From a bacterium SCSIO 12741 (lineage in GTDB: Bacteria > Bacteroidota > Bacteroidia > Flavobacteriales_G > Salibacteraceae): 64,000 bases of DNA. Positions 1 to 64,000 of this stretch are shown here, in pieces. Every line of letters begins with the position of its first letter. The first letter of the stretch is position 1. Where the stretch lies: positions 3,100,594 to 3,164,593 of the forward strand of contig CP073749.1 of assembly GCA_024398055.1 (NCBI GenBank), given 5' to 3'. The notes below the pieces were generated by a model. It was not told where the DNA came from and ran no database searches. It worked only from the letters and a program-made list of their open reading frames with translations. A program made the translations under genes and the position numbers.

Positions 1-77
1 TCACCCCCATTTATATTCTCCGTTAAACGAATGTACTCCTCAACTGTTTCTGGATTGTGGTAATAGGATTTTTCCAT
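1..77 (-). CDS. Partial CDS, N-terminus only (probable SAM-dependent methyltransferase)
   Basis: Only the first 25 codons are present; the gene runs off the left edge. Reading leftward from an ATG at 77-75, the peptide begins MEKSYYHNPETVEEYIRL and stays open to the boundary. The YYHNPETVEEYI opening resembles the N-terminus of small class I SAM-dependent methyltransferases common in Bacteroidota, but no catalytic motif lies inside the window, so the function is a low-confidence guess. It is divergent from the response regulator that follows. Confidence 0.5.
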   Translation of the reverse strand, partial: MEKSYYHNPETVEEYIRLTENINGG

Positions 78-139
78 GAACGTTCGATTCTATAGAGAAC
101 CAAGATACGGACAACTGGGTATTTAGACTTCTTAATAGT

Positions 140-832
140 TTGAGAAATGAAGAGTGGAAATGTCCTTCTATATTTGTTGAGATTTTGAGGAAGAATTTGA
201 ATTTACTTATTGCGGACGCGCACCCAGTATCACGTGAGGGAATCGAAGTATTAATTGAACGGTATTTTCCGGAGAGTCATATCGAAACCGTCGACTCTTT
301 GGATAATCTGACTGTTACTCTCCAAAAGGGAGCCCCCGATGTTCTGGTTTTTGATCCTGAATCACTGGAGTTGACCAAGCCTGCCCAGTACCGGAAAATC
401 AGGAACCTTGCTCCTGAAGCGCATCTTTTGGCCATCTCCGATCGTCCGAAAAAAGAATACATTCTTTCGGTTATCGAGAATGGAGTTCAATCCTTTTTGA
501 CCAAGGGGTGCAGCGCTGACGAAATTGAACAAGCGATTCTATCTACGCTGGATGGAGAAAAGTTCTTTTGCAACAAGGTGTTGAACGAGATCGTAGACCG
601 CTCTCCCGCTTCAGAGTCTTGTGATCCCACTTCGCTCACTAAACGGGAATTGGAGATAATCCAATTGATTTGTGATGGATTGAAAACCGTTCAAATAGCG
701 GAACAATTGAACCTAAGCGTTCACACCGTTAATACCCACCGGAAAAACATCATGAATAAGCTCCAATTCAAAACTCCGGCTGAATTGATTCGGTATGCTT
801 ATACCGCCTCAATAATCAAGGTGGAGTCCTAA
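140..832 (+). CDS. LuxR/NarL-family response regulator
   Basis: Two-component response regulator, a cytoplasmic DNA-binding transcription factor. Residues 20-150 form a receiver domain: acidic D26, a phosphorylatable Asp at about D72 in the strand LVFDPES, S100 and the conserved Lys in LTKG near 122. Residues 165-225 are a LuxR-type helix-turn-helix with LTKRELEIIQLICDG, TVQIAEQLNLS and VHTVNTHRKNIMNKL. The frame opens with TTG at 140; another TTG at 185 falls just before the receiver domain and is equally credible, and there is no in-frame ATG near. No histidine kinase is adjacent, so the signal is unknown. Its TAA interlocks with the TAG of the convergent DUF3108 gene (CTAA, 829-832). Confidence 0.9.
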   Translation: MRNEEWKCPSIFVEILRKNLNLLIADAHPVSREGIEVLIERYFPESHIETVDSLDNLTVTLQKGAPDVLVFDPESLELTKPAQYRKIRNLAPEAHLLAISDRPKKEYILSVIENGVQSFLTKGCSADEIEQAILSTLDGEKFFCNKVLNEIVDRSPASESCDPTSLTKRELEIIQLICDGLKTVQIAEQLNLSVHTVNTHRKNIMNKLQFKTPAELIRYAYTASIIKVES

Positions 833-1644
833 TCTTCAGGAGTGAATTTTAAAGGACTTCGGGTTCCTTCCGTTTTAGCCACAATGGCCTTTATAGAGCC
901 CACCAGAATGGGTGTCTCAATCATAACCGGTACTCGGTTTTGGTCTGCTGAGACATAGACCAACATATCTTCCCCTCCTTTAAATATGGTGCCCTCAATG
1001 AGCAAGGGACGAAACTTAAAACAACGGATCAGGCCCATTTCGTCTACTTCAATTTCCTCTTCTCCTAAAAAACGGATGTAGGAGTCGTTGACCTCATTGT
1101 CTAACAGTACCCGGATTGGAATTTTGTCTCCGTCCTTAAACTGGGAGAAATCGATTCGTCTGGCCACATATATCATGGAGAGCACATCAGATACGTCCAG
1201 TGTGCATTTGAGGGTATCCCTTTTAAGGCTACCATCCTTAAAAGTCCTTTTACTGTAGGCCAGTTGCTCTTCGTGATTAAAATGGTATTCGTAGTCGATA
1301 AAGGTTTTTCCTTCTTCCACTTTTCGGATAAATTCAAGCGGAGCCATGGTGTCTCCCATGGTTGTGGTCGATTGGTACAAGTCGCGAACTTTGTAGAACC
1401 AATCCCACTTGGCCAGGGTTTTCCCTTTTCCGGTAAGTAGGTAGGCAGGCTGTTGGTTGTATTGAATGGAATCTACCGTAAAACTCACTTCTCCAGCGTC
1501 AACCCATACAAATCCCCAGTGATAAGCAATTCGATAATCGATTCGTTCGCCGGGTTCAAAAACGGAGTCAGGAGGTAACAGTTGTTGTGCAACCGCTGAG
1601 TTAAACAGCAGAGCAAAAAAAATCCCCGCCCAACCTGAAGTCAT
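829..1644 (-). CDS. DUF3108 domain-containing exported protein
   Basis: 271 aa. Residues 1-20 form a short signal peptide ending in AVAQQ, although its n-region has no Lys or Arg, which is unusual. The mature part matches the DUF3108 pattern: a GERIDYRIAYHWG opening, then WYKVRDLYQS, FIDYEYHFN and late IETPILVGSIKAI. Members are periplasmic or outer-membrane-facing proteins of unknown function, predicted beta-rich. The start is the only ATG available and lies in the loop of a strong hairpin followed by eight U residues in the transcript, which looks like the terminator of the upstream DUF1573 gene. Translation of this gene may therefore depend on read-through. Function not known. Confidence 0.8.
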   Translation of the reverse strand: MTSGWAGIFFALLFNSAVAQQLLPPDSVFEPGERIDYRIAYHWGFVWVDAGEVSFTVDSIQYNQQPAYLLTGKGKTLAKWDWFYKVRDLYQSTTTMGDTMAPLEFIRKVEEGKTFIDYEYHFNHEEQLAYSKRTFKDGSLKRDTLKCTLDVSDVLSMIYVARRIDFSQFKDGDKIPIRVLLDNEVNDSYIRFLGEEEIEVDEMGLIRCFKFRPLLIEGTIFKGGEDMLVYVSADQNRVPVMIETPILVGSIKAIVAKTEGTRSPLKFTPED

Positions 1645-1660
1645 CCAGTTGGAGCGGGGA
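1615..1660 (-). terminator. Terminator-like hairpin spanning the DUF3108 start codon
   Basis: In the minus-strand transcript, TCCCCGC plus CCAAC (1660-1648, with one bulged base) pairs with GTTGG plus GCGGGGA (1634-1623), followed at once by eight U (1622-1615). It begins 21 nt after the stop of the upstream DUF1573 gene, so it is well placed as that gene's intrinsic terminator. The loop contains the ATG of DUF3108, and the U-run encodes part of its signal peptide. Confidence 0.75.
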
Positions 1661-1681
1661 ATAAATGAGTGTATGTTAATC

Positions 1682-2233
1682 TTACAGCGCAGGGTCTGGA
1701 GCTTCTTCTACAACCGCATTGATGTACAAATTGGTCACTTTAGGCTCGGTATTGGCCGTAATTACAACTGTCTTCGTTTGCTGCCCAATCTGGTTTCCAG
1801 GAGAGTATTTAACCAAAATCTCACCTGTAGCACCTGGAGCAATCGGTTCTCTTGGGTATTCTGGAACAGTACAACCACAAGAACCTTTGGCATCTTCAAT
1901 CACCAATGGAGTAGAACCCGTGTTGGTAAAATTGAAAATATGAACGTTTTCTGTGTGCTGCTTAACCGTTCCAAAATCGTGCATGTCACCATCCCAGGAA
2001 ACCGAGGTACTGTTGAATGTACTGGAACTTCCGCTTTCTTGATTAGGATCCACCTTTACGCTTAGGTCATTAGCTGGCGATGGAGGAGTAAAATTGTCAT
2101 TTTTGACGGCTGCGGCTGCCGGTCTTAATTTTCTTTTACCCTTGGAAGGGCTTTTGATAAAAGAAGAATATACAACGCCCACAGCAATCACCGCGAGCAG
2201 GCCGATCTTGATGTATTCCAGTGTTTCTTTCAT
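1682..2233 (-). CDS. DUF1573 domain-containing membrane-anchored protein
   Basis: 183 aa. A hydrophobic segment at about residues 9-26 (IGLLAVIAVGVVYSSFI) followed by basic KGKRKLRP suggests a signal anchor. The C-terminal half (about 85-175) is a DUF1573 Ig-like/ASH-type beta domain: DFGTVKQ, FNFTNTGSTPLVIEDAKGS, CGCTVPEYPREPIAPG and VKYSPG. The CGC motif and IAPG turn are hallmarks of the family, which is abundant in Bacteroidota and of unknown biochemical role. It follows the processing protease by 41 bp in the same direction. A paralogue lies at 47202. Confidence 0.88.
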   Translation of the reverse strand: MKETLEYIKIGLLAVIAVGVVYSSFIKSPSKGKRKLRPAAAAVKNDNFTPPSPANDLSVKVDPNQESGSSSTFNSTSVSWDGDMHDFGTVKQHTENVHIFNFTNTGSTPLVIEDAKGSCGCTVPEYPREPIAPGATGEILVKYSPGNQIGQQTKTVVITANTEPKVTNLYINAVVEEAPDPAL

Positions 2234-2274
2234 GATGTCTGTTCTGTTATTTCGAATGTAAATGTATAAAAAGG

Positions 2275-3872
2275 TTACTTGTATTCCAGTTTCAATTTGT
2301 TGAAGGTTTTGCCTTCAATGGCCTCAATAGCCTGGTTAAGTGTAGGGTCATTTTGGTTCAATACCTGAATGTAAACACCGCTGTTGAACAAACCTCTACC
2401 GAGGTAGGCCTTAAGCAGGTTTTTAATTTGCTTTTCAGAGGTGTTGTAGTCTTCTTCAACGTATTCCACACCTTGTTTTTCTCCGTAGGCCACCAATTGT
2501 TTGATGAGGTTCGAATCCACCTGAAAATCATTTACAAATCCGTATTTGTCTGGATAAGCAGCAGCCAGCTGATCTCTGTTTTGATCCAGGTAGGTGAGGG
2601 AGAATTGGTTGAAAACACCTTTGCGCAACAGCTTGAAGTAGTAGTCAGAACGTCCTGTCGTATCAGCGGGAACAAAAATGTCGGGCATAATTCCACCGCC
2701 ACCGTATACGGTACGTTTGTTAATGCGGGTTTCAAATTTCAGGGAATCAGGAAAATCAATGCTGTCCGCTGACATCAGCTCGCCGCCAGACAATCGTTTG
2801 CTAAGGTCTTTGTGGTATTCCTTTACACCTTCATCATACGGTCTTTGAATACAACGTCCCGAAGGAGTGTAGTAGCGCTGAATGGTCATTCTCACTTCAG
2901 AACCATCGGGTAGGGGAAGGGTTTTTGAACCAATCCTTTTCCAAAAGTTCTGCGACCAACGATAAGCCCTCTATCCCAATCCTGAATGGCACCGGAAACG
3001 ATCTCACTTGCTGAGGCAGAACCTTCGTCTACCAAAACGACTAATTTCCCCGTTTTGAATTGTCCACCTGGTGTAGCGTTCAAGTCACTTCTTGGAAATG
3101 CTCGCCCCTGGGTATACACCAAAAGCTTTCGACCATCAATAAACTGATCAGCCATGCTTTGAGCTGTACTTAGGTAACCACCACGGTTGCCACGAAGATC
3201 AACCACCAGGTTTTTCATTCCTTCTTGTTCGAGTTTTTTGATTTGAGCAATCAGTTCTTCCGTACTGTTTCTTGCAAATCGGGTAACGCGGACATAACCG
3301 GTCGTTTTGTTGACCATGTAACCTTCGTCCACACTGTAAATCGGAATTTTGTCTCGCTTGATGCGAAATTCAAGCAGGTCATCTTCTCCATGACGATAGA
3401 TTCCTACATTAACCATCGTTCCTTTTTTACCGCGTAGGCTTTTTACCACATCAGAGTTTTTAAACCCAACGCCGGCTACCGTATCACCTTCAATGGTGAT
3501 GATTTTATCTCCTGCCAGGATACCCAGTTTTTCAGAGGGGCCTCCAACGATGGGAGCCACTACCAAAATTGTGTCGCGGATAATGTTGAATTGAATACCT
3601 ACACCTTCAAAATTCCCTCTTAAAGGTTCATTCATTTTTTGTTTGTCCTCCTTCGAGATATACATCGAATGAGGATCCAAATCCTCCAACATCTTTTTAA
3701 TGGCATCATCCACCAATTCCATTTCGTCGACAGAATCCACATAGGTTTGAGAAATGATGGAAAGCATGGTATTAAATTTTCCCAAAGCCTCCGAAGCCCG
3801 ATCTTGGGCAAAAGAAGCATGAGAAAGAAGGAGGAACAGCGAAAAGACGCTGAAACGGAAAATCAATTTCAT
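2275..3872 (-). CDS. S41 C-terminal processing peptidase, frameshifted
   Basis: Periplasmic tail-specific serine protease of the CtpA/Prc type. The first part (3872-2892) has a signal peptide (about 1-22, ending SFAQ), a PDZ domain around 85-165 (GNFEGVGIQFN), the core LVVDLRGNRGGYL, and the Ser/Lys dyad: S287 in GSASASEI and K312 in TFGKGLVQ. The frame then breaks. The rest, RMTIQRYYTPSGRCIQRP onward, continues in another frame down to 2275. Adding one C to the run of four at 2913-2916 (minus strand) joins them as FPLPDGSEVRMTI, the usual family sequence, giving about 532 aa. The break is more likely a base-calling error than decay, since both parts are otherwise intact. Confidence 0.9.
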
Positions 3873-3894
3873 AATCTATCAGGAATGTAATCAG

Positions 3895-3902
3895 CAAATA
3901 TA
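3895..3902 (-). promoter_or_regulatory. Bacteroidota -7 element upstream of the S41 peptidase
   Basis: On the minus strand the sequence reads TATATTTG, a perfect match to the Bacteroidota consensus TAnnTTTG, 23 bp before the ATG at 3872. No clear -33 TTG at the usual spacing is visible. Confidence 0.5.
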
Positions 3903-4030
3903 GCAAGCTTTGTGCCCAGCCCTGTGCCGCCCATTCCACTTTTGGTAAATTCTGTTAACCCATTCGCAAATCGACGGGTACCAGCTCAAACGTCCTGATT
4001 ACCTTCGCATTGGATTTGCACGATTTTAAG

Positions 4031-5293
4031 ATGAAACATTTTGGTTTAGTATTCCTATGCCTAGTTGCGTTTAGTGGCTTTGCTCAGGATAAAAAGGAAG
4101 CATTGTTCTTAGGGAACAGCTATACCTTCGGAAATAACTTACCTCAACTTATTGAAGATATCGCCCAGTCGAAGGGCGACACCTTTATTCACGATTCTCA
4201 TACACCCGGAGGGTATCGCTTAAGGCAACATGCTGGTGATGCTACTGGCCTGGGTAAGATTTCGGCCCGACCTTGGGACTATGTTATCGTTCAGGCGCAG
4301 AGTCAAGAGCCTTCTTTTCCCGCCTCTCAGGTACAATCGGAGGTATTTCCCTACGCTAAACAACTGGCTGATTCGATCCACAATTCCGGTCCTTGCGCAA
4401 AGACCGTATTCTTTATGACCTGGGGACGTAAGAATGGGGATGCTCAAAACTGCCAATTCTATCCTCCACTTTGTACCTATGATGGGATGCAAATGGAGCT
4501 TCGTAAAAACTATGTGAAAATGGCCTTGGACAACGATGCTTGGGTTGCTCCTGTGGGCATGGCGTGGAAATATGCACGAGACAACTGGCCCGCCTTGGAA
4601 CTCTATACCCAGGATGAAAGTCACCCAAATTTAGAAGGAAGCTATTTGGCGGCTTGTACCTTTTATGCGGTACTGTTCAACAAAAGTCCCATTGGAGCGA
4701 GTTATCCTGCAGGTATGCAAGTACACGATGCGGATAGTCTTCAAAAAGCCGCTTTTCTTACCGTATTCGACAGCATTCCGACCTGGAATATCATTCACGA
4801 TACAGCAGAAGCAACTTTCACCGTACAGGTAAGCGGCGATACCGTGAAGTGCTTTTCAGCAGGAAGTCGATACGATTCGTTATTCTGGGATTTTAATGAT
4901 GGAACCACCAGCCAGGATGTTAATCCGGTTCACATATACACCACTTCTGGAAACCACCGCATCGATCTTGAGGCCAGAACCGGTTGTGTATCTGCATCCG
5001 CGTTTGAAGATGTAGAAATTAAGGACAAGCCTTCTACCGTTTATGGAATTGAAGAGGCTGAAAATGGACTGATTTTATACCCCAATCCGACCACTGAGAC
5101 TTTGGTGTTGGAATCGGAAAAAGAGATTAAAAATGTTCAGATTTTGGATGCTTCTGGTAAGCAATTTCAGTTGAATTCTAAAAAAACTTCTACCCGAATA
5201 GAATGGGATGTAACCGCCTTGCCAACTGGCAGTTACTTTCTTATTATTGAATCTCAAGACGGGTGGATTCGAAAAGAATTTATAAAAAAATGA
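4031..5293 (+). CDS. SGNH/GDSL-type hydrolase (DUF4886-like) with PKD domain and T9SS type A sorting tail
   Basis: 420 aa secreted hydrolase, probably an esterase or deacetylase acting on a polysaccharide. The chosen ATG at 4031 gives a signal peptide ending FSGFAQ; a start 21 bp upstream adds only charged residues. The catalytic domain (about 22-230) has the nucleophile block LFLGNSYTFGNNLPQL (S30) and the Asp/His block DESHPNLEG (D195, H198). A PKD domain follows at about 255-335 (FWDFNDGTTSQDVNPVHIY), then a type A T9SS tail (345-420) with LILYPNPTTETLVL and a basic end, indicating export through the outer membrane by the T9SS and removal of the tail. The substrate is unknown. Confidence 0.85.
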   Translation: MKHFGLVFLCLVAFSGFAQDKKEALFLGNSYTFGNNLPQLIEDIAQSKGDTFIHDSHTPGGYRLRQHAGDATGLGKISARPWDYVIVQAQSQEPSFPASQVQSEVFPYAKQLADSIHNSGPCAKTVFFMTWGRKNGDAQNCQFYPPLCTYDGMQMELRKNYVKMALDNDAWVAPVGMAWKYARDNWPALELYTQDESHPNLEGSYLAACTFYAVLFNKSPIGASYPAGMQVHDADSLQKAAFLTVFDSIPTWNIIHDTAEATFTVQVSGDTVKCFSAGSRYDSLFWDFNDGTTSQDVNPVHIYTTSGNHRIDLEARTGCVSASAFEDVEIKDKPSTVYGIEEAENGLILYPNPTTETLVLESEKEIKNVQILDASGKQFQLNSKKTSTRIEWDVTALPTGSYFLIIESQDGWIRKEFIKK

Positions 5294-5310
5294 TCCCCCA
5301 ATAGGGGGAT
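5293..5310. other. Perfect short inverted repeat after the SGNH hydrolase stop
   Basis: ATCCCCC (5293-5299), loop AATA, GGGGGAT (5304-5310) overlaps the TGA stop. It is a stable 7-bp hairpin but is not followed by a T-run, so it is a weak terminator at best; it may stabilise the 3' end of the mRNA. Confidence 0.45.
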
Positions 5311-5481
5311 GGTGCTTCTCGGTTGTCTTTTGGTTAAACAATTCCAAAAACCAGAAAAAATGACACCCGAAAATTTTTCTATCCCACCTGGCAATTTTCT
5401 GCCGTTTATCCGGTTAAATGACCGGCGAACAACATCAATGGATTTTTATGTTAAAGGCCTAATCGGCAACTAATTTGCCAT

Positions 5482-5489
5482 TACTTTTG
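5482..5489 (+). promoter_or_regulatory. Bacteroidota -7 element upstream of the TonB-dependent receptor
   Basis: TACTTTTG matches TAnnTTTG and lies 21 bp before the ATG at 5511. No good -33 TTG is seen at 17-23 bp. Confidence 0.45.
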
Positions 5490-5510
5490 GCCAAAATTTA
5501 TAGATCAGAA

Positions 5511-7842
5511 ATGAAATTTTTCAAAGTGCTTAGCCTGCTTGGGCTAATGCTCATCTCACTAACTACCCTCGCACAAAAAGTCACGTTAAGTGGTTACATC
5601 CGATCCGGCGAAACTGGAGAGGAATTAATTGGAGCCACTGTTTTTGTCAAAGAAAAGGGAACGGGAACTGCAGCCAATATTTACGGATTTTACTCGGTAT
5701 CTCTTCCCCCGGAACTTACACACTTGAATATTCATTTTTGGGATTTGTGACCAACTCCCAAACGGTGGAATTGAAGGAGGACATGACCTTAAACGTTGAA
5801 TTAGCTCCTAATGCGGAAAGCTTAAAGGAAGTTGAAGTTATCGGTGAAGCCGAAAACAAAAACGTAGAAAGGATTCAAATGAGTACCGTCAACATGAAAA
5901 TGGAGACGATTAAAAAGATTCCAGCCCTGATGGGTGAAGTGGATGTTATCCGTGCGATACAGCTGCTTCCCGGGTTCAATCCGGTGGTGAAGGATCCGTA
6001 GGATTCTTCGTACGCGGTGGTGGACTGGACCAAAACCTGATCCTTTTGGATGAGGCTCCGGTGTACAATGCGGCTCACCTGTTTGGTTTCTTTTCAGTAT
6101 TTAATCAGGATGCGATCAAAAATGCAGAGCTCTTTAAAGGAGGGATTCCTGCTCGCTACGGAGGTCGTTTGTCATCGGTACTGGATGTGCGCATGAAGGA
6201 TGGGAACTCCAAGCGTTTATCCGTAAGTGGTGGAATTGGGTTGATCTCAAGCCGCCTTACCGTTGAAGGCCCAATCGTAAAGGATAAAGTTTCCTTCATT
6301 GTGTCTGGTAGACGGACCTATGGTGACCTTTTCTTAAAAGTACTTTATCCAAGTAGTGATATCCGAAGCCAAAGTCAATTGTATTTCTACGATTTGAATG
6401 GTAAGGTAAACTGGAGGATCAACGACAACAACCGGGTATTCGTTTCAGCCTACATGGGTCGCGACGTTCTGGGAGCTGCGGATCTTTTCAAAATGGGATG
6501 GGGTAACCGAACCGTTACGGCTCGTTGGAACCACATCTTCTCCAAAAAGGTATTCTCTAACTTGACGATGATTTACTCCAACTTTGACTACAGCCTGGGA
6601 GTTCCTTCCGGTACTGGTGCCTTTGATTGGACTTCAAAAATTATTGACTACAGTTTAAAGAATGATTACACCTGGTACTTAAACTCCAAGAACACGGTTC
6701 GTTTTGGATTCATCAGTACTTACCACCATTTCAAGCCAGCCGAAATTGTTCCCGGTAAGGATAATGACTCCTTCAATGAGATCAAGTTCTTTGACCGCTA
6801 TGCTTGGGAGAATGGAGTGTATGTAAGTAATGAGCAACGAATCGGAAGCCGTGTATCGGTACTTTATGGCTTGAGGTTCTCAACCTTTAGTAACGTGGGT
6901 AAGGATACGGTGTACACGTTTGACCAAGATTTGAACCGAACAGGTTACAATGCTTATGGCAGTGGAAAAATCTACAACACCTACACGGGTTTAGAGCCAC
7001 GTTTGGCAGTGAAGTATTCGTTGGATGATGTGAGTTCGGTTAAGGCTTCTTATAACCGTATGAACCAATACCTGCACTTAGCAACCAATACGGCTGGTGG
7101 AGCTCCATTGGATATCTGGATGCCCAGTAGCCCGAACCTAAAGCAAGGGATTGCTGATCAGGTGGCCTTAGGGTATTTCCGAAACCTGAATAAAAACATG
7201 TTTGAAACCTCGGTTGAAGTTTACTACAAGTGGATGGACAACCAGGTAGACTTTGTGGATAATGCAGAGATTCTCCTGAATCGATACATCGAAGGAGAGA
7301 TCAGACAAGGTAAGGGGCGTTCTTACGGTTTGGAAGTTTTTGTGAAAAAGCAAAAAGGAAAACTGACCGGATGGATTTCCTACACCTTATCCAGAGCGGT
7401 AAGAGAAACTCCAGGAATCAACAACGGGGAAACTTATGTAGCCAGTTATCACCGTCCACACAGTGCCTCCATTGTGATGAACTACGCGCTAAACAAGAGA
7501 ATTGATTTCTCCGCAACATGGGTATACAATACCGGAACACCGGTTACGGCTCCTACCGGAAAATTTGGATACGCTGGAGAAATTGCTCCAGTTTACTCGA
7601 ACCGAAACGATGCCACCATGCCTGACTATCACCGTATGGATGTTGGGATGAACTGGAAGTTAACTAAGGATGAGAAGAAACGCTGGCAAAACAGCCTGAA
7701 CTTCTCCATCTACAACGTTTACGCACGTAAGAATGCCTTTACGGTGAGCTTTGTTGAAGATCCTGATACAAAAGAGCCAGTGGCCCGTAAGACTTATTTA
7801 TTCTCCATTATTCCATCTATTACCTGGAACTTCAAATTCTAA
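5511..7842 (+). CDS. TonB-dependent receptor with carboxypeptidase-like N-terminal domain, frameshifted twice
   Basis: Outer-membrane TonB-dependent transporter, about 777 aa once repaired. A signal peptide (ISLTTLAQ) leads into a CarboxypepD_reg-like domain (VTLSGYIRSGETGEELIGAT), then the plug (IQLLPGVQSGGEGSVGFFVRGG, split here) and a 22-strand-type barrel rich in aromatic alternation, ending in NFKF. Two one-base losses break it: a C in the run at 5706-5710 (repair gives SLPPGTYTLEYSFLGFVTN) and a G at 5972-5974 (repair gives LLPGVQSGGEGSVGFF). Both repaired stretches are family-typical, so sequencing error is likely. It is translationally coupled (TAATG) to a DUF4249 lipoprotein, the usual partner of this receptor subtype. 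Ligand unknown. Confidence 0.92.
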
Positions 7843-8693
7843 TGAAAATGAAAAGATTAATTGGATTTTTAGCCGTATTGACACTGGTACTAACCGGATG
7901 TCAGGAGAACATCGATTTTGAATTGAATTCCGAGAAATCCAGAATTGTGGTGGAAGCTACATTGACGGATTCGGTGATGAAGCATCCGGTCAAATTGACG
8001 ATGACTACGAGTTATTACGAAACTCAATCGGCAACAATGGTGGATGGTGCTACAGTAACTATTACGGATGGAACAACTACCTGGCCTGTTATCCAGGAAG
8101 GGGATGGTCTTTATTACACTCCAGAGATGGGCATTGAGCCGAGCAAGACGTACACCTTGCGTATTGAAAAAGACGGCGAAGTATACGAAGGAACCGATTC
8201 TGCACCGATTAAGGTAAAAGTGGATAGCGTGGTGCTGAGATTGGTAGAGAATCCTGATTTCGAAACTGGCGAGGATATTCCTGAATATTCTGTGGTATTG
8301 TTCGCCCAGGAAAACCCGGGATTGGGTGACCACTACCTTTGGAAGTACTATGTAAAGAAGCCTGATACGGCCTGGAGAGATATGACTCCTCGTTTTAACG
8401 ATTGGTCGTATGCGGCGGATGACTTTGTAGATGGGCGCAGTCCAGCTGAAGGATGGGAGATCTTCGGATTTATCGATACCGCTGAGATACCCACTGGTTC
8501 ATTGGTGAAAATGGAGATGTACAGCATCTCTAAAGAGTACTACGAATTCCTTTCGGCCATGTCTCAGCAAACGAATAGAGGAGGCCTTTTTGATGGTCCT
8601 CCTGCCAATATTCCAACCAACATGAGCAACAATGCCATCGGCTTTTTTAATGTGGCTCCTATGGATTATGGAATTGACGTAAATGAATACTAA
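7842..8693 (+). CDS. DUF4249 family lipoprotein
   Basis: 283 aa. A lipoprotein signal peptide ends at LVLTGC (Cys20), followed by DUF4249 features: IDFELNSEKSRIVVEATLTDS, then an Ig-like region (ATVTITDGTTTWPV, YTLRIEKDGEVYEG) and a C-terminal region ending APMDYGIDVNEY. DUF4249 proteins are outer-membrane-associated partners encoded next to TonB-dependent receptors in Bacteroidota; their precise role is not established, with surface ligand capture as a plausible analogy to SusD. The ATG overlaps the receptor stop by one base (TAATG). A terminator follows at 8721. Confidence 0.88.
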   Translation: MKMKRLIGFLAVLTLVLTGCQENIDFELNSEKSRIVVEATLTDSVMKHPVKLTMTTSYYETQSATMVDGATVTITDGTTTWPVIQEGDGLYYTPEMGIEPSKTYTLRIEKDGEVYEGTDSAPIKVKVDSVVLRLVENPDFETGEDIPEYSVVLFAQENPGLGDHYLWKYYVKKPDTAWRDMTPRFNDWSYAADDFVDGRSPAEGWEIFGFIDTAEIPTGSLVKMEMYSISKEYYEFLSAMSQQTNRGGLFDGPPANIPTNMSNNAIGFFNVAPMDYGIDVNEY

Positions 8694-8720
8694 TAGAGAA
8701 AAAAAAGAATAAAAAGGAAA

Positions 8721-8750
8721 ACCGGAAGCACACCACTTCCGGTTTTTTTT
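8721..8750 (+). terminator. Rho-independent terminator after the DUF4249 gene
   Basis: ACCGGAAG (8721-8728) pairs with CTTCCGGT (8736-8743) across a 7-nt loop and is followed by a run of eight T. It closes the TonB receptor/DUF4249 transcript. Confidence 0.85.
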
Positions 8751-8768
8751 GTCGTATTTTTTTAGTCC

Positions 8769-9683
8769 ATGTTTCATACTTTATTGCCGTCTAAGGTGGC
8801 CCGTGATTTCTTTTGGATGCTTGAATCCAGTTCTCTCTTGCAGGGTGATTCGTTGATCTTGGAGGATAAATTTCTACAGGATTCCGCCAAGCGAATGGAG
8901 GCCATCTGGAGCAGTAATCCTCAGGAATTGGAGAAGGACTTAGCCAGCCTGGAGCAGAATGCTCCTCCGCGATTAGGCTTCTATTTTGAACGGTTAATGG
9001 CCATCTGGTTGAAACATGATCCCATGGTTCAATTAAAAGCATCCGGACTCCAGGTGAAATCGGGTAAAACCACCCTTGGAGAGTTTGATTTCATTGTTTA
9101 CAATCAACTTAGTGGAAGAGATGAACATTGGGAAGTGGCTGTTAAGTTCTACCTGCTTTTTCAACCTGATGAAGGCCTGAACGGGTGGAAAGGCACTTTT
9201 CCAAAAGACACCTTGGAGGAAAAGCTGGTCAAAATGCGTGGGCGGCAATTGAAGTTGGGAGAAACGCCGGAAGGTTTAAGGGCCTTGCATCAGATCGGCT
9301 TGCACGAGGTTAGCCCTAAAATGCTGCTTAAAGGGATGCTGTTCTATCCCCTCCATTATAATTGGAAGTCCACTCCCCAGTTCCCGGAAATCAATCCTTA
9401 TCATCAAAAAGGGTGGTGGAGTTATATGGACCGTTTCGATCATGGTGGTAGAAACAGGTATTGGTTACCGATTCAAAAGAAAGACTGGTTTTCCCCGCAA
9501 GAAGCGACTGACGAAGATATTTGGGATGGGGTAGAGTTAAAGCAAAACTACCTGGACGAATACGCTTCATCATCGCTCTCATTTATGATAGCAGAAATGA
9601 ATTACTCATCTGGTAAGTGGCAAGAAGTAAGCAGGGGATTTGTCGTAGGCAATCGATGGCCTAATGACTATCAGGCTTCTTAA
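8769..9683 (+). CDS. DUF1853 family protein
   Basis: 304 aa soluble protein matching DUF1853. The core LGFYFERLMAIWLKHDP, then VKSGKTTLGEFDFIVYN and HWEVAVKFYLLF resembles a PD-(D/E)xK-like nuclease fold (E..D..ExxVK arrangement), which is my inference; no activity is established for the family. Cytoplasmic, with no signal peptide. It lies 18 bp after the terminator of the receptor operon, so it probably has its own promoter. Its TAA interlocks with the TAA of the convergent DUF3276 gene (TTAA, 9680-9683). Confidence 0.85.
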   Translation: MFHTLLPSKVARDFFWMLESSSLLQGDSLILEDKFLQDSAKRMEAIWSSNPQELEKDLASLEQNAPPRLGFYFERLMAIWLKHDPMVQLKASGLQVKSGKTTLGEFDFIVYNQLSGRDEHWEVAVKFYLLFQPDEGLNGWKGTFPKDTLEEKLVKMRGRQLKLGETPEGLRALHQIGLHEVSPKMLLKGMLFYPLHYNWKSTPQFPEINPYHQKGWWSYMDRFDHGGRNRYWLPIQKKDWFSPQEATDEDIWDGVELKQNYLDEYASSSLSFMIAEMNYSSGKWQEVSRGFVVGNRWPNDYQAS

Positions 9684-10057
9684 TCGTTTTCGGCGGCAGC
9701 GGGTTCAGTTGCTTCAGCCGAATCTAAATCCTCAAAATTGATATCCGTAAACTGACTGGTTACGTTATCCTCAATTTGGTGGCTCGACTCCTGATTGAGT
9801 TTGATGATCTTTTTGACCGCCTCACCTAAGGCTTCAGCGAATTTTTCAAAATCCTCTTTGTAAAGAAATATCTTGTGTTTTTGGTAGAAGTGCGAACCGT
9901 CTTGATCGTACTTTCTTTTACTCTCTGTAATCGTCAGGTAGTAATCTTTTTTGCGGGTTGCCCGCACATCAAAAAAATAGGTTCGCTTTCCTGCACGTAC
10001 TACCTTTTCGTAAATTTCCTCCTGTCTGGATCCGTCAAAACTATCTTTCTCTTCCAT
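9680..10057 (-). CDS. DUF3276 (PUR-alpha-like) nucleic-acid-binding protein
   Basis: 125 aa. Residues 10-85 match the PUR/DUF3276 family: EEIYEKVVRAGKRTYFFDVRATRKKDYYLTITESKRKYD followed by HKIFLYKEDFEKFAEALGEAV. The family is a near-universal small Bacteroidota protein related to the Whirly-like PUR-alpha fold that binds single-stranded DNA or RNA. The tail (90-125) is acidic and looks disordered. Probably cytoplasmic and constitutive; cellular role not established. Confidence 0.88.
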   Translation of the reverse strand: MEEKDSFDGSRQEEIYEKVVRAGKRTYFFDVRATRKKDYYLTITESKRKYDQDGSHFYQKHKIFLYKEDFEKFAEALGEAVKKIIKLNQESSHQIEDNVTSQFTDINFEDLDSAEATEPAAAEND

Positions 10058-10199
10058 CTTCCTTTCCCGTATTTTGCTGAGGGATTTGAGCCCACTACAA
10101 CAAATCTAACAAAAATATTGTAAAGCCTTTGGAGGGACTTTGTAAATGCTGGATGGTTGATTTATAATAAGTTATGAAAGGAAGAAGGCTTCCTTGATT

Positions 10200-13100
10200 C
10201 TAACGCAGCAAAGTCAGACTTCCCTGGTATTTGGTGCCGTTAATCTCCAAAACATAAAAGTAGGTACCCGAAACACACTCTTCTCCGGTAAAGGTTCTAC
10301 CGTCCCAAGTATGGTGGTTCTCAACCGATTCGAATAGCAATTCACCCCATCGGTTATAGATAGATATGTTAGAACATTGCTCCAGGCGTTGACCCAATTG
10401 AATGTCGAACACATCGTTGATTCCATCTCCGTCCGGAGTAAATACGTTAGGGATGTTACCATTGAAATAGTCGTCAAAGGCCAGCACATTCTGGGTTTGA
10501 CTCGATGAATCGCGGCAGCTTCCATTATTACTGGCCACGAGAGTAATGGTATGCACACCATTAAAGCTCATCGGTACCTGAACATCATAGTCGGTGCTAA
10601 ATCTGCTTCCATCGACATACCAAAGGTAGTTATCGGCATTGCTGGAGCGGTTATTAGTAACCGCCAAGGCCTGATCGCAATTTGCATGAACAACGACATC
10701 AAAATCGGCGATAACCGCGTTATTGATGAACACAGTAGCGCTTGTCGAATCCTTACATCCGTTTTGGTCCGTTACCACAACTTGGTAAGAGGTGGTAGAG
10801 GAGGGGCGTGCAACGGGATTAGCAATAGTATCGTTGCTCAAATTGGTACTTGGAGTCCAGAGGTAAGTATATGGAGCAGTACCACGTTGTTTGGTCACTT
10901 TAAGTTGTGACGAATCTCCGTTACATTCAATGTCTTCAGCCGTTACTGAGAATCCATAGATCACGACTTCGGTTGAGTCAGAGGCAGAACAGTTGCTCAC
11001 CGTATCCACAACTAACATGTAGTAAGTGCGATTTTGAGTAAAGGTCGTAATCGGATTTGGTGAGCTCGGATTGTTCAATACCTCTGGAGAAGACCAGGAA
11101 TATCTTCCTGTGGCAGGACCTGATGGATTTCCGCCCAACTGAATCGAAGTCACCGTATCGGTACAAATAATGAATGGTCCCCCAGCATCTGCAGTTGGAG
11201 AAGAGTTCATCGTAATGATCAAAGAATCGCTACCCTGACAGCCCTTATTGTCTGTACCCATTACCACATATTTGATGGTGGAATCGATCGTAGCTACGGG
11301 ATTTGCAATTTGATGGTCATTCAATCCAGCGGATGGAGTCCATGTATAGTTTACCGCACCTGTAGCCTGTAATTGAATCAAATCACCCTTACAAGCTGAG
11401 GTATCCACTCCAGCATCTACATTCAATCGAGTGGTCACATCAATTTCAACCTGAGCAGTATCCTGACAGTTATTTCCTCCCGTAATCGTAACTGTATAAA
11501 CAGTAGAAGTACTTGGGAATACGAAAGGATTAGCAATAAAAGGACTGGAAATGTTCGTGGCTGGCGACCAGCTATAAGAAGTAATTCCACCTGTAGTACT
11601 TGTCGTATCTATCTGGATACTATCGCCGGCACAAATCTCGTAACGCGGTTGCGTGAAAGTAATAGTGGGTTTAGGTTTTACCGTAACCATAACAGAGTCA
11701 CGACCAATACAAGATCCGTTGGTAGCTGTTACCATATACTGGCGGTCCGTTGAAGTAAATGTTCTTGGATTGGCAGAATTGGCATTATCCAGATCAGCAA
11801 TCGGAGTCCAGCTAAATGTAGTGTTGAATAGAGGAGAGGTAGGATTTCCGCCCAAGGCAACGGTGTCTGGAAAACAGATATCCAGATTAGGACCGGCCTC
11901 GGTAGGTACGGTATCGTCTACTTCTACAAAAATTGAATCGATGTTATCACAGCCGTTCAAGTTCACAATAGCCACTCGGTAGGTGGTGTTTGAACTTGGG
12001 AAAACACGGACAGAATCCACGGTGTTGTTTGGAAGGATAGTGCTGTTTGGAGTCCAGGTATATGAGGCAGCTCCCTTAGTGGCGGTCATGGTCAAAGTAT
12101 CACCGAGGCACAAGAAAACCGAATCAAAAGGAATGTTGATCTCCGGACGAGGATTGACATTCAAAGTCAAAGTATCCGAAGCCATACAGAAGTTTCCATC
12201 CGTTCCAAATACGATGTACATCATGGTGTCTGATGGGCTCACCCGATGAGTCGGTCCATTGGGTAAAGAATTGGGCACCCAGCTATAGGTAGCCGCACCT
12301 GTTGCCGTGAGCGTAGCCGTATCTCCCAAACAAATTGGATTTCTCGAAGACGTTAGATTGACCACGGGCACCGTATCTACGGTTATCAACACCGAGTCGG
12401 TAAACGTACAATTGGCCGAAGTAGTTACTTGAACCTTATACCGAACAGCACCTGTTGTAGCACCCGTTACCTTAGGATTGGCGATGGTGGTAGAGTTCAG
12501 GTTAGTGGCCGGTGACCAGCTAAACGTCGAACCTACGGGTCCAGTTGGACTGCCGCCAATAATCAGCGTATCGCCTTGGCAAATGCTGGAATCCAGCCCC
12601 GCATCTATGGTATTTTGAGAATGTACGGTTACCAATACGGAATCTACAGAAGGACAAGTTCCTCCAGCGGTATCCGTAACCGTTACAAAGAATTTCGTAG
12701 TCGAAGTAATGTTGGTCATCGGGTTAGCAATGTTCGGATTACTCACCGATCCAGCCGGTGACCAGAGGTATTGCACCCCACCGGAAGCATTCAGTTGAAC
12801 CTGATTACCTTCACAAATCGTCGTGTCGTTGCTCACCGTTACGTTTTGATTCTGTTGAACGGTAACGGTTACAGAATCAACTACTTTACATAGGCCAGTA
12901 GTATCAGTTACCGTAATGATGTAGGTCGTTGTTTTGGTCGGGAATGCTCGTGGATTTTGAACCGTATCAGCGCTCAAACTCGAACTGGGTGACCATTTTA
13001 TACCAAATCCAGCAGGAGCCGTAGGAAGCGCACCAGTTGAACCCAATGTGGTGGTGTCGCCCAAACAAATGCTTCGATCCGCACCGGGTCTCACATCAAA

Positions 13101-14629
13101 AGTGGAGACAAATACCGGTAAATCGACAGGGGGGCTTACACATCCAAACTTATTCGTAGCAAATACCTGCACGTTCCCACCGGGGCCATTACCCCAGTCT
13201 ACGGTAACCGTATTTCCGGTGCCACCACCTACAACAGTTCCACCCGTAACATTCCAGGTATAGGTTGCGCCAGCAATGGAATCGGTGGTGTAGGTTACAC
13301 TGGCAGTTCCGGCACAAAGGCTGGAGGTTCCCGTAATCTGTTGGGGCCGTCAAAGGGTTTTACTTCGATGGAAAAGATGGAGTTGGTCACTCCAGGCAAA
13401 CAAGCCGAATCAGCCGCAGTTACTGAGAAGTAGTATTTCGTTGATCTCCCTTGAGCACATGAAGTATTCCAGCAGAAAGATTGACGAGAACTATCTCCAG
13501 TAATCGTTGGGGTAGAAAGCGTTGCTGCAGGATTGGTAAACTGAGGGTTAAATACGGCTCCATCTACCGAGTAAATCCATCCCAATGTTCCATTCGCATC
13601 GTGGTAAACAATGTCAAAACATAGGGAGTCTCCGGCATCAATAACATAATCGGTTTGTGCCGTTTGAAGAACGGGTGCCGTAGTATTGGTATCGTTACAG
13701 GCCAATACGGGGAACTGATATTCCCGGTGAATGACACCAACGGTAAATCCATTCTGATCAATTTCTTTGACCTCCACGCCCACAACAAAGGTTCCTGTAA
13801 TGGGGGAGTAGAGCGTTGTAAACCCAGTAAGTCCGTTTACCGAGGCGAAGCCACCATTTCCAAAGGGCTGATTCAAGCTAAATCCGGTTTGGTAATTAAC
13901 CGGTGCCGGAGGCCAGGCTGCATAGGCACCCGTGTAAGGTCCGGGCGGGTTTGGACCTCCTGACTCACCATCAAATGGCTCGTAGAAAGAGTAGTTCAAT
14001 TGGTGTCCATCAATATCCTGAGCCAGGTTCAATACCGTGTTGGTATCGCCTTGACACAAAAAGGGAAAATCTAAATCCCGGAATTTGGGTGAGGTGTTTT
14101 TGATACTTGTTGAGGCCGTCCAGGCGTGAAGGAGCGTTCCTGTACTCTGGCCTTGTACGTTAATATTGGTCAAGGTAGTTCGGCAGCATCGATCGTAAAT
14201 GAAGTGATAACCTACAAATGAGGTTGGCACCACCACCACACCGGTATAGGTAACCTTGTACACACAAACATTGTTGGTGTTCTGGCAACCATTGGGCAGG
14301 TTACTCTTTACTTCCACCGAATCATTCAAAAACAGGGTAAAAGCCCCGACTTGAGAGGATAAGGGAAGAGAGGTTACGTTTACCGCACCTTCAAATACAT
14401 TCATGGTTACCGTAGCACTTGGAAATCCACCACCACCGGGCCGCAACCAGTTTGGACTGTTACAGTCCAGATACAAGGTCATCAAAATGCCGTATGCGTG
14501 CTGATTTCCTAAGGTGTCACCTAAGTAAGCATATGAAATATCACCCCCATAAATGTGGGTAGCTTGGGAGCGATTAGCTCCGAACAAAAGGGCTATAAAT
14601 AGGCCCAGTATGAAAAGTCTCTTTTTCAA
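10200..14629 (-). CDS. Large repeat adhesin-like protein with gliding-motility-associated C-terminal domain (T9SS type B), frameshifted
   Basis: About 1476 aa after repair; a secreted surface protein, probable adhesin. The N-terminal part has a signal peptide (LFIALLFGANRSQA) and a Cys-rich domain of about 400 aa beginning THIYGGDISYAY. About ten tandem Ig/PKD-like repeats of roughly 75-82 aa follow, each with an ICxGD motif, a W(S/T)P turn, an NP turn and a closing DSVxVTV strand. The end (NVFTPDGDGINDVFDI to GTYFYVLEINGTKYQG) is the gliding-motility-associated C-terminal domain, a type B T9SS signal. The frame breaks at 13343-13346; adding one C gives DGPQQITGTSSLCAGTASV and joins the halves. 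No ATG fits, so TTG at 14629 is taken as start (MKKRLF). It is 10 bp after the GEVED gene. Confidence 0.88.
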
Positions 14630-14642
14630 CAATCGAAGCCTT

Positions 14643-17129
14643 TTAATTCAGCATAATTTTGTGCAGGTAAACCTCTTCTCCTGCTTGAATTTCAACAAAG
14701 TACAACCCTCGTTGCTCTCCGCTTAGATCAAGGGTTTGGATAGAACCGGATTCCAGCTCCATGCTTCCCAAATATATAATTTGTCCTTGTACCGATAGGA
14801 TGCGGATACTGAACTTTTGAACATCCGATTTATCAATAGACAGGTTCAGTTGACCTTGGGTCGGATTCGGATAAATATGGAAAGGATTTTCACTAAGTTC
14901 TTCAATACCATCTGGGTTACCACCACAGTACACTTCATCAAAGTCGATAAAGGCTGTTTTGGTTTCAGTATCGCTTCCATGGGTGTTGGATGAAGTCAAT
15001 TTCACCGTGTAGATACCCGGAGCGGTGTACTGGTGGGTAGGGTCTTTCAATACGCTGGTACTTCCATCACCAAATTCCCACAACCAAGAGGTAGGCGAGT
15101 TGGAAGAACCATCTGTAAATTTCACTTTACCCTTACATACCTTGGTGCTGTCCGCTGAGAAACTGGCAGTAGGTGCTTGTGGACCTGATCCCGATTGCTT
15201 TACGTAAACCGCGTAGTCTTCAGATTGACCATAAGTCGCATCGTCACAGGATTTCAATTGAGTTCCTACTACATCAGAAGTGATTCGCATTCGAAGAGGA
15301 GTGTTGGTCGTGGCAGCCGAAACAATGGAAATGGTTCCTTTGTGAATGGTATCATTTACTGAGGTAAATACTTTTTCAGAGGTTTCGTTGAATGCTCCGT
15401 CATTATTGAAATCAATCCAAACGGTTACATCTTCCTTGTTTAATCCACCCGTTTTTACTTCGATGTTATAGCTTATTCCGGGCTCTACCGTATCCTGGAA
15501 ATTACAAGAGTAGTCTTGGTATCCTTCGCGGCCATCCTGGGTAATGTTGTTGATCGAGTTGAACAACACGTAGTGAATTCCATAATCGTCACGATGAGAA
15601 AGGGACTTAGGAACACAAGCGGCTTTTACATTGGAAGAAAGATCTACTGTAATGTATCCGGTTTTGGTGATGGAATCGGTTCCAAATTGATTACTTACTG
15701 AAAGTTTAACGGTGTAAGTTCCGCTGGCAGAGTAGGTGTGTTTTGGATCCTGCTGAGTACTTGAATTTCCATCTCCGAAATCCCAGTTCCAGGAGGTGGG
15801 AACATTTTGAGATAGGTCGTCAAACTGAACTTCACCATCACAACTCTTCGTTTGATCAGTCTTGAAATCAGCTACAGCTGGTAAGGTATTAGGAGCAACC
15901 AAAACACTGTAGTCTTCCATTTGTCCATTGGTCAAGTCGGAGCAGGAAGTATAACTAGCTCCTGAAGGTGCTGTCAAATAATAGACAGCGGCCACCCGCA
16001 TGCGAAGCGGTTTGTTGAGTACGCTTCCTGGAGGAATAGTCACTGGGGCACTGGCACTGGTCGCATTGTCAACGGAAAGAACACTTTCTTGAGAAGTAAA
16101 TACGCCATCACCATTAAAGTCGATCCAGGCTCTGTAGTTTTGATTAGCCGGAGCACCGTTTGCGCTAAGTGTCATGGTGTAGGTGCTTCCCTGCGTTACG
16201 TTCGTTTGAACACAGGAAAAGTCTTCGTAGCCAACCGTTGCATCTTGACTGGATTGAGAGATTGAACCAAACTGCACCGAGCGAATTCCAAAGCCAGCAG
16301 CTGACGAAATCGTTTTTGGTGTACAATTCGGATTAATCGGACCAGAAGTAGCACTTACTGTAATGTAGTTGATTTTAGTTTCTGTTTTAGAACCAAAGCT
16401 GTTGATACAAGTTAGTTTAACCGTGTACGTTCCTCCACTGGAGTAATTGTGCACTGGATTTTTTGTTGTGTCGGTTGTTCCATCGCCAAATTCCCACAGT
16501 CTGGAGGTAACCTGATTGGGTGTCAAATCAAAAAACTCAACGGTACCATTGCATGAAAAAGTGGATTTGGCTTCAAAATCGGTAACGGGTGGAATAGGAG
16601 CTGCCGTAATGACGAGCGTATAGTCTTCGGTTTCTCCGGTGTTGAAAGTAGAGCACGATTGAGTCGAACTCACAATATTGGCTCGTAGCGATCTAACCCG
16701 CATTCGAGTCGTTCCTATTTTGGCTGTAAGTGGAATTTTGATGCTGTCTGTAAAATCTTGATTCGTTGGAAAAGGAGAAGAGGATACAAACTCTCCTGCA
16801 TCGTCAAAATCCATGTCTTGGTTAAAGTCGATCCAGATACCGAATCCCTGAGGTTGAGCAAATCCAGAATTTCCGCGAACGCTCATGAAATAGGATTTAC
16901 CTTGTTCCACAGAAGCACTTAATCCGGTATTCGAGTATGCCGTTCCTGGATTTTGGAAGGTTCCACAATTCGATCCCTGAGTATTCAGGTTCGAAATGGT
17001 ATGCATGCTGAATTCGTTGATGAAGTCGTTTCGGGTACAGTTTCCTGTTGGGGTGCAGTATTGAGCGTAGCTTAATGTAGTGATAGCCAGTGATATACTT
17101 AATGAGGCCAGGTGTTTGTAAAATCTCAT
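14643..17129 (-). CDS. GEVED/PKD-domain secreted protein with T9SS type A sorting tail
   Basis: 828 aa from the ATG at 17129. After a signal peptide ending TLSYAQ come three repeats of a GEVED domain plus a PKD domain. The GEVED units carry the WIDFN-DG-F calcium-loop-like motif and the closing GETEDYTLV / GQMEDYSVL / GQSEDYAVY. The PKD units carry WEFGDGTTDTTKNPVHNYS, WNWDFGDGNSSTQQDPKHTY and WLWEFGDGSTSVLKDPTHQY. The C-terminus (FHIYPNPTQGQLNLSI to VYLHKIMLN) is a type A sorting domain. No enzyme domain is present, so a structural or adhesive role at the cell surface is likely. Same operon as the adhesin just downstream. Confidence 0.88.
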   Translation of the reverse strand: MRFYKHLASLSISLAITTLSYAQYCTPTGNCTRNDFINEFSMHTISNLNTQGSNCGTFQNPGTAYSNTGLSASVEQGKSYFMSVRGNSGFAQPQGFGIWIDFNQDMDFDDAGEFVSSSPFPTNQDFTDSIKIPLTAKIGTTRMRVRSLRANIVSSTQSCSTFNTGETEDYTLVITAAPIPPVTDFEAKSTFSCNGTVEFFDLTPNQVTSRLWEFGDGTTDTTKNPVHNYSSGGTYTVKLTCINSFGSKTETKINYITVSATSGPINPNCTPKTISSAAGFGIRSVQFGSISQSSQDATVGYEDFSCVQTNVTQGSTYTMTLSANGAPANQNYRAWIDFNGDGVFTSQESVLSVDNATSASAPVTIPPGSVLNKPLRMRVAAVYYLTAPSGASYTSCSDLTNGQMEDYSVLVAPNTLPAVADFKTDQTKSCDGEVQFDDLSQNVPTSWNWDFGDGNSSTQQDPKHTYSASGTYTVKLSVSNQFGTDSITKTGYITVDLSSNVKAACVPKSLSHRDDYGIHYVLFNSINNITQDGREGYQDYSCNFQDTVEPGISYNIEVKTGGLNKEDVTVWIDFNNDGAFNETSEKVFTSVNDTIHKGTISIVSAATTNTPLRMRITSDVVGTQLKSCDDATYGQSEDYAVYVKQSGSGPQAPTASFSADSTKVCKGKVKFTDGSSNSPTSWLWEFGDGSTSVLKDPTHQYTAPGIYTVKLTSSNTHGSDTETKTAFIDFDEVYCGGNPDGIEELSENPFHIYPNPTQGQLNLSIDKSDVQKFSIRILSVQGQIIYLGSMELESGSIQTLDLSGEQRGLYFVEIQAGEEVYLHKIMLN

Positions 17130-17227
17130 TTTCAAAAATTGTCTTATCGTAAATATAATACAATATCCATCCCTCGAATGTTGGGGACACAGTACTTTAA
17201 CGTAAATGAAATCAGACGGTTTGCCGT

Positions 17228-18412
17228 TTAGGATCTTTTTCTTCGATCCATCTCGTTGAGCACCAGTTGCAATTCCTTTCCCATTTGTCCTGAAACCGAG
17301 GTGTTTTCTTCGGCACGACGGATCAGGTAGGGCATGGTATACCGAACGGGGCCATAAGGCAGGTACTTAGAGACATTGTAGCCAGAATTGGCCAATATAA
17401 AGCTGATGTTGTCAGACATTCCAAAGAGCTGCGAAAAGAAGATGGATGGATGATTATTGGGCAGTCCTTTTTCGGCCATCAATTCGCACAAATAGGCAGC
17501 GCTTCGCTCGTTATGCGTTCCAGCGCAAACTTCTACGGTGTTAATATTTTCGACAACCCGCTTTAGAGCTTCGTTGTAATCCCGGTCGGTTGATTCCTTG
17601 TTGGGTTGGATCGGCGTGGCATAACCCATCTTGGCTGCACGCAAGTTTTCTTTCTCCAAATAAGCGCCCCTAACAAGTTTAACTCCGAGCTTAAAGGATT
17701 GATTTTTCGCCTTCTCAATCAGTTCATTCAGATAAGCCACCTTGTCGTGGCGATACAGTTGAAGTGTGGTGTAAACAATGGCCTGCTCACCGTTGTATTT
17801 CTGCATCATCACTTCCGCCAGGCGGTCGATGGCGATTTGAATCCAGCTCTCCTCAGCATCAATGTACAGTTTCACTCCCAAATTGTGGGCCTTCTTGCAC
17901 AGCTGATCGAGGCGTGAAACTACACGGTTGTATTCTTGCTTTTCAGAATCGGATAACTCTTGATCCGCGGATACTTTTTCGAGCAGTGCAAATCGGGCAA
18001 CCCCGGTTACCTTCATACAGGTAGTAGGCACCTTGGAGTTTTTCTTGGCGTTGTCAATCAGACGCAACAACTCATCCCGAACGTGATCAAACGTTTCCTC
18101 GTTTTCCTGACCTTCAACGGAGTAATCCAGAATGGCTTCAATGCCGTTTGCCTTCAGCATGTTGTAAGTGTCAGAAGCATCGGCGATACTTTCTCCACCA
18201 CAAAACTGCTTAAAAATGGTGGCCTTAATCATGCCTTCAATGGGCAGTCTAAGACGGAGAGCAAATAGCGTCATTCCGGTGGAAAGCTTTACCCAGGAAG
18301 GTCTTTTCATTAAATAGAAAACCAACCAGGTAAGGCGTAATTCACCATTGGATTTATGTTTGAAGGCTACGGCAGTATCGTCAAACGAAGGGGCGGTATG
18401 CACTTTTGACAT
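17228..18412 (-). CDS. Proline dehydrogenase family protein
   Basis: 394 aa FAD-dependent enzyme that oxidises proline to delta-1-pyrroline-5-carboxylate, first step of proline catabolism. The TIM-barrel signatures are visible: YIDAEESWIQIAIDRLAEVMMQKYN, then KLGVKLVRGAYLEKE, CAGTHNERSAAYL, and the C-terminal substrate-binding segment YLPYGPVRYTMPYLIRRAEENT. It is the monofunctional form without a P5C dehydrogenase domain, and no P5C dehydrogenase gene is in the window. No signal peptide; expected at the inner face of the membrane. A -7 element precedes it. The M1 aminopeptidase lies just upstream on the same strand, which would fit use of peptide-derived proline, but this is inference. Confidence 0.92.
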   Translation of the reverse strand: MSKVHTAPSFDDTAVAFKHKSNGELRLTWLVFYLMKRPSWVKLSTGMTLFALRLRLPIEGMIKATIFKQFCGGESIADASDTYNMLKANGIEAILDYSVEGQENEETFDHVRDELLRLIDNAKKNSKVPTTCMKVTGVARFALLEKVSADQELSDSEKQEYNRVVSRLDQLCKKAHNLGVKLYIDAEESWIQIAIDRLAEVMMQKYNGEQAIVYTTLQLYRHDKVAYLNELIEKAKNQSFKLGVKLVRGAYLEKENLRAAKMGYATPIQPNKESTDRDYNEALKRVVENINTVEVCAGTHNERSAAYLCELMAEKGLPNNHPSIFFSQLFGMSDNISFILANSGYNVSKYLPYGPVRYTMPYLIRRAEENTSVSGQMGKELQLVLNEMDRRKRS

Positions 18413-18430
18413 CAGCGAAAATTAAAAAGG

Positions 18431-18438
18431 CAAAATTA
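18431..18438 (-). promoter_or_regulatory. Bacteroidota -7 element upstream of proline dehydrogenase
   Basis: Reads TAATTTTG on the minus strand (TAnnTTTG), 19 bp before the ATG at 18412, in the short gap after the M1 peptidase stop. Confidence 0.45.
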
Positions 18439-18463
18439 ATCCATGAAGAGGGATTTTTCCCTC

Positions 18464-20365
18464 TTATTCGGCTTTATCCATCAACAATGCATCCATGGTC
18501 GCTGTGCTCACGGAATGATAATTAGGACGGGCCTCCTGATAGATGGATCTGGCTTGTTCCAGTTTGTTACTTTCTACCAAGGCCTTATAGGTGGGAGTGA
18601 GGAACTTACGTCTTCCTACTTCAATCAAAAAGGCCTTCATGCGATCGTCTGCATCTTTGTAATCGTTGCGAATAGTGTGCTGAAACCAGGCTGCCAAAAC
18701 TTCGGAGTTGCCGCTTTGGGTAAATCCAAAGGCTTCATCCAACTCTTTCATTTGGAAATAGCTTAGTCCAGTAGGCAGGTTGCGGATAAAATGCAACCAC
18801 TCATGGGAAGACCAATTGGCGGTATCCAATTCAGCGGCCTTACTTCCATTTTGCCAAGCGGCAATTTGGGCTTCTACCTTTTCAAACTTATCGCTTTCCG
18901 GAGCTGGGCAGTTAGCCGGAATTCCGGGGGCATAAACCCAAGCATCAATTTTAAGTTCTTCGTAAAACTCTTCACCTAAAAGGTTCTTTTTCAAATGATC
19001 CAAAAAGACTTCCGTTGTCATTACCTGGAAAGCGTTTTCCTGGAAATAGTTCTTCAGGAAAGTGTCCCATTTTTCGCGACCTACACTTTTTTCAATCAAT
19101 CGAAGGAGAAAGTAGCCCTTTTCGTAGGCAATGTCTGACATTCCATCATCCGGATTACGACCTTTTAGATTCAATTTAAGGTGTGTGTCTTCAGGTTTAT
19201 TTTCTTCCTTGATAAAGGTTTCAACCGTGTGTTGTAGGTCCTGGTAACCCAGTTCGGCCAGCATTTCGGCGTAAGCTTCGCCGTAAAGCGCTTCCATAAT
19301 TCGACGCTCGAAGTAAACCGTAAATCCTTCGTTAAGCCAGAAGTCATCCCAGGTGGCATTGGTTACCAGGTTTCCACTCCAGCTATGAGCCAGTTCGTGA
19401 GCGACCAAGGCGGTCAAAGAACGGTCACCTGCTAAAATGGTTGGGGTCGCAAAAGTCAACCGTGGGTTTTCCATACCTCCAAAAGGAAACGATGGAGGCA
19501 ATACAATCATATCGTAGATCTCCCACTGGTATTTTCCATAAAGCTCTTCAGCAGCTACGAGCATGTCTTCCATTTCGGCAAACTCCCAAGCGGCTTTTTC
19601 CAGAATAGAGTTCTCGGCATAGATCCCTGTGTGAGGTCCGATTTGACGGTATTCGAAATCACCAACGGTCAAGGCCATCAAATAAGCCGGAACAGGTTGT
19701 TTCATTTCAAAATGGTACTTACCATTCGCACTCTTTTCGCGTGGATTCTCAGCACTCATCAAAGCCAATAGATTGTTCGGAACAGTTACATCAGCTGAAT
19801 AAGTAAAACGAATACCAGGGCCATCCTGAATTGGAATCCAGGAACGGGCCAAAATGGCTTGAGACTGCGTGAACAGGAAGGGCGCTTTTTTATCGGCCGT
19901 TTGTTGAGCGTTTAGCCATTGCAAAGCCTCAGCGTCTGGCGATGTTTCGTATTGGATGCTTACCGTTTGAGTTCCAGCTTTTACCGGAATGTGCAAGGCT
20001 CTACCTAAAAAGGGTTGAGCTTCCTTGAGAGTAAACTCAACTTCTTCGTTTTCATTTAGCCAGGTTTTCAAAACCTTCATATCATTTTTGGTATCCAAAA
20101 TGATCTCTGAGGCATTTGGAGCCAGGTCAACTTTGTATTGGGCTACCCCTGAAATAATTTCTTGGTCGAAATTCACCTCTGCCGTCCATTGAAGGTGGGT
20201 AATTTTGGCTTCTTCCGGTTTGGAGAAGGAGTGAACATCATCGAAGCGAATCATAGTACTATCTGTTGTGTTATCGGAAACATCTGTCTGATCTGAATTA
20301 TCCGTTGGACTGGTGCAAGAAAAAAGGGCAAACAATCCACCTAAAAACAGGAATGATTTTTTCAT
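18464..20365 (-). CDS. M1 family aminopeptidase lipoprotein (leukotriene A4 hydrolase-like)
   Basis: 633 aa zinc aminopeptidase. A lipobox LFALFSC (Cys17) anchors it to a membrane, probably facing the periplasm. Catalytic features are complete: GGMEN exopeptidase motif (296-300), HELAHSWSGN zinc motif (His323, Glu324, His327) and NEGFTVYFERR giving the third ligand Glu346. The C-terminal third contains the helical LTA4H-type domain (HEWLHFIRNLP, LEQARSIYQEARP). It removes N-terminal residues from peptides. The divergent neighbour is the DUF4301 gene; proline dehydrogenase lies 51 bp downstream. Confidence 0.92.
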   Translation of the reverse strand: MKKSFLFLGGLFALFSCTSPTDNSDQTDVSDNTTDSTMIRFDDVHSFSKPEEAKITHLQWTAEVNFDQEIISGVAQYKVDLAPNASEIILDTKNDMKVLKTWLNENEEVEFTLKEAQPFLGRALHIPVKAGTQTVSIQYETSPDAEALQWLNAQQTADKKAPFLFTQSQAILARSWIPIQDGPGIRFTYSADVTVPNNLLALMSAENPREKSANGKYHFEMKQPVPAYLMALTVGDFEYRQIGPHTGIYAENSILEKAAWEFAEMEDMLVAAEELYGKYQWEIYDMIVLPPSFPFGGMENPRLTFATPTILAGDRSLTALVAHELAHSWSGNLVTNATWDDFWLNEGFTVYFERRIMEALYGEAYAEMLAELGYQDLQHTVETFIKEENKPEDTHLKLNLKGRNPDDGMSDIAYEKGYFLLRLIEKSVGREKWDTFLKNYFQENAFQVMTTEVFLDHLKKNLLGEEFYEELKIDAWVYAPGIPANCPAPESDKFEKVEAQIAAWQNGSKAAELDTANWSSHEWLHFIRNLPTGLSYFQMKELDEAFGFTQSGNSEVLAAWFQHTIRNDYKDADDRMKAFLIEVGRRKFLTPTYKALVESNKLEQARSIYQEARPNYHSVSTATMDALLMDKAE

Positions 20366-20531
20366 AGGTTCTTTCGGAATCCGGCCTTAATGGCCATTTG
20401 GCAATTGAAATAAAACGCGGCTAATGTATAATAATGAGTCGATAACCCCAATATTCAAATAATATAATAGCACTTTAACCCGAAAAAAATCAAACGCATG
20501 CTTGAATCCTTATTTTTGGCCACCTGAAAAA

Positions 20532-22001
20532 ATGATGACCCAACTGCGTGTATCAAACCGAATGAATCGAGAAGAACAACTGAAATGGTATAGGAATGGA
20601 ATTCCCGCCATCCAATTGGATAGAGCGGCTATTCCTGGTGATGGAATTGAACAATTGGATGAGCAGGAAAGAGCACGGTTGGCGCAAGTATTTGCGGCCG
20701 AACGTTCAGCCTTGGACTGGATCAAGTTTACTCCGGCATCTGGGGCGGCCTCCCGTATGTTTAAAGCTCTTTTTGAAGGCATGCAATTTCTTCAGGATCA
20801 CCCGGGACAATCGTTGGATGCACAAAACGATGCCCGAGTCTTCTTGGATAAATTGGTTGAGTTTCCCTTTTACCCGGAATTGCAGTCACTCCTGCAGGAA
20901 CAGGGGCTCGATTGGCCAATAGCTAAGGATGGAGCGGCAGAATTGGCAGTATTGGAGTTGGTTTTAGACAAGGAGGGCTTGAACTATGGATCTTTGCCTA
21001 AGGCCTTGATCACCTTTCACCGAAACGAGAATCAGGCGGTAACGGCGTTGGAAGAACATTTCAAGGAAGGAATTGAATATGCTGGCTCGAATCCTTCGGT
21101 ACGTCTTCACTTTACTATTTCTCCAGAACATCAACAATCCATTCAGGAGATCACTCAAGTTATTTCCAATCGGTTGGGAGATACGCATCAATTTCAACTC
21201 GAATTTTCTACCCAGGACAAGTCAACGGACTTGCTGGCGGTAAATCCTGATAATACACCGGTTATTTTAGCCAGTGGAAACGAATTGTATCGTCCGGCCG
21301 GACACGGAGCGCTTTTACAAAACCTGAATAATCTGGAAGCAGAATTGGTGTTCATCAAAAACATCGATAATGTGGCTGCAGATCCGGAGGCTTGTCAAAT
21401 TCTGACGTATAAAGAAGCCTTGGCCGGTTTACTTATCGAATGGAAAACTCAAATCCACGAACAACTCAAGGCCTTGAAGCAGGAGGGAACTCTCGAAACG
21501 GCGGCGGAGTATATCCGAACGGAGTTTGGGCATGAGGTAAAGTCGGTAGAAGAGGCTATTCAATTTTTGAATCGTCCAATCCGAATTGGTGGAATGGTGG
21601 TGAATACCGGTGCTCCAGGCGGAGGCCCATTTTGGGTGAAAAACAAAGACGGAGTTGCTAATCTCCAAATTGTAGAAAAATCTCAAATTGATTTATCGAA
21701 TCCGGCTCAAAAAAGCATTCTGGAAAGTTCTACGCATTTTAACCCGGTTGACTTGGTATGCTGGATTCGGGATGTTGACGGCAACCCTTTTGACTTGTTT
21801 GCCTTTAGAAATGACGAAACCGGATTTATCGCCGAAAAATCACATGCGGGCGAACCCATTCGTGCCATGGAATTACCGGGCCTATGGAATGGTTCTATGG
21901 ATGGCTGGTTGACGCGATTTGTTGAGGTGCCAGAAAGCACTTTCAATCCGGTGAAAACGGTAATGAATCTGCTTGACCCGAACCACCGAAGTTCTCACTA
22001 A
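20532..22001 (+). CDS. DUF4301 family protein
   Basis: 489 aa from the ATG at 20532; a TTG at 20502 and an ATG at 20562 (MNREEQLKWYRNGIP) are alternatives. It matches DUF4301 throughout: FTPASGAASRMFKALFEG, ALITFHRNENQAVTALEEH, LLAVNPDNTPVILASGN, RPAGHGALLQNLNNL, VFIKNIDNVA, GGPFWVKNKDG and SSTHFNPVDLVCWIRD. The GAASRM and RPAGHGALL blocks resemble sugar-nucleotide or UDP-sugar pyrophosphorylase-like nucleotide-binding loops, which is my inference; the family has no assigned function. Cytoplasmic. Its stop interlocks with the convergent gene at 21998 (CTAA). Confidence 0.87.
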   Translation: MMTQLRVSNRMNREEQLKWYRNGIPAIQLDRAAIPGDGIEQLDEQERARLAQVFAAERSALDWIKFTPASGAASRMFKALFEGMQFLQDHPGQSLDAQNDARVFLDKLVEFPFYPELQSLLQEQGLDWPIAKDGAAELAVLELVLDKEGLNYGSLPKALITFHRNENQAVTALEEHFKEGIEYAGSNPSVRLHFTISPEHQQSIQEITQVISNRLGDTHQFQLEFSTQDKSTDLLAVNPDNTPVILASGNELYRPAGHGALLQNLNNLEAELVFIKNIDNVAADPEACQILTYKEALAGLLIEWKTQIHEQLKALKQEGTLETAAEYIRTEFGHEVKSVEEAIQFLNRPIRIGGMVVNTGAPGGGPFWVKNKDGVANLQIVEKSQIDLSNPAQKSILESSTHFNPVDLVCWIRDVDGNPFDLFAFRNDETGFIAEKSHAGEPIRAMELPGLWNGSMDGWLTRFVEVPESTFNPVKTVMNLLDPNHRSSH

Positions 22002-22774
22002 AACTCCGAACCCACCTGGTCAAAGGGACTGCTGAAAGTAATCCACCTCGATCGTTTGTCGTGGGCAACTCCCGAGTAGCTCAAAAGTCCAAAACGGACC
22101 TTATAGCCATGCTTTTGTTTAAAGTTAAAGGCTCCGGAACACATTCCGTGACCTATATATAGGAGGCCATCGCGTGGATTTACACGTAGGTAGAATTCGC
22201 TCTTGGTTTGGGTTTCCAGTTCTACCAATTCCACCTTCACCCAGGTCCCTTTATTTAAGTAGCCTAAATCAAAAACGGTGTATACAGCAGGACCGCAGCC
22301 ATACCAGTTCACTTCATGCTTCGCCCATTTGGGTTTCTGCGGCCACGATGGCATTCGATTTACCGGAGATTTTTCTACCGTCCATTGCAAGGGCTCGTAT
22401 TCATCGGTTCTCGGATTAAAATGGGATAGGTTGCGAATCTTTTCACCCTTACTCGTGGCAATATGCAAGGTATAGGTCTCATTCACTTTCAATTTCTCCA
22501 TGGGTTTTACCAAAACCTGATCCAGAGAATATTGACCCCTGTAATGGGCCATGACTTGCATCTTCACCTGGTGCCCTTCGCTTTCTAAAGTGAGTTGATA
22601 ACTGGCGTTTATGGAGTCGATCATTCTTCGCGACTCAGCATATCCTTCGATCATTATCCAACCATCTTCACGCAGAATTCCATCGGCTGGATATACCCAG
22701 AATCCGTCTCCGGTGCAATCAGCTAATCCGAGATAAGGTAACAATGCCAGGAGTACGATTAATCTGTATTTCAT
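21998..22774 (-). CDS. Hypothetical secreted protein
   Basis: 258 aa; I do not recognise the family. A signal peptide (ALLPYLGLA) leads to a mature protein with Cys at the start (DCTGDGFWVYPADG) and in CGPAVYTVFDLGY and GMCSGAFNF. Predicted beta-rich, with Ig-like spacing (YTLHIATSKGEKI, WVKVELVELETQ, YKVRFGLLSYSG). Probably periplasmic or secreted, with disulfides possible. It starts 3 bp after the upstream lipoprotein gene, so the two are almost certainly cotranscribed. Confidence 0.6.
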   Translation of the reverse strand: MKYRLIVLLALLPYLGLADCTGDGFWVYPADGILREDGWIMIEGYAESRRMIDSINASYQLTLESEGHQVKMQVMAHYRGQYSLDQVLVKPMEKLKVNETYTLHIATSKGEKIRNLSHFNPRTDEYEPLQWTVEKSPVNRMPSWPQKPKWAKHEVNWYGCGPAVYTVFDLGYLNKGTWVKVELVELETQTKSEFYLRVNPRDGLLYIGHGMCSGAFNFKQKHGYKVRFGLLSYSGVAHDKRSRWITFSSPFDQVGSEF

Positions 22775-22777
22775 GAT

Positions 22778-23947
22778 TTAGGGTGTTTTAGACTGTTGTT
22801 GAGTGGGAGGCAAAATGATTTCCTCCACGATTACTGCAAGACGCTCCCCTGCCGATCCCGGAGGTCGAAGTTCTCGTTGATGCTTGAGGCGTTCTTTAGG
22901 CGGAAGGTCTTCTCCCCGGTAGTGAGCGATATCCTGAATTTCCTGTTGAATCCAGAACCATTCATCTACCCACTTTAGGTATTGATTCCAGGAAAGTTCA
23001 CCTGGAAACTCAACTTGAATTCCGCAGGTTTTCTCCGGTTCTGAAGCGCTTAAGAAATCGATTATTTGGTTTCTAACCTTTCCTAAGTTGAGTTCTCTTC
23101 CCTGGATACTGTAGTAATTGGGGCGAATCCAGGAAAGGATTAGCGACGTATCCGGAAGCAAGGAAGAAGTTGAGTCGCAGTAGTCACATATCATCATGTG
23201 ATGGATACCATCTGCACCTTGCGTAAATCCACGAAGATGTCTCGGGAAGAGCTGAATTTGCTCGTTGTTATCAATCACTCGACTGGAGCTTATTTGAATG
23301 GCGAAATTCTGGAAGTACATTTCCCTCAGAATTGGAATGACTTGATGGATAGGGAGGCGCTGATCGACATGGAGCCAAATGGGGGCCTCATTGACTTTGG
23401 GCAGGCGAATTAAGCCTCTTTCATCGGTTTGCACAGGGTGCCCGTTATAAAGGATAACCGGATGGTTTTCTTTTATTCCTACAATAACTTCTGTTTCAAA
23501 AGTACCGGGTAAGGCTGCAGCACCCATGGCTGTTGTATCCGGTAGTTGAAAGGAATCCAGATAAGGAGCCGTTCTTTCTTGGAAATAGGTTTCTACAGAT
23601 TGGCAGTTGCCGTGGGGATGCAGATAGAAGGTGTCGTCCTTATGGATCATCCAAAGAGAACCGTCTTGTTGACGTTCGTACCGCCAATTGTAGGCCATGT
23701 CCACCCAAGGATTCACCAGAATACTATCCCCATCAAACTGGATATGCGAGGCCGAACAACCCTCGGTTTCAGGGTCGCAAAAGTCCTGGTTAAATACAAC
23801 CCGGTTATGCTGAATATTCCAGGTTTGGAAAACCTCACTGTTCTTGTTCCAAATCAGATGGTAATGCCCATTCAGTTGGGGTCTGTCGCAGCCTCCAAAT
23901 AGAAGGGCAATTCCTACAAAAAGGGCGCTGAATGAAACTCGAACCAT
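22778..23947 (-). CDS. Hypothetical lipoprotein
   Basis: 389 aa; family not recognised. The lipobox LLFGGC gives Cys20. The first 130 residues look like a lipocalin-type or beta-sandwich reporter fold (LNGHYHLIWNKNSEVFQTWNI, WVDMAYNWRYE, LWMIHKDDTFYLHPHG). Residues around 185-225 (IWLHVDQRLPIHQVIPILREMYFQ) loosely recall the ExbD/TolR periplasmic pattern, but this is weak. It contains CDYC and several other Cys. Encoded directly before the secreted protein at 21998; the pair likely works together in the envelope. Confidence 0.6.
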   Translation of the reverse strand: MVRVSFSALFVGIALLFGGCDRPQLNGHYHLIWNKNSEVFQTWNIQHNRVVFNQDFCDPETEGCSASHIQFDGDSILVNPWVDMAYNWRYERQQDGSLWMIHKDDTFYLHPHGNCQSVETYFQERTAPYLDSFQLPDTTAMGAAALPGTFETEVIVGIKENHPVILYNGHPVQTDERGLIRLPKVNEAPIWLHVDQRLPIHQVIPILREMYFQNFAIQISSSRVIDNNEQIQLFPRHLRGFTQGADGIHHMMICDYCDSTSSLLPDTSLILSWIRPNYYSIQGRELNLGKVRNQIIDFLSASEPEKTCGIQVEFPGELSWNQYLKWVDEWFWIQQEIQDIAHYRGEDLPPKERLKHQRELRPPGSAGERLAVIVEEIILPPTQQQSKTP

Positions 23948-24061
23948 GGGTCAATTGCTTTGGGTGTGACCAAGAATTGCTTTCCATCAAGCAACTTTTG
24001 TGCCTGATTGACCATGATTCGGTTTGATGGACCTTAAGTTGTTGGCACTAAGGGGTATGAA

Positions 24062-25306
24062 TTAAGAAGGGACGGGTAATATGGTCTTCAAATCTTCTAC
24101 CAATGGAATGAGTTTTTCAATGGTGACATGTTCCATAATCACAATCTTAAACCATTTTGGGTCGGCATGATTATCAGGTACTAACCCAAATTTGTGAGCA
24201 ATATCAGCAGGCACATATTCCTGACGTATGGTGATGATATTGGAGTAGGGGTTACGGTAGTACGAAACCTGGAGTTCATCCAGTTGCTTGGACATCCACT
24301 CTGTTCTTTTTTGAAGGAGGAATATTTTTTCCTTCCAGCCAAAGGGCCCATTTTTCATCAAAATCATCCATACTGCAATGGCATTGGCACCGGATCTACT
24401 TCCGATGAGGGTGCAATCATCCCCATGCACATAACTGGCTTGGGTGTTGGCATAATTCATATGGTTTTTCCGAACGAGGAATATCCCTGTGCCATAAGGT
24501 GCCTGAGCCATTTTGTGGGCATCGAGGGTAAAGGAGGTGATGTGGGGATGCGCAAAGGTTAACGAAGAGCTTTCGTGGGAAAAAGGATAGTAAAACCCGC
24601 CGAAAGCTCCGTCAACATGTATTTTGAATTCTGCTCCAATGGCTTCTAACTCTTCCACATAAAGGTCCACTGGGTCAACGGATCCAAACATGGTAGTCAT
24701 CATATTGCAAACTACGATAAACTTTGATTTCCCTTGAGCTTGGGCACTCTTCAAAGCAGCTCTTAATCCTTCACGGGTAATGAGACGAGTTTCATCATCG
24801 GGTTGTACCTGAATTAAATCCAGTGAAAGCAAGTTGCCCCCTTTGTTCATCGAATAGTGACTATCGGTACTGCACAGAATGGCAATTTCCTTGGGGTCGG
24901 CCTTGGATTCTCTTAAAAAGTAGTTGCGGTAAATCCAAAGAGCCTGAATGTTGGCTTCTGTTCCTCCTGATGCTACATAACCGTCTACTGAGTTGGGCTC
25001 GGCCTGAAGAATATCGATTGCACATAATTCAATCAGTTCTTGTTCGATGGCCTGAGTACCGCTAAAGTAGTTTTCGGAGGCCTCCAGAGTGTGGCAGCCG
25101 ATGTGGTTGGGATTTTGAACCAGGGTGGAGATAAAAGGGGCGTCCTTCAAAAAGAATTCATCTTGGGAGAAGACCTTACTATCCAAAAAGGAAGCGGGGA
25201 TTCCCAAAATGTTTTCCTCGCTGTAATTTACGTTTTGCTTTAATCCTTCAAACACTCTGTTTCTCAATGTTTCCTGAGACAGTTTCTTCCAATAAGCGTA
25301 CATCAT
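24062..25306 (-). CDS. Pyridoxal-phosphate-dependent decarboxylase family protein
   Basis: 414 aa group II decarboxylase fold (glutamate/tyrosine/histidine-type). Visible features: CHTLEASENYFSGTQAIEQELIE near the N-terminus, SGGTEANIQALWIYRNYF binding the cofactor phosphate, HVDGAFGGFYYPF with the pyridine-N Asp (D232), and SFTLDAHKMAQAPYGTGIF with the Schiff-base Lys (K265, preceded by His). Substrate cannot be decided from sequence; aspartate, glutamate or an aromatic amino acid are possible. I use the ATG at 25306, since the base triplet at 25309 is TTG. Cytoplasmic, apparently monocistronic. Confidence 0.85.
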   Translation of the reverse strand: MMYAYWKKLSQETLRNRVFEGLKQNVNYSEENILGIPASFLDSKVFSQDEFFLKDAPFISTLVQNPNHIGCHTLEASENYFSGTQAIEQELIELCAIDILQAEPNSVDGYVASGGTEANIQALWIYRNYFLRESKADPKEIAILCSTDSHYSMNKGGNLLSLDLIQVQPDDETRLITREGLRAALKSAQAQGKSKFIVVCNMMTTMFGSVDPVDLYVEELEAIGAEFKIHVDGAFGGFYYPFSHESSSLTFAHPHITSFTLDAHKMAQAPYGTGIFLVRKNHMNYANTQASYVHGDDCTLIGSRSGANAIAVWMILMKNGPFGWKEKIFLLQKRTEWMSKQLDELQVSYYRNPYSNIITIRQEYVPADIAHKFGLVPDNHADPKWFKIVIMEHVTIEKLIPLVEDLKTILPVPS

Positions 25307-25397
25307 CAACTACTCTTTTAAATGATTTGAAGGGAGCGTACCATTTAGTTTGCTCCTTAGAGCTTTTGGTTTGCCTGCCGTGTTCCCTTCAGAGGCA

Positions 25398-25415
25398 TTT
25401 TGCGAAGCAAAATTA
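25398..25415 (-). promoter_or_regulatory. -7 element with overlapping palindrome upstream of the PLP decarboxylase
   Basis: TAATTTTG on the minus strand (25415-25408) fits TAnnTTTG. It overlaps a perfect inverted repeat TTTTGC-GAA-GCAAAA (25398-25412), a possible operator. It lies about 100 bp before the ATG. Confidence 0.35.
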
Positions 25416-25435
25416 CAAGGGTCAAGAGGCAAAAA

Positions 25436-26422
25436 CTAAGACGGATGTGAGCTTTGGGCTTGAGTTTTATCAGTTTTGAATAGGGGGTTCAAAAAGAGAT
25501 CAACTTCATTTCTCCAGCGGTTACCCTGTAGGTTGAGCAGCGATTGATGGGCCGCTTCCAATTCCACCAGCCGGGAATGGCCTTGAATATTCTGCTGAAT
25601 GATATGGCCCGTTTTTATTCCTGCGCGGTGATCTTTGGTACCTTGAAGGATCAAGGTGGGGCAGGATATGGATATGGCATATTCCTCCGTGTTCAACTTA
25701 AATCCATTAAACCTATTTTGAACTCCACCCCAGAAGACCAATAACTCGGGTAATACGAATGTGGGAGCCCCCATAATTTCAAATCGGCTTTTTACCGTGT
25801 TGCGAAGGGTGTGATAGGGACTTTCCAGAATGAGAGCTTGAGGCTTTACTTCGCATTCGGCAACGGCCCTCATAATGGCGACAGCGCCCATGGATTGACC
25901 GTATAGAATGGGAGCGGGAAAACCCAGGGAATCCAAAGTGATGCACGTGTTCTTGACATCCTCAGCCTCCAGATAACCTAGTGTGCATCGCTCGCCATCC
26001 GAATTACCCGAACCAAAAAAGTCGACCAACACAGTGGTATAGCCCAATTTGTAGAACTCCAGAGCTTCGTCCAGTAGGTCTGATTTTTTGCCTGTGTATC
26101 CATGAAAGAGAACGACAACCGGTGAAGATTCTTCGTGAGGAATAATCCAAGCGGATAACTGATGCTCGTGGGAGGAATAAGTGATTGTTTCATACGGAAG
26201 ATCTGGAAAACGATCATTCGTAGGCTTCGGGTTTTCTATTCCAGTGAGGAGCACGGCTACTTTTTGAACGGTGGATAGTTCTTCCGGCTTTTTCGTTTTT
26301 TTCGTGGCCTTGGGTTGGAAGTGGGTAAAGTGCCAAGCCTGGTTGAAGGCCACGACATTCACCAGCGTAAAAATGGATAAGGTTACTGCGTACAGGTAGG
26401 TTTTAAGGGAACGCTTTTTCAT
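25436..26422 (-). CDS. Alpha/beta hydrolase
   Basis: 328 aa serine hydrolase. An N-terminal hydrophobic segment (about 8-27, YAVTLSIFTLVNVVAF) suggests a signal anchor with the enzyme outside the cytoplasm. Fold markers: VVLFHGYTGKKSDLL oxyanion region, LVDFFGSGNSDG, nucleophile elbow YGQSMGAV, the acid loop PTLILQGTKDHRAG, and a late His in EAAHQSLLN. Substrate unknown; BAAT/prolyl-oligopeptidase-like esterases are the nearest type. It stands between the decarboxylase and the divergent His-rich lipoprotein. Confidence 0.85.
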   Translation of the reverse strand: MKKRSLKTYLYAVTLSIFTLVNVVAFNQAWHFTHFQPKATKKTKKPEELSTVQKVAVLLTGIENPKPTNDRFPDLPYETITYSSHEHQLSAWIIPHEESSPVVVLFHGYTGKKSDLLDEALEFYKLGYTTVLVDFFGSGNSDGERCTLGYLEAEDVKNTCITLDSLGFPAPILYGQSMGAVAIMRAVAECEVKPQALILESPYHTLRNTVKSRFEIMGAPTFVLPELLVFWGGVQNRFNGFKLNTEEYAISISCPTLILQGTKDHRAGIKTGHIIQQNIQGHSRLVELEAAHQSLLNLQGNRWRNEVDLFLNPLFKTDKTQAQSSHPS

Positions 26423-26471
26423 TCCTTAAAATAACTCCCAGCGAATAGAAGGTTCATTCAGCTACAGAGTT

Positions 26472-26479
26472 TAGCTTTG
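26472..26479 (+). promoter_or_regulatory. Bacteroidota -7 element upstream of the His-rich lipoprotein
   Basis: TAGCTTTG matches TAnnTTTG, 18 bp before the ATG at 26498. Confidence 0.45.
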
Positions 26480-26497
26480 CCTTCTAAATCGACAAAT

Positions 26498-26989
26498 ATG
26501 TTTAAGCCCTTATCTCTTTCGGCAAGTGTTTTGGTAGCCGTTTTTTTTCTTAGCTCTTGTGGTGACGGACACAACGATCATGGTCATTCTCATGATGCCA
26601 ATAAAGAAGCAGCTCATGGCCACGAGCATCATGAATCTTCCCATGAGCACTCAGCAGAATCTGGAGTACAACTAAACGATGGAGCTCGCTGGTCGGCAAA
26701 TGCTGAAACGACTTCTGGAATTGCCAACATGAATGCCCTTATCGCCGATTTCGCAGATTGGGAGAATACAGAAGCCTGCTCGGAATTGAACGCTTCGCTT
26801 GAGGAAGAATTTACCGGTATTTTTAAGAATTGCACCATGACGGGTGAAGCCCACAATCAGTTGCACAACTACTTAATCCCTATGAAGGATTTGCTGAAAC
26901 GGATGCAATCAGAAGAGGTGGAAGAACGCGAGGAGGCAGGAAAAAAGTTGGTCCACCATTTAGGTACTTATCAGCAGTTTTTCGAATAA
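26498..26989 (+). CDS. Histidine-rich lipoprotein
   Basis: 163 aa from the ATG at 26498; the in-frame TTG at 26477 would spoil the lipoprotein signal. The lipobox VFFLSSC is followed at once by a segment with ten His in about 34 residues (GHNDHGHSHD, AHGHEHHESSHEH), typical of Zn, Ni or Cu capture. The remaining 100 residues are helical (MNALIADFADWENTEACSELNASLEEEF to YLIPMKDLLKRM), with two Cys, and may form a four-helix bundle. It probably binds metal at the periplasmic or outer-membrane face. No transporter is adjacent. Confidence 0.7.
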   Translation: MFKPLSLSASVLVAVFFLSSCGDGHNDHGHSHDANKEAAHGHEHHESSHEHSAESGVQLNDGARWSANAETTSGIANMNALIADFADWENTEACSELNASLEEEFTGIFKNCTMTGEAHNQLHNYLIPMKDLLKRMQSEEVEEREEAGKKLVHHLGTYQQFFE

Positions 26990-27020
26990 CTCACTTCGCA
27001 TTTGAATTAGGGCAAAAGCC

Positions 27021-27872
27021 TTAAATCGTTTTTTCTGAAGAGGATTGGCTCTTGTTGGTTTTCCATAACCCGTAGATCATAAATCCAACGCCTATTGCGA
27101 TGTAGGGGAGGCTAAGCAATTGACCCATATTGAAGGTGAGGTTTTGCTCGAATCCAACTTGATTTTCTTTTACGAATTCGATCAGGAATCGGGCGGTGAA
27201 AAACAGGACGGTGGTTAGTCCAAATAGAAAGCCATTTTTAAGTTTATCCCGTTTTTTAGTGTACAGCATCAGCATTAAAGTACCGATGAGCAGGTAAGAA
27301 AAGGCCTCGTATAACTGGGCTGGGTGTCTGGGTATTTCGTCTATTCGCTCAAAAACAACACCCCAAGGCAGGTTAGTAGGCATACCTATAATTTCAGAAT
27401 TCATAAAGTTTCCAAGGCGAATAAAGCCCAGGGTGAATCCTGCCGTCACCGCAATCAGATCGAGGGCGTCGATCATGGCATGTTTGGTCTTTCGGGAATA
27501 GATGTAAAGAGCAATTAATACACCTAATACACCACCGTGACTGGCCAGTCCGCGATAGCCGGTAAATTGGATGGCTCCATCCGGAGTGAATCGAATAGGA
27601 AGGAGCATTTCAATTGGATGGGATAAATAATAGGATGCTTCGTAGAACAAACAATGCCCCAGTCGTGCTCCTAGGATAACTCCTAAAATGCCATAGATGG
27701 CCAGTTTATCCAAATTCCCGGCGGGAATACCCTCGGCCTTGAATAGCTTGCCCAATAGATAAAGACAGAGAATGATTCCACTGGCAAAAAACAATCCATA
27801 ATAACGGATGGAAATCCCGAAAAGGTTGATCAATTCAGGGTCAAGGTTCCAATGAATAGAGTTGATTATCAT
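27021..27872 (-). CDS. lgt: Prolipoprotein diacylglyceryl transferase
   Basis: 283 aa inner-membrane enzyme that moves diacylglycerol from phosphatidylglycerol to the lipobox Cys, first step of lipoprotein maturation. About seven membrane segments. Family signatures are clear: SIRYYGLFFASGI, RLGHCLFYE, YRGLASHGGVLGV (the HGG region), GFIRLGNFMNSEIIG, and RHPAQLYEAFSYL with the essential His and Tyr. It serves the several lipoproteins in this region. Standalone or first in a short transcript; the aspartoacylase-like gene is 51 bp upstream in the same direction. Confidence 0.96.
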   Translation of the reverse strand: MIINSIHWNLDPELINLFGISIRYYGLFFASGIILCLYLLGKLFKAEGIPAGNLDKLAIYGILGVILGARLGHCLFYEASYYLSHPIEMLLPIRFTPDGAIQFTGYRGLASHGGVLGVLIALYIYSRKTKHAMIDALDLIAVTAGFTLGFIRLGNFMNSEIIGMPTNLPWGVVFERIDEIPRHPAQLYEAFSYLLIGTLMLMLYTKKRDKLKNGFLFGLTTVLFFTARFLIEFVKENQVGFEQNLTFNMGQLLSLPYIAIGVGFMIYGLWKTNKSQSSSEKTI

Positions 27873-27923
27873 GTTTGGACTATAGGATGTAAGTAGTTTG
27901 TTCTGGCCTTCGAAAGTAGGAAA

Positions 27924-29129
27924 CTATTTCATCCATCTGGAACCTCGGTATTCATCATCTCTGGAGGCGGCTTCCCGAGCACTCATAATCCAATGATCCC
28001 GATCTCTTCGTCTGCTTCGATAGCCCAATAAGTGAAAGATTTCACGAGCCAGAAATCGGGTGATACGTTTATTCACGATGAGGGTGTCCTTCTTGTCATT
28101 GGACCACCGAATACCCGGCAGCCATGTCAAGAATTGATCAAACTTAAATTTACGCAGGTAGATCGAGGCCTTTAAAAACAAAGCAGGTATGGGACGTATG
28201 GCAAAAAATCCGTCGCGACCTTGGCTTTGGTACAAGGGCATAAATACCCGGGCTGAATAACTGGCATGAATCGGTTGACCATTGCTTTGGGCTAATAGGG
28301 TGCCTTTAGAGATCCGCTGAAAATTTACAAATCCAGGTTGCATGGTAAACTGCTCGTCATCTTGAATCCAATACCGAAAGAAGATTTCATACATATTTCG
28401 GGATCCAACCGATACACCGGCCAATAGCTCGAAGTAGTGACGAAAATCGATATCTTTTTCTTCCAGAAATCCAGCTCTTACCATCGAGAGGTAAACAAAA
28501 GCTTTATGACGCTCAACGGATACCGGGTCCTCGTGTTTCCCAGCTTCAAAGGCAAAGGCTACATAGCCCAGTTCATTGATATAACTTAACAGGGGACCAT
28601 CCAGGTATTCTTCAATTCCCAATATTACAGGTACGGGAAACTCTCCGGTAAATTTTCGGTTGAGTAAACTATCGTTAATGGTAATGAAGGGGATCGTTTC
28701 ACTTGATGTAGTATGTAGGTCGATGAAGTAGAACGGCCCTTCTTCTTGCTCTAAAATCGATTGAATCAAACGGTAAATATCGACCAATTCCTTTCGATCA
28801 TTGTTGATCATAGGCCAGTCGCCCCGCTCAATGTGAGCAATGTTTTCTGCCGTCCACAAGCGGTTTAGATCTTCTTTGTCGTATCGAACATTTTGTTGAA
28901 GGGCCCAGAGATTTCCAGCTATGGCATAACTGTTTCCTGCAAATTCGATGGAAGAGTTTTGGAGCTCTTTGAGCACCGTTTGAAGGGCGAGTACTCCACT
29001 GGGCTCATTGCCGTGAATTCCACCAAAAAAAAGTAGGGTAGGGCCAGGTTTCTTTCCCTGTATGTGGCCTATGATGCGATCTTGCTGTGTTGTCAATTCC
29101 TGAATGGGTTCCTCTATCACTTTATTCAT
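27924..29129 (-). CDS. Succinylglutamate desuccinylase/aspartoacylase (M14-type) family protein
   Basis: 401 aa zinc-dependent amide hydrolase. Zinc motif FFGGIHGNEPSG (His39, Glu42), a later ligand in FIDLHTTSS (His139) and the catalytic Glu in AFAFEAGKHE (Glu195). Members remove acyl groups from amino acids or trim C-terminal residues. The C-terminal 190 residues extend beyond the minimal AspA/AstE core and carry a positively charged tail (RSRRRDRDHW). I take ATG at 29129, overlapping the upstream GCS2-CBS gene by 8 bp, so the two are translationally coupled and probably act in one pathway, one making and the other cleaving an amide bond. True substrate unknown. Confidence 0.85.
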   Translation of the reverse strand: MNKVIEEPIQELTTQQDRIIGHIQGKKPGPTLLFFGGIHGNEPSGVLALQTVLKELQNSSIEFAGNSYAIAGNLWALQQNVRYDKEDLNRLWTAENIAHIERGDWPMINNDRKELVDIYRLIQSILEQEEGPFYFIDLHTTSSETIPFITINDSLLNRKFTGEFPVPVILGIEEYLDGPLLSYINELGYVAFAFEAGKHEDPVSVERHKAFVYLSMVRAGFLEEKDIDFRHYFELLAGVSVGSRNMYEIFFRYWIQDDEQFTMQPGFVNFQRISKGTLLAQSNGQPIHASYSARVFMPLYQSQGRDGFFAIRPIPALFLKASIYLRKFKFDQFLTWLPGIRWSNDKKDTLIVNKRITRFLAREIFHLLGYRSRRRDRDHWIMSAREAASRDDEYRGSRWMK

Positions 29130-30986
29130 GGTCAAATGGAATTACATCCTCAATCGTGATGATTCCAACCAGGTGTTCTTCATGAACTACTGGCAAGCAA
29201 CCGATCTCGTGTTTTTTCATGAGTCGAATTGCCTTTTTAATTTCCGTTTCAGGTTGAACGGTGATCAATTTCTTGGCCATAATATCGGCTACAATAGTAG
29301 GGGTTTCCGAATCTTGGGCCTGAAATTTTTTCATGTGCGTCCACGTGAGTAGACCACACAAATTTCGGGAGTTATCTTCAACTGGCACGTGATGAATATC
29401 CTTCCATTTCATGATGCTCGTCGCTAATTCTGCATGATCGCCCTGATTAACCGTAAATAGTTGGGTAGACATGATGTGTCCAACCCGGCGAGCCGCAGGA
29501 TTGATCTGAGGAGATTCTTCCAGGGGTTCCCACTCGTGAATGGGCTTACCGCTATTCTCATTTTCATACAGGTTGCGGGTCAGGGTGAGTAGTGCATCAT
29601 CCTGTTTCATTTTCTTACAAAGTCCCGCGTAGCTCTTCACTATCCATTGACTACCTGTTTGATGTTGAGCCCTGCTTTCTATAATTCGAAGCAATCGCTC
29701 TCGGTCTTCGCGATCAATTTCCATTTTACCCAATCCGGCATGGGCAATGGGCAGCAGTTCTCGCATAACAAGGTCTCTTACGGATATGGGTTTCCCCATC
29801 CAGTGGAGTACAGAGTTCTTTCCGGTTCGTGCGGCTTTGATAAAATTGGATTTGGCCTCTCGAAAGTCCATTTGAGTGGTTAGGTCGTCCATTTCAGCCG
29901 GGCGGCCTTTCATCAATCCAACCCAAAAGGCAAAATTGGCCATCTCATCAAGCGTTGTTGGGCCTGAAGGAATGTAACGATTCTCAATTCTTAAGTGAGG
30001 TTTTCCTCCACCCACTCCATAGCAAGCACGGTTCCAATGGTACACGGTTCCGTTATACAGCGATAAGGCGGGTAGTTTGGGTACTTCACCATTGCGAATG
30101 ACTTCCATGGAATCCACTTCGATGTCTTTGGCTAGTATGACGGGGTATTGTGAAATGTCGTTTTTAAAGATTTCAGCAATGCTTCCCTGGGCCCAGTTCT
30201 GCCCAAAGGTTACCCGGGCTTGCTGGTCTTTAAGCGCATAAGAAGAACTCCGGGTATCAATACTTTGTTGGAAAAGAGCAATGCGGGTTTCGCTCCAGAG
30301 TTCCCGACCCAGAAGTAGGGGGAATTGGTGGAAATTCCCAAAACAGGTCCAGAAATGGCCTGAGCCCAGTTGTAGCTGGAAATAAAGTCTTCTGGAGTGA
30401 CCTGAAGGTGCATCTGAAAACTCGTATTACAAGCCTCGAAAAGTACGGAGTCGTGTTTGATGGTCAATTCATCCACTCCCCGAAGGTGTAATTCAAAATC
30501 TTTGCCCCGTAGTTCCTTCATCCGCTCATTGATCGCCTGGTAGCGAAGAAGCGGTGTCATGTAATCCAAGGCCAATTCATTCTTGCTGATCGTAGGTAGA
30601 ATGCCTGTCAATACTACCCTTGTATTGTGCTTCTTAGCCACTTTTCGGGCTTGGTGAAGAAGGGAATTTAATTGATTCTCTACCTTTCTAAAACTATCGC
30701 CTTTGAGTTCAATGGGGTCCAGATTGATTTCCAGGTTATACCGGGCAAGCTCTGTTGTGAAGTGGGGATCATTTAACGATTGTAAAACCTTGTCAGCGGC
30801 TTTGGAAGGCCTCCAGTTGCGGGTGACAAGGCAAAATTCCTGTTCAGCACCAATTCTGATTTTGTCGTTTTCAATGAGTCCCTCATTAAGCATGTGTTCC
30901 AGGGCCTCAATATCGTAGAGCAAATGTTTGATGAATCGACCTCGTTGTTCTTTGCTGTTTAGATTCCTCTGAAGATGCTCTCCCAT
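29122..30986 (-). CDS. Glutamate-cysteine ligase (GCS2)-like protein fused to C-terminal CBS domains, frameshifted
   Basis: About 621 aa after repair. The N-terminal part has GCS2-type motifs: RIGAEQEFCLV (Mg/ATP glutamates), YNLEINLDPIEL, then HLRGVDELTIKHDSVLFEACNTSFQMHLQV. The second part has the RIENRYIPSGPTTLDEMANFAFWVGLM substrate region, and the C-terminus holds a CBS pair (HIMSTQLFTVNQGDHAELA, VADIMAKKLITVQPETEI, GCLPVVHEEHLVGIITIEDV). The family makes gamma-glutamyl or related amide bonds; CBS domains usually sense adenine nucleotides. The frame breaks at 30318-30322; adding one C gives TNSPLLLGRELWSETRIALF and an uninterrupted protein. Overlaps the downstream aspartoacylase gene. 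Confidence 0.87.
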
Positions 30987-31039
30987 AGATTGATGGCTTT
31001 GTAGTTCATGCCGTTAGGCGGACGGTGCTGGGAATAAAA

Positions 31040-32629
31040 TTAGGTTTTCTCCTCGCTATTTCCATCATCCGAAGACGAGTTATTGGGCGAAACTTGAGCA
31101 AAATCATCTTTTTCACGGGTAACTCGCTTTCTAAGAACATCTTCGAAGTAATTGTGGACCGGAACAAGGAGCAAAGCCATGATGGCGTTGAGGGCGAATA
31201 AGATTAATATTTGATTGCCAAACTTACTTTCCCAATAAGGCATGGTGAGAAACAGGATGTACTCAAATATGAGGACAAAGAGCATAAAGGTGATGGCATG
31301 AAACCAGCGATCTGAAACAATTTTAGGAGCAGCCGATAGGTAGATTACAAAAAGCAATAGAAGGACTACGAGGACGGCCATAAAGGGATCGTTGTAAAAG
31401 TAGTAGGAACGCCCGGCATGAATTAGGGATGCCTTCAAATCCTTCTCCCTTTTTATTAATTCCTGAATACCCATTTTCTCATCATGATTGATTTGTTCCC
31501 GAAGCAATCTTAGCATAAACCATTCGTGGTGAAAGGATTCCAGCGTATTCAAAAACGCGTAGGTTTCAAAGGGACTAGCATGAGCGAACCAGGCATCTTC
31601 CCATTCTTTCTCCGCATCTACTTTAGGAAAGGTGACCCGATTGTTGGGATTAAGGACCTGACTTTGGCTGGCAAAATCATTCCAGGAAGACTTCGATTCA
31701 TTTTCAACCCAATTAGACAATTGTAGGCTGAAATCGGGTTGGTGCCATTCCATTTCTGATGGATCAAAGGAACTGTAATAGAAGCCGTGGGAAATAGTTT
31801 TGTAGGTATTCGGCGAATACATCCAATCGTTGCGCAACATGCTGTCTAACTGAATGGGCTTAACACCAAGCTCAGAGGAAAGGGCTCGAGTGTATTCTTT
31901 TTTCAAATTTTGAATGACTTCAGTGATGTCAACATACCTGGAATAGTAGTGACTGTTTTGAAGTGGTTCCTTGTAAATTCGACTAAGCAGTTCAGCTTCC
32001 TCCCTGGATTCGTGCAATTCCTGAAGACTGTGATCGTAAAGCTTAAAATAGTTTGGAGCCACCTTGATCCAAACATTGGTATTGATAAGTACAATGGATG
32101 CCAGCGAGAAAAAAATCAGGTGAACCATGATGTCATTCCGGGTAAATTTGAGCTGCTTGTGGTACCCGGCTATGAACAGAATTATGAGAAAAAGAGCACC
32201 TGTACACAATGCTGCCACAAGTAGAATAGAAGCTCCAACCCAATGTTGAACTTTGAATATCCATCCGGCGGAAAGAATGGGTAGGCACAACAAACCCAGT
32301 AACCGAAGCCACAATGGAGCAGATCGCTGTGCTTTTAGGTAGAAAAGGGGGGAATAGACAAAGCCGAATAAAAACGTAGCCACAATTCCAGCGGGTCCTG
32401 CACCTGGCCAATGCATAAACTTGAATATTATGGCAAGTAGCGTAATGCTGGCGGTAATGGGAGCAATGATCAATCCTTTGCCAAGGTCAAAGTAATAGGG
32501 AATGCCCACGATCAACAGCAAGATCAGAATGGGCCAGTGGTGCCATGAAAAATCTCCTGTAAAGGTGAGGATAGCCCCTGAAGTCAGAGCCAGCACAACA
32601 ACCTGAATGAATCGCTTTTTGAGAATCAT
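31040..32629 (-). CDS. Multi-pass membrane protein with GldL-like motifs
   Basis: 529 aa; not a family I can name. About six hydrophobic helices lie in residues 1-185, then a soluble loop of about 200 residues (190-395, alpha-helical, Trp/Asn-rich), then three more helices (400-500) and a charged tail. Twice the N-terminal part shows a motif like that of the T9SS motor protein GldL: IIFKFMHWPGAGPAGIVATF and WIFKVQHWVGASILLVAA (compare FKxxHWPGA). GldL itself is much shorter with two helices, so this is not GldL. It is 53 bp upstream of the GCS2-CBS gene on the same strand. Confidence 0.65.
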   Translation of the reverse strand: MILKKRFIQVVVLALTSGAILTFTGDFSWHHWPILILLLIVGIPYYFDLGKGLIIAPITASITLLAIIFKFMHWPGAGPAGIVATFLFGFVYSPLFYLKAQRSAPLWLRLLGLLCLPILSAGWIFKVQHWVGASILLVAALCTGALFLIILFIAGYHKQLKFTRNDIMVHLIFFSLASIVLINTNVWIKVAPNYFKLYDHSLQELHESREEAELLSRIYKEPLQNSHYYSRYVDITEVIQNLKKEYTRALSSELGVKPIQLDSMLRNDWMYSPNTYKTISHGFYYSSFDPSEMEWHQPDFSLQLSNWVENESKSSWNDFASQSQVLNPNNRVTFPKVDAEKEWEDAWFAHASPFETYAFLNTLESFHHEWFMLRLLREQINHDEKMGIQELIKREKDLKASLIHAGRSYYFYNDPFMAVLVVLLLLFVIYLSAAPKIVSDRWFHAITFMLFVLIFEYILFLTMPYWESKFGNQILILFALNAIMALLLVPVHNYFEDVLRKRVTREKDDFAQVSPNNSSSDDGNSEEKT

Positions 32630-32670
32630 CGCAGGAGAAAGTTAGAATTTTTTAGCTGCTTATCAGATGT

Positions 32671-34065
32671 TTAGCATCCGTAACTGTGCACAACCCGGAT
32701 GTACTTATGCTCTCGGATGTCGCCTTGGATTCGGGTTACCTTAAGAATCGAGTAGGGAATCTGGTAGTAACAGGGTTTCTCCTTGTAGACAAAGGTTGAG
32801 GTATTCATTCCTCCTTCGTCGCTATAGTGAACAAAGGTGTCTCTCAGGTTTTTCTGTTCCTTGAGTGCAAGGCTAAAGGGGCCGTGATCTCTGCCCTTGT
32901 ACGGAATGCAATTGATGTAAGGAATAACCCACACGCCTGGTAAGCTATCTTTCATAAAAGCATAGTCAGAGAACCCTTCCCATTTTACCCGGTTTTTCTC
33001 CCAGGCATAGTATTCCTTAGTTGATGGGTAGTCTCCAGGAATGTATTGATACTGCTCAATAAGAGAATGACGAACCAGTGCTCTAAATTCAAATCGGTCA
33101 TTCGGATCGTTCGATTCAGCCCACAGGCGGCGGGAGGTAATGTACCAGCCCACATCTTCCCACAGCTCAACCGTGTCTTTAAATGTGTAAGGCGCTTTTT
33201 CGAATTTTCCTTCGAGTTTCACCGTAAATGTTCCAAAATCCATAACGGTTCTGTCACTTGTGGCCTCGGGGCCCCATCGGTCGTCTAAGGACAAGGTATC
33301 CTGTTGAAAGAGGCTTGCGGTATAGTCCAGTAGCTTTGGCCCGCCTGGTTCGCCGTGGCCAGGAACCACGATTTCGGCTTCCGGAAATTCCTTTTTCACC
33401 CATTTAATGGTGTTTGACCAAGTATCGAGATTGGCATCGCCGAGATAGCCTTTTGAAGCTTCATCCGATTTTACCAAACAGCCGCCAAATAGAACTTTCT
33501 GAGAGGGAACCCAGCCCACCAAATTGTCTATGGAATGTCCTTCACCAGGAAAGCGAATTTCAACGGAATCTCCTCCTATGACTAAAAAGTGTTGTTTCCC
33601 GATTCCGAGTTGAGGTGGAGTAGCGCTATCCTTTTCGGCCAGTGCCAGGCATTTTACATGTCCGTATGACGGAATGCCTGCTTGATGGAAAACGTCTAAA
33701 CTTCCCAAACAGTCTTCATGGTGATGCGTAGCGACTACGTGTTTAATTTGAGCCTTCCGGGCAGTCTCAACCCACCTAATTAGTTGAACGGCAGCTGAAT
33801 CATCCAAAGGCGTATCAAAAACAAGGGCTTCTTCCTCATGGATGTAGATCAGGCCATTACAAGGAAAGGGACCTATATTCTCCAGGTCGATGTACGAGGT
33901 ATGCAACCAGCAGTTTTCCGATAAAGGCTCAATGATGAGATAATCGCTTTGGAAAGAATTGGGTAAAGGTTCTGGCAGAACCGGTGCGGATGCCTCAGGT
34001 TCGGAGTTGGAACAGGATGCAAATAACAAAAGGCTCGCAACGAGCGCAATAAAAGGGTACTTCAT
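32671..34065 (-). CDS. Subclass B1-type metallo-beta-lactamase-fold lipoprotein with C-terminal extension
   Basis: 464 aa from the ATG at 34065, which gives a lipobox LLLFASC (Cys18); an upstream TTG start would spoil it. Residues 40-250 match B1 enzymes: Zn1 ligands His114, His116 (ATHHHEDCLGS) and His177 (GEGHSIDN); Zn2 ligands Asp118, Cys196 (FGGCLVKS) and His237 (VVPGHGEPG). The B1 Lys (K199) and the GDAN Asn are also kept. Beta-lactam hydrolysis is therefore plausible, though PGHG replaces the usual PSHS. B1 enzymes normally end near 250 residues; here about 200 more follow (WYITSRRLWAES, YSDEGGMN, ending VVHSYGC) that I do not recognise. Outer-membrane anchoring recalls NDM-type enzymes. 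Confidence 0.82.
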   Translation of the reverse strand: MKYPFIALVASLLLFASCSNSEPEASAPVLPEPLPNSFQSDYLIIEPLSENCWLHTSYIDLENIGPFPCNGLIYIHEEEALVFDTPLDDSAAVQLIRWVETARKAQIKHVVATHHHEDCLGSLDVFHQAGIPSYGHVKCLALAEKDSATPPQLGIGKQHFLVIGGDSVEIRFPGEGHSIDNLVGWVPSQKVLFGGCLVKSDEASKGYLGDANLDTWSNTIKWVKKEFPEAEIVVPGHGEPGGPKLLDYTASLFQQDTLSLDDRWGPEATSDRTVMDFGTFTVKLEGKFEKAPYTFKDTVELWEDVGWYITSRRLWAESNDPNDRFEFRALVRHSLIEQYQYIPGDYPSTKEYYAWEKNRVKWEGFSDYAFMKDSLPGVWVIPYINCIPYKGRDHGPFSLALKEQKNLRDTFVHYSDEGGMNTSTFVYKEKPCYYQIPYSILKVTRIQGDIREHKYIRVVHSYGC

Positions 34066-34104
34066 AAAATGTTGCTGTCCTGACTGCTTCAAAGGTAGTA
34101 TTCC

Positions 34105-34506
34105 TTATCGGTTTTCTTTGCGGTACATGAACTTTACAGCCGTCCAATCTTCGGTTAAAGCGCAAACTTTAACATCGATTAACCCTAGGCCCCTTAAATG
34201 TCCCCTAACCTGATTTGGATTGAGGCCTTGAAACAGGGTTGATGTTTTCTTGGGCCAACTTACCCAAAGCATTCCATGCTTGGTGATTCTATCCATACCA
34301 ACTTTTCCCCATTGGAGCAATTCAGCTTCAGTTTGGCAGAACAAGTGAACCATTTCAAATAGGCCTGGGGCATCCTCATCTTCCTGAGCAATTCCTTCGG
34401 GTACATCCTCAAAAAAGAGCCAGTACTCCTTCGGGGCATTAAGCAGTTGCAGAACCATATTGGGTTTAATGCCCAATTTGCGGTAGAGAGGAGTGGTGCC
34501 TGGCAT
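34105..34506 (-). CDS. DUF3052 family protein
   Basis: 133 aa small cytoplasmic protein. It matches DUF3052: an N-terminal TPLYRKLGIKPNMVLQLLNAP, a central HLFCQTEAELLQWGKVG, then MLWVSWPKK and the C-terminal GLIDVKVCALTEDWTAVKFMYRKE. The fold resembles a truncated Rossmann-like domain; no function is assigned. Its ATG follows the stop of the upstream lipoprotein gene directly (TAAATG), so they are cotranslated. Confidence 0.83.
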   Translation of the reverse strand: MPGTTPLYRKLGIKPNMVLQLLNAPKEYWLFFEDVPEGIAQEDEDAPGLFEMVHLFCQTEAELLQWGKVGMDRITKHGMLWVSWPKKTSTLFQGLNPNQVRGHLRGLGLIDVKVCALTEDWTAVKFMYRKENR

Positions 34507-35145
34507 TTAAGGAGATTTTACGATTCGAATGCTACTCAATACGGCTTCGTAATCCAAATCGTCTGTACCCAGGTGTTCCATTCTCCAGGTTTTCATACCC
34601 CGGGTGATCAGGTAAGTTTGTATCGAGAAGTCGTTGCCGGTGACTACAAATCGCATGTAGTTTATTTTGCCTCCGACGATCATGTTCTTTTCCACCAGTT
34701 CAAATTGCTGACCGGATTGGCGGTTGATGGCCTCTAAATTGGATTTGTAATAACCCACCAGTTGTCCGCCTAATTTGGGTTCGATTGGTGTATAAGGCAA
34801 TTCGGTAATGGCCAGTTGGTTCTCACTTTCGTGATTGACGAACATTTCCAATTTGTTTTCTTTTTGAGCATAGATGCTCGCAAGTAAATAGGCTCGCATT
34901 GGATCTCTTTTCCCTTCCTGGGCATTGGCCTGGTTGAGCGAATCGAGCATTTCATCTCCGTATTCGAAGGACGTGTAAGTCTTCGGGAGTTTAATCTCCA
35001 GGCCCATTTTTTTGAATTGATGCCGGGTATAGTCCGTATAATCCATTTTGCGCTGATTCGATGTGTCCTCATCGGATTGACAAGAAACGAATACGAGCAT
35101 GATTCCAAGAAAAAGGCTGGTGGAAACTAATTGGTTAATCTTCAT
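34507..35145 (-). CDS. Hypothetical lipoprotein
   Basis: 212 aa from the ATG at 35145, which gives a typical lipobox (MLVFVSC). The longer frame upstream lacks an ATG at its start and hides the signal. The mature part (FKKMGLEIKLPKTYTSFEYGDEM, YLLASIYAQKENKLEMFVNH, YKSNLEAINRQSGQQFELVEKN, MRFVVTGNDFSIQTYLITRG) looks like a PsbP/PsaE-type or DUF1795-like alpha-beta domain, by general pattern only. Directly coupled to DUF3052. Function unknown. Confidence 0.65.
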   Translation of the reverse strand: MKINQLVSTSLFLGIMLVFVSCQSDEDTSNQRKMDYTDYTRHQFKKMGLEIKLPKTYTSFEYGDEMLDSLNQANAQEGKRDPMRAYLLASIYAQKENKLEMFVNHESENQLAITELPYTPIEPKLGGQLVGYYKSNLEAINRQSGQQFELVEKNMIVGGKINYMRFVVTGNDFSIQTYLITRGMKTWRMEHLGTDDLDYEAVLSSIRIVKSP

Positions 35146-35261
35146 GGTAGTGTACTTTGAAATTGAAAAGTAAACAATTCCATGAACTGGGTGAAAATGA
35201 AAATTCCCATCCAAGATATTTAAACCTTGAGATGGGAATTCTTTACGATGAATGGTTGCTA

Positions 35262-37082
35262 CTAAAGAGCGGACAGCACTTCCTGCTGATCGTATTTTTC
35301 GGCCAATTCCCGCAACTGATCTTTTGAAATTTGGGAATAGTTTTCTGGCCTTTTGTTCGGTATATCGTCAAAGTTGTCAATCGAGTTGTTCAGGTTGTCG
35401 ATGAGCTTGAGCGCCACTTTATTTCCTTTGTCAAATTCACCAATTCGATAGTAGTTGGCGATTAAAGGGATTTGATAAACATCGTATGGCATAGACGCAT
35501 CAGGCAATACGGCCAGAGATAGATCCAATATCTCCAAAGCTTTATCATCTTGCTCTGCAGCGATTAGTTCGCTAGAAAGCCGGATGAAGTGATAGCGGTA
35601 ATTCATACCCATCATTTTTTCGTTAATTCCAAAATCGGTTTCCCAGTTCCAATCAAATTTTTCGGTGACGTTGTTGTACATCACATCCAGATCAACCGCA
35701 CCGGTTTGTTTATCGTCGATGTCTGCTTTAGAATGACTCAGACGGTAGGCCATGCCTTCCATTTTCAAGTAGTCGTCGAGGCCGAAGAAGCTTTTCGAAT
35801 TATTCGTCACTCCAAAGTAGATAGGACGGTTCTGATTGCCTTGAGCCAATAGATCTAAGAGTATCAAATGGTTTCTCAAGAAATAGCGCTGGTCCACTTC
35901 CCAGTTTATTTTGCCTTCTGGGGTATTCAGATAAAGCTGCTTTGTAGGAAGGTAGGCGTATTTAAAACTTCCTTCTCCTATGGTATGACTATCGTCGCGA
36001 ATAAAGGCCAGGGCTTCGTCAGCGCTCATAGGTTCGTCGGATTCGCTCTTTAACATCACGACCTGACGCTTAGTCCCTTCCAATTCTTCTTTCTTCAGAT
36101 TAAGAGCAAGACCGGGGGCATCCATCACTCCTCGTCGCAAATGCTCTATATAGCGGTTGGTGTTCAAAAGACTCAAGTTGGCCACCATTACATCGGTACG
36201 AATACCATACTGAGCTTGAACGTAGAGTAGAGGGTAGGTGTCGTTGTCTCCGTTGGTGAGAAGGATGGCGTTGGGCGCACAGGAGTTGAGGTAGTTTTTG
36301 GCCATGGAAATGTAGAAGTCTGAATACAGTCCTGATTTAATTTCCTTCTTAGCCTCTTCTTCATTTTGATAGATACTTAAATCGAGGTAGGCCGTTAACC
36401 GTTCATTAGAAGCCTTCACTCCAATAGGGCCAACAATGGTTTTAAAATCTGGATTCTTTTGGGCCAATATTTCAAAATGCTCCACCGCTTTGTGTTGGTA
36501 TTTGCGGTATTCTGCCAGTTGCTCAGGAGAGAGGCTGTTGGGGCCATCCTTTAGTTTAAACTGCTTTTCTGGAATGGCCATTCCCGTGTTGCTGTTGAGT
36601 AAGTTGCTGGCATAGGAAGAATAGGCTCTTCCCAAGGCATAACGGGTGGTGTCTTGAATGGTAGTGAGGTTTCCGTAATGCAGTATCATATCCATGTCCC
36701 AGCCCGGGTAGCCGTAAAATGGGCAGATGGAGTAGTAACGATTCCCCCAGGAGGCTAAGGATTGCTGTAGGGCTTTTTCGTTCTCAGATTCATCTTCCAC
36801 TTTGGGCAGTTTAAGTTTTTGAAACTTGCCTGATTTTCGACTCCAAAAAAGGAATTCATCCACCACCTGAGATTGATTGGAGTGATCCAGAATGGCTACT
36901 TGCCAGCCCGTTGGTCTTTTTTCAAATCGAGCTGCAGAATGTTCCGGGTACTCCTTGATGGAATATTTGCTGTAGAATTTTTCTGCTACCAGTTGGTATT
37001 CGGGATAGTTCTCCGGGGCGGTTTTTTGTCCGGTCAATAGTAGGGGAGAGAACAGGGCGAGAATAATCGAAAGTCTTATCAT
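35262..37082 (-). CDS. Exported protein equivalent to the C-terminal domain of DUF2723 proteins
   Basis: 606 aa with a signal peptide (SIILALFSPLLLTGQ). The body matches the soluble C-terminal part of the large Bacteroidota DUF2723 membrane proteins (protein O-mannosyltransferase-like): YLNSCAPNAILLTNGDNDTYPL, IRTDVMVANLSLLNTNRYI, NRPIYFGVTNNSKSFFGLDDYL, LDVMYNNVTEKFDW and a TPR-like end (DDKALEILDLSLAVLP, IANYYRIGEFDKG). The usual N-terminal multi-pass membrane half is absent and replaced by a signal peptide and about 200 residues of unknown type. It is therefore a periplasmic or secreted stand-alone module. Role unknown. Confidence 0.75.
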   Translation of the reverse strand: MIRLSIILALFSPLLLTGQKTAPENYPEYQLVAEKFYSKYSIKEYPEHSAARFEKRPTGWQVAILDHSNQSQVVDEFLFWSRKSGKFQKLKLPKVEDESENEKALQQSLASWGNRYYSICPFYGYPGWDMDMILHYGNLTTIQDTTRYALGRAYSSYASNLLNSNTGMAIPEKQFKLKDGPNSLSPEQLAEYRKYQHKAVEHFEILAQKNPDFKTIVGPIGVKASNERLTAYLDLSIYQNEEEAKKEIKSGLYSDFYISMAKNYLNSCAPNAILLTNGDNDTYPLLYVQAQYGIRTDVMVANLSLLNTNRYIEHLRRGVMDAPGLALNLKKEELEGTKRQVVMLKSESDEPMSADEALAFIRDDSHTIGEGSFKYAYLPTKQLYLNTPEGKINWEVDQRYFLRNHLILLDLLAQGNQNRPIYFGVTNNSKSFFGLDDYLKMEGMAYRLSHSKADIDDKQTGAVDLDVMYNNVTEKFDWNWETDFGINEKMMGMNYRYHFIRLSSELIAAEQDDKALEILDLSLAVLPDASMPYDVYQIPLIANYYRIGEFDKGNKVALKLIDNLNNSIDNFDDIPNKRPENYSQISKDQLRELAEKYDQQEVLSAL

Positions 37083-37149
37083 ATCGGAAATGTGTTGAGT
37101 TTCTTATCCGTACAACAAGCCTGGTATTTCGTTCAATGCCTGTTGTCCG

Positions 37150-37638
37150 TTAGCCCGCTCCCTGAATCTGGGTCAATAGCCATTTGTGATCCACTTTTCG
37201 ATAGCGGAGTAGTATTTGCGATTCGAAGCCATAGTCGTGCCAGCCAATGGAATAAACCACTTCTTGAGGGCCGTTTTTCCAATCGTGGATATGCACTTCG
37301 TCGTAGCCCTTTTTGAGTATTATTTCTTTGATCCGCTCGTTGAAAAGCAAGGAGTAATTTGAGTAAAAATCTTCCTTATTCCACTCGGGTGGATCCTTCT
37401 CCAATTTCATGATATAGCCCCAATCTCCTTCCAGGGGAAAATGGATCAGGGTGTCCAGTTCTTGCCGATCGCCATCCACAAAGGGACGTACGTACTTTTC
37501 CCAAAAATCCTGCTGGAATGGAGCGTTTTGTTCTTGAGCCTTAACGGGTTGAAATAGGGCAGATGCCAACAATAGGCACACACCGGTAATTCCTAAAAGC
37601 GCTTTACGGCTTATCAGCTTAGCGAATCCAACTCCCAT
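37150..37638 (-). CDS. Hypothetical exported protein
   Basis: 162 aa from the ATG at 37638. A signal peptide (ALLGITGVCLLLASALFQPVKA) precedes a small alpha+beta domain (FWEKYVRPFVDGDRQELDTLIHFP, SLLFNERIKEIILKKGYDEV, YGFESQILLRYRKVDHKWLLTQI) resembling NTF2/DUF-type cone folds by pattern only. The start overlaps the upstream HD-hydrolase gene by 25 bp, so they are likely coupled. Function unknown. Confidence 0.6.
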   Translation of the reverse strand: MGVGFAKLISRKALLGITGVCLLLASALFQPVKAQEQNAPFQQDFWEKYVRPFVDGDRQELDTLIHFPLEGDWGYIMKLEKDPPEWNKEDFYSNYSLLFNERIKEIILKKGYDEVHIHDWKNGPQEVVYSIGWHDYGFESQILLRYRKVDHKWLLTQIQGAG

Positions 37639-38228
37639 TTTAAATTTTGACGGCACCGATCCTCGAATTTTTGGTAAAAATAGTCTGTTTTGTAGATTCT
37701 GTCCATTTCCAAAAAATGCGCCAACACCTTTTTACGTCCGGGCTTGTAGAGCAAATCAGGGTAGAGCTGATACTCTTTTCGAATCTGTTGGGTATAGAGT
37801 TCATATCGTTCCAGGGAACTACCCAAAATACTTAAGTCTGCATCGGTGAAGAAGTTGGTGTCCGAATCACTGGGCTCGTGAGATTGTGTGCATCGAATTT
37901 GATGCTTACATTTTTCAATACTCTCAAACGAAACGCCCAGGGAATGCATTCTTTTTTCGGCCATCAAGGCGCTTTGCTCTTCGTTGTCTTTCCGGTGTGT
38001 TCGATAAACCAAGTCATGGTAAAACAAGGTGAAGAGCAGGGTGGGCCAGTCGTGAATCTGTTCGCGAATGGGCTGTAACTGACTCATAAGTTGCTCCAAA
38101 TGACTTAGGTTATGGTAGTGCCTTTTGGAGGATCCGCAGGCAGCATCTATTTCCATCCAAAGCTGATCCTTCAGCGATTGAGACTGAGTGTAGGGACTGA
38201 TTAGTTCTTCAAATTGGGCTTGTAGCAT
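37614..38228 (-). CDS. HD-superfamily metal-dependent phosphohydrolase
   Basis: 204 aa. Typical of the small predicted HD hydrolases: RHYHNLSHLEQLM (His37, His39, His43), the HD pair in TLFYHDLVYRTHRKDNEEQSA, and a late acidic ligand in FFTDADLSILG. Members are thought to hydrolyse phosphate esters of nucleotides, with no defined substrate. Cytoplasmic. It sits in a minus-strand run below the MarR regulator and membrane protein (27 bp gap), and overlaps the next gene by 25 bp. Confidence 0.82.
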   Translation of the reverse strand: MLQAQFEELISPYTQSQSLKDQLWMEIDAACGSSKRHYHNLSHLEQLMSQLQPIREQIHDWPTLLFTLFYHDLVYRTHRKDNEEQSALMAEKRMHSLGVSFESIEKCKHQIRCTQSHEPSDSDTNFFTDADLSILGSSLERYELYTQQIRKEYQLYPDLLYKPGRKKVLAHFLEMDRIYKTDYFYQKFEDRCRQNLKWELDSLS

Positions 38229-38255
38229 AGCCCAAAGTTAAGGTTTTGATACCGT

Positions 38256-38993
38256 CTAATTTCGAGGTGATGACGTCAATTGAACCAGTGAAAACAGGTG
38301 TACGAATATGGCAGAAGGCATAAAGAATCCAGGAAGCAATAGATACGGAAAGGTCGCAAATTCGCTGGAAATCATGGATTGTTCTTCGCCCCAAACAGAT
38401 GGGAAGTAAAACGAAGTGACAAAGGTGAATGCTGCATTTAAAACCACGGCAATCCCAGCGATGTTCCATAGAATTAATAGAGGGCGGGAAATCCATTTTT
38501 TGTGGACCAAAAGGGCCACGATTGGAGCACTTATACCGATCAGGATGTCCATATTGTATCCTTCAAAGGTTACTACTATGGGGAGGACGCCTTCCAGAAA
38601 CATGCCATAGAAAACCACCTCAATGAATATTCGGAAGGACTGGTAGCCTACCGCATGATGAATGGGCAAAGCATGAAGGGCAGGATGCCTTTTGTACTTC
38701 CAAAGAAAAACTCCCGAGGCGATAAACAAGGGCAGTATTATGAGCAAGGGGAAACGGGGAGGTAATTCGAGGTTGTTTAGGAATCCTGAGGCGCTAAGTA
38801 ATCCAATGTAAATAAGCCACATAGCAAGGACTCCGAGGAATCGCAGAATGCGTTTTCTTTTTTCGATTCCGTCATATCCTACATTGTCGAAGGCGAGCAA
38901 CGCGTTTTTAACAATAAGCCAGAGCAGGAATACAAACAATCCGTAAAAGGCGAGTTCGAGGAAGTCGTGTCGAGAGATAAATGAAAGTATCAT
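38256..38993 (-). CDS. Integral membrane protein, unknown function
   Basis: 245 aa with about seven predicted membrane helices (LAFYGLFVFLLWLIV, FLGVLAMWLIYIGLL, FPLLIILPLFIASGVFLW, FRIFIEVVFYGMFLEGVL, ILIGISAPIVALLV, LLILWNIAGIAVVLNAAFTFV, a C-terminal helix). No family recognised. It lies 13 bp after the MarR gene and is therefore a likely target of MarR control. Confidence 0.6.
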   Translation of the reverse strand: MILSFISRHDFLELAFYGLFVFLLWLIVKNALLAFDNVGYDGIEKRKRILRFLGVLAMWLIYIGLLSASGFLNNLELPPRFPLLIILPLFIASGVFLWKYKRHPALHALPIHHAVGYQSFRIFIEVVFYGMFLEGVLPIVVTFEGYNMDILIGISAPIVALLVHKKWISRPLLILWNIAGIAVVLNAAFTFVTSFYFPSVWGEEQSMISSEFATFPYLLLPGFFMPSAIFVHLFSLVQLTSSPRN

Positions 38994-39006
38994 GAAGTTG
39001 TGTTTT

Positions 39007-39435
39007 CTAGGGGGTCAACTTTTTTAGAACCAAATCCAGCGCACTTTCTCCATCTTCTTGCAATATGGCTCGTATTTCTGTCATGGCTGCCTGCCAGTGT
39101 GGAATGATCTCTTCCACCAGGGCCTTTCCGGTTTCGGTGAGTTCAAAGGTTTGATCGCTCTGCTTGGCCACCCAATTATGGTCGAGCAATCGCTGCAGGT
39201 TGCGATTCACGGTCGACTTTTCCATGATCAACACGTCCGCCAGCTTCTTCTGGTTGACTTCTGGGGCTTTGTGAATGACAAAGAGAAGGGTGAGTTGGCT
39301 ATTGCTTAAACCAAAGGGCTGAAGATGCTTTCGAAACAAGTTGGCCACGATTCTGTTGCACTTCCTCATTTTGTTGGAAAGACAAATCGTTGGATCCAAA
39401 TCAGCCAACAAGGGGTAGTCTTCTTGCTTTTCCAT
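39007..39435 (-). CDS. MarR family transcriptional regulator
   Basis: 142 aa winged-helix regulator. Core: NRIVANLFRKHLQPFGLSNSQLTLLFVIHKAPEVNQKKLADVLIMEKSTVNRNLQRLLDHNWVAKQ (split here by helix for reading; recognition helix around KSTVNRNLQRL), then the wing FELTETGKALVEE and dimerisation helices. First gene of a minus-strand unit with a membrane protein and an HD hydrolase. A perfect 16-bp palindrome covers its own -33 region, which strongly suggests autorepression. The -7 box ends 4 bp before the ATG, so the message would be leaderless or nearly so. Ligand unknown. Confidence 0.88.
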   Translation of the reverse strand: MEKQEDYPLLADLDPTICLSNKMRKCNRIVANLFRKHLQPFGLSNSQLTLLFVIHKAPEVNQKKLADVLIMEKSTVNRNLQRLLDHNWVAKQSDQTFELTETGKALVEEIIPHWQAAMTEIRAILQEDGESALDLVLKKLTP

Positions 39436-39439
39436 GGTT

Positions 39440-39469
39440 CAAATATAATCAAGAGTTGTATATACAACT
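39440..39469 (-). promoter_or_regulatory. Promoter and perfect palindromic operator of the marR gene
   Basis: On the minus strand TTG (39467-39465), 17 bp, then TATATTTG (39447-39440): a full Bacteroidota -33/-7 promoter. The palindrome AGTTGTATATACAACT (39454-39469) covers the -33 element and part of the spacer. Its TTGTATATACAA core is typical of MarR-family sites. Confidence 0.8.
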
Positions 39470-39510
39470 TTACGAAGGCAAGTTTTTTTTAAAGATTGAA
39501 TAAGAAGGTC

Positions 39511-40347
39511 TTAGTACTTCTCGATTTTTCGAATGATCTGTTTTTCAAATTGGGTTACCGACCATTCTTCGGCTTTGCCTTGATGGAGAGGGACAACATC
39601 CAGTTTAATCTCTTGTAACACAATTTGAGAATGAAGGCTATCGCCCACAATAAGAAACTTGGAAGCAGCTGATTCATACTTCACCGAGTCTTGATCTTTT
39701 ACAGATTCGTAATCAATCAGAACGACCATAGTTTGAGAAGTATCCGGGTAATAGAATCCATTTTTTTCTTGGTTAAAATCGAGGTGGCCATATTCCAGGC
39801 GTTGTACCCGTTTCAATTGAACCATATTTAACCGATAGATCAACTCCCGTTTCGAAAAGTTGAAATGGTAAATCTGCAACATCGGAACCATTGCCATGTA
39901 CCTGTAATGGGGCGCAACCGAAGTGGCCAAAAAAGAAAAACTACTGACGGCTAAAAGAATACCTAAGGCCAGTTTGGGAAGAACGACTCGCCATTCCGAT
40001 CGAAACAAATAATAAGAAAAACCCACACTTAGAAGAGCTATCAAATCGGTATAATCCGGTGTTCGGTGCATTGGAATGCTCCAGGCCTGAAAGGTGGCAA
40101 TAAATGAATCCGCCAACGGCGATTTCCACCACACAAAAAGAAGTACGCTTGCAAGGTGAACTCCTTTGCGGTAGGCGGGAAACAGTGCACTGAAGAAAAA
40201 GGGAAAGGCAAAGAGTCCGGCAAAATCGGAGAGTTTCCCGGTGATGGGATGAGACCAGGCTGTTTTTAAAACCCAATCATTTAAGATCAAAAGAGACAAG
40301 CTGATTAGGAAAAGAGGATGACCCAGGGTGCGTAGATCACGTTTCAT
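39511..40347 (-). CDS. Hypothetical membrane protein
   Basis: 278 aa from the ATG at 40347. Four or five helices occupy residues 1-145 (GHPLFLISLSLLILNDWVL, FAGLFAFPFFFSALF, YTDLIALLSVGFSYYLF, LALGILLAVSSFSFLATSV), then a soluble tail of about 130 residues (YHFNFSKRELIYRLNMVQLKR to KQIIRKIEKY). Family not recognised; the KLSDFAGLFAFPFF segment recurs in small Bacteroidota membrane proteins. Function unknown. Confidence 0.6.
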   Translation of the reverse strand: MKRDLRTLGHPLFLISLSLLILNDWVLKTAWSHPITGKLSDFAGLFAFPFFFSALFPAYRKGVHLASVLLFVWWKSPLADSFIATFQAWSIPMHRTPDYTDLIALLSVGFSYYLFRSEWRVVLPKLALGILLAVSSFSFLATSVAPHYRYMAMVPMLQIYHFNFSKRELIYRLNMVQLKRVQRLEYGHLDFNQEKNGFYYPDTSQTMVVLIDYESVKDQDSVKYESAASKFLIVGDSLHSQIVLQEIKLDVVPLHQGKAEEWSVTQFEKQIIRKIEKY

Positions 40348-40390
40348 GATTGTTTTTTTGAATGCGATATGCAAGAACTACACCAGCCTG

Positions 40391-41446
40391 TTAATTAAGG
40401 CTTTGAACCCATTCAACGGCTCGCTCCAAGCTATTGATTGAATCAAATTCGGCAGAGTCATCTGTTGGGATGTCGGGCTGAATAGGTCCGAAGTAAGCTC
40501 GGCCATTTCGATCCGCAAATCGACAGGTAGAGAGAAAAAGGTGAGAGCCATCCGACAGGATAAAGACATCGTTTCCTGTGGTGGCGCCTTTGGTAGCTTC
40601 TCCAAAAGTTTTCACCCGATGGGATCCGAGAAAAGAAACCACCAGCGTTTCTCCAGAGCTGGCTGTTTCAGCGCTGAGCAAAATGGCGATTGGCAGGTAT
40701 TGGTTTTTCAAGCGATAGGGATGACTCACTCCACCATCTTCGGGATCACCTTGATCGTAAACTCCGTTTTTTAGAATCCAGGGAGTGGAATGCCCATCGG
40801 GATACAGGTAATAACCCACCGTGTCTTCTTCGTATAGAGCGCTTATTCCAGCATGCATTGGCCAATTATACCCACCACCGTTTTCTCTTAAATCAATGAT
40901 CCATCCCTTCAAGCTGTGGCTATCGAGGCTTTTTACTACTTCTTGAAGCGTATCGGCAAAATGCTGGCAGATGCGGCGATCTCCGCTGATAAACCAGGGA
41001 ATTTTGATGATCCCAATTTCGTCCTTCACTTCACCGGTTGGAGAAGGGCCGGGAATACGAATCGGGCCGGTGGTTTCTTTCAAGGAATCGGTGCTTAGGC
41101 CCAAGACCTCTTTACTCCTTTCGGCGCCCAGAAAAAAACTATGTCCATCCTGAATATAGGCCAGTCCCCATTCAATGGGTTTGTAACAGTCTTTTAGACT
41201 CTGCGCATTAACTGCCTTGGAATACACAAACTCTCTGAATTCAGGCCAGTTGACCGAATCGCGTAGCAGGGAGTTTTGTTCGGCTATTTCGAAGAATTCC
41301 TGTAGGTATTTCTTGGCTTTTGGTGAAAGGTTTTGTTCGCCTTGAGGGTGTGCAGTGAAGGGAAATAGAAGCCAGCAAAAAACAATTGGGAGAAGTCCAA
41401 TATTTCTTAAACTTAATTCACAAAATGAAGTCTTCCAAGATTTCAT
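40391..41446 (-). CDS. S41 family peptidase (tail-specific protease-like), exported
   Basis: 351 aa from the ATG at 41446, giving a signal peptide with core LLPIVFCWLLFPFTAHPQ. Core motifs of S41: LKGWIIDLRENGGGYNWPM, then the serine block LLSAETASSGETLVVSF, and TFGEATKGATTGNDV. No PDZ domain is visible, unlike the processing peptidase at 2275. The N-terminal helical segment (AKKYLQEFFEIAEQNSLL) and YIQDGHSFF suit the C1-type S41 architecture. Periplasmic protease, substrate unknown. Confidence 0.85.
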   Translation of the reverse strand: MKSWKTSFCELSLRNIGLLPIVFCWLLFPFTAHPQGEQNLSPKAKKYLQEFFEIAEQNSLLRDSVNWPEFREFVYSKAVNAQSLKDCYKPIEWGLAYIQDGHSFFLGAERSKEVLGLSTDSLKETTGPIRIPGPSPTGEVKDEIGIIKIPWFISGDRRICQHFADTLQEVVKSLDSHSLKGWIIDLRENGGGYNWPMHAGISALYEEDTVGYYLYPDGHSTPWILKNGVYDQGDPEDGGVSHPYRLKNQYLPIAILLSAETASSGETLVVSFLGSHRVKTFGEATKGATTGNDVFILSDGSHLFLSTCRFADRNGRAYFGPIQPDIPTDDSAEFDSINSLERAVEWVQSLN

Positions 41447-41613
41447 AGCCAACTTGCAATCCACGAAGGTTTTCCCAAATGTAGGCCAAATCAAAAGCCC
41501 CAACGACATTAATGAGTACACTCAAAATTCCGGCAAGCAAACAGGCTTGGATTTTGGGTCGGGTTCATTCCATTCCAAGTTAGAATGGACAATTGAAGTA
41601 CCAGGAAACCTGT

Positions 41614-42249
41614 CTAACCTATACGATACCTTATGCCACCCGGAAATAACCCCAGGCGTTGACTCCATTTGTTCTCGTGTCCCTTGCGGTGCCCACGCAG
41701 GATGGCCCACATCCCCAAATCAAATACGAATAGGAAGGCGCCCTGTAGAATAAAGGATTCTCCAAAACCCTGAAACAGGTCCTGGTTTTGGGTCTGATCC
41801 GCTAATCCAACCATCAAGGCACCGCTTCCCATGTAAAGGATATCGAGGCCACCATTGATTAAAAAGACCCGCTCATTTTTTCGGTTAGCCGCTTGAGCCT
41901 CGGCCCAGTTTTCCTGGTTCAAATCCATTCGGGTGTGCCGAATTAAAGCTGGGAATGAAATCGTTGCATTGACCACATTCCAAAACACATTCATTCCGTG
42001 AAAGTATTGTTCCTTTCCTGTGGTAGTTGCCATTCCATAACCGCCAATGGCAAAATTGGCCAGAGACCATCCGCCCAAAACACCCATACCACCCTGATTG
42101 ATCAGAATGCGTTGCTGGTTGAAGCGGGTCACCTCACTCGGAGATTGCGACCAGGCGCTAAAACTCAGTAGGAGGAATAGAATTAGTGCGAAGCCTCGAT
42201 GGGTTCCACTTTTTCGATGAAGTATTTGGTGTCGCCAAAAAATGCCCAT
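41614..42249 (-). CDS. Hypothetical membrane protein (DUF6992-like)
   Basis: 211 aa. A signal peptide-like stretch (FALILFLLLSFSAWSQ) and three further hydrophobic segments (GVLGGWSLANFAIGGYGMA, VFWNVVNATISFPALI, ILYMGSGALMVGLA). The family name is from general resemblance and is tentative. The only ATG (42249) lies inside the upstream gene, giving an unusually long 67-bp overlap in another frame. Function unknown. Confidence 0.6.
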   Translation of the reverse strand: MGIFWRHQILHRKSGTHRGFALILFLLLSFSAWSQSPSEVTRFNQQRILINQGGMGVLGGWSLANFAIGGYGMATTTGKEQYFHGMNVFWNVVNATISFPALIRHTRMDLNQENWAEAQAANRKNERVFLINGGLDILYMGSGALMVGLADQTQNQDLFQGFGESFILQGAFLFVFDLGMWAILRGHRKGHENKWSQRLGLFPGGIRYRIG

Positions 42250-42569
42250 TGATACAGTTTTTCTCGGTAGTAGAGTTTCACTGGCTTACCATTATCCACA
42301 GCGCTCTCAATTTTTCCAATGACCGCTGTATCGGATTTATGAACTGAAAAATCCCAAATGGAACTCGCTGGGTCACCTTCTTGTCCAGAGGTGATTCCTC
42401 CGGTGTGCAATTGCCCTTCGATGGTCTTAAAAATCATTCCTCTTTTACTCATTTTAATGACGGTTCCCACGCGGTAACCCTCACTGTAGTTATAAAAGAA
42501 AACGACGTAGATCGAAATGCTCAGTACTACCAGAAGTACCAAGAGGAGAATGCGTTTCACTTTTTTCAT
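42183..42569 (-). CDS. Conserved small membrane-anchored protein, unknown function
   Basis: 128 aa. One N-terminal helix (ILLLVLLVVLSISIYVVFFY) and a periplasmic-facing domain with SEGYRVGTVIKMSKRGMIFKT, WDFSVHKSD and PVKLYYREKLYQWAFFGDTKYFIEKVE. Close relatives are widespread in Bacteroidota and sometimes carry a wrong 6-phosphogluconate dehydrogenase label; nothing here supports that. It overlaps the phosphosugar mutase gene by 4 bp (ATGA) and the next gene by 67 bp. Confidence 0.72.
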   Translation of the reverse strand: MKKVKRILLLVLLVVLSISIYVVFFYNYSEGYRVGTVIKMSKRGMIFKTIEGQLHTGGITSGQEGDPASSIWDFSVHKSDTAVIGKIESAVDNGKPVKLYYREKLYQWAFFGDTKYFIEKVEPIEASH

Positions 42570-44287
42570 CGGCTTTTCAGATCGCTCAGTATGGAGTCCA
42601 GTTTTTCCTCCAGTTTACCGTTCACTTCCTCAAAGTTATCGTTTTTGCTCAGGGAGCCTTTTACGCTGATGTAAAATTTGATTTTGGGCTCAGTACCGGA
42701 TGGACGGGCCGTAACCAAACTACCATCTTCCAATACAAATTGCATTACGTTGGAAGCGGGTAAATCAATGCTATTCTCCTCACCGGAGTCAACTTTACGA
42801 GCCGTAGAGGATTGGTAATCCCGAACTTCGGCTACTTTTAGTCCACCCAAATCAGATGGAGTGTTGTCCCGAAAGTTGCTCATCATCTGGCGAATTTCTT
42901 CAGCTCCCGAAATACCTTTTCGCGTAATGGAAAGCAGGCGCTCTTTGTAGAAGTCGTAATCCTGGTAGATACGAATCAATTCCTGGTAGAGGGAACTTCC
43001 TTTTTTGCGGGCTTGAGCAGCCATCTCGCAAATCATGACTACAGAAACTACAGCATCCTTATCGCGAACAAAGTCACCCATGAGGTAACCGTAGCTTTCC
43101 TCTCCACCAAATACGAAGAATTCTTTGCCTTCTTTCTGGCGAATCATTTCAGCGATCCACTTAAATCCAGTTAGCGTGTCGTAGCAATTTACCTCGTGAG
43201 CATCGGCGATAGAGCGAAGTAATTCAGAAGTCACAATGGTTTTGGCAATGTAGAGCGGCAATTGTTCTTCTTCCAGACCTTTGTACAAACTGATCATGTA
43301 CTCGGTTAACAGAGCTGCAGTCTGGTTACCGTTGAGCAGGATAAACTCTCCTTTGTCGTTTCTAACTGCAATACCTACCCGGTCGCTATCAGGATCCGTT
43401 CCAAGAACCAAGTCAGCTCCTTGTTTTTCGGCCAATTCGAGGGCCAGGGCCAAGGCAGCAGGTTCTTCCGGATTCGGAGATTGAACCGTAGGGAAGTTCC
43501 CGTCTGGTACGGCTTGTTCAGCAGGTACGAACACATGCTGGTAGCCCAATTGATCCAAAATTTCAGGTACTCCTTTAATTCCTGTTCCGTGGATTGGAGT
43601 ATAGACGATTTTCAGATCAGAGTCTTCTTGATTAATGGCCCGTTTGATGATTTGATTGTGGTAGCGCTGATCGGCTTCTTCGCCCAGGTATTCGATTTTA
43701 GAATCGTCAAAATCAGTCTTCACTTGTTCCGGAGAATCAATCTTCCGAACCTCTTCAATCACCTTTTTATCATGAGGAGGTACTAATTGACCACCGTCAT
43801 CAAAGTATACTTTGTAGCCGTTGTATTCTTTCGGATTGTGAGACGCTGTGATTACAATTCCAGATACACATTCGTATTCACGAATGGTAAATGATAACTG
43901 AGGAGTAGGGCGCAATGAATCGTAGAGGTAAGCATGAATGCCGTTGGCGGCCATAATCTCGGCAGCGGTCCGCGCAAATTCTTCGCTTCGGTTTCTCGAA
44001 TCGTGGGCAATAGCCACTTTGATCGAGTCACGGCCACCAAATACTTCGAGTAGATAGTTAGCCAGGCCTTGGGTAGCCATTCCAATCGTGTATTGATTGA
44101 TCCGATTGGTGCCAACACCCATAATGCCACGAAGTCCACCTGTTCCAAATTCCAGATCCTGGTGAAAGGCTTCGGCCAATCCACTTGGGTCTTGATCGAT
44201 CAGTTGTTGAACTTCGGTACGTGTATTTTCGTCAAATTCCGGTGCCAGCCATTTCTGAGCCCGGTTGAGAATGTCTTCCTTTTGCAT
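42566..44287 (-). CDS. Phosphoglucomutase/phosphomannomutase family phospho-sugar mutase
   Basis: 573 aa cytoplasmic enzyme interconverting hexose-1-phosphate and hexose-6-phosphate. All four loops are present: phosphoserine loop IVITASHNPKEYNGYKVYF, metal loop LGTDPDSDRVGIAV, sugar-binding loop FGGEESYGYLMGDF and phosphate-binding loop RPSGTEPKIKFYISV. Length is as usual for the long PGM2-like bacterial form. It lies 12 bp after valS and overlaps the next gene by 4 bp, so the three are probably cotranscribed. Confidence 0.94.
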   Translation of the reverse strand: MQKEDILNRAQKWLAPEFDENTRTEVQQLIDQDPSGLAEAFHQDLEFGTGGLRGIMGVGTNRINQYTIGMATQGLANYLLEVFGGRDSIKVAIAHDSRNRSEEFARTAAEIMAANGIHAYLYDSLRPTPQLSFTIREYECVSGIVITASHNPKEYNGYKVYFDDGGQLVPPHDKKVIEEVRKIDSPEQVKTDFDDSKIEYLGEEADQRYHNQIIKRAINQEDSDLKIVYTPIHGTGIKGVPEILDQLGYQHVFVPAEQAVPDGNFPTVQSPNPEEPAALALALELAEKQGADLVLGTDPDSDRVGIAVRNDKGEFILLNGNQTAALLTEYMISLYKGLEEEQLPLYIAKTIVTSELLRSIADAHEVNCYDTLTGFKWIAEMIRQKEGKEFFVFGGEESYGYLMGDFVRDKDAVVSVVMICEMAAQARKKGSSLYQELIRIYQDYDFYKERLLSITRKGISGAEEIRQMMSNFRDNTPSDLGGLKVAEVRDYQSSTARKVDSGEENSIDLPASNVMQFVLEDGSLVTARPSGTEPKIKFYISVKGSLSKNDNFEEVNGKLEEKLDSILSDLKSR

Positions 44288-44299
44288 GGGAGGTTAAGT

Positions 44300-46915
44300 T
44301 TATTTCTTTAGGGAAGCCATCTGGGCTTCCAATGCTTCAATTTTTGCTTGAGCATCGGCCTGCTTTTTGCGTTCGCTGGCCACTACTTGCTCGGGAGCGT
44401 TTTGAACAAAGCGTTCGTTGCTCAATTTCTTCTCCACCGATTTCAAGAATCCACGGGCATAGCCGAGTTCGCTTTCAATTTTGGCTAATTCAGCTTCCAG
44501 GTCTACGGCTCCTTCCATCGGGATGGCGTATTCCAAGGCACCGGATACAAAGGTGAAGGCCTTTTCAGGAGATTCTGATTGGGCTTCCATCGTTTCGAGG
44601 TTATTGAGCTTAGCCAGCAATTCGTTCACTTCAGGCAATTTGTCTGCCTTAACAAACAAGGAAAGTGGTTTGTGCGATGCCAGGTTTTGTTTTTTGCGGA
44701 AAGTCCGGATTTCAGAGGTTACATCCGTCATGGCAGCGAAGTGCTTGTTGAGCTCTTCATTTACCGGTCCTGCTTCTGGCCAGGCATTGATAACCACACA
44801 ATCCTGGTTCTCACGATCAGTGATTTGATGCCATACTTCTTCCGTTAAGAAAGGCATAAACGGGTGGAGCAAACGCATACATTTCTCCAGTTGTTCGATA
44901 GCCTGGTTGTAGGATGCGCGATCAATGGGCTGCTGATAGCCTGGTTTGATACACTCCAGGTACCAGGAACAGAAATCGGTCCAAATCAAACGGTAGATGG
45001 CCGTTAATGCTTCAGACAAACGGAACTGGTCAAACTGCTGATTTACTTCGTTCAATACTTCGTTGAAGCGGCTATCAAACCATTCGTTAGCCTGCTTAAC
45101 GGCTACGCTTTGTTCTCTTTCGTCCGTTACTTCCCATCCGCGAATCAGGCGGAGGGCGTTCCAGATTTTATTGGCGAACTTGCTTCCTTGCTCACACAAA
45201 GAGTTGTCAAACAGAAGATCTCCTCCAGCTGGAGAAGACATCAATAGACCAACGCGAACTCCATCGGCACCGTATTTCTCAATCAGTTCAAGAGCATCAG
45301 GTGAATTACCCAAAGATTTGGACATTTTGCGGCGTTGCTTATCGCGAACCATTCCGGTGAAGTACACATCCTTGAATGGAATTTTGCCTTTGAATTCGAT
45401 TCCGGCCATGATCATACGAGCCACCCAGAAAAAGATGATATCGTGACCCGTAACCAGAGTAGAAGTAGGGTAGTAGTAGTTGTAATCGGCGTTGTTTGGA
45501 TCTTTAAATCCATCGAATACACTGATCGGCCACAACCAGGATGAGAACCAGGTATCCACCACATCATCATCCTGACGGATTTGATCAAGGGTTAACTCAG
45601 GATTTTTCTCCTGAAGTTTAGTCAGTGCTTCTTCAGCCGTCAAGGCTACGGCGTAACTTCCATCAGGTGCGTAATAAGCCGGGATTTGTTGTCCCCACCA
45701 AAGTTGACGGGAAATACACCAGTCCTGAACATTTTCCAACCAGTGGCGGTAAACGTTTTCAAACTTCTTAGGGTGGAATTGGATATCTCCGCTAAGTACC
45801 GATTCCAATGCAGGACCAGCCAGGTCTTTCATTTTACAGAACCACTGGGTAGAGAGCTTAGGCTCAATAACCGCTTTCGAACGCTCAGAAAGACCCACCT
45901 TGTTTTGGTAGCCTTCCACTTTGGCAAGCAAGCCCAGTTTATCCAGTTCCTTGGCCATCAGGTCACGGGCGTCAAAGCGATCTTCTCCAATGAAGAAACC
46001 TGCTTTTTCATTCAGCTTTCCGTGATCATCAATAATATCGATTACCTCGAGATTGTGCTTAATTCCGAGGTTGTAGTCATTTTCATCATGGGCAGGAGTT
46101 ACCTTCAAGCAACCTGTTCCAAACTCCATGGTTACGTACTCGTCGGCAATGATTGGAATCTCACGATTCACCATCGGTACCACAGCCGTTTTACCAATTA
46201 GGTGCTGGTAGCGCTCATCTTCCGGGTTAACGCAGATGGCCGTATCCGCCAAAATGGTCTCTGGACGAGTCGTTGCAATCGTTACAAATTCATCCGTTCC
46301 TTGAATAGGATAGCGAACGTGGTAGAGTTTAGACTCCACCTCTTCGTAGATTACCTCTTCATCGCTTACCGCCGTCAATCGCTCCGGATCCCAGTTTACC
46401 ATACGGGCTCCGCGGTAAATCAATCCTTTGTTGTAAAGCTCCACAAAGGTTTCCTGAACCGCCTGGCTCAAGTCCTCTTCCATGGTAAAGCGGGTACGTT
46501 CCCAATCGCAGGAAGCACCTAATTTGCGCAACTGCTTCAGGATGATACCCCCGTATTTTTCCTTCCATTCCCAGGCGTGCTCCAGGAATTTTTCACGACC
46601 AATATCCTCTTTGCGAATACCTTGTTCAGCCAACATGCCGATTACCTTGTTTTCGGTAGCAATAGAAGCATGGTCAGTTCCAGGCACCCAGCAGGCATTT
46701 TTGCCTTGCATACGTGCGCGACGAATCAAAACATCCTGAATCGTGTTGTTCAGCATGTGTCCCATGTGCAATACACCGGTGACGTTTGGAGGGGGTATGA
46801 CGATGCTATAAGCTTCACGTTGATCGGGTTCGGAATGAAAGAATCCTTCCTTTTCCCAATGTTCGTACCATTTTTCCTCCACCTGCTTCGGGTCGTAAAC
46901 ACTCGGTATATTCAT
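44300..46915 (-). CDS. valS: Valyl-tRNA synthetase
   Basis: 871 aa class Ia synthetase charging tRNA-Val. HIGH-type motif in PPPNVTGVLHMGHMLNNT, KMSKS motif in RRKMSKSLGNSPDALELI, the editing (CP1) domain with TTRPETILADTAICVNPED, and an anticodon-binding domain around 640-780. The C-terminus (VDLEAELAKIESELGYARGF onward) is the expected coiled coil. Length is standard. A -7 promoter element lies upstream at 46953-46960. Confidence 0.98.
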   Translation of the reverse strand: MNIPSVYDPKQVEEKWYEHWEKEGFFHSEPDQREAYSIVIPPPNVTGVLHMGHMLNNTIQDVLIRRARMQGKNACWVPGTDHASIATENKVIGMLAEQGIRKEDIGREKFLEHAWEWKEKYGGIILKQLRKLGASCDWERTRFTMEEDLSQAVQETFVELYNKGLIYRGARMVNWDPERLTAVSDEEVIYEEVESKLYHVRYPIQGTDEFVTIATTRPETILADTAICVNPEDERYQHLIGKTAVVPMVNREIPIIADEYVTMEFGTGCLKVTPAHDENDYNLGIKHNLEVIDIIDDHGKLNEKAGFFIGEDRFDARDLMAKELDKLGLLAKVEGYQNKVGLSERSKAVIEPKLSTQWFCKMKDLAGPALESVLSGDIQFHPKKFENVYRHWLENVQDWCISRQLWWGQQIPAYYAPDGSYAVALTAEEALTKLQEKNPELTLDQIRQDDDVVDTWFSSWLWPISVFDGFKDPNNADYNYYYPTSTLVTGHDIIFFWVARMIMAGIEFKGKIPFKDVYFTGMVRDKQRRKMSKSLGNSPDALELIEKYGADGVRVGLLMSSPAGGDLLFDNSLCEQGSKFANKIWNALRLIRGWEVTDEREQSVAVKQANEWFDSRFNEVLNEVNQQFDQFRLSEALTAIYRLIWTDFCSWYLECIKPGYQQPIDRASYNQAIEQLEKCMRLLHPFMPFLTEEVWHQITDRENQDCVVINAWPEAGPVNEELNKHFAAMTDVTSEIRTFRKKQNLASHKPLSLFVKADKLPEVNELLAKLNNLETMEAQSESPEKAFTFVSGALEYAIPMEGAVDLEAELAKIESELGYARGFLKSVEKKLSNERFVQNAPEQVVASERKKQADAQAKIEALEAQMASLKK

Positions 46916-46952
46916 GGTTTTTTAACTGTTTCGGTTCTTGAATTAAAGGGTG

Positions 46953-46960
46953 CAAAAGTA
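46953..46960 (-). promoter_or_regulatory. Bacteroidota -7 element upstream of valS
   Basis: Reads TACTTTTG on the minus strand (TAnnTTTG), 38 bp before the ATG at 46915. Confidence 0.45.
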
Positions 46961-46990
46961 GCTTATTTATTTACTGGTTAAAACCTAGAG

Positions 46991-47090
46991 GTCAGGTTCG
47001 AGGACGAGATTCGAGAACGAGGTATACTCGAGTCCGATTTCTTCGTCCTCGTCCCCGTCTTCGTTCTGACTTCCGTCCTCGTTCTCGCCT
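46991..47090. repeat. GA/CT-rich degenerate inverted-repeat block in the valS-DUF1573 intergenic region
   Basis: About 100 bp made of variants of CGAGGACGAG and CGAGAACGAGG on one side and their complements on the other. CGAGAACGAGG (47012-47022) is matched by CCTCGTTCTCG (47077-47087), 11 bp perfect; CGAGGACGA (46999-47007) by TCGTCCTCG (47043-47051). Composition is unlike the AT-rich intergenic DNA elsewhere. It could be a dispersed palindromic repeat or a structured RNA; it does not encode protein and is not CRISPR-like. Confidence 0.6.
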
Positions 47091-47169
47091 TACGCACAGG
47101 GGATTTGGTCCTTTTTAGGAAGCGCCGTTAATGATTTGTTAAAGCTGCTTAACAACCGAGAGGTATTCC

Positions 47170-47177
47170 TACATTTG
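47170..47177 (+). promoter_or_regulatory. Bacteroidota -7 element upstream of the second DUF1573 gene
   Basis: TACATTTG matches TAnnTTTG, 24 bp before the ATG at 47202. Confidence 0.5.
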
Positions 47178-47201
47178 TTAGCGAATCTAAAAAGACGAAC
47201 A

Positions 47202-47660
47202 ATGAAAAGTATTACAATGACCTTAGCGCTTATGTTGGCTACCTTCTTCGGAGCACAGGCGCAACTCAACCTCGAGAGCGGACCCAAAGTAGAATTTGAA
47301 AAAGAAGTGCACGATTTTGGTGAGCTCGTTCAAGGTGACCCTGCAGTTTACGAATTTGTATTCACCAACACAGGTAACGAACCTTTGATTATCTCTAACT
47401 CAAGAGGATCTTGTGGATGTACTGTACCAAGCTGGCCACGTGAGCCAATCGCTCCTGGAAAGTCTTCTACTATCCGTGTAAAATATGACTCAAACCGTAT
47501 TGGTCCAATTAACAAGTCTGTGACCATTACTTGTAACGCTACCAACATCAATAACGGTAGTATCGTAATTCGGATTAAGGGAAATATTTCTCCTAAGCCA
47601 CAAAATGCGGCCCCGTCAATAATAGCGGCAGCATGGCTCCTACGAACTAAGGAGCAATAA
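47202..47660 (+). CDS. DUF1573 domain-containing exported protein, probable frameshift at the C-terminus
   Basis: 152 aa as read. The ATG at 47202 gives a signal peptide ending FFGAQAQ; the frame extends further upstream but without signal-like sequence. DUF1573 body: FEKEVHDFGELVQGDPAVYEFVFTNTG in sequence, CGCTVPSWPREPIAPGKSST, VKYDSNRIGPINKSVTI, GSIVIRIKGNISPKPQ. The last 17 residues (SIIAAAWLLRTKEQ) look wrong for the family. One extra C in the run at 47611-47614 would give NAAPVNNSGSMAPTN and stop at 47650, 149 aa, a more natural low-complexity end. Paralogue of the gene at 1682. Terminator follows. Confidence 0.87.
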   Translation: MKSITMTLALMLATFFGAQAQLNLESGPKVEFEKEVHDFGELVQGDPAVYEFVFTNTGNEPLIISNSRGSCGCTVPSWPREPIAPGKSSTIRVKYDSNRIGPINKSVTITCNATNINNGSIVIRIKGNISPKPQNAAPSIIAAAWLLRTKEQ

Positions 47661-47674
47661 TTTTAATTAGAACG

Positions 47675-47718
47675 AAACCGCCCTTCGCAAACCTTTTAGG
47701 TTTTGGGGCGGTTTTTTT
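47675..47718 (+). terminator. Rho-independent terminator after the second DUF1573 gene
   Basis: AAACCGCCC (47675-47683) pairs with GGGCGGTTT (47706-47714), followed by a T-run to 47718. Strong 9-bp stem. Confidence 0.88.
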
Positions 47719-47782
47719 GTGCTTTAATATTTCAGTTTGAAAGTACGAAGTGAGGTTTGGAAAACAGACCTTTTGACCGAAT

Positions 47783-47819
47783 AAAAAAGGCTCCACACAT
47801 CTATGAGGAGCCTTTTTTT
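47783..47819. terminator. Bidirectional terminator between convergent DUF1573 and S74/T9SS genes
   Basis: AAAAAAGGCTCC (47783-47794) and GGAGCCTTTTTT (47807-47818) form a 12-bp stem with A-run on one side and T-run on the other, so it can stop both strands. It mainly serves the minus-strand gene ending at 47839. Confidence 0.85.
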
Positions 47820-47838
47820 GATAGAGTTCTATTCAACC

Positions 47839-49245
47839 TTAGTGCTGAATCATAATCATTTGAGTGCCGGCAGATTGGTCCTTAGCAAACAAAGAAATGG
47901 CATAAACACCGTTGGATAGGGAAGAGGTGTTTAACTCATGCTGCAATCCGGAAACGGTTTCGGTCATCAAAATTTTTCCAGAAAGTGTATGAAGAACCAC
48001 CTTGGAAACTTCATTTTCTTCCCATTCAATCACCAAATAGTCATTTGCTGGATTAGGATAAACCAGAACTTCTGATTGCGTATTTGGTGAAGATATTTGA
48101 AGAAGTTGTGATTCATCGGTGCTCTTGGAGGCATCTTGCAACGCTTCGATCTCGCTTGTTTTTTGAGCTATTTCTGTTTTCAGTTCTTCAATTTCCTTTT
48201 GTTGTTCTTGAAAGGCTTTTACCAATACAGGTACCATACTCAAATAGTCAACGGTAAGAAATTCCTCTTCGGATGGGGTTACTTTATCTGAATGGTTGTC
48301 ACTTGTCAAAATCTTTGTGGTAGTCACCATTTCAGGAAATACTTCTTGCAGGTCTTGAGCGATGAAACCATATTGGCGGCCTTCTTTTAAATGAAGGTTA
48401 GGATACTCATCCGTGCGGTAGTCGTATTGCATAGGGGTGAGAGCCATCAATAATTCCGACATGTTAGTAAGCTCCGAATAGTTGTTTTTTAAACGAGCAT
48501 CGGATACGGTATGGAAACCACCTGTTCCTAAAACCCGGCCAATGAAGTGGCCCGCCCAATCGTTTGGTCCGGTGCTGGATTCACCATGCACGCCAATGTT
48601 TTGAGCTGCTCCTGAAGCATCTCCGCGAACTCCAATCTGAATTCCGAATCCGCTGTTGGTAATCGATTGGCCCAAAACACCCATTCGGTTGGTGTTGTAA
48701 TCGGCTCCGGGAAAAGTCAACCCCTTAACGCCAATGCTGAAAACACTTCCACCGCGCGAATAGCCCACCACTCCAATGGTTGATGGTCGCTCTCCTGTAT
48801 TGGTTCTGGAAAATCCGTAAACCCCAATGGGAGTTCCTTCGGCGTCCATGTGATTTTCAATTCCTCTACCATAAACTCCGATCATTCCAGCAGCGGGATC
48901 ACCGAAGCCGGAAGAGGTAATTCTCTCGTTATCCGGATAATCGGTTGACTCGATTTTTCCGCCATTCATTTCACCGGTAACACCGATAAATTCACCCGAA
49001 ACAGATTCTACTTGCGATCGCGGGGATGTAGTTGCCACCCCGAGTTTACCGTTGTTGTCTATTCGTGCTCTTTCTACCGCAGAGCCTGCACCTGGATCCC
49101 AGGTATAAAAAAGAAAAGGTTCGTTGTTGTTGGTTCCGATGTAATCACCTGGGCTAACAGTGTTACCATTAATATTCCATTGGGCAAATCCACTAGTGGC
49201 TAACAGCCCAAGAACTCCCGTCAAAAAAGTTTTTAAATTGATCAT
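47839..49245 (-). CDS. Tail-fiber-type S74 chaperone domain protein with T9SS type A sorting tail
   Basis: 468 aa secreted protein. Signal peptide ending LLATSGFAQ. The body (30-240) has repeated GVxGxS/GVYGFS segments forming a beta-helix-like stalk. Around 250-360 lies the intramolecular chaperone (Peptidase_S74) domain: DARLKNNYSELTNMSELLMALTPMQYDY and RQYGFIAQDLQEVFPEMV, which in endosialidase-type fibres trims itself after trimer assembly. A short coiled coil (EEIEELKTEIAQKTSEIEAL) follows, then a type A T9SS tail (VLVYPNPANDYLVIEW). A trimeric surface fibre is plausible. Not a prophage gene. Confidence 0.85.
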   Translation of the reverse strand: MINLKTFLTGVLGLLATSGFAQWNINGNTVSPGDYIGTNNNEPFLFYTWDPGAGSAVERARIDNNGKLGVATTSPRSQVESVSGEFIGVTGEMNGGKIESTDYPDNERITSSGFGDPAAGMIGVYGRGIENHMDAEGTPIGVYGFSRTNTGERPSTIGVVGYSRGGSVFSIGVKGLTFPGADYNTNRMGVLGQSITNSGFGIQIGVRGDASGAAQNIGVHGESSTGPNDWAGHFIGRVLGTGGFHTVSDARLKNNYSELTNMSELLMALTPMQYDYRTDEYPNLHLKEGRQYGFIAQDLQEVFPEMVTTTKILTSDNHSDKVTPSEEEFLTVDYLSMVPVLVKAFQEQQKEIEELKTEIAQKTSEIEALQDASKSTDESQLLQISSPNTQSEVLVYPNPANDYLVIEWEENEVSKVVLHTLSGKILMTETVSGLQHELNTSSLSNGVYAISLFAKDQSAGTQMIMIQH

Positions 49246-49249
49246 AAAT

Positions 49250-49271
49250 GCTATTATTAGTTGATAATAGC
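49250..49271 (-). other. Hairpin just before the start of the S74/T9SS gene
   Basis: GCTATTAT (49250-49257) and ATAATAGC (49264-49271) form an 8-bp stem with a 6-nt loop, 4 bp upstream of the ATG at 49245. It lies in the 5' leader and could affect translation; no riboswitch family is recognised. Confidence 0.4.
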
Positions 49272-49445
49272 TTAAAAATCAGTTTTTAAAATTTATCCCA
49301 CTTTGGATTTTTCCGAGAAGCTTGAGATTCTTTGCGAACTGCCCGATTTAGATTGTAAACAATAAAATGTACGGTGATTGGGGAATGGAAAAGGTTGAAT
49401 TATGCTTTAACAAGGCGGGGTTGAAACTTAAATTGAAAGGGGGGC

Positions 49446-50027
49446 TTAATCTAGAAATTCCAGTCCCTTGCGAATGGCTGCCATCATGGATTCTTTATCC
49501 GGATTCATTTTGGCGGTAACCCGAATGCCGCTGTATAATATGAAGATGAGCGAGGCCATTTCATGGAGATCTTTTTCAGGGGCTATTTCTCCACTGTCAA
49601 CACCGGTTTTCAAATGGTTGTAAAAGACTTCTTCAAACTGAAGTTTGTTTTCCTTTAAAACGTCTCGCATTTTTTCATCTCCAGGTAATAGTCCTGAAGC
49701 CGTGTTGACTGCAAAACAGCCCTTCTTCTTTTCATCGGCCAAAGTTTCATCTACCGCATTTTCGAACAATTGAAGGAATCCTTCTTTCACCGTCGGAAAA
49801 CGCTTGAGGTGTTCGATGACCCGGACTCGACTGGATTCACGGTAGCGATTAAAAACCCGATTAAACAGTTCTTCCTTGCCGCCAAAAGTGTCGTAGAGAC
49901 TCGCCCGGTTAATTCCCGTGCGTAGCACCAGTTCTTGCATGGACGTGGCGTAATAGCCCTTTTCCCAAAAAAGAATCATGGCTCTTTCCAGAACATCTTC
50001 TTCGTTAAATGTCTTTACTCTTGGCAT
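49446..50027 (-). CDS. TetR/AcrR family transcriptional regulator
   Basis: 193 aa from the ATG at 50027. The N-terminal HTH reads TSMQELVLRTGINRASLYDTF followed by KEELFNRVFNRY, the classic TetR pattern. The C-terminal ligand-binding domain (CFAVNTASGLLPGDEKM) resembles the subgroup of regulators with a Cys in GCFAVN. It is downstream of the SDR gene in the same direction and probably in one operon with it. Two operator-like repeats upstream of the SDR gene suggest autorepression. Confidence 0.9.
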   Translation of the reverse strand: MPRVKTFNEEDVLERAMILFWEKGYYATSMQELVLRTGINRASLYDTFGGKEELFNRVFNRYRESSRVRVIEHLKRFPTVKEGFLQLFENAVDETLADEKKKGCFAVNTASGLLPGDEKMRDVLKENKLQFEEVFYNHLKTGVDSGEIAPEKDLHEMASLIFILYSGIRVTAKMNPDKESMMAAIRKGLEFLD

Positions 50028-50100
50028 GCAATAAAAATGAGGGTTGACCGAAACCAACCCCCAAATATATTCATACTATACCGCGCTACAAGGGCGAAGT

Positions 50101-50856
50101 TTAAGCCAACAATGGATTGACGTTAATTCCACCATCAATATTGTACTCACTACCCGTGATGAAAGACGCATCTTCTGAGGCCAGAAAAGCCACCAGTTTA
50201 GCAATGTCGGTAGGTTGTCCAAAACGCTTGAGCGGAACTCGATTTTGAATGGCTTCAGCAAATCCGTTGAGCTGGTCTTCCGCCATGCCCGTTTTACCAA
50301 AAATGGGAGTGGTAACCGGACCCGGGTTAACCGAATTGATCCGGATGTGACGTGGAGCTAATTCGGTGGCAGCGGTGCGCGTATAAGAATTTAGAGCGGC
50401 TTTGGTAGCTGCGTAAACGGCTGTGTTAGGCATCCCAGTATAAGCATTAACCGAAGAAAGGTTGATGATGGCACCTCCATCATTGATAATGGGCAGAAAC
50501 TTTTCCGTTGTAAAGATGGCACCCTTCAGGTTAATGCTCATTTGGTGGTCGTATATGTCTTCAGAAATAGCTCCTACCGGTGTGGGAATGAAAACCCCTG
50601 CATTCACAAAAAGGATGTCAATTTTTCCGTGCTTGTTTTGAACTTGCTCCACCAGTTGATCGATGGCTTTCAAATCACTTACATCGGCCACCAGGCCTTC
50701 AACACCTAAATCGTTAGCTGCAGTGGCTACTTTTTCCGGAGAGCGTCCGGTGATGATAACGGTTGCTCCATTTTCTTTTAACTCCTGAGCGGAGGCATAA
50801 CCAATACCGCTGTTTCCTCCGGTTACAACAGCGATTTTTCCATTTAAGTTTCTCAT
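50101..50856 (-). CDS. SDR family oxidoreductase
   Basis: 251 aa NAD(P)-dependent short-chain dehydrogenase. TGGNSGIG (12-19) nucleotide loop, VADVSDL, NAG (85-87), structural Asn near 109 and the catalytic Ser (134/135 in INLSS), Tyr148 and Lys152 in YAATKAAL. The late NPGPVTTPIFGKTG and GSEYNIDGGINVNPLL are typical of classical SDRs that act on small alcohols or quinones. The next gene is a TetR regulator 73 bp downstream; such pairs usually respond to a reactive or electrophilic compound. Confidence 0.92.
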   Translation of the reverse strand: MRNLNGKIAVVTGGNSGIGYASAQELKENGATVIITGRSPEKVATAANDLGVEGLVADVSDLKAIDQLVEQVQNKHGKIDILFVNAGVFIPTPVGAISEDIYDHQMSINLKGAIFTTEKFLPIINDGGAIINLSSVNAYTGMPNTAVYAATKAALNSYTRTAATELAPRHIRINSVNPGPVTTPIFGKTGMAEDQLNGFAEAIQNRVPLKRFGQPTDIAKLVAFLASEDASFITGSEYNIDGGINVNPLLA

Positions 50857-50877
50857 GTTTTTTCGTTTTAATTTATT

Positions 50878-50929
50878 TTGGAATGATCGTTCCGGAACAA
50901 ATGTAGAAAAATATTGGAATGATCGTTCT
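50878..50929 (-). promoter_or_regulatory. Promoter with two TetR-operator-like repeats upstream of the SDR-tetR operon
   Basis: TTGGAATGATCGTTC occurs at 50878-50892 and again at 50914-50928, start-to-start spacing 36 bp. The extended unit GGAATGATCGTTCC (50880-50893) is a near-palindrome. Between the two copies, TACATTTG on the minus strand (50905-50898) is a perfect -7 element. A repressor bound to either copy would block RNA polymerase. Confidence 0.78.
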
Positions 50930-51014
50930 GAAATAAAATCACTTTTTTATCCCTGATTATTTAGAAGTAAAATGAAGGACCATGGCATTAAAATTCTAAC
51001 TTCGAAAAACCAAT

Positions 51015-51824
51015 ATGAGCATTTGGAAAAGACTATTCAAATCGACCCAGCGCCCGAAGCCTTCCGGAGCTTCGACTAACGAGGAAAAACAGGCGCAATT
51101 GGCGCAATTGGAAGAATGGATAAAACCGCTCATTCGTCGCACCACTCGTATCGATATTCAGAAACCCTCTCGACCTCCCCAAGACTCCAGACACCTGTCT
51201 CATGTTGGTGGACATCCCTATTTTGAACAAGGTCGGGAATGGCCTGAAACTAAAAAAGGAGAACCCCTTCAATTCATATTTCAGATTTGGAATGAGGATG
51301 GATTGGAACTTCCGAAGAGCGTTAAGTTGATTCAGTTTTTTTACGATTGGGAGGAATTTCCTTGGGATACAGATAATGACGGGTGGTTGGTTAGGATCTA
51401 TAGGGAGATCAATCCGGAAAAGGAAATCGAACAGGCCGTTCCAGCTGGAAAAGAAGCCCCTCATTATTGTGCCCTCAAGTTTGAAACAGTTCAAACTTTA
51501 CCCGATTGGGAGGGCATTGATGTGTTTGGGCCAAAGGCTTCGGATCTTTCTTGCCAGATTAACGATGATGAACCTTGGCAAGCTTATCAGGATACCGTAG
51601 AAAAGTTAATAGGCGATACGGACTACCAAAGTCAATTAGGCGGTTACCCCAATTGGGTGCAAGGAGAAAGCACGCCCAAAGATTCTGAGGGTAAGCCGAT
51701 GAAATTACTTTTTCAAATAGACTCAGATGACAATGCCGGTTTCATGTGGGGTGATGTAGGTTTGATCTATGCCTTTTACGATGAGCAAAACGAGCGGGTA
51801 GAATTCTGCTTGCAATGCCACTAA
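51015..51824 (+). CDS. DUF1963 family protein
   Basis: 269 aa soluble protein. DUF1963 (YwqG-like) features: HVGGHPYFEQGREWPETKKGEPLQFIFQI, then QLGGYPNWVQGE near 210 and LLFQIDSDDNAGFMWGDVGLIYAFYDE at the end. The family has a compact beta-rich fold with no confirmed activity and is sometimes found near polymorphic toxin/immunity genes. First of three closely packed plus-strand genes (gaps of 9 and 11 bp). The N-terminus MSIWKRLFKS is amphipathic and basic. Confidence 0.82.
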   Translation: MSIWKRLFKSTQRPKPSGASTNEEKQAQLAQLEEWIKPLIRRTTRIDIQKPSRPPQDSRHLSHVGGHPYFEQGREWPETKKGEPLQFIFQIWNEDGLELPKSVKLIQFFYDWEEFPWDTDNDGWLVRIYREINPEKEIEQAVPAGKEAPHYCALKFETVQTLPDWEGIDVFGPKASDLSCQINDDEPWQAYQDTVEKLIGDTDYQSQLGGYPNWVQGESTPKDSEGKPMKLLFQIDSDDNAGFMWGDVGLIYAFYDEQNERVEFCLQCH

Positions 51825-51833
51825 GAAACTGAA

Positions 51834-52217
51834 ATGATGATGGATTTATCAAAGAATAAAAAGAATGCCATTGCCTTTTATCAAATGGCCTATGAAGGAA
51901 ACCCGGCCAGGGCCGTTGAGCTCTATGTAGGTGATCAGTATATTCAGCACAACCCGGACGTAGCAGATGGGTTGCAGGGTTTTATCGACTACTTTGATCG
52001 GATGCAGCGAGAGTACCCGGAAAAGTCCATTGAATTTGTTCGGTGCATTGCTGAAGGGGATTTGGTAGCGTTACATACCCATCAAACCTGGCCAGGTAAT
52101 GACCAATATGTGACGATGGATTTTTTCCGATTCGATGATCAGGGCAAGATTTGTGAGCACTGGGATGCAATTCAGCAAATTCCAGAAAAGTCGGCAAACC
52201 CCAACACCATGTACTAA
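51834..52217 (+). CDS. NTF2-like (SnoaL-type) protein
   Basis: 127 aa cone-fold protein: KKNAIAFYQMAYEGNPARAVELYVGDQYIQHNPDVADG, GDLVALHTHQTW, MDFFRFDDQGKICEHWDAIQQI. The pattern is that of SnoaL-like polyketide-cyclase or ester-hydrolysing relatives, widely distributed with many small substrates; no catalytic assignment possible. Three ATG codons in a row begin it. Middle gene of the DUF1963 cassette. Confidence 0.85.
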   Translation: MMMDLSKNKKNAIAFYQMAYEGNPARAVELYVGDQYIQHNPDVADGLQGFIDYFDRMQREYPEKSIEFVRCIAEGDLVALHTHQTWPGNDQYVTMDFFRFDDQGKICEHWDAIQQIPEKSANPNTMY

Positions 52218-52228
52218 GAAGCGCACCC

Positions 52229-52723
52229 ATGAAGTTTTCTTTTTTCAAAAAGCTATTCGGAAATTCCGAGGAAGAACTGCCTAAAGTAGGCCTACAAAAG
52301 AAAGCCCGGATAGGGAAGGGGACGGTGCAAATGAACTGGTTTGAAAATGAAAGTATTAATCTACCCAAAACCTTGTACCATCACCTCACTTTTCCGATCG
52401 AGGCCTTTGACTCAGGAATCGACTATGTGGAACAACCCGAGGAAACCGAACTGCATATAGATCAATTAAACCTTCAACTATCCAATCCCCGAGATCTGGA
52501 TGGTTGTGAGCTTAGCCAGCAATCTCATCCGGAAATAGAGTGCTCAATTTACCTTGGCTGGAGACATAACCCCTGTGATGTGCTGGGTTTAAAAATCAAT
52601 AGAACCGAAGGTAATACCTACCAAGTGACTGGTAAACTGAAGGTTGATTTTGAGTTTGAAGGAGTTGCCCAAAACGAGATTTTTACCTTTTCTGCTACTG
52701 CCGAATTCCCTGAGAGTGAATAG
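52229..52723 (+). CDS. Hypothetical protein
   Basis: 164 aa, no family recognised. An amphipathic start (MKFSFFKKLFGNSEEE) is followed by a predicted all-beta domain (INLPKTLYHHLTFPIEAFDSG, ETELHIDQLNLQLSN, ECSIYLGWRHNPCDVLGLKI, QVTGKLKVDFEFEGVAQNE). It follows the NTF2-like gene by 11 bp. The shared KxLF-rich N-terminus with the DUF1963 protein hints at a shared localisation. Confidence 0.6.
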   Translation: MKFSFFKKLFGNSEEELPKVGLQKKARIGKGTVQMNWFENESINLPKTLYHHLTFPIEAFDSGIDYVEQPEETELHIDQLNLQLSNPRDLDGCELSQQSHPEIECSIYLGWRHNPCDVLGLKINRTEGNTYQVTGKLKVDFEFEGVAQNEIFTFSATAEFPESE

Positions 52724-52757
52724 GATATTGGAGTAAAGGAAAAACGACATTTATCGC

Positions 52758-52765
52758 TACCTTTG
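52758..52765 (+). promoter_or_regulatory. Bacteroidota -7 element upstream of the aminotransferase
   Basis: TACCTTTG matches TAnnTTTG, 22 bp before the ATG at 52788. Confidence 0.45.
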
Positions 52766-52787
52766 ACGCCCAAAATTTTTTTGCTCG

Positions 52788-54011
52788 ATGCCACATATTT
52801 CGAATAAAGGTCAGAACATGCCGGCTTCACCGATCAGGAAGTTGGTTCCCTTCGCCGAAGCAGCGAAGTCAGCTGGAAAAACAGTTTATCACCTGAACAT
52901 CGGTCAGCCCGATATTGAAACTCCTGAAAATGTCAGGAAAAAAATGCGGGAAACCGAATTGAAGGTAGTGGAGTATTCCCACTCAGCTGGGTTTGAATCC
53001 TACCGTAAAGGATTGGCAAACTATTACAACAACTTGGGTATCGGCATCGATCACAACCAGGTTATCGTAACAACAGGGGGCTCTGAAGCCCTTCTATTTG
53101 GTTTTATGAGTTGTTTTGACCCAGGTGATGAGGTCATTATTCCAGAACCTTTCTACGCCAACTACAACGGTTTTTCCACCGGTGCAGGGGTAAAGGTTGT
53201 TCCTATTACGGCGGATATAGAAAGTGGATTTGCTCTTCCTCCGATCAGCGAATTCGAAAAGAAAATTACTCCACGCACCAAGGGTATTTTGATTTGTAAC
53301 CCTGGAAACCCAACGGGTTATCTATACTCGAAAGAAGAGTTGGAGCATTTGAGAAAAATTGTTCTTGAGCATGACTTGTTCTTGTTTGCCGATGAGGTAT
53401 ACCGTGAATTCTGCTATGATGGTGCCGAGCACCATTCCATCATGAATTTGGAAGGGTTAGAGCAGAACGCGATAATGGTAGACTCTGTTTCTAAGCGCTA
53501 CAGCATGTGTGGAGCTCGAGTGGGAGCTTTGGTTACCCGCAATCAAGAGGTATTGGATACCGTGATGAAGTTTGCTCAGGCTCGGCTAAGTCCTCCAACC
53601 TACGGACAGGTGGCCAGTGAAGAAGCATTGAATACTCCTCAGTCCTATTTTGACGATGTGATTAGCGAATACGTGGAGCGTCGTAATGTGATGGTAAACG
53701 CTTTGAATGAAATTCCAGGAGTTCGCTGTCCAATGCCCAAAGGCGCCTTCTACGCCATTGCTGAATTGCCAGTGGATGATGTAGATCGTTTTTGTCAGTG
53801 GATTTTGGAGAGCTTCGATCACAACGGGCAAACGGTAATGATGGCTCCAGCCACCGGTTTTTACTCGGATCCGGAACCTGGACGCCAGCAAGTTCGATTG
53901 GCCTACGTTTTGGAAAAAGATCACTTGGTGAATGCAGTTGAAACTTTGGCCGCAGCTCTTCAAGTTTATCCAGGGCGCACTGAAAAAAAAATGGCTGAAG
54001 CTGAGCTATAA
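52788..54011 (+). CDS. Pyridoxal-phosphate-dependent aminotransferase, class I/II
   Basis: 407 aa fold-type I aminotransferase. NIGQPDIETP N-terminal motif, TTGGSEALLFGF phosphate-binding, NPGNPTGYLYS, ADEVYREF (Asp202, Tyr205), the Schiff-base Lys in DSVSKRYSMCGARVG (Lys236) and the carboxylate Arg in GRQQVRLAY (Arg370). Probably uses aspartate or an aromatic or branched amino acid with 2-oxoglutarate; the exact substrate cannot be read. Cytoplasmic. A secreted thioredoxin-fold-like gene follows 42 bp later. Confidence 0.93.
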   Translation: MPHISNKGQNMPASPIRKLVPFAEAAKSAGKTVYHLNIGQPDIETPENVRKKMRETELKVVEYSHSAGFESYRKGLANYYNNLGIGIDHNQVIVTTGGSEALLFGFMSCFDPGDEVIIPEPFYANYNGFSTGAGVKVVPITADIESGFALPPISEFEKKITPRTKGILICNPGNPTGYLYSKEELEHLRKIVLEHDLFLFADEVYREFCYDGAEHHSIMNLEGLEQNAIMVDSVSKRYSMCGARVGALVTRNQEVLDTVMKFAQARLSPPTYGQVASEEALNTPQSYFDDVISEYVERRNVMVNALNEIPGVRCPMPKGAFYAIAELPVDDVDRFCQWILESFDHNGQTVMMAPATGFYSDPEPGRQQVRLAYVLEKDHLVNAVETLAAALQVYPGRTEKKMAEAEL

Positions 54012-54053
54012 TTCAAGAGCACTTTGCTCGTTTCAATAGGGTAAATAGACAGG

Positions 54054-54590
54054 ATGAGAAAAACCATTGGAATATTCGGATTATTGATGTGTACCCTCTT
54101 TGCAGGAGCACAGGAAGGAAGTCAATTCCCTGAATTAACAGGACAAACCGTTAAAGGAAAGGTAATTGAGTTGCCTAAAGCCCTTCAAGGGAAATATGCG
54201 CTCGTAGGAATGTCCTGGAGTCGAAAGGCAGAAGAGGCTTTTGAAACCTGGGTGAACCCTTGTTACAACAAGTTTATCCTGAAATCTGGAATGATGGATG
54301 GTTTGTATGATATCAATGTCTATTTCATTCCCATGTTCACCGGAACCAAAAAAGGGGCGATGGACAATGTGATGAAGAGAATGGAAGCAGAAAGTGATGA
54401 AGAGATCTTTCCTTACGTATTGTTCTACAAAGGAGACTTGGAGCCCTACGAAAAAGCACTGCATTTGAAGGATCCGTCCAAACCCTACATATTCCTTATC
54501 GATCCTAATGGAAAGGTTGTATTGAGCGAGTCAGGGCACTTTACGGAAGACAAAATGCTCGAGATTGAAAAGATACTTTTGGAAAATTGA
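54054..54590 (+). CDS. Exported thioredoxin-fold-like protein without CXXC
   Basis: 178 aa. Signal peptide ending LFAGAQ, then a redoxin-like pattern (FPELTGQTVKGKVIELPKALQGKYALVGMSWSRKAEEAFETWV), a central INVYFIPMF strand and PYIFLIDPNGKVVLSESGHFTEDKM. The redox Cys pair is replaced (SWSRKAEEAF), so an oxidoreductase role is unlikely; mitochondrial ATP10-like proteins share this layout. Function unknown. Confidence 0.65.
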   Translation: MRKTIGIFGLLMCTLFAGAQEGSQFPELTGQTVKGKVIELPKALQGKYALVGMSWSRKAEEAFETWVNPCYNKFILKSGMMDGLYDINVYFIPMFTGTKKGAMDNVMKRMEAESDEEIFPYVLFYKGDLEPYEKALHLKDPSKPYIFLIDPNGKVVLSESGHFTEDKMLEIEKILLEN

Positions 54591-54622
54591 TAATTTGTAG
54601 GGAGTAGATTGATATTTTTTTC

Positions 54623-54630
54623 TACTTTTG
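54623..54630 (+). promoter_or_regulatory. Bacteroidota -7 element upstream of rpmG
   Basis: TACTTTTG matches TAnnTTTG, 36 bp before the ATG at 54667. A TTTG lies 25 bp upstream of it, longer than the usual spacer. Confidence 0.5.
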
Positions 54631-54666
54631 CAAACCGTTTTTTAGAAGAAACGAAAAGGAAATAAG

Positions 54667-54849
54667 ATGGCAAAGAAAGGAAATAGAGTTCAGGTAATTA
54701 TGGAGTGTACTGAGCACAAGAACAGCGGTATGCCAGGAACGTCTCGTTACATTACAACCAAGAACCGCAAGAATACTCCAGATCGGATTGAATTGAAAAA
54801 GTACAACCCGATTTTGAAAAAATACACCGTACACAAAGAAATTAAGTAA
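54667..54849 (+). CDS. rpmG: 50S ribosomal protein L33
   Basis: 60 aa: [54 protein letters not shown]. Ribosomal large-subunit protein near the E-site. Only one Cys is present, so this is the zinc-independent (C-minus) form. Followed 11 bp later by DUF4295 and then ftsY, the conserved Bacteroidota order, but rpmB (L28), which normally comes first, is not here. Confidence 0.96.
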
Positions 54850-54860
54850 TACGATAAGTC

Positions 54861-55013
54861 ATGGCAAAGAAAACGGTTGCAGGTCTGCAAAAGAAAGGTG
54901 CTAAGGATTTTACCAAAGTGATTAAAATGGTTAAATCGGATAAAACCGGTGCCTACGCATTTAAAGAAGAAATCGTACCTAAAGATAAAGTACAAGATTT
55001 CCTGAAGAAGTAA
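54861..55013 (+). CDS. DUF4295 family protein (small basic, ribosome-associated neighbour)
   Basis: 50 aa, MAKKTVAGLQKKGAKDFTKV to KDKVQDFLKK. A short, Lys-rich protein found between rpmG and ftsY in nearly all Bacteroidota, thought to be ribosome-associated by context; no function proved. Starts 11 bp after rpmG and ends just before a strong terminator, so it shares the rpmG transcript. Confidence 0.9.
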   Translation: MAKKTVAGLQKKGAKDFTKVIKMVKSDKTGAYAFKEEIVPKDKVQDFLKK

Positions 55014-55036
55014 GGAACTCTTTCTAACGATACGTT

Positions 55037-55075
55037 AAACCCATATGCATGATTCGTCGGCATATGGGTTTTTTT
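55037..55075 (+). terminator. Rho-independent terminator after rpmG-DUF4295
   Basis: AAACCCATATGC (55037-55048) and GCATATGGGTTT (55060-55071) give a perfect 12-bp stem with a T-run to 55075. It separates the ribosomal pair from ftsY. Confidence 0.9.
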
Positions 55076-55172
55076 ATGGGTTACAGTACCAACTTTGAGC
55101 ATTGTGCTTTTTTAACCCATTCCAGATTAAAAGATTGAATTAATTTAGCGCCTCTTTCACAAATTTCGGCCT

Positions 55173-56126
55173 ATGGGAATTTTTGGACTGTTTTCGAAGA
55201 AGAAAAAGGAAGATCTCGACAAGGGATTGGAGAAATCGAGACAAAGTGTTTTCTCCAAGATTTCTCGTGCTGTTGTTGGTAAATCCAAGGTGGACGATGA
55301 GGTACTTGATAATCTGGAAGAGATTCTCGTTACCTCTGATGTAGGAGTTAATACCACCATTCGGATCATTGAGCGGATTGAAGAGCGGGTTGCTCGGGAT
55401 AAATACCTCAATGCAAACGAACTCAACCGCATTCTTAAAGAAGAGATCGCTGGCCTCCTTGAAGACAGCAACAACGCTGACGCTACGGAGTTTACCATTC
55501 CTGAAAACAAATCACCCTATGTCATTATGGTGGTTGGTGTAAATGGGGTAGGTAAAACCACAACTATCGGAAAACTGGCCTATCAGTTTAAGAAGTCAGG
55601 TAAGAAAGTAGTTTTAGGTGCCTCGGATACTTTCCGGGCCGCAGCTGTGGATCAAATCAAAATCTGGGGTGACCGGGTAGATGTTCCTGTAGTAAGCCAG
55701 GGAATGGGATCAGATCCCGCTTCGGTGGCCTTCGATACCTTACAGAGTGCGGTATCCAGTGACGCTGACGTGGTGATCGTAGATACTGCCGGAAGATTGC
55801 ACAACAAGGTGAATCTTATGAACGAGCTTACCAAGATTAAAAAGGTTATGACTAAAGTGGTGCCGGATGCGCCTCACGAAATCCTTTTGGTTTTGGATGC
55901 TTCTACCGGGCAAAATGCCATTGAACAGGCCAAGCAATTTACCAAAGCCACTGAAGTGAGTGCTCTTGCTTTGACCAAGTTAGACGGAACGGCAAAGGGT
56001 GGTGTAGTAATCGGAATTAGCGATCAGTTTAAGATTCCGGTGAAATACATCGGGATTGGAGAGAAAATGGATGATCTCCAGGTTTTCAATCGCACCGAGT
56101 TTGTGGATTCGCTATTCAGCGAATAA
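55173..56126 (+). CDS. ftsY: Signal recognition particle receptor FtsY
   Basis: 317 aa SRP-type GTPase, the membrane receptor that docks SRP-ribosome complexes at the translocon. Short basic N-terminus (no long acidic A domain), N-domain helices to about 100, then G1 GVNGVGKTT (122-130), DTFRAAA (152-158), DTAGR (204-208) and TKLDG (268-272). Length fits the short form typical of the phylum. Convergent with cmk. Confidence 0.97.
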   Translation: MGIFGLFSKKKKEDLDKGLEKSRQSVFSKISRAVVGKSKVDDEVLDNLEEILVTSDVGVNTTIRIIERIEERVARDKYLNANELNRILKEEIAGLLEDSNNADATEFTIPENKSPYVIMVVGVNGVGKTTTIGKLAYQFKKSGKKVVLGASDTFRAAAVDQIKIWGDRVDVPVVSQGMGSDPASVAFDTLQSAVSSDADVVIVDTAGRLHNKVNLMNELTKIKKVMTKVVPDAPHEILLVLDASTGQNAIEQAKQFTKATEVSALALTKLDGTAKGGVVIGISDQFKIPVKYIGIGEKMDDLQVFNRTEFVDSLFSE

Positions 56127-56167
56127 GAATTTTCCAATTACACCTTCAAAAAATTGAGAGCCTGATC

Positions 56168-56872
56168 CTATTCGGGCTCAGCTACTCCCATTCTTTCATG
56201 GGCCCAATTGAGGGCAAGCTTCAATTGTTCGTCTGGAGTAAGCGCTGAATTGTCCAATACCAAAGCATCTTCAGCCTGGCGTAAAGGATCTTCCTTTCTG
56301 GTTGTATCGATTCGGTCACGTTCCTCCAGGTTTTCTCTTACTTCTTCGCGAGTAGGAGAGAGGCCTTTACGGGTTAATTCCTGGAATCTTCTTTGTACGC
56401 GAACCTCTTTGTTTGCCGTCATGAAAATCTTCAATTCAGCATCCGGAAAAACGACCGTCCCAATATCACGGCCATCCATTACCACGCCTTTTTCTCGACC
56501 CATTTCCTGTTGCAGCGCTACCAGCTTTTGGCGAACTTCTTTTACCGTGGCTACCGGACTCACTCGTTTGGATACTTCCATGGTCCGAATCTCTTGCTCT
56601 ACGTCTTCGCCATTCAGCAGCACATCCGAAGCACCACGCTCTGGATTAAAAGCAAATCGAATCTGAATTTCGTCCAACGCAGCTACCAGAGCATCGCGAT
56701 TTAGGGTATCGTTATCAAACCAACCTTGGCGGTAGGCATACAACGTAACCGCACGATACATAGCTCCGGTATCAATAAAAGCGTAGTTTAACTCTTTGGC
56801 CAAGGCTTTGGCCAGGGTACTTTTACCGCAGGAAGAGAATCCGTCAACGGCAATATTAATTTTCGCATCCAT
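56168..56872 (-). CDS. cmk: Cytidylate kinase
   Basis: 234 aa (d)CMP kinase converting CMP/dCMP to the diphosphate. P-loop GFSSCGKS (10-17), FIDTGAMYRAVTL, GRDIGTVVFPDAELKIFMTA and RRFQEL with the lid segment EERDRIDTTRKEDPL. Its ATG overlaps the porQ stop (TAATG, 56870-56874), so the two are translationally coupled. Confidence 0.95.
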   Translation of the reverse strand: MDAKINIAVDGFSSCGKSTLAKALAKELNYAFIDTGAMYRAVTLYAYRQGWFDNDTLNRDALVAALDEIQIRFAFNPERGASDVLLNGEDVEQEIRTMEVSKRVSPVATVKEVRQKLVALQQEMGREKGVVMDGRDIGTVVFPDAELKIFMTANKEVRVQRRFQELTRKGLSPTREEVRENLEERDRIDTTRKEDPLRQAEDALVLDNSALTPDEQLKLALNWAHERMGVAEPE

Positions 56873-57906
56873 TATAGTTTGCGAAGGTACTCATTGAGAC
56901 TGGTAGAGACACCAATGTGGTGTGAATTTCCTCCCAAATGATAGGAGGCCAGGGTGTATTGAAAGCGCAACCGCTTAATCTTAATACCGGCACCAAAAGA
57001 CATTCCGCTTAATCCGCTTCGGGCAGTTGGTGACAGCTCTCTATGGCGGCGGAAATTGTAAGCGATGGTGACGTACATGTTTTTGTGGGGAATGATTTCG
57101 CCTCCAAAAACCACGTGTCTAAAGAAGTTGTCCGTCGAAAATTTACGTTTGCTGGTTTCACCCGTTTTCGGATCTATTTTTTCTTTCCCCCGGTAGTCCG
57201 GATCATTAGAACCTAAATCCCATTTTTCTAAGTGGTGGTATTGAAAGAAAAAACGGAGGGGAGCCTTCGGGATTTTCTCGCTAATTCCAATGGAAACGTT
57301 CCAGGGAAGATTTTCGCGATTTCCAGCATCGTTTTTGGTCAACATCGTTCCCAAATCCTTCATGACGATTCCGGCGCTAAAGTTTCGGTCGCGGCTCCAA
57401 TAGCTACCACCCACATCCACACCCACTCCAAATTGACGGTAGTCGGCGTAGGTGGAGTAGATCATTTTTACGTTGGCTCCAACCGACCAAATGGAGTCAA
57501 AAGAACGACCCCAGCCCACATTAAGGGCATAATCTCCTGCGGTGAACTGACCCACAACCTGACCATTGGCTTCCGTGTGATCAAATTTTCCGTAACTCAT
57601 AAACTGGAGGCCAACCCCTAAGGCACCATTGCCCATGCGACGGGCATAGTAAACGTTTCCGGCATTGATATCTCCAATAAAGTTGATGTAATTAAGAGCC
57701 AGCTGATTGTCTAAAAGCGTATCCAGATTAGCCGGATTATCATAAACCAGGTTGACGTCGGTGTCTTTAAAGCCAATGGCCGAACCACCCATCGCAGCAG
57801 GACGTGCAGCAACAGGAATGGAAAGAAAGGCCGCCGCTGAATTTCCGCCTATTTGGGCGTGTGCCGTGGTGGCAAAAAACATCAGAAATACAAACAGAAT
57901 GCGCAT
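56872..57906 (-). CDS. porQ: Type IX secretion system protein PorQ
   Basis: 344 aa outer-membrane beta-barrel from the ATG at 57906; a TTG 12 bp upstream is less likely. Signal peptide ending TTAHAQ, then the PorQ opening IGGNSAAAFLSIPVAARPAAMGGSAI, DVNLVYDNPANL, YARRMGNGALGVGLQF and a C-terminal barrel end (LRFQYTLASYHLGGNSHHIGVSTSL). PorQ works with PorZ and PorV in the attachment complex that processes T9SS cargo at the surface. Four cargo-like proteins are in this window. Adjacent to cmk as in other genomes. Confidence 0.88.
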   Translation of the reverse strand: MRILFVFLMFFATTAHAQIGGNSAAAFLSIPVAARPAAMGGSAIGFKDTDVNLVYDNPANLDTLLDNQLALNYINFIGDINAGNVYYARRMGNGALGVGLQFMSYGKFDHTEANGQVVGQFTAGDYALNVGWGRSFDSIWSVGANVKMIYSTYADYRQFGVGVDVGGSYWSRDRNFSAGIVMKDLGTMLTKNDAGNRENLPWNVSIGISEKIPKAPLRFFFQYHHLEKWDLGSNDPDYRGKEKIDPKTGETSKRKFSTDNFFRHVVFGGEIIPHKNMYVTIAYNFRRHRELSPTARSGLSGMSFGAGIKIKRLRFQYTLASYHLGGNSHHIGVSTSLNEYLRKL

Positions 57907-58032
57907 AGTTGACCTCAATACGAAGTGTGCCCAAAAATATTGTTTTCCTTCTGATTAATTTAGTGGATGGTTTAATTTGAATTTGACAATTCGTCATTTA
58001 TTCAAAGAAGCCGCTAACTAACTGTAAGGCCA

Positions 58033-58545
58033 ATGAAAAAAAGATACAAAGCGGGTTTAGTATTCCTCGCTGTTTTGTTGATCGGATATTTGATTCCGCA
58101 AAATTTATCGATGCCTGTTGAAGGCGCTACCAAATCAGACTACCACAAAGATTCTTTTTGGTATTACCCTTGGGGGAAATCTGTAACCCATAAAGGAGTG
58201 GACATTTTTGCTTCCGAGGGAACGGTGTTGAATTCTTCAACCAGTGGAATTGTATTGTACACCGGAAAGATAAAAATGGGAGGTAATGTGGTTTTAATTC
58301 TCGGCCCTAAATGGAGGCTCCATTACTATGCGCATTTAAAGGACATCCAAACCCGGAAATGGGGTTTAGTAAAAAATGGGGAAACCATTGGATCGGTGGG
58401 CTCAAGTGGCAATGCAAAAGGTAAGCCTGCTCATTTGCATTACTCCATTGTGACACCAGTGCCTTATATATGGAGATGGGATGGTGATAGACAGGGCTGG
58501 AAAAAGATGTTTTATCTAAACCCTATTGATTTTTTAAATCCATAA
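58033..58545 (+). CDS. M23 family metallopeptidase (LytM-type)
   Basis: 170 aa. One N-terminal membrane segment (GLVFLAVLLIGYLIP) then a LytM domain with all zinc ligands: VTHKGVDIFA (His53, Asp57) and PAHLHYSIV (His136), plus His101 in YYAHL. It cleaves peptidoglycan peptide bridges or, if exported further, other glycine-rich targets. Short for the family, without LysM or coiled-coil regions. Divergent from porQ. Substrate unknown. Confidence 0.9.
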   Translation: MKKRYKAGLVFLAVLLIGYLIPQNLSMPVEGATKSDYHKDSFWYYPWGKSVTHKGVDIFASEGTVLNSSTSGIVLYTGKIKMGGNVVLILGPKWRLHYYAHLKDIQTRKWGLVKNGETIGSVGSSGNAKGKPAHLHYSIVTPVPYIWRWDGDRQGWKKMFYLNPIDFLNP

Positions 58546-58601
58546 AGGATTCAGCTATTAAATCAATTCAGAAAAATCGAATGGAAATAAAGCTTACTGG
58601 A

Positions 58602-59507
58602 TTAAACAATCCGATTCTTCTGCTGAGCGTCATCAATTCGTCGTTTTAACCACTGGTTATAGTAGTCCATTCGCTTTTCGAACATTTCTTCGAAGCGAAG
58701 ACGGTGATGCAGACTTTCCACAAAAGTCAGGAATGAATGATCGGACATGAATCGTCCTTTGAAGAGGTTGTCATCGGTTTTGCTCCGATCGCCGAGCCAA
58801 GGTTTGATCAACAGTTTATCGTCCCCAGGAATTTGGGTCTGGTATTCCCGGTGCCAGAAATTGTTTTGACGCAAAAGCTGCAATTTTTCGGGGCTAAACA
58901 CAGGAATCAAGGCATTCAATACAAAAGCGCTCAGCGCATTTTCACGGAATGGCTCGTTGCGGTAATACCCAAGGTAATTTACTCCGGTTATGGAGTGTAG
59001 GTAGCGACAAATGCGACGCGCTTTTTTAGGGTGAGTACCTTCCGAGAATTGGATGATTACCGCATCTTCTTCACCGGCTCCTTTAAACCAGGAAGGGAGG
59101 TAATAGATGGCATCCGTAAATCCGAAACCTGCGACGAACTTCCAAACTATCCGATGAAAGTTCAAAAATCGAGGGTAAGAATCTTCGGGTGCGGGCAGTA
59201 ATTCCTCTTGACGGCCGTATAAACCGTACTGATCGTTTTCATGAAACAAGATCTTTTCTTTGGTCAGCTGCTTCAAGGCTTGCAACAGTTCCGGATCCAT
59301 CGACTTGTGATCGGACCACTCCAAGGCCAGCATGCGCAAAGGAACCATGAGGTTCAAAGCGTCATAATACAACACCGTCTTAACGATTTTCCGGCTCCAA
59401 CTACTTCCTTTATCTTCTCTCAAATCTTGGTTGTTTGCTATATAAACGTTGAGCGTTTCTAAAAAGTTGGGTGATTCAATGGTCAAGAAAATTACTTTTG
59501 TCCGCAT
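58602..59507 (-). CDS. Conserved hypothetical protein
   Basis: 301 aa from the ATG at 59507, which overlaps the aroC start codon head to head; TTG at 59486 is an alternative. Family not recognised. It is soluble and charged (LYYDALNLMVPLRMLALEWSDHKSM, FKGAGEEDAVIIQFSEGTHPKKARRICRYLHSITGVNYLGYY, RFEEMFEKRMDYYNQWLKRRIDD). No signal peptide and no catalytic motif. Upstream in-frame codons exist beyond 59507 but lie inside aroC and are probably not used. Confidence 0.6.
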   Translation of the reverse strand: MRTKVIFLTIESPNFLETLNVYIANNQDLREDKGSSWSRKIVKTVLYYDALNLMVPLRMLALEWSDHKSMDPELLQALKQLTKEKILFHENDQYGLYGRQEELLPAPEDSYPRFLNFHRIVWKFVAGFGFTDAIYYLPSWFKGAGEEDAVIIQFSEGTHPKKARRICRYLHSITGVNYLGYYRNEPFRENALSAFVLNALIPVFSPEKLQLLRQNNFWHREYQTQIPGDDKLLIKPWLGDRSKTDDNLFKGRFMSDHSFLTFVESLHHRLRFEEMFEKRMDYYNQWLKRRIDDAQQKNRIV

Positions 59508-60591
59508 GGCTGGTAATAGTTTAGGTAAGTTATTCCGGTTGAGCACGTTTGGAGAATCGCACGGAAAAGCCATTGGAGGAGTAATTGACGGTTGCCCTTC
59601 CGGATTGGTTTTGGATATGGATGCCATTCAAAAAGAGCTCGATCGACGAAAGCCTGGACAATCGGCATTAACCACTCCCAGAAAGGAATCGGATCAAGTA
59701 GAATTTCTGTCCGGAATCATGGATGGAACAACCCTGGGTACACCTATTGGCTTCATACTTCGCAATGAAGACAAGCGCTCCAAAGATTACAGTGATCTGG
59801 AAAAGGTTTACCGCCCATCGCATGCTGATTATACCTACGATCAAAAATTTGGTATTCGCGATCACCGCGGTGGAGGAAGGTCTTCGGCCCGTGAGACTGC
59901 CAATTGGGTGGTAGGTGGAGCCATTGCTCGTCAATTGCTACAGCATCATGGAGTTCGGATTCGGGCCTATGTTTCTCAAATTGGAAGCGTGAGCCTGTCT
60001 AAAAACCATTCCGAATTAAACCTGGAAGAAGTTGATCATTTCCTCTCTCGTTGCCCAGATGCCAAGTCTTCGGCCTTAATGGAAGCTGAAATTGAAGCAG
60101 CTCGTGATGCGGGAGATTCTCTTGGAGGAATCATCTCATTGGTCGTGGAAGGACTCCCTACCGGATGGGGAGAGCCCGTTTTTGAAAAGCTACACGCTGT
60201 ATTGGGACAGGCCTTATTCTCAATCAATGCCACTAAAGGTGTTGAATTTGGTAGTGGTTTTTCCGCAGCATCCATTAAAGGGTCCGAGCACAACGATGCT
60301 TTCGTAATGGAAGATGGTCAGGTGAGTACCAAGACCAATCATTCTGGCGGAGTTCAAGGTGGCTTGTCCAATGGAATGGACCTATTGGCTCGAGTAGCCT
60401 TTAAACCTACGGCCTCCATCAAAAAACAACAACAAACCGTCAACGCTCAGGGAGAAAGCAAAACCTTGGAAATTCAAGGACGCCATGACCCTTGTGTAGT
60501 TCCGAGAGCCGTTCCCATTGTAGAAGCCATGGCAGCGCTCGTACTGGCCGATTTTAGCTTAATGGCCCGAACCAATAAACTTGAAGCATGA
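59506..60591 (+). CDS. aroC: Chorismate synthase
   Basis: 361 aa, last step of the shikimate pathway: EPSP to chorismate, using reduced FMN. N-terminal MAGNSLGKLFRLSTFGESHG with the FGESHG motif, GGVIDGCPSG, RKPGQSALTTPRKESD, IRDHRGGGRSSARETANW and the C-terminal GRHDPCVVPRAVPIVEAM. MAGN at 59506 is the usual start for the phylum. Overlaps the next gene by 4 bp (ATGA), so the symporter is cotranscribed. Confidence 0.97.
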   Translation: MAGNSLGKLFRLSTFGESHGKAIGGVIDGCPSGLVLDMDAIQKELDRRKPGQSALTTPRKESDQVEFLSGIMDGTTLGTPIGFILRNEDKRSKDYSDLEKVYRPSHADYTYDQKFGIRDHRGGGRSSARETANWVVGGAIARQLLQHHGVRIRAYVSQIGSVSLSKNHSELNLEEVDHFLSRCPDAKSSALMEAEIEAARDAGDSLGGIISLVVEGLPTGWGEPVFEKLHAVLGQALFSINATKGVEFGSGFSAASIKGSEHNDAFVMEDGQVSTKTNHSGGVQGGLSNGMDLLARVAFKPTASIKKQQQTVNAQGESKTLEIQGRHDPCVVPRAVPIVEAMAALVLADFSLMARTNKLEA

Positions 60592-61994
60592 AGAATTTAC
60601 CACTATACGTTAAGATTATCATCGGCTTAGTTGTCGGTATTATTTGGTCCTTTATATCAAGCTCCTTGGGTTTGAACTGGCTTACTCGGGATTGGATTAG
60701 TCCATTTGGTGATATCTTCATTCGAATGCTCAAGTTCATCGCCGTTCCTCTGGTGCTGTTTTCCATCATTAGCGGGGTGTCAGGATTGAAGGATGTTGGG
60801 CGTTTGGGACGCATTGGTGGTCGAACATTGGGAATTTACTTAATCACAACGGTTACCGCCGTGGTCGTTGGTTTGTTGTTCGGGAATATTGTGCAGCCGG
60901 GTAAGTTCATGGATGAGGAACAACGCGTCAAAAACCGAATTAGCTATGAGCAATGGGCCACTGAAAATAACGTCGCCATTCTCGACGGTAAAAGTTACTT
61001 GAACGATCCCCAATATAGCCACCTTCTTAGCGATGCTGATCGGGCCTCCATGGCAACGGATATGGATAAAAAGGTGGAAGGCAAGATGGAAAGCCTGAAA
61101 AGCCGTAAGGACGAAGGACCACTTCGTTTTTTGGTAGACATGGTGCCATCCAATATCGTCATCTCCATTTCCGACAATCGCCTGATGCTCCAGGTGATCT
61201 TTTTTGCGATCTTTTTTGGAATCTGTTTGGTGATGATTCCGGAAAACACGGCCAAGCCCGTCATCAACTTTTTTGAAGGATTAAATCAGGTCTTCCTTAA
61301 AATGGTTGATCTCGTTATGCAGGCTGCTCCCTTTTTTGTGTTTGCCCTTATGGCTGGTGTGATCACCAAAATGGCTGAGACACCAGCTGAGGTTGCCGAG
61401 CTCTTTATCAGTTTAGGAAGTTATTCCTTAACCGTATTTGTAGCCTTGGTTCTTATGATATTTGGCTTTTATCCGGTAATCATCAAGCTACTTGGAATCG
61501 CCAAGTACACCGAATTTCTTCGAAAAATTAGCCCGGCGCAATTCCTGGCCTTTTCCACCAGTTCCAGTGCCGCAACCTTACCCGTTACCATGGAATGTGT
61601 AGAAGAAAGGGTAGGAGTATCTAAAAACGTATCCAGCTTTGTTCTTCCGATTGGGGCTACCGTTAACATGGATGGCACCAGTTTGTACCAGACCATAGCC
61701 GTATTGTTCCTGGCCCAAATTCACATGGTAGAGCTTGATTTCGTACAACAATTAACTATCATTCTTACCGCCACCTTGGCTTCCATTGGTTCCGCTGCCG
61801 TTCCCAGTGCCGGTGTCATCATGCTGATGGTGGTATTATCATCCGTTGGCTTGAATCCCGCCTGGATTGCCATCATCCTTCCCGTAGACCGTATTCTGGA
61901 TATGTGCCGCACGGTGGTTAATGTAACCGGAGATGCTACTGTGTGTACGGTTATCGCCAAAGGCGAAGGTGAATTGAATCCGGTGGAGGATTAG
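60588..61994 (+). CDS. Dicarboxylate/amino acid:cation symporter (DAACS family)
   Basis: 468 aa inner-membrane transporter of the GltPh type, coupling glutamate, aspartate or C4-dicarboxylate uptake to Na+ or H+. The family signature is complete: FSTSSSAATLPVTMECVE (tip of HP1), PIGATVNMDGTSLYQ (TM7), IGSAAVPSAGVIMLMVVL (HP2) and DRILDMCRTVVNVTGDATV (TM8, including the Arg and Asp that bind substrate). A loop of about 90 residues after TM3 (residues 100-190) is longer than in GltPh. Coupled to aroC. Confidence 0.92.
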   Translation: MKNLPLYVKIIIGLVVGIIWSFISSSLGLNWLTRDWISPFGDIFIRMLKFIAVPLVLFSIISGVSGLKDVGRLGRIGGRTLGIYLITTVTAVVVGLLFGNIVQPGKFMDEEQRVKNRISYEQWATENNVAILDGKSYLNDPQYSHLLSDADRASMATDMDKKVEGKMESLKSRKDEGPLRFLVDMVPSNIVISISDNRLMLQVIFFAIFFGICLVMIPENTAKPVINFFEGLNQVFLKMVDLVMQAAPFFVFALMAGVITKMAETPAEVAELFISLGSYSLTVFVALVLMIFGFYPVIIKLLGIAKYTEFLRKISPAQFLAFSTSSSAATLPVTMECVEERVGVSKNVSSFVLPIGATVNMDGTSLYQTIAVLFLAQIHMVELDFVQQLTIILTATLASIGSAAVPSAGVIMLMVVLSSVGLNPAWIAIILPVDRILDMCRTVVNVTGDATVCTVIAKGEGELNPVED

Positions 61995-62102
61995 ATCAAC
62001 TACTTCCGACCCAATTGACGATGGGGCATGGCCATCTTATTTGGTTACTAAAGGTCAAACATTCGGTGAAAATCGATCAGTCTAAATACCCTAAATAAAA
62101 CA

Positions 62103-63026
62103 ATGAAAGGACTTTTTCTGTTCCTATTTGCGCTGTTATTCTTTGATTGTGCAGGTCAGGTAAACAACGATTGTTTTCATGTGATAAAAAAAAGTGATTG
62201 GAACCTTTCCATTTGTATCGACACTATGATGGGAGTGAACTCAAGTGATGAGTTTGAGTTGCAAATTATGCAGTACGAAACTTCTGATCAAGGGAAATCG
62301 ACACGCCGATTGTCCATCACCTTGGATTACAATTATGAAAATAGAAGCGCTAAAGAAATATTGGAAAATCAATTTTCCAATAAACCAATTAACGGGCTTA
62401 GGGAGATAAGTCGACAGGACAGTGTTCTTGGAGCAGGAGGTAACCAGTTTTATTTGGTTAACTGGATTTTTGAAAATGAAAAGAGGGATACATTGGCTCT
62501 GTCTGCGGCCATTGGATTCTACGAAAACCAGTATTATACATTTCAGACATTCGGGCCTACCCAAAATCATGAGCCGCTAAATTTCCTTTGTAAAGTCCTA
62601 AATAGGATATCTTATATAGGTGAACCGACTTTAAAAAATGATAAGGCCATTATAGATAATTTCCTGAGTACATTGACCTTGGGAATAAAGGTCGAAGAGA
62701 AGTTGAAAGACATTCTAATTAATGCTGAAATTTTTCTTTCCACAATACCGGAAAAAGAAAGAGAGTCCTTATCTCAAGATCTTCCCCTTATTGAGATGCG
62801 ATTAAATAATTGGAATCAGACCGTTTATGCTTTTATCAGAGCCATGAATAAATACGAGTCTGTGGTCATTAAAAAACACGACTTCAAAAGGGACATCTCC
62901 CAACCCAACCTCACTGGTTACATGGCTTTAGTTGTATTTGATTGTGACGGAGAGGAAATCAGTTATCGACTGATCTGTATGGAAGTTGATGGGTTAATGT
63001 ATTTAGGAAGGATGGTGAAGGTGTAA
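62103..63026 (+). CDS. Hypothetical exported protein
   Basis: 307 aa. Signal peptide-like start (LFLFLFALLFFDCAGQ), with the Cys position not an ideal lipobox. Mature part: a PsbP/MOG1-like alpha+beta region (FELQIMQYETSDQGKSTRRLSITLDY, VNWIFENEKRDTLALSAAIGFYEN, FQTFGPTQNH) and a helical C-terminal half. The coding DNA is visibly more AT-rich than its neighbours. Family not recognised. Confidence 0.6.
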   Translation: MKGLFLFLFALLFFDCAGQVNNDCFHVIKKSDWNLSICIDTMMGVNSSDEFELQIMQYETSDQGKSTRRLSITLDYNYENRSAKEILENQFSNKPINGLREISRQDSVLGAGGNQFYLVNWIFENEKRDTLALSAAIGFYENQYYTFQTFGPTQNHEPLNFLCKVLNRISYIGEPTLKNDKAIIDNFLSTLTLGIKVEEKLKDILINAEIFLSTIPEKERESLSQDLPLIEMRLNNWNQTVYAFIRAMNKYESVVIKKHDFKRDISQPNLTGYMALVVFDCDGEEISYRLICMEVDGLMYLGRMVKV

Positions 63027-63114
63027 ATTGGGATTCCGATTTGAAAACCCAAACCAATTGCCCTCAAATTCGTAGAGAAAATGGATGATTTTAAAGATCT
63101 TCCAAAAGCGACGT

Positions 63115-63133
63115 AATGTTTCTAAAAAACATT
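63115..63133. other. Short hairpin in the gap before the AsmA-like gene
   Basis: AATGTTT (63115-63121) and AAACATT (63127-63133) form a 7-bp stem with a 5-nt loop. Nothing else is recognisable in this 187-bp gap. Confidence 0.3.
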
Positions 63134-63213
63134 CGTTTACTTCTGCTGTAAAGCCTAATTTTATCGGTTCAGTTTTTGTAGTTATTAGTCAAAATTGAAA
63201 TACCCGCTTATTC

Positions 63214-64000
63214 ATGAAAAAGCTGCTCAAAATTACCGGAGCTACCCTATTCATTTTACTCCTCTTATTGATCCTCTTGCCTTTTATCTTCAAAGGGAAG
63301 ATTGCGGAGATTATCCAAGAACAAATTGATGAAAATGTAGACGCCAAGGTGGAATTGGCGGATCTGGACCTTTCCTTGATCAGTACGTTTCCGGATTTTA
63401 AGTTGGAGCTAAACGGCATTAAAGTGTCCGGCAAAGGTGAGTTTGATGGAATCACTTTGGTGGAAATCGGACAAATTGAAACTCGCCTGGATTTTATGAA
63501 GGTGATCAGCGGAGATCAGATAGAAGTGAAGTCTTTCGGTATTTCGGATGCTTACTTCCATGTGAAGGTGAATGAAGATACTCTGGCCAACTATGATATT
63601 GCCAAGCCTTCGTCTGCTCCTACCGAAGCACAGGAGGAAGAAGAAGTGGAAGAAGAGGAATCATCGGAAGGGGGAGAGCCTTTTGCTCTTTCTGTTCAGA
63701 GTTACTATTTGCGCAATATAAATGTGATTTACGATGATAAACCTGGCGATGTTTACGCGGAAATAGTAAACTTGACCCATGAGGGAAGTGCTGCCATCAA
63801 TGGAGACTTGATTTCTTTGGCAACCACAACTACCATTAAGGAACTTACGGCTAAGGCTGGTGGAGTGCGCTACTTAAAGAAGGCGAATCTGGATATCAAA
63901 TTCGATTCTGAAATCGACCAAGCCAATAACAAATACACGTTTCAGGAAAACCACTTTGGAATCAACGACTTGATGCTCCACTTTGATGGGTACGTAGCAC
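63214..64000 (+). CDS. AsmA-like family protein, 5' part (runs off right edge)
   Basis: First 262 codons of a larger gene. An N-terminal membrane anchor (ITGATLFILLLLLILLPFIF) precedes the AsmA pattern: DENVDAKVELADLDLSLISTFPDFKLELNGIKVSG, IGQIETRLDFMKVISGDQIEVKSFGI, INVIYDDKPGD. A run of acidic residues (EEEEVEEEESSEGGE) interrupts at about 138-155. AsmA-like proteins form bridge-like lipid-transfer or envelope-assembly structures; full members of this type exceed 800 aa. The stop is outside the window. Confidence 0.85.
   Translation, partial: MKKLLKITGATLFILLLLLILLPFIFKGKIAEIIQEQIDENVDAKVELADLDLSLISTFPDFKLELNGIKVSGKGEFDGITLVEIGQIETRLDFMKVISGDQIEVKSFGISDAYFHVKVNEDTLANYDIAKPSSAPTEAQEEEEVEEEESSEGGEPFALSVQSYYLRNINVIYDDKPGDVYAEIVNLTHEGSAAINGDLISLATTTTIKELTAKAGGVRYLKKANLDIKFDSEIDQANNKYTFQENHFGINDLMLHFDGYVA

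Follow-up and report, generated by a model that had tools for sequence, protein, structure and literature searches.

A subclass B1 metallo-beta-lactamase joined to a C-terminal domain of a small, apparently exported protein family in a member of the Salibacteraceae

The locus raises the question of what a subclass B1 metallo-beta-lactamase does with a second, C-terminal domain of about 200 residues in the same protein. The gene lies in a 64,000-nucleotide stretch, analysed as a whole and called the window below (positions 3,100,594-3,164,593 of the 5.10-Mb single-contig genome of bacterium SCSIO 12741, G000). It occupies positions 32671-34065 of the window on the minus strand and encodes 464 amino acids in an uninterrupted frame, from the ATG at 34065 to the stop codon at 32671-32673. 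A chance open frame was rejected, as both halves of the protein have homologues in the correct frame. The N-terminal segment (34012-34065, minus strand) is a predicted signal peptide, read by eye, with the lipobox-like end ...LFASC18, from which it is plausible that the protein is a lipid-anchored lipoprotein; the Phe at position -3 is not the commonest residue there. Close to the gene there are 4 promoter-like sites against a mean of 10.8 in shuffled sequence, a count that carries no information. Rfam gave no matches within the 64-kb window, and PADLOC none for the protein (P0001).

Residues 36-255 (33301-33960, minus strand) comprise a complete subclass B1 domain, as judged from the model match and the alignment. 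Against the NCBIfam model of subclass B1 (NF033088) the protein scores 242.6 bits (E 3.5e-72, cut-off 200). In the genome scan the window genome has a single B1 above the cut-off, at 245.1 bits, and seven of the ten selected genomes have B1 above it. The model also matched in 13 of 14 control genomes but rose above the cut-off in only one, so it is the cut-off that decides the B1 calls. The best match of the domain among PDB sequences is to solved B1 enzymes (E 1.5e-66); identity with the CHM family was rejected (245.3 bits against a cut-off of 475). All six zinc ligands (H114, H116, D118, H177, C196 and H237, corresponding to BBL H116, H118, D120, H196, C221 and H263) align with those of NDM-1, VIM-2 and IMP-1, and also with MYO-1, VMB-1 and DIM-1, and the B1 lysine is retained as K199 (BBL 224); on both points a first-pass annotation, made from the sequence alone, had been right. 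The NCBIfam cut-off and the ligands likewise speak for its assignment to B1, and the tree agrees with it. In this tree of 18 rows, all of them B1 and without a B2 or B3 outgroup, the window enzyme groups with Bacteroidota enzymes (13 rows including MYO-1 and its own, 100/99), apart from NDM, VIM, IMP, DIM and VMB. The phylogeny proposed as a check speaks for the Bacteroidota group within B1, and gives the enzyme no clear position inside that group. Compared with the window enzyme, the twelve further Bacteroidota rows show 38.5-45.7% identity and the remaining five rows 29.5-36.6%.

The domain ends naturally with LLDYTASLFQQ255, and the remaining residues, ~256-464 (32674-33300, minus strand), comprise a C-terminal domain whose family has no name and consists of proteins that appear to be exported and end in Tyr-Gly-Cys. 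In the 81 families covered by section 4 of a survey (PMC5637372), B1 enzymes are compact single-domain proteins of 236-278 amino acids, whereas the window protein keeps an extra domain; according to Table 3 of the same survey MYO-1 has 266 and ECV-1 258 amino acids, and the window protein is ~210 residues longer. Matches to B1 were found in 13 of 60 genomes searched (own genome included). Two were left out, G009 (E 1.5e-4), which reads as another MBL-fold protein, and G028, which is cut by the contig end, leaving eleven B1 genes readable to their end: nine stop within a few residues past the domain, and two, the window gene and that of G003, continue. The NCBIfam B1 long type (NF041269) likewise extends beyond its B1 domain, but the window protein scores only 181.3 bits against a cut-off of 350, and the match covers positions 13-221 of the 334-position model, so that its end at 221 lends no support to relatedness of the tails. 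Among 2719 matching plasmid records none covers 80% of the window protein; the tail itself gave no match on plasmids at E≤0.1, nor in viral contigs, where few peptide patterns were used and sensitivity was low. Searches of open-licence PMC papers turned up no B1 enzyme described with a tail of this kind. The enzyme class of the window protein is a known one, its architecture was found neither in print nor in the family libraries searched, and the statement that the extra domain lies outside known B1 enzymes stands within these searches.

The same annotation had called the C-terminal domain unknown. This is correct in that it has no database family match: the window tail gave no Pfam match at E≤10 and no NCBIfam match, its best row against PDB sequences has E 0.2 (none credible), and searches of Pfam, NCBIfam and PDB with six members returned nothing credible. 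It is incorrect in that relatives exist, five other distinct members having been found. In a search of 297 related genomes with the window tail, the sole clear relative besides the window gene itself is a 258-aa free-standing protein of G202 (L015, E 3.1e-8) with an N-terminal signal-like segment. The two compare at E 5.6e-14 in two-sequence BLASTP, with a Smith-Waterman Z of 22.2 against 1000 shuffles. With the two-row profile, one genome of 395, G001, gave a match to a 289-aa protein (L044, E 0.0047); this match, although it had little weight of its own and was as weak as others that were set aside, was retained because it ran to the Tyr-Gly-Cys end of the protein, and later comparisons confirmed it. 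In hhalign the tail and this SH3 protein compare with 95.7% probability (E 1e-8 for a single comparison). With the three-row profile two more proteins of like build were found, in G014 (E 8.5e-42) and G011 (E 1.9e-41). When named genomes were scanned with a profile of the three SH3 proteins, three loci came out, one in Kordia sp. (L054) and two in genomes already found; as this profile used two patterns only, the distribution given here is a minimum. L048 and L055 are identical proteins, as are L047 and L056 (G011, G014; Flavobacteriales bacterium UBA6049, uncultured Flavobacteriales bacterium isolate SRR3580189_bin.58).

There are, in consequence, six distinct members: the window protein, L015, L044, L047/L056, L048/L055 and L054. 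The five others share with the window protein the C-terminal domain and its Tyr-Gly-Cys end, but have no metallo-beta-lactamase domain; one is free-standing (L015) and four carry an SH3 domain (SH3_3 in all four, above the Pfam cut-off in three). L015 matches the three SH3 proteins directly (E 1.8e-11, 1.8e-8 and 1.4e-7), whereas the window tail gives only weak values with the same three (E 0.001 for each, with shuffle Z of 5.8, 6.1 and 3.9), so the link to the SH3 proteins runs through L015. The window domain is 19-28% identical to the other members. Tyr-Gly-Cys stands at the very C-terminus of all six (window 32671-32682, including the stop codon). The six-member alignment, which is uncertain in its middle part, has 17 columns invariant across all members, and among these there is neither a His nor a group of residues that looks catalytic, in line with a module that is not an enzyme. 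The L015 domain has only two Cys residues (225 and 258), both shared with the window protein as Cys432 (of the KxC motif) and Cys464 (the last residue), which suggests a 432-464 disulfide in the window protein, closing the domain to the invariant last Cys. The window tail also contains Cys386, and the SH3-type members have a further Cys pair near the domain start. The tail marks a small domain family that has no model in Pfam or NCBIfam.

The tail domain is rare and patchy among the genomes searched. By our own reading, with the own genome included and with genome sets that overlap, the window tail found members in 2 of 297 related genomes and the three-row profile in 5 of these 297 (seven rows at E≤0.02, two of them set aside). 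The two-row profile found them in 1 of 395 genomes of the phylum and in 3 of 395 of the class, and the five-row profile in 3 of 395 of the class; in the family of G202 the count is 1 of 24 genomes. The window genome has no second copy at E≤10, and peptide patterns from P0001 gave no confirmed relative in the named genomes. Noise was judged from the rows, which were short, weak and often had internal stops, and open frames were inspected for L037, L043 and L035. Set aside in this way were 32 of the 34 rows of the window-tail search of 297 genomes, five of the six phylum-set genomes matching the two-row profile, G176, G230 and G752 of the class set with the same profile, and G089 and G229 with the three-row profile. 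We attribute to chance the matches to bromodomain chains (window tail, E 0.2; profile, 4py6_A at E 0.014), DUF5081 and LysM2_NFP (one of six members each, E 0.02 and 0.074), HmuY for L055 (E 0.042, 14.4 bits, cut-off 27), and PADLOC REase_II for L054 (E 8e-4, 16.7 bits).

The reading that we tentatively prefer, with a confidence that comes close to even, is that of an envelope lipoprotein in which a Bacteroidota-type (B1-3-like) beta-lactamase is combined with a complete domain of an exported family, the tail placing or holding the enzyme in the envelope. The join would lie at the natural C-terminus of a complete B1 enzyme, which continues there into a complete domain of that small family; the product would be exported and lipid-anchored and, like MYO-1 and ECV-1, would use two zinc ions to hydrolyse beta-lactams. 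The tail, closed by the putative disulfide, would have no catalytic role of its own and would position or retain the enzyme in the cell envelope, perhaps at the wall. SH3_3 domains are wall-binding, and wall binding of the window tail is here guilt by association, since only the relatives have SH3_3 and the window protein gave no SH3 match at E≤1.

The joining may instead be a matter of chance, with two exported proteins brought into one frame and a tail that folds alone and adds nothing to the enzyme. The fusion of B1 with the Tyr-Gly-Cys domain was seen in only one genome among those searched, and the nine B1 genes out of eleven that stop just past their domain point the same way, as does G001, where B1 and the SH3-plus-domain protein are encoded by two genes ~0.88 Mb apart. 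G011, G014 and G202 have the tail domain and no B1 above the cut-off. We nevertheless regard a chance fusion as somewhat unlikely: the junction coincides with the point where a B1 domain naturally ends, and the tail, despite its low identity to its relatives, retains an open frame and an intact conserved end, and so has not simply decayed.

The second B1 gene that continues past its domain encodes a 435-aa protein in G003 (L004, positions 1426-2733, equal to L079 7010-8317), with B1 followed by an alpha/beta-hydrolase-like domain. Like the window enzyme, it is a B1 of the same bacterial family with ~200 residues added at the natural end, but the extension is a different one: it is Abhydrolase_2-like (20.2 bits, below the cut-off of 23), carries a GTSKGG motif and adjoins namZ. 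The hydrolase-like domain is present in 3 of 35 genomes of the bacterial family (G003, the window genome G000, and G001). In G000 it is a separate protein with a signal-like start and 69% identity to that of G003; for G001 the identity is 35%. The next gene on the same strand after the hydrolase, both in G000 (L084) and in G003 (end at L079 9669), is namZ, an exo-beta-N-acetylmuramidase by Pfam; in G001 no namZ lookalike was seen among the neighbouring ORFs listed. NamZ acts in wall turnover. On the sequence evidence, B1 enzymes in this bacterial family are joined to two different partners, the hydrolase partner being tied by its neighbourhood to wall turnover in two genomes. Two such fusions in one family, one of them next to a wall-turnover gene, bear on the role of B1 enzymes in Bacteroidota outside the clinic.

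Whether the B1 domain still acts on beta-lactams was considered from its active-site residues. The B1 asparagine, which had been taken as kept, is absent: the alignment places Tyr207 at BBL 233 (the position of Asn220 in NDM-1), and the Asn of ...GDAN... occupies another position. Asn233 is common in B1 but not defining, and Tyr or Phe is found at BBL 233 in 6 of 18 aligned B1 enzymes, the window enzyme and MYO-1 included. In passages of one paper (PMC7443720), Cys69, Cys121 and Gly262 are reported for MYO-1 and ECV-1, Tyr233 for MYO-1 and SHD-1, and carbapenemase activity for all three, so the loss of Asn233 is not disqualifying, as the Tyr233 enzymes MYO-1 and SHD-1 are active. The window enzyme has the whole MYO-1 set, namely Cys121, Lys224, Tyr233, Gly262 and Cys69 (the last read off a printed alignment); Cys69, Cys121, Lys224 and Gly262 are common to MYO-1 and ECV-1, and Tyr233 is shared with MYO-1. 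MYO-1 has the same B1 domain, with 39.4% identity to the window enzyme over 218 positions. NDM-1 resembles the window enzyme in its zinc ligands, Lys224 and lipoprotein-type signal, but is only 29.5% identical, has Asn220 where the window enzyme has Tyr, and lacks the added tail. NDM-1 is a lipidated enzyme. The match to the active-site residues of MYO-1 favours a beta-lactamase over a B1-derived enzyme of other function.

A B1 domain turned to another substrate, such as a cell-wall or secondary-metabolite compound recognised by the tail, would not be a resistance enzyme, and several features are consistent with such a change. BBL 117 (residue 115, window 33721-33723), between the first two ligands, is His (HHHED), while the 17 other aligned B1 enzymes have Phe (15), Ala (1) or Trp (1), and the end branch of the window enzyme (1.35) exceeds those of the twelve other Bacteroidota rows. 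The second fusion in the same family stands directly before namZ. By our own count from Table 3 of PMC5637372, three of the eight group B1-3 enzymes tested there show no imipenem hydrolysis, so activity of the window enzyme is not a given. The retention of all the zinc ligands, Lys224 and the MYO-1-like residues, together with the score above the NCBIfam B1 cut-off, argues against a changed substrate, which we judge unlikely. A broader proposal, that a beta-lactamase or B1-derived wall enzyme is placed at the wall by a new wall-associated domain and represents one of at least two B1-to-wall fusions in the family (the other being the B1-hydrolase protein beside namZ), appears distinctly unlikely.

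As for the fold of the tail, the suggested structure prediction was of little help: AlphaFold2 with the window tail and three relatives as the alignment reached pLDDT 37.7, too poor to show a fold. The Kordia protein L054 with three further rows gave pLDDT 53.9, with block means of 56-85 at residues 161-280. Foldseek returned one row below E 0.001, with a TM-score of 0.15, which is not meaningful. With VIA-align the L054 model matched best, at Z 7.1, the chains 9ll2_A (CrdA, 2.9 Å over 95) and 5t7a_A (BhCBM56, 2.9 Å over 89), followed by arrestins, VPS26 and other beta-sandwich proteins; a Z of 7.1 is in the tool's range for what may be just a common arrangement, and is unspecific. The tail domain is probably beta-rich, as far as the model goes. 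That the tail is itself an enzyme, inhibitor or chaperone domain of a bifunctional protein, for which there is a precedent in the class C-class D beta-lactamase LRA-13 (PMC5967600) and some room in that no fold was assigned, is very unlikely given that the six members have no conserved catalytic-looking residue set and the tail no credible family or solved-structure match.

The surroundings of the gene were also compared. Eight neighbouring window proteins were scanned, with no match to a regulator or beta-lactam gene family, which counts against the preferred reading. No conserved neighbourhood was found: in the stretches taken from G001, G003, G013 and G017 nothing corresponding to the flanking genes lies next to the B1 gene. 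The gene at window 35262-37082 (minus strand) encodes a 606-aa protein with no Pfam match, whose residues ~259-574 match ~1000-1130-aa proteins of most relatives; a match is found in 39 of 41 genomes, near-full-length, besides its own, only in G002 and G013, and the full-length relatives there have other neighbours. For a 529-aa neighbour the relatives are only partial and weak, the best one besides itself reaching E 5.1e-14. The window genes at 38256-38993 and 39007-39435 (minus strand) are resembled by two side-by-side ORFs of G017 (L081 3173-4323), which lie ~1.9 kb downstream of the G017 B1 gene, while the window pair lies ~4.2 kb upstream of its B1 gene; the pair is a possible remnant of a shared neighbourhood. 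In G013 an ORF 24% identical to that at window 52788-54011 lies ~1.4 kb from the B1 gene. A plasmid of Hymenobacter sp. HDW8 contains a B1-like stretch (L064 1393-2156) under three short ORFs annotated as hypothetical.
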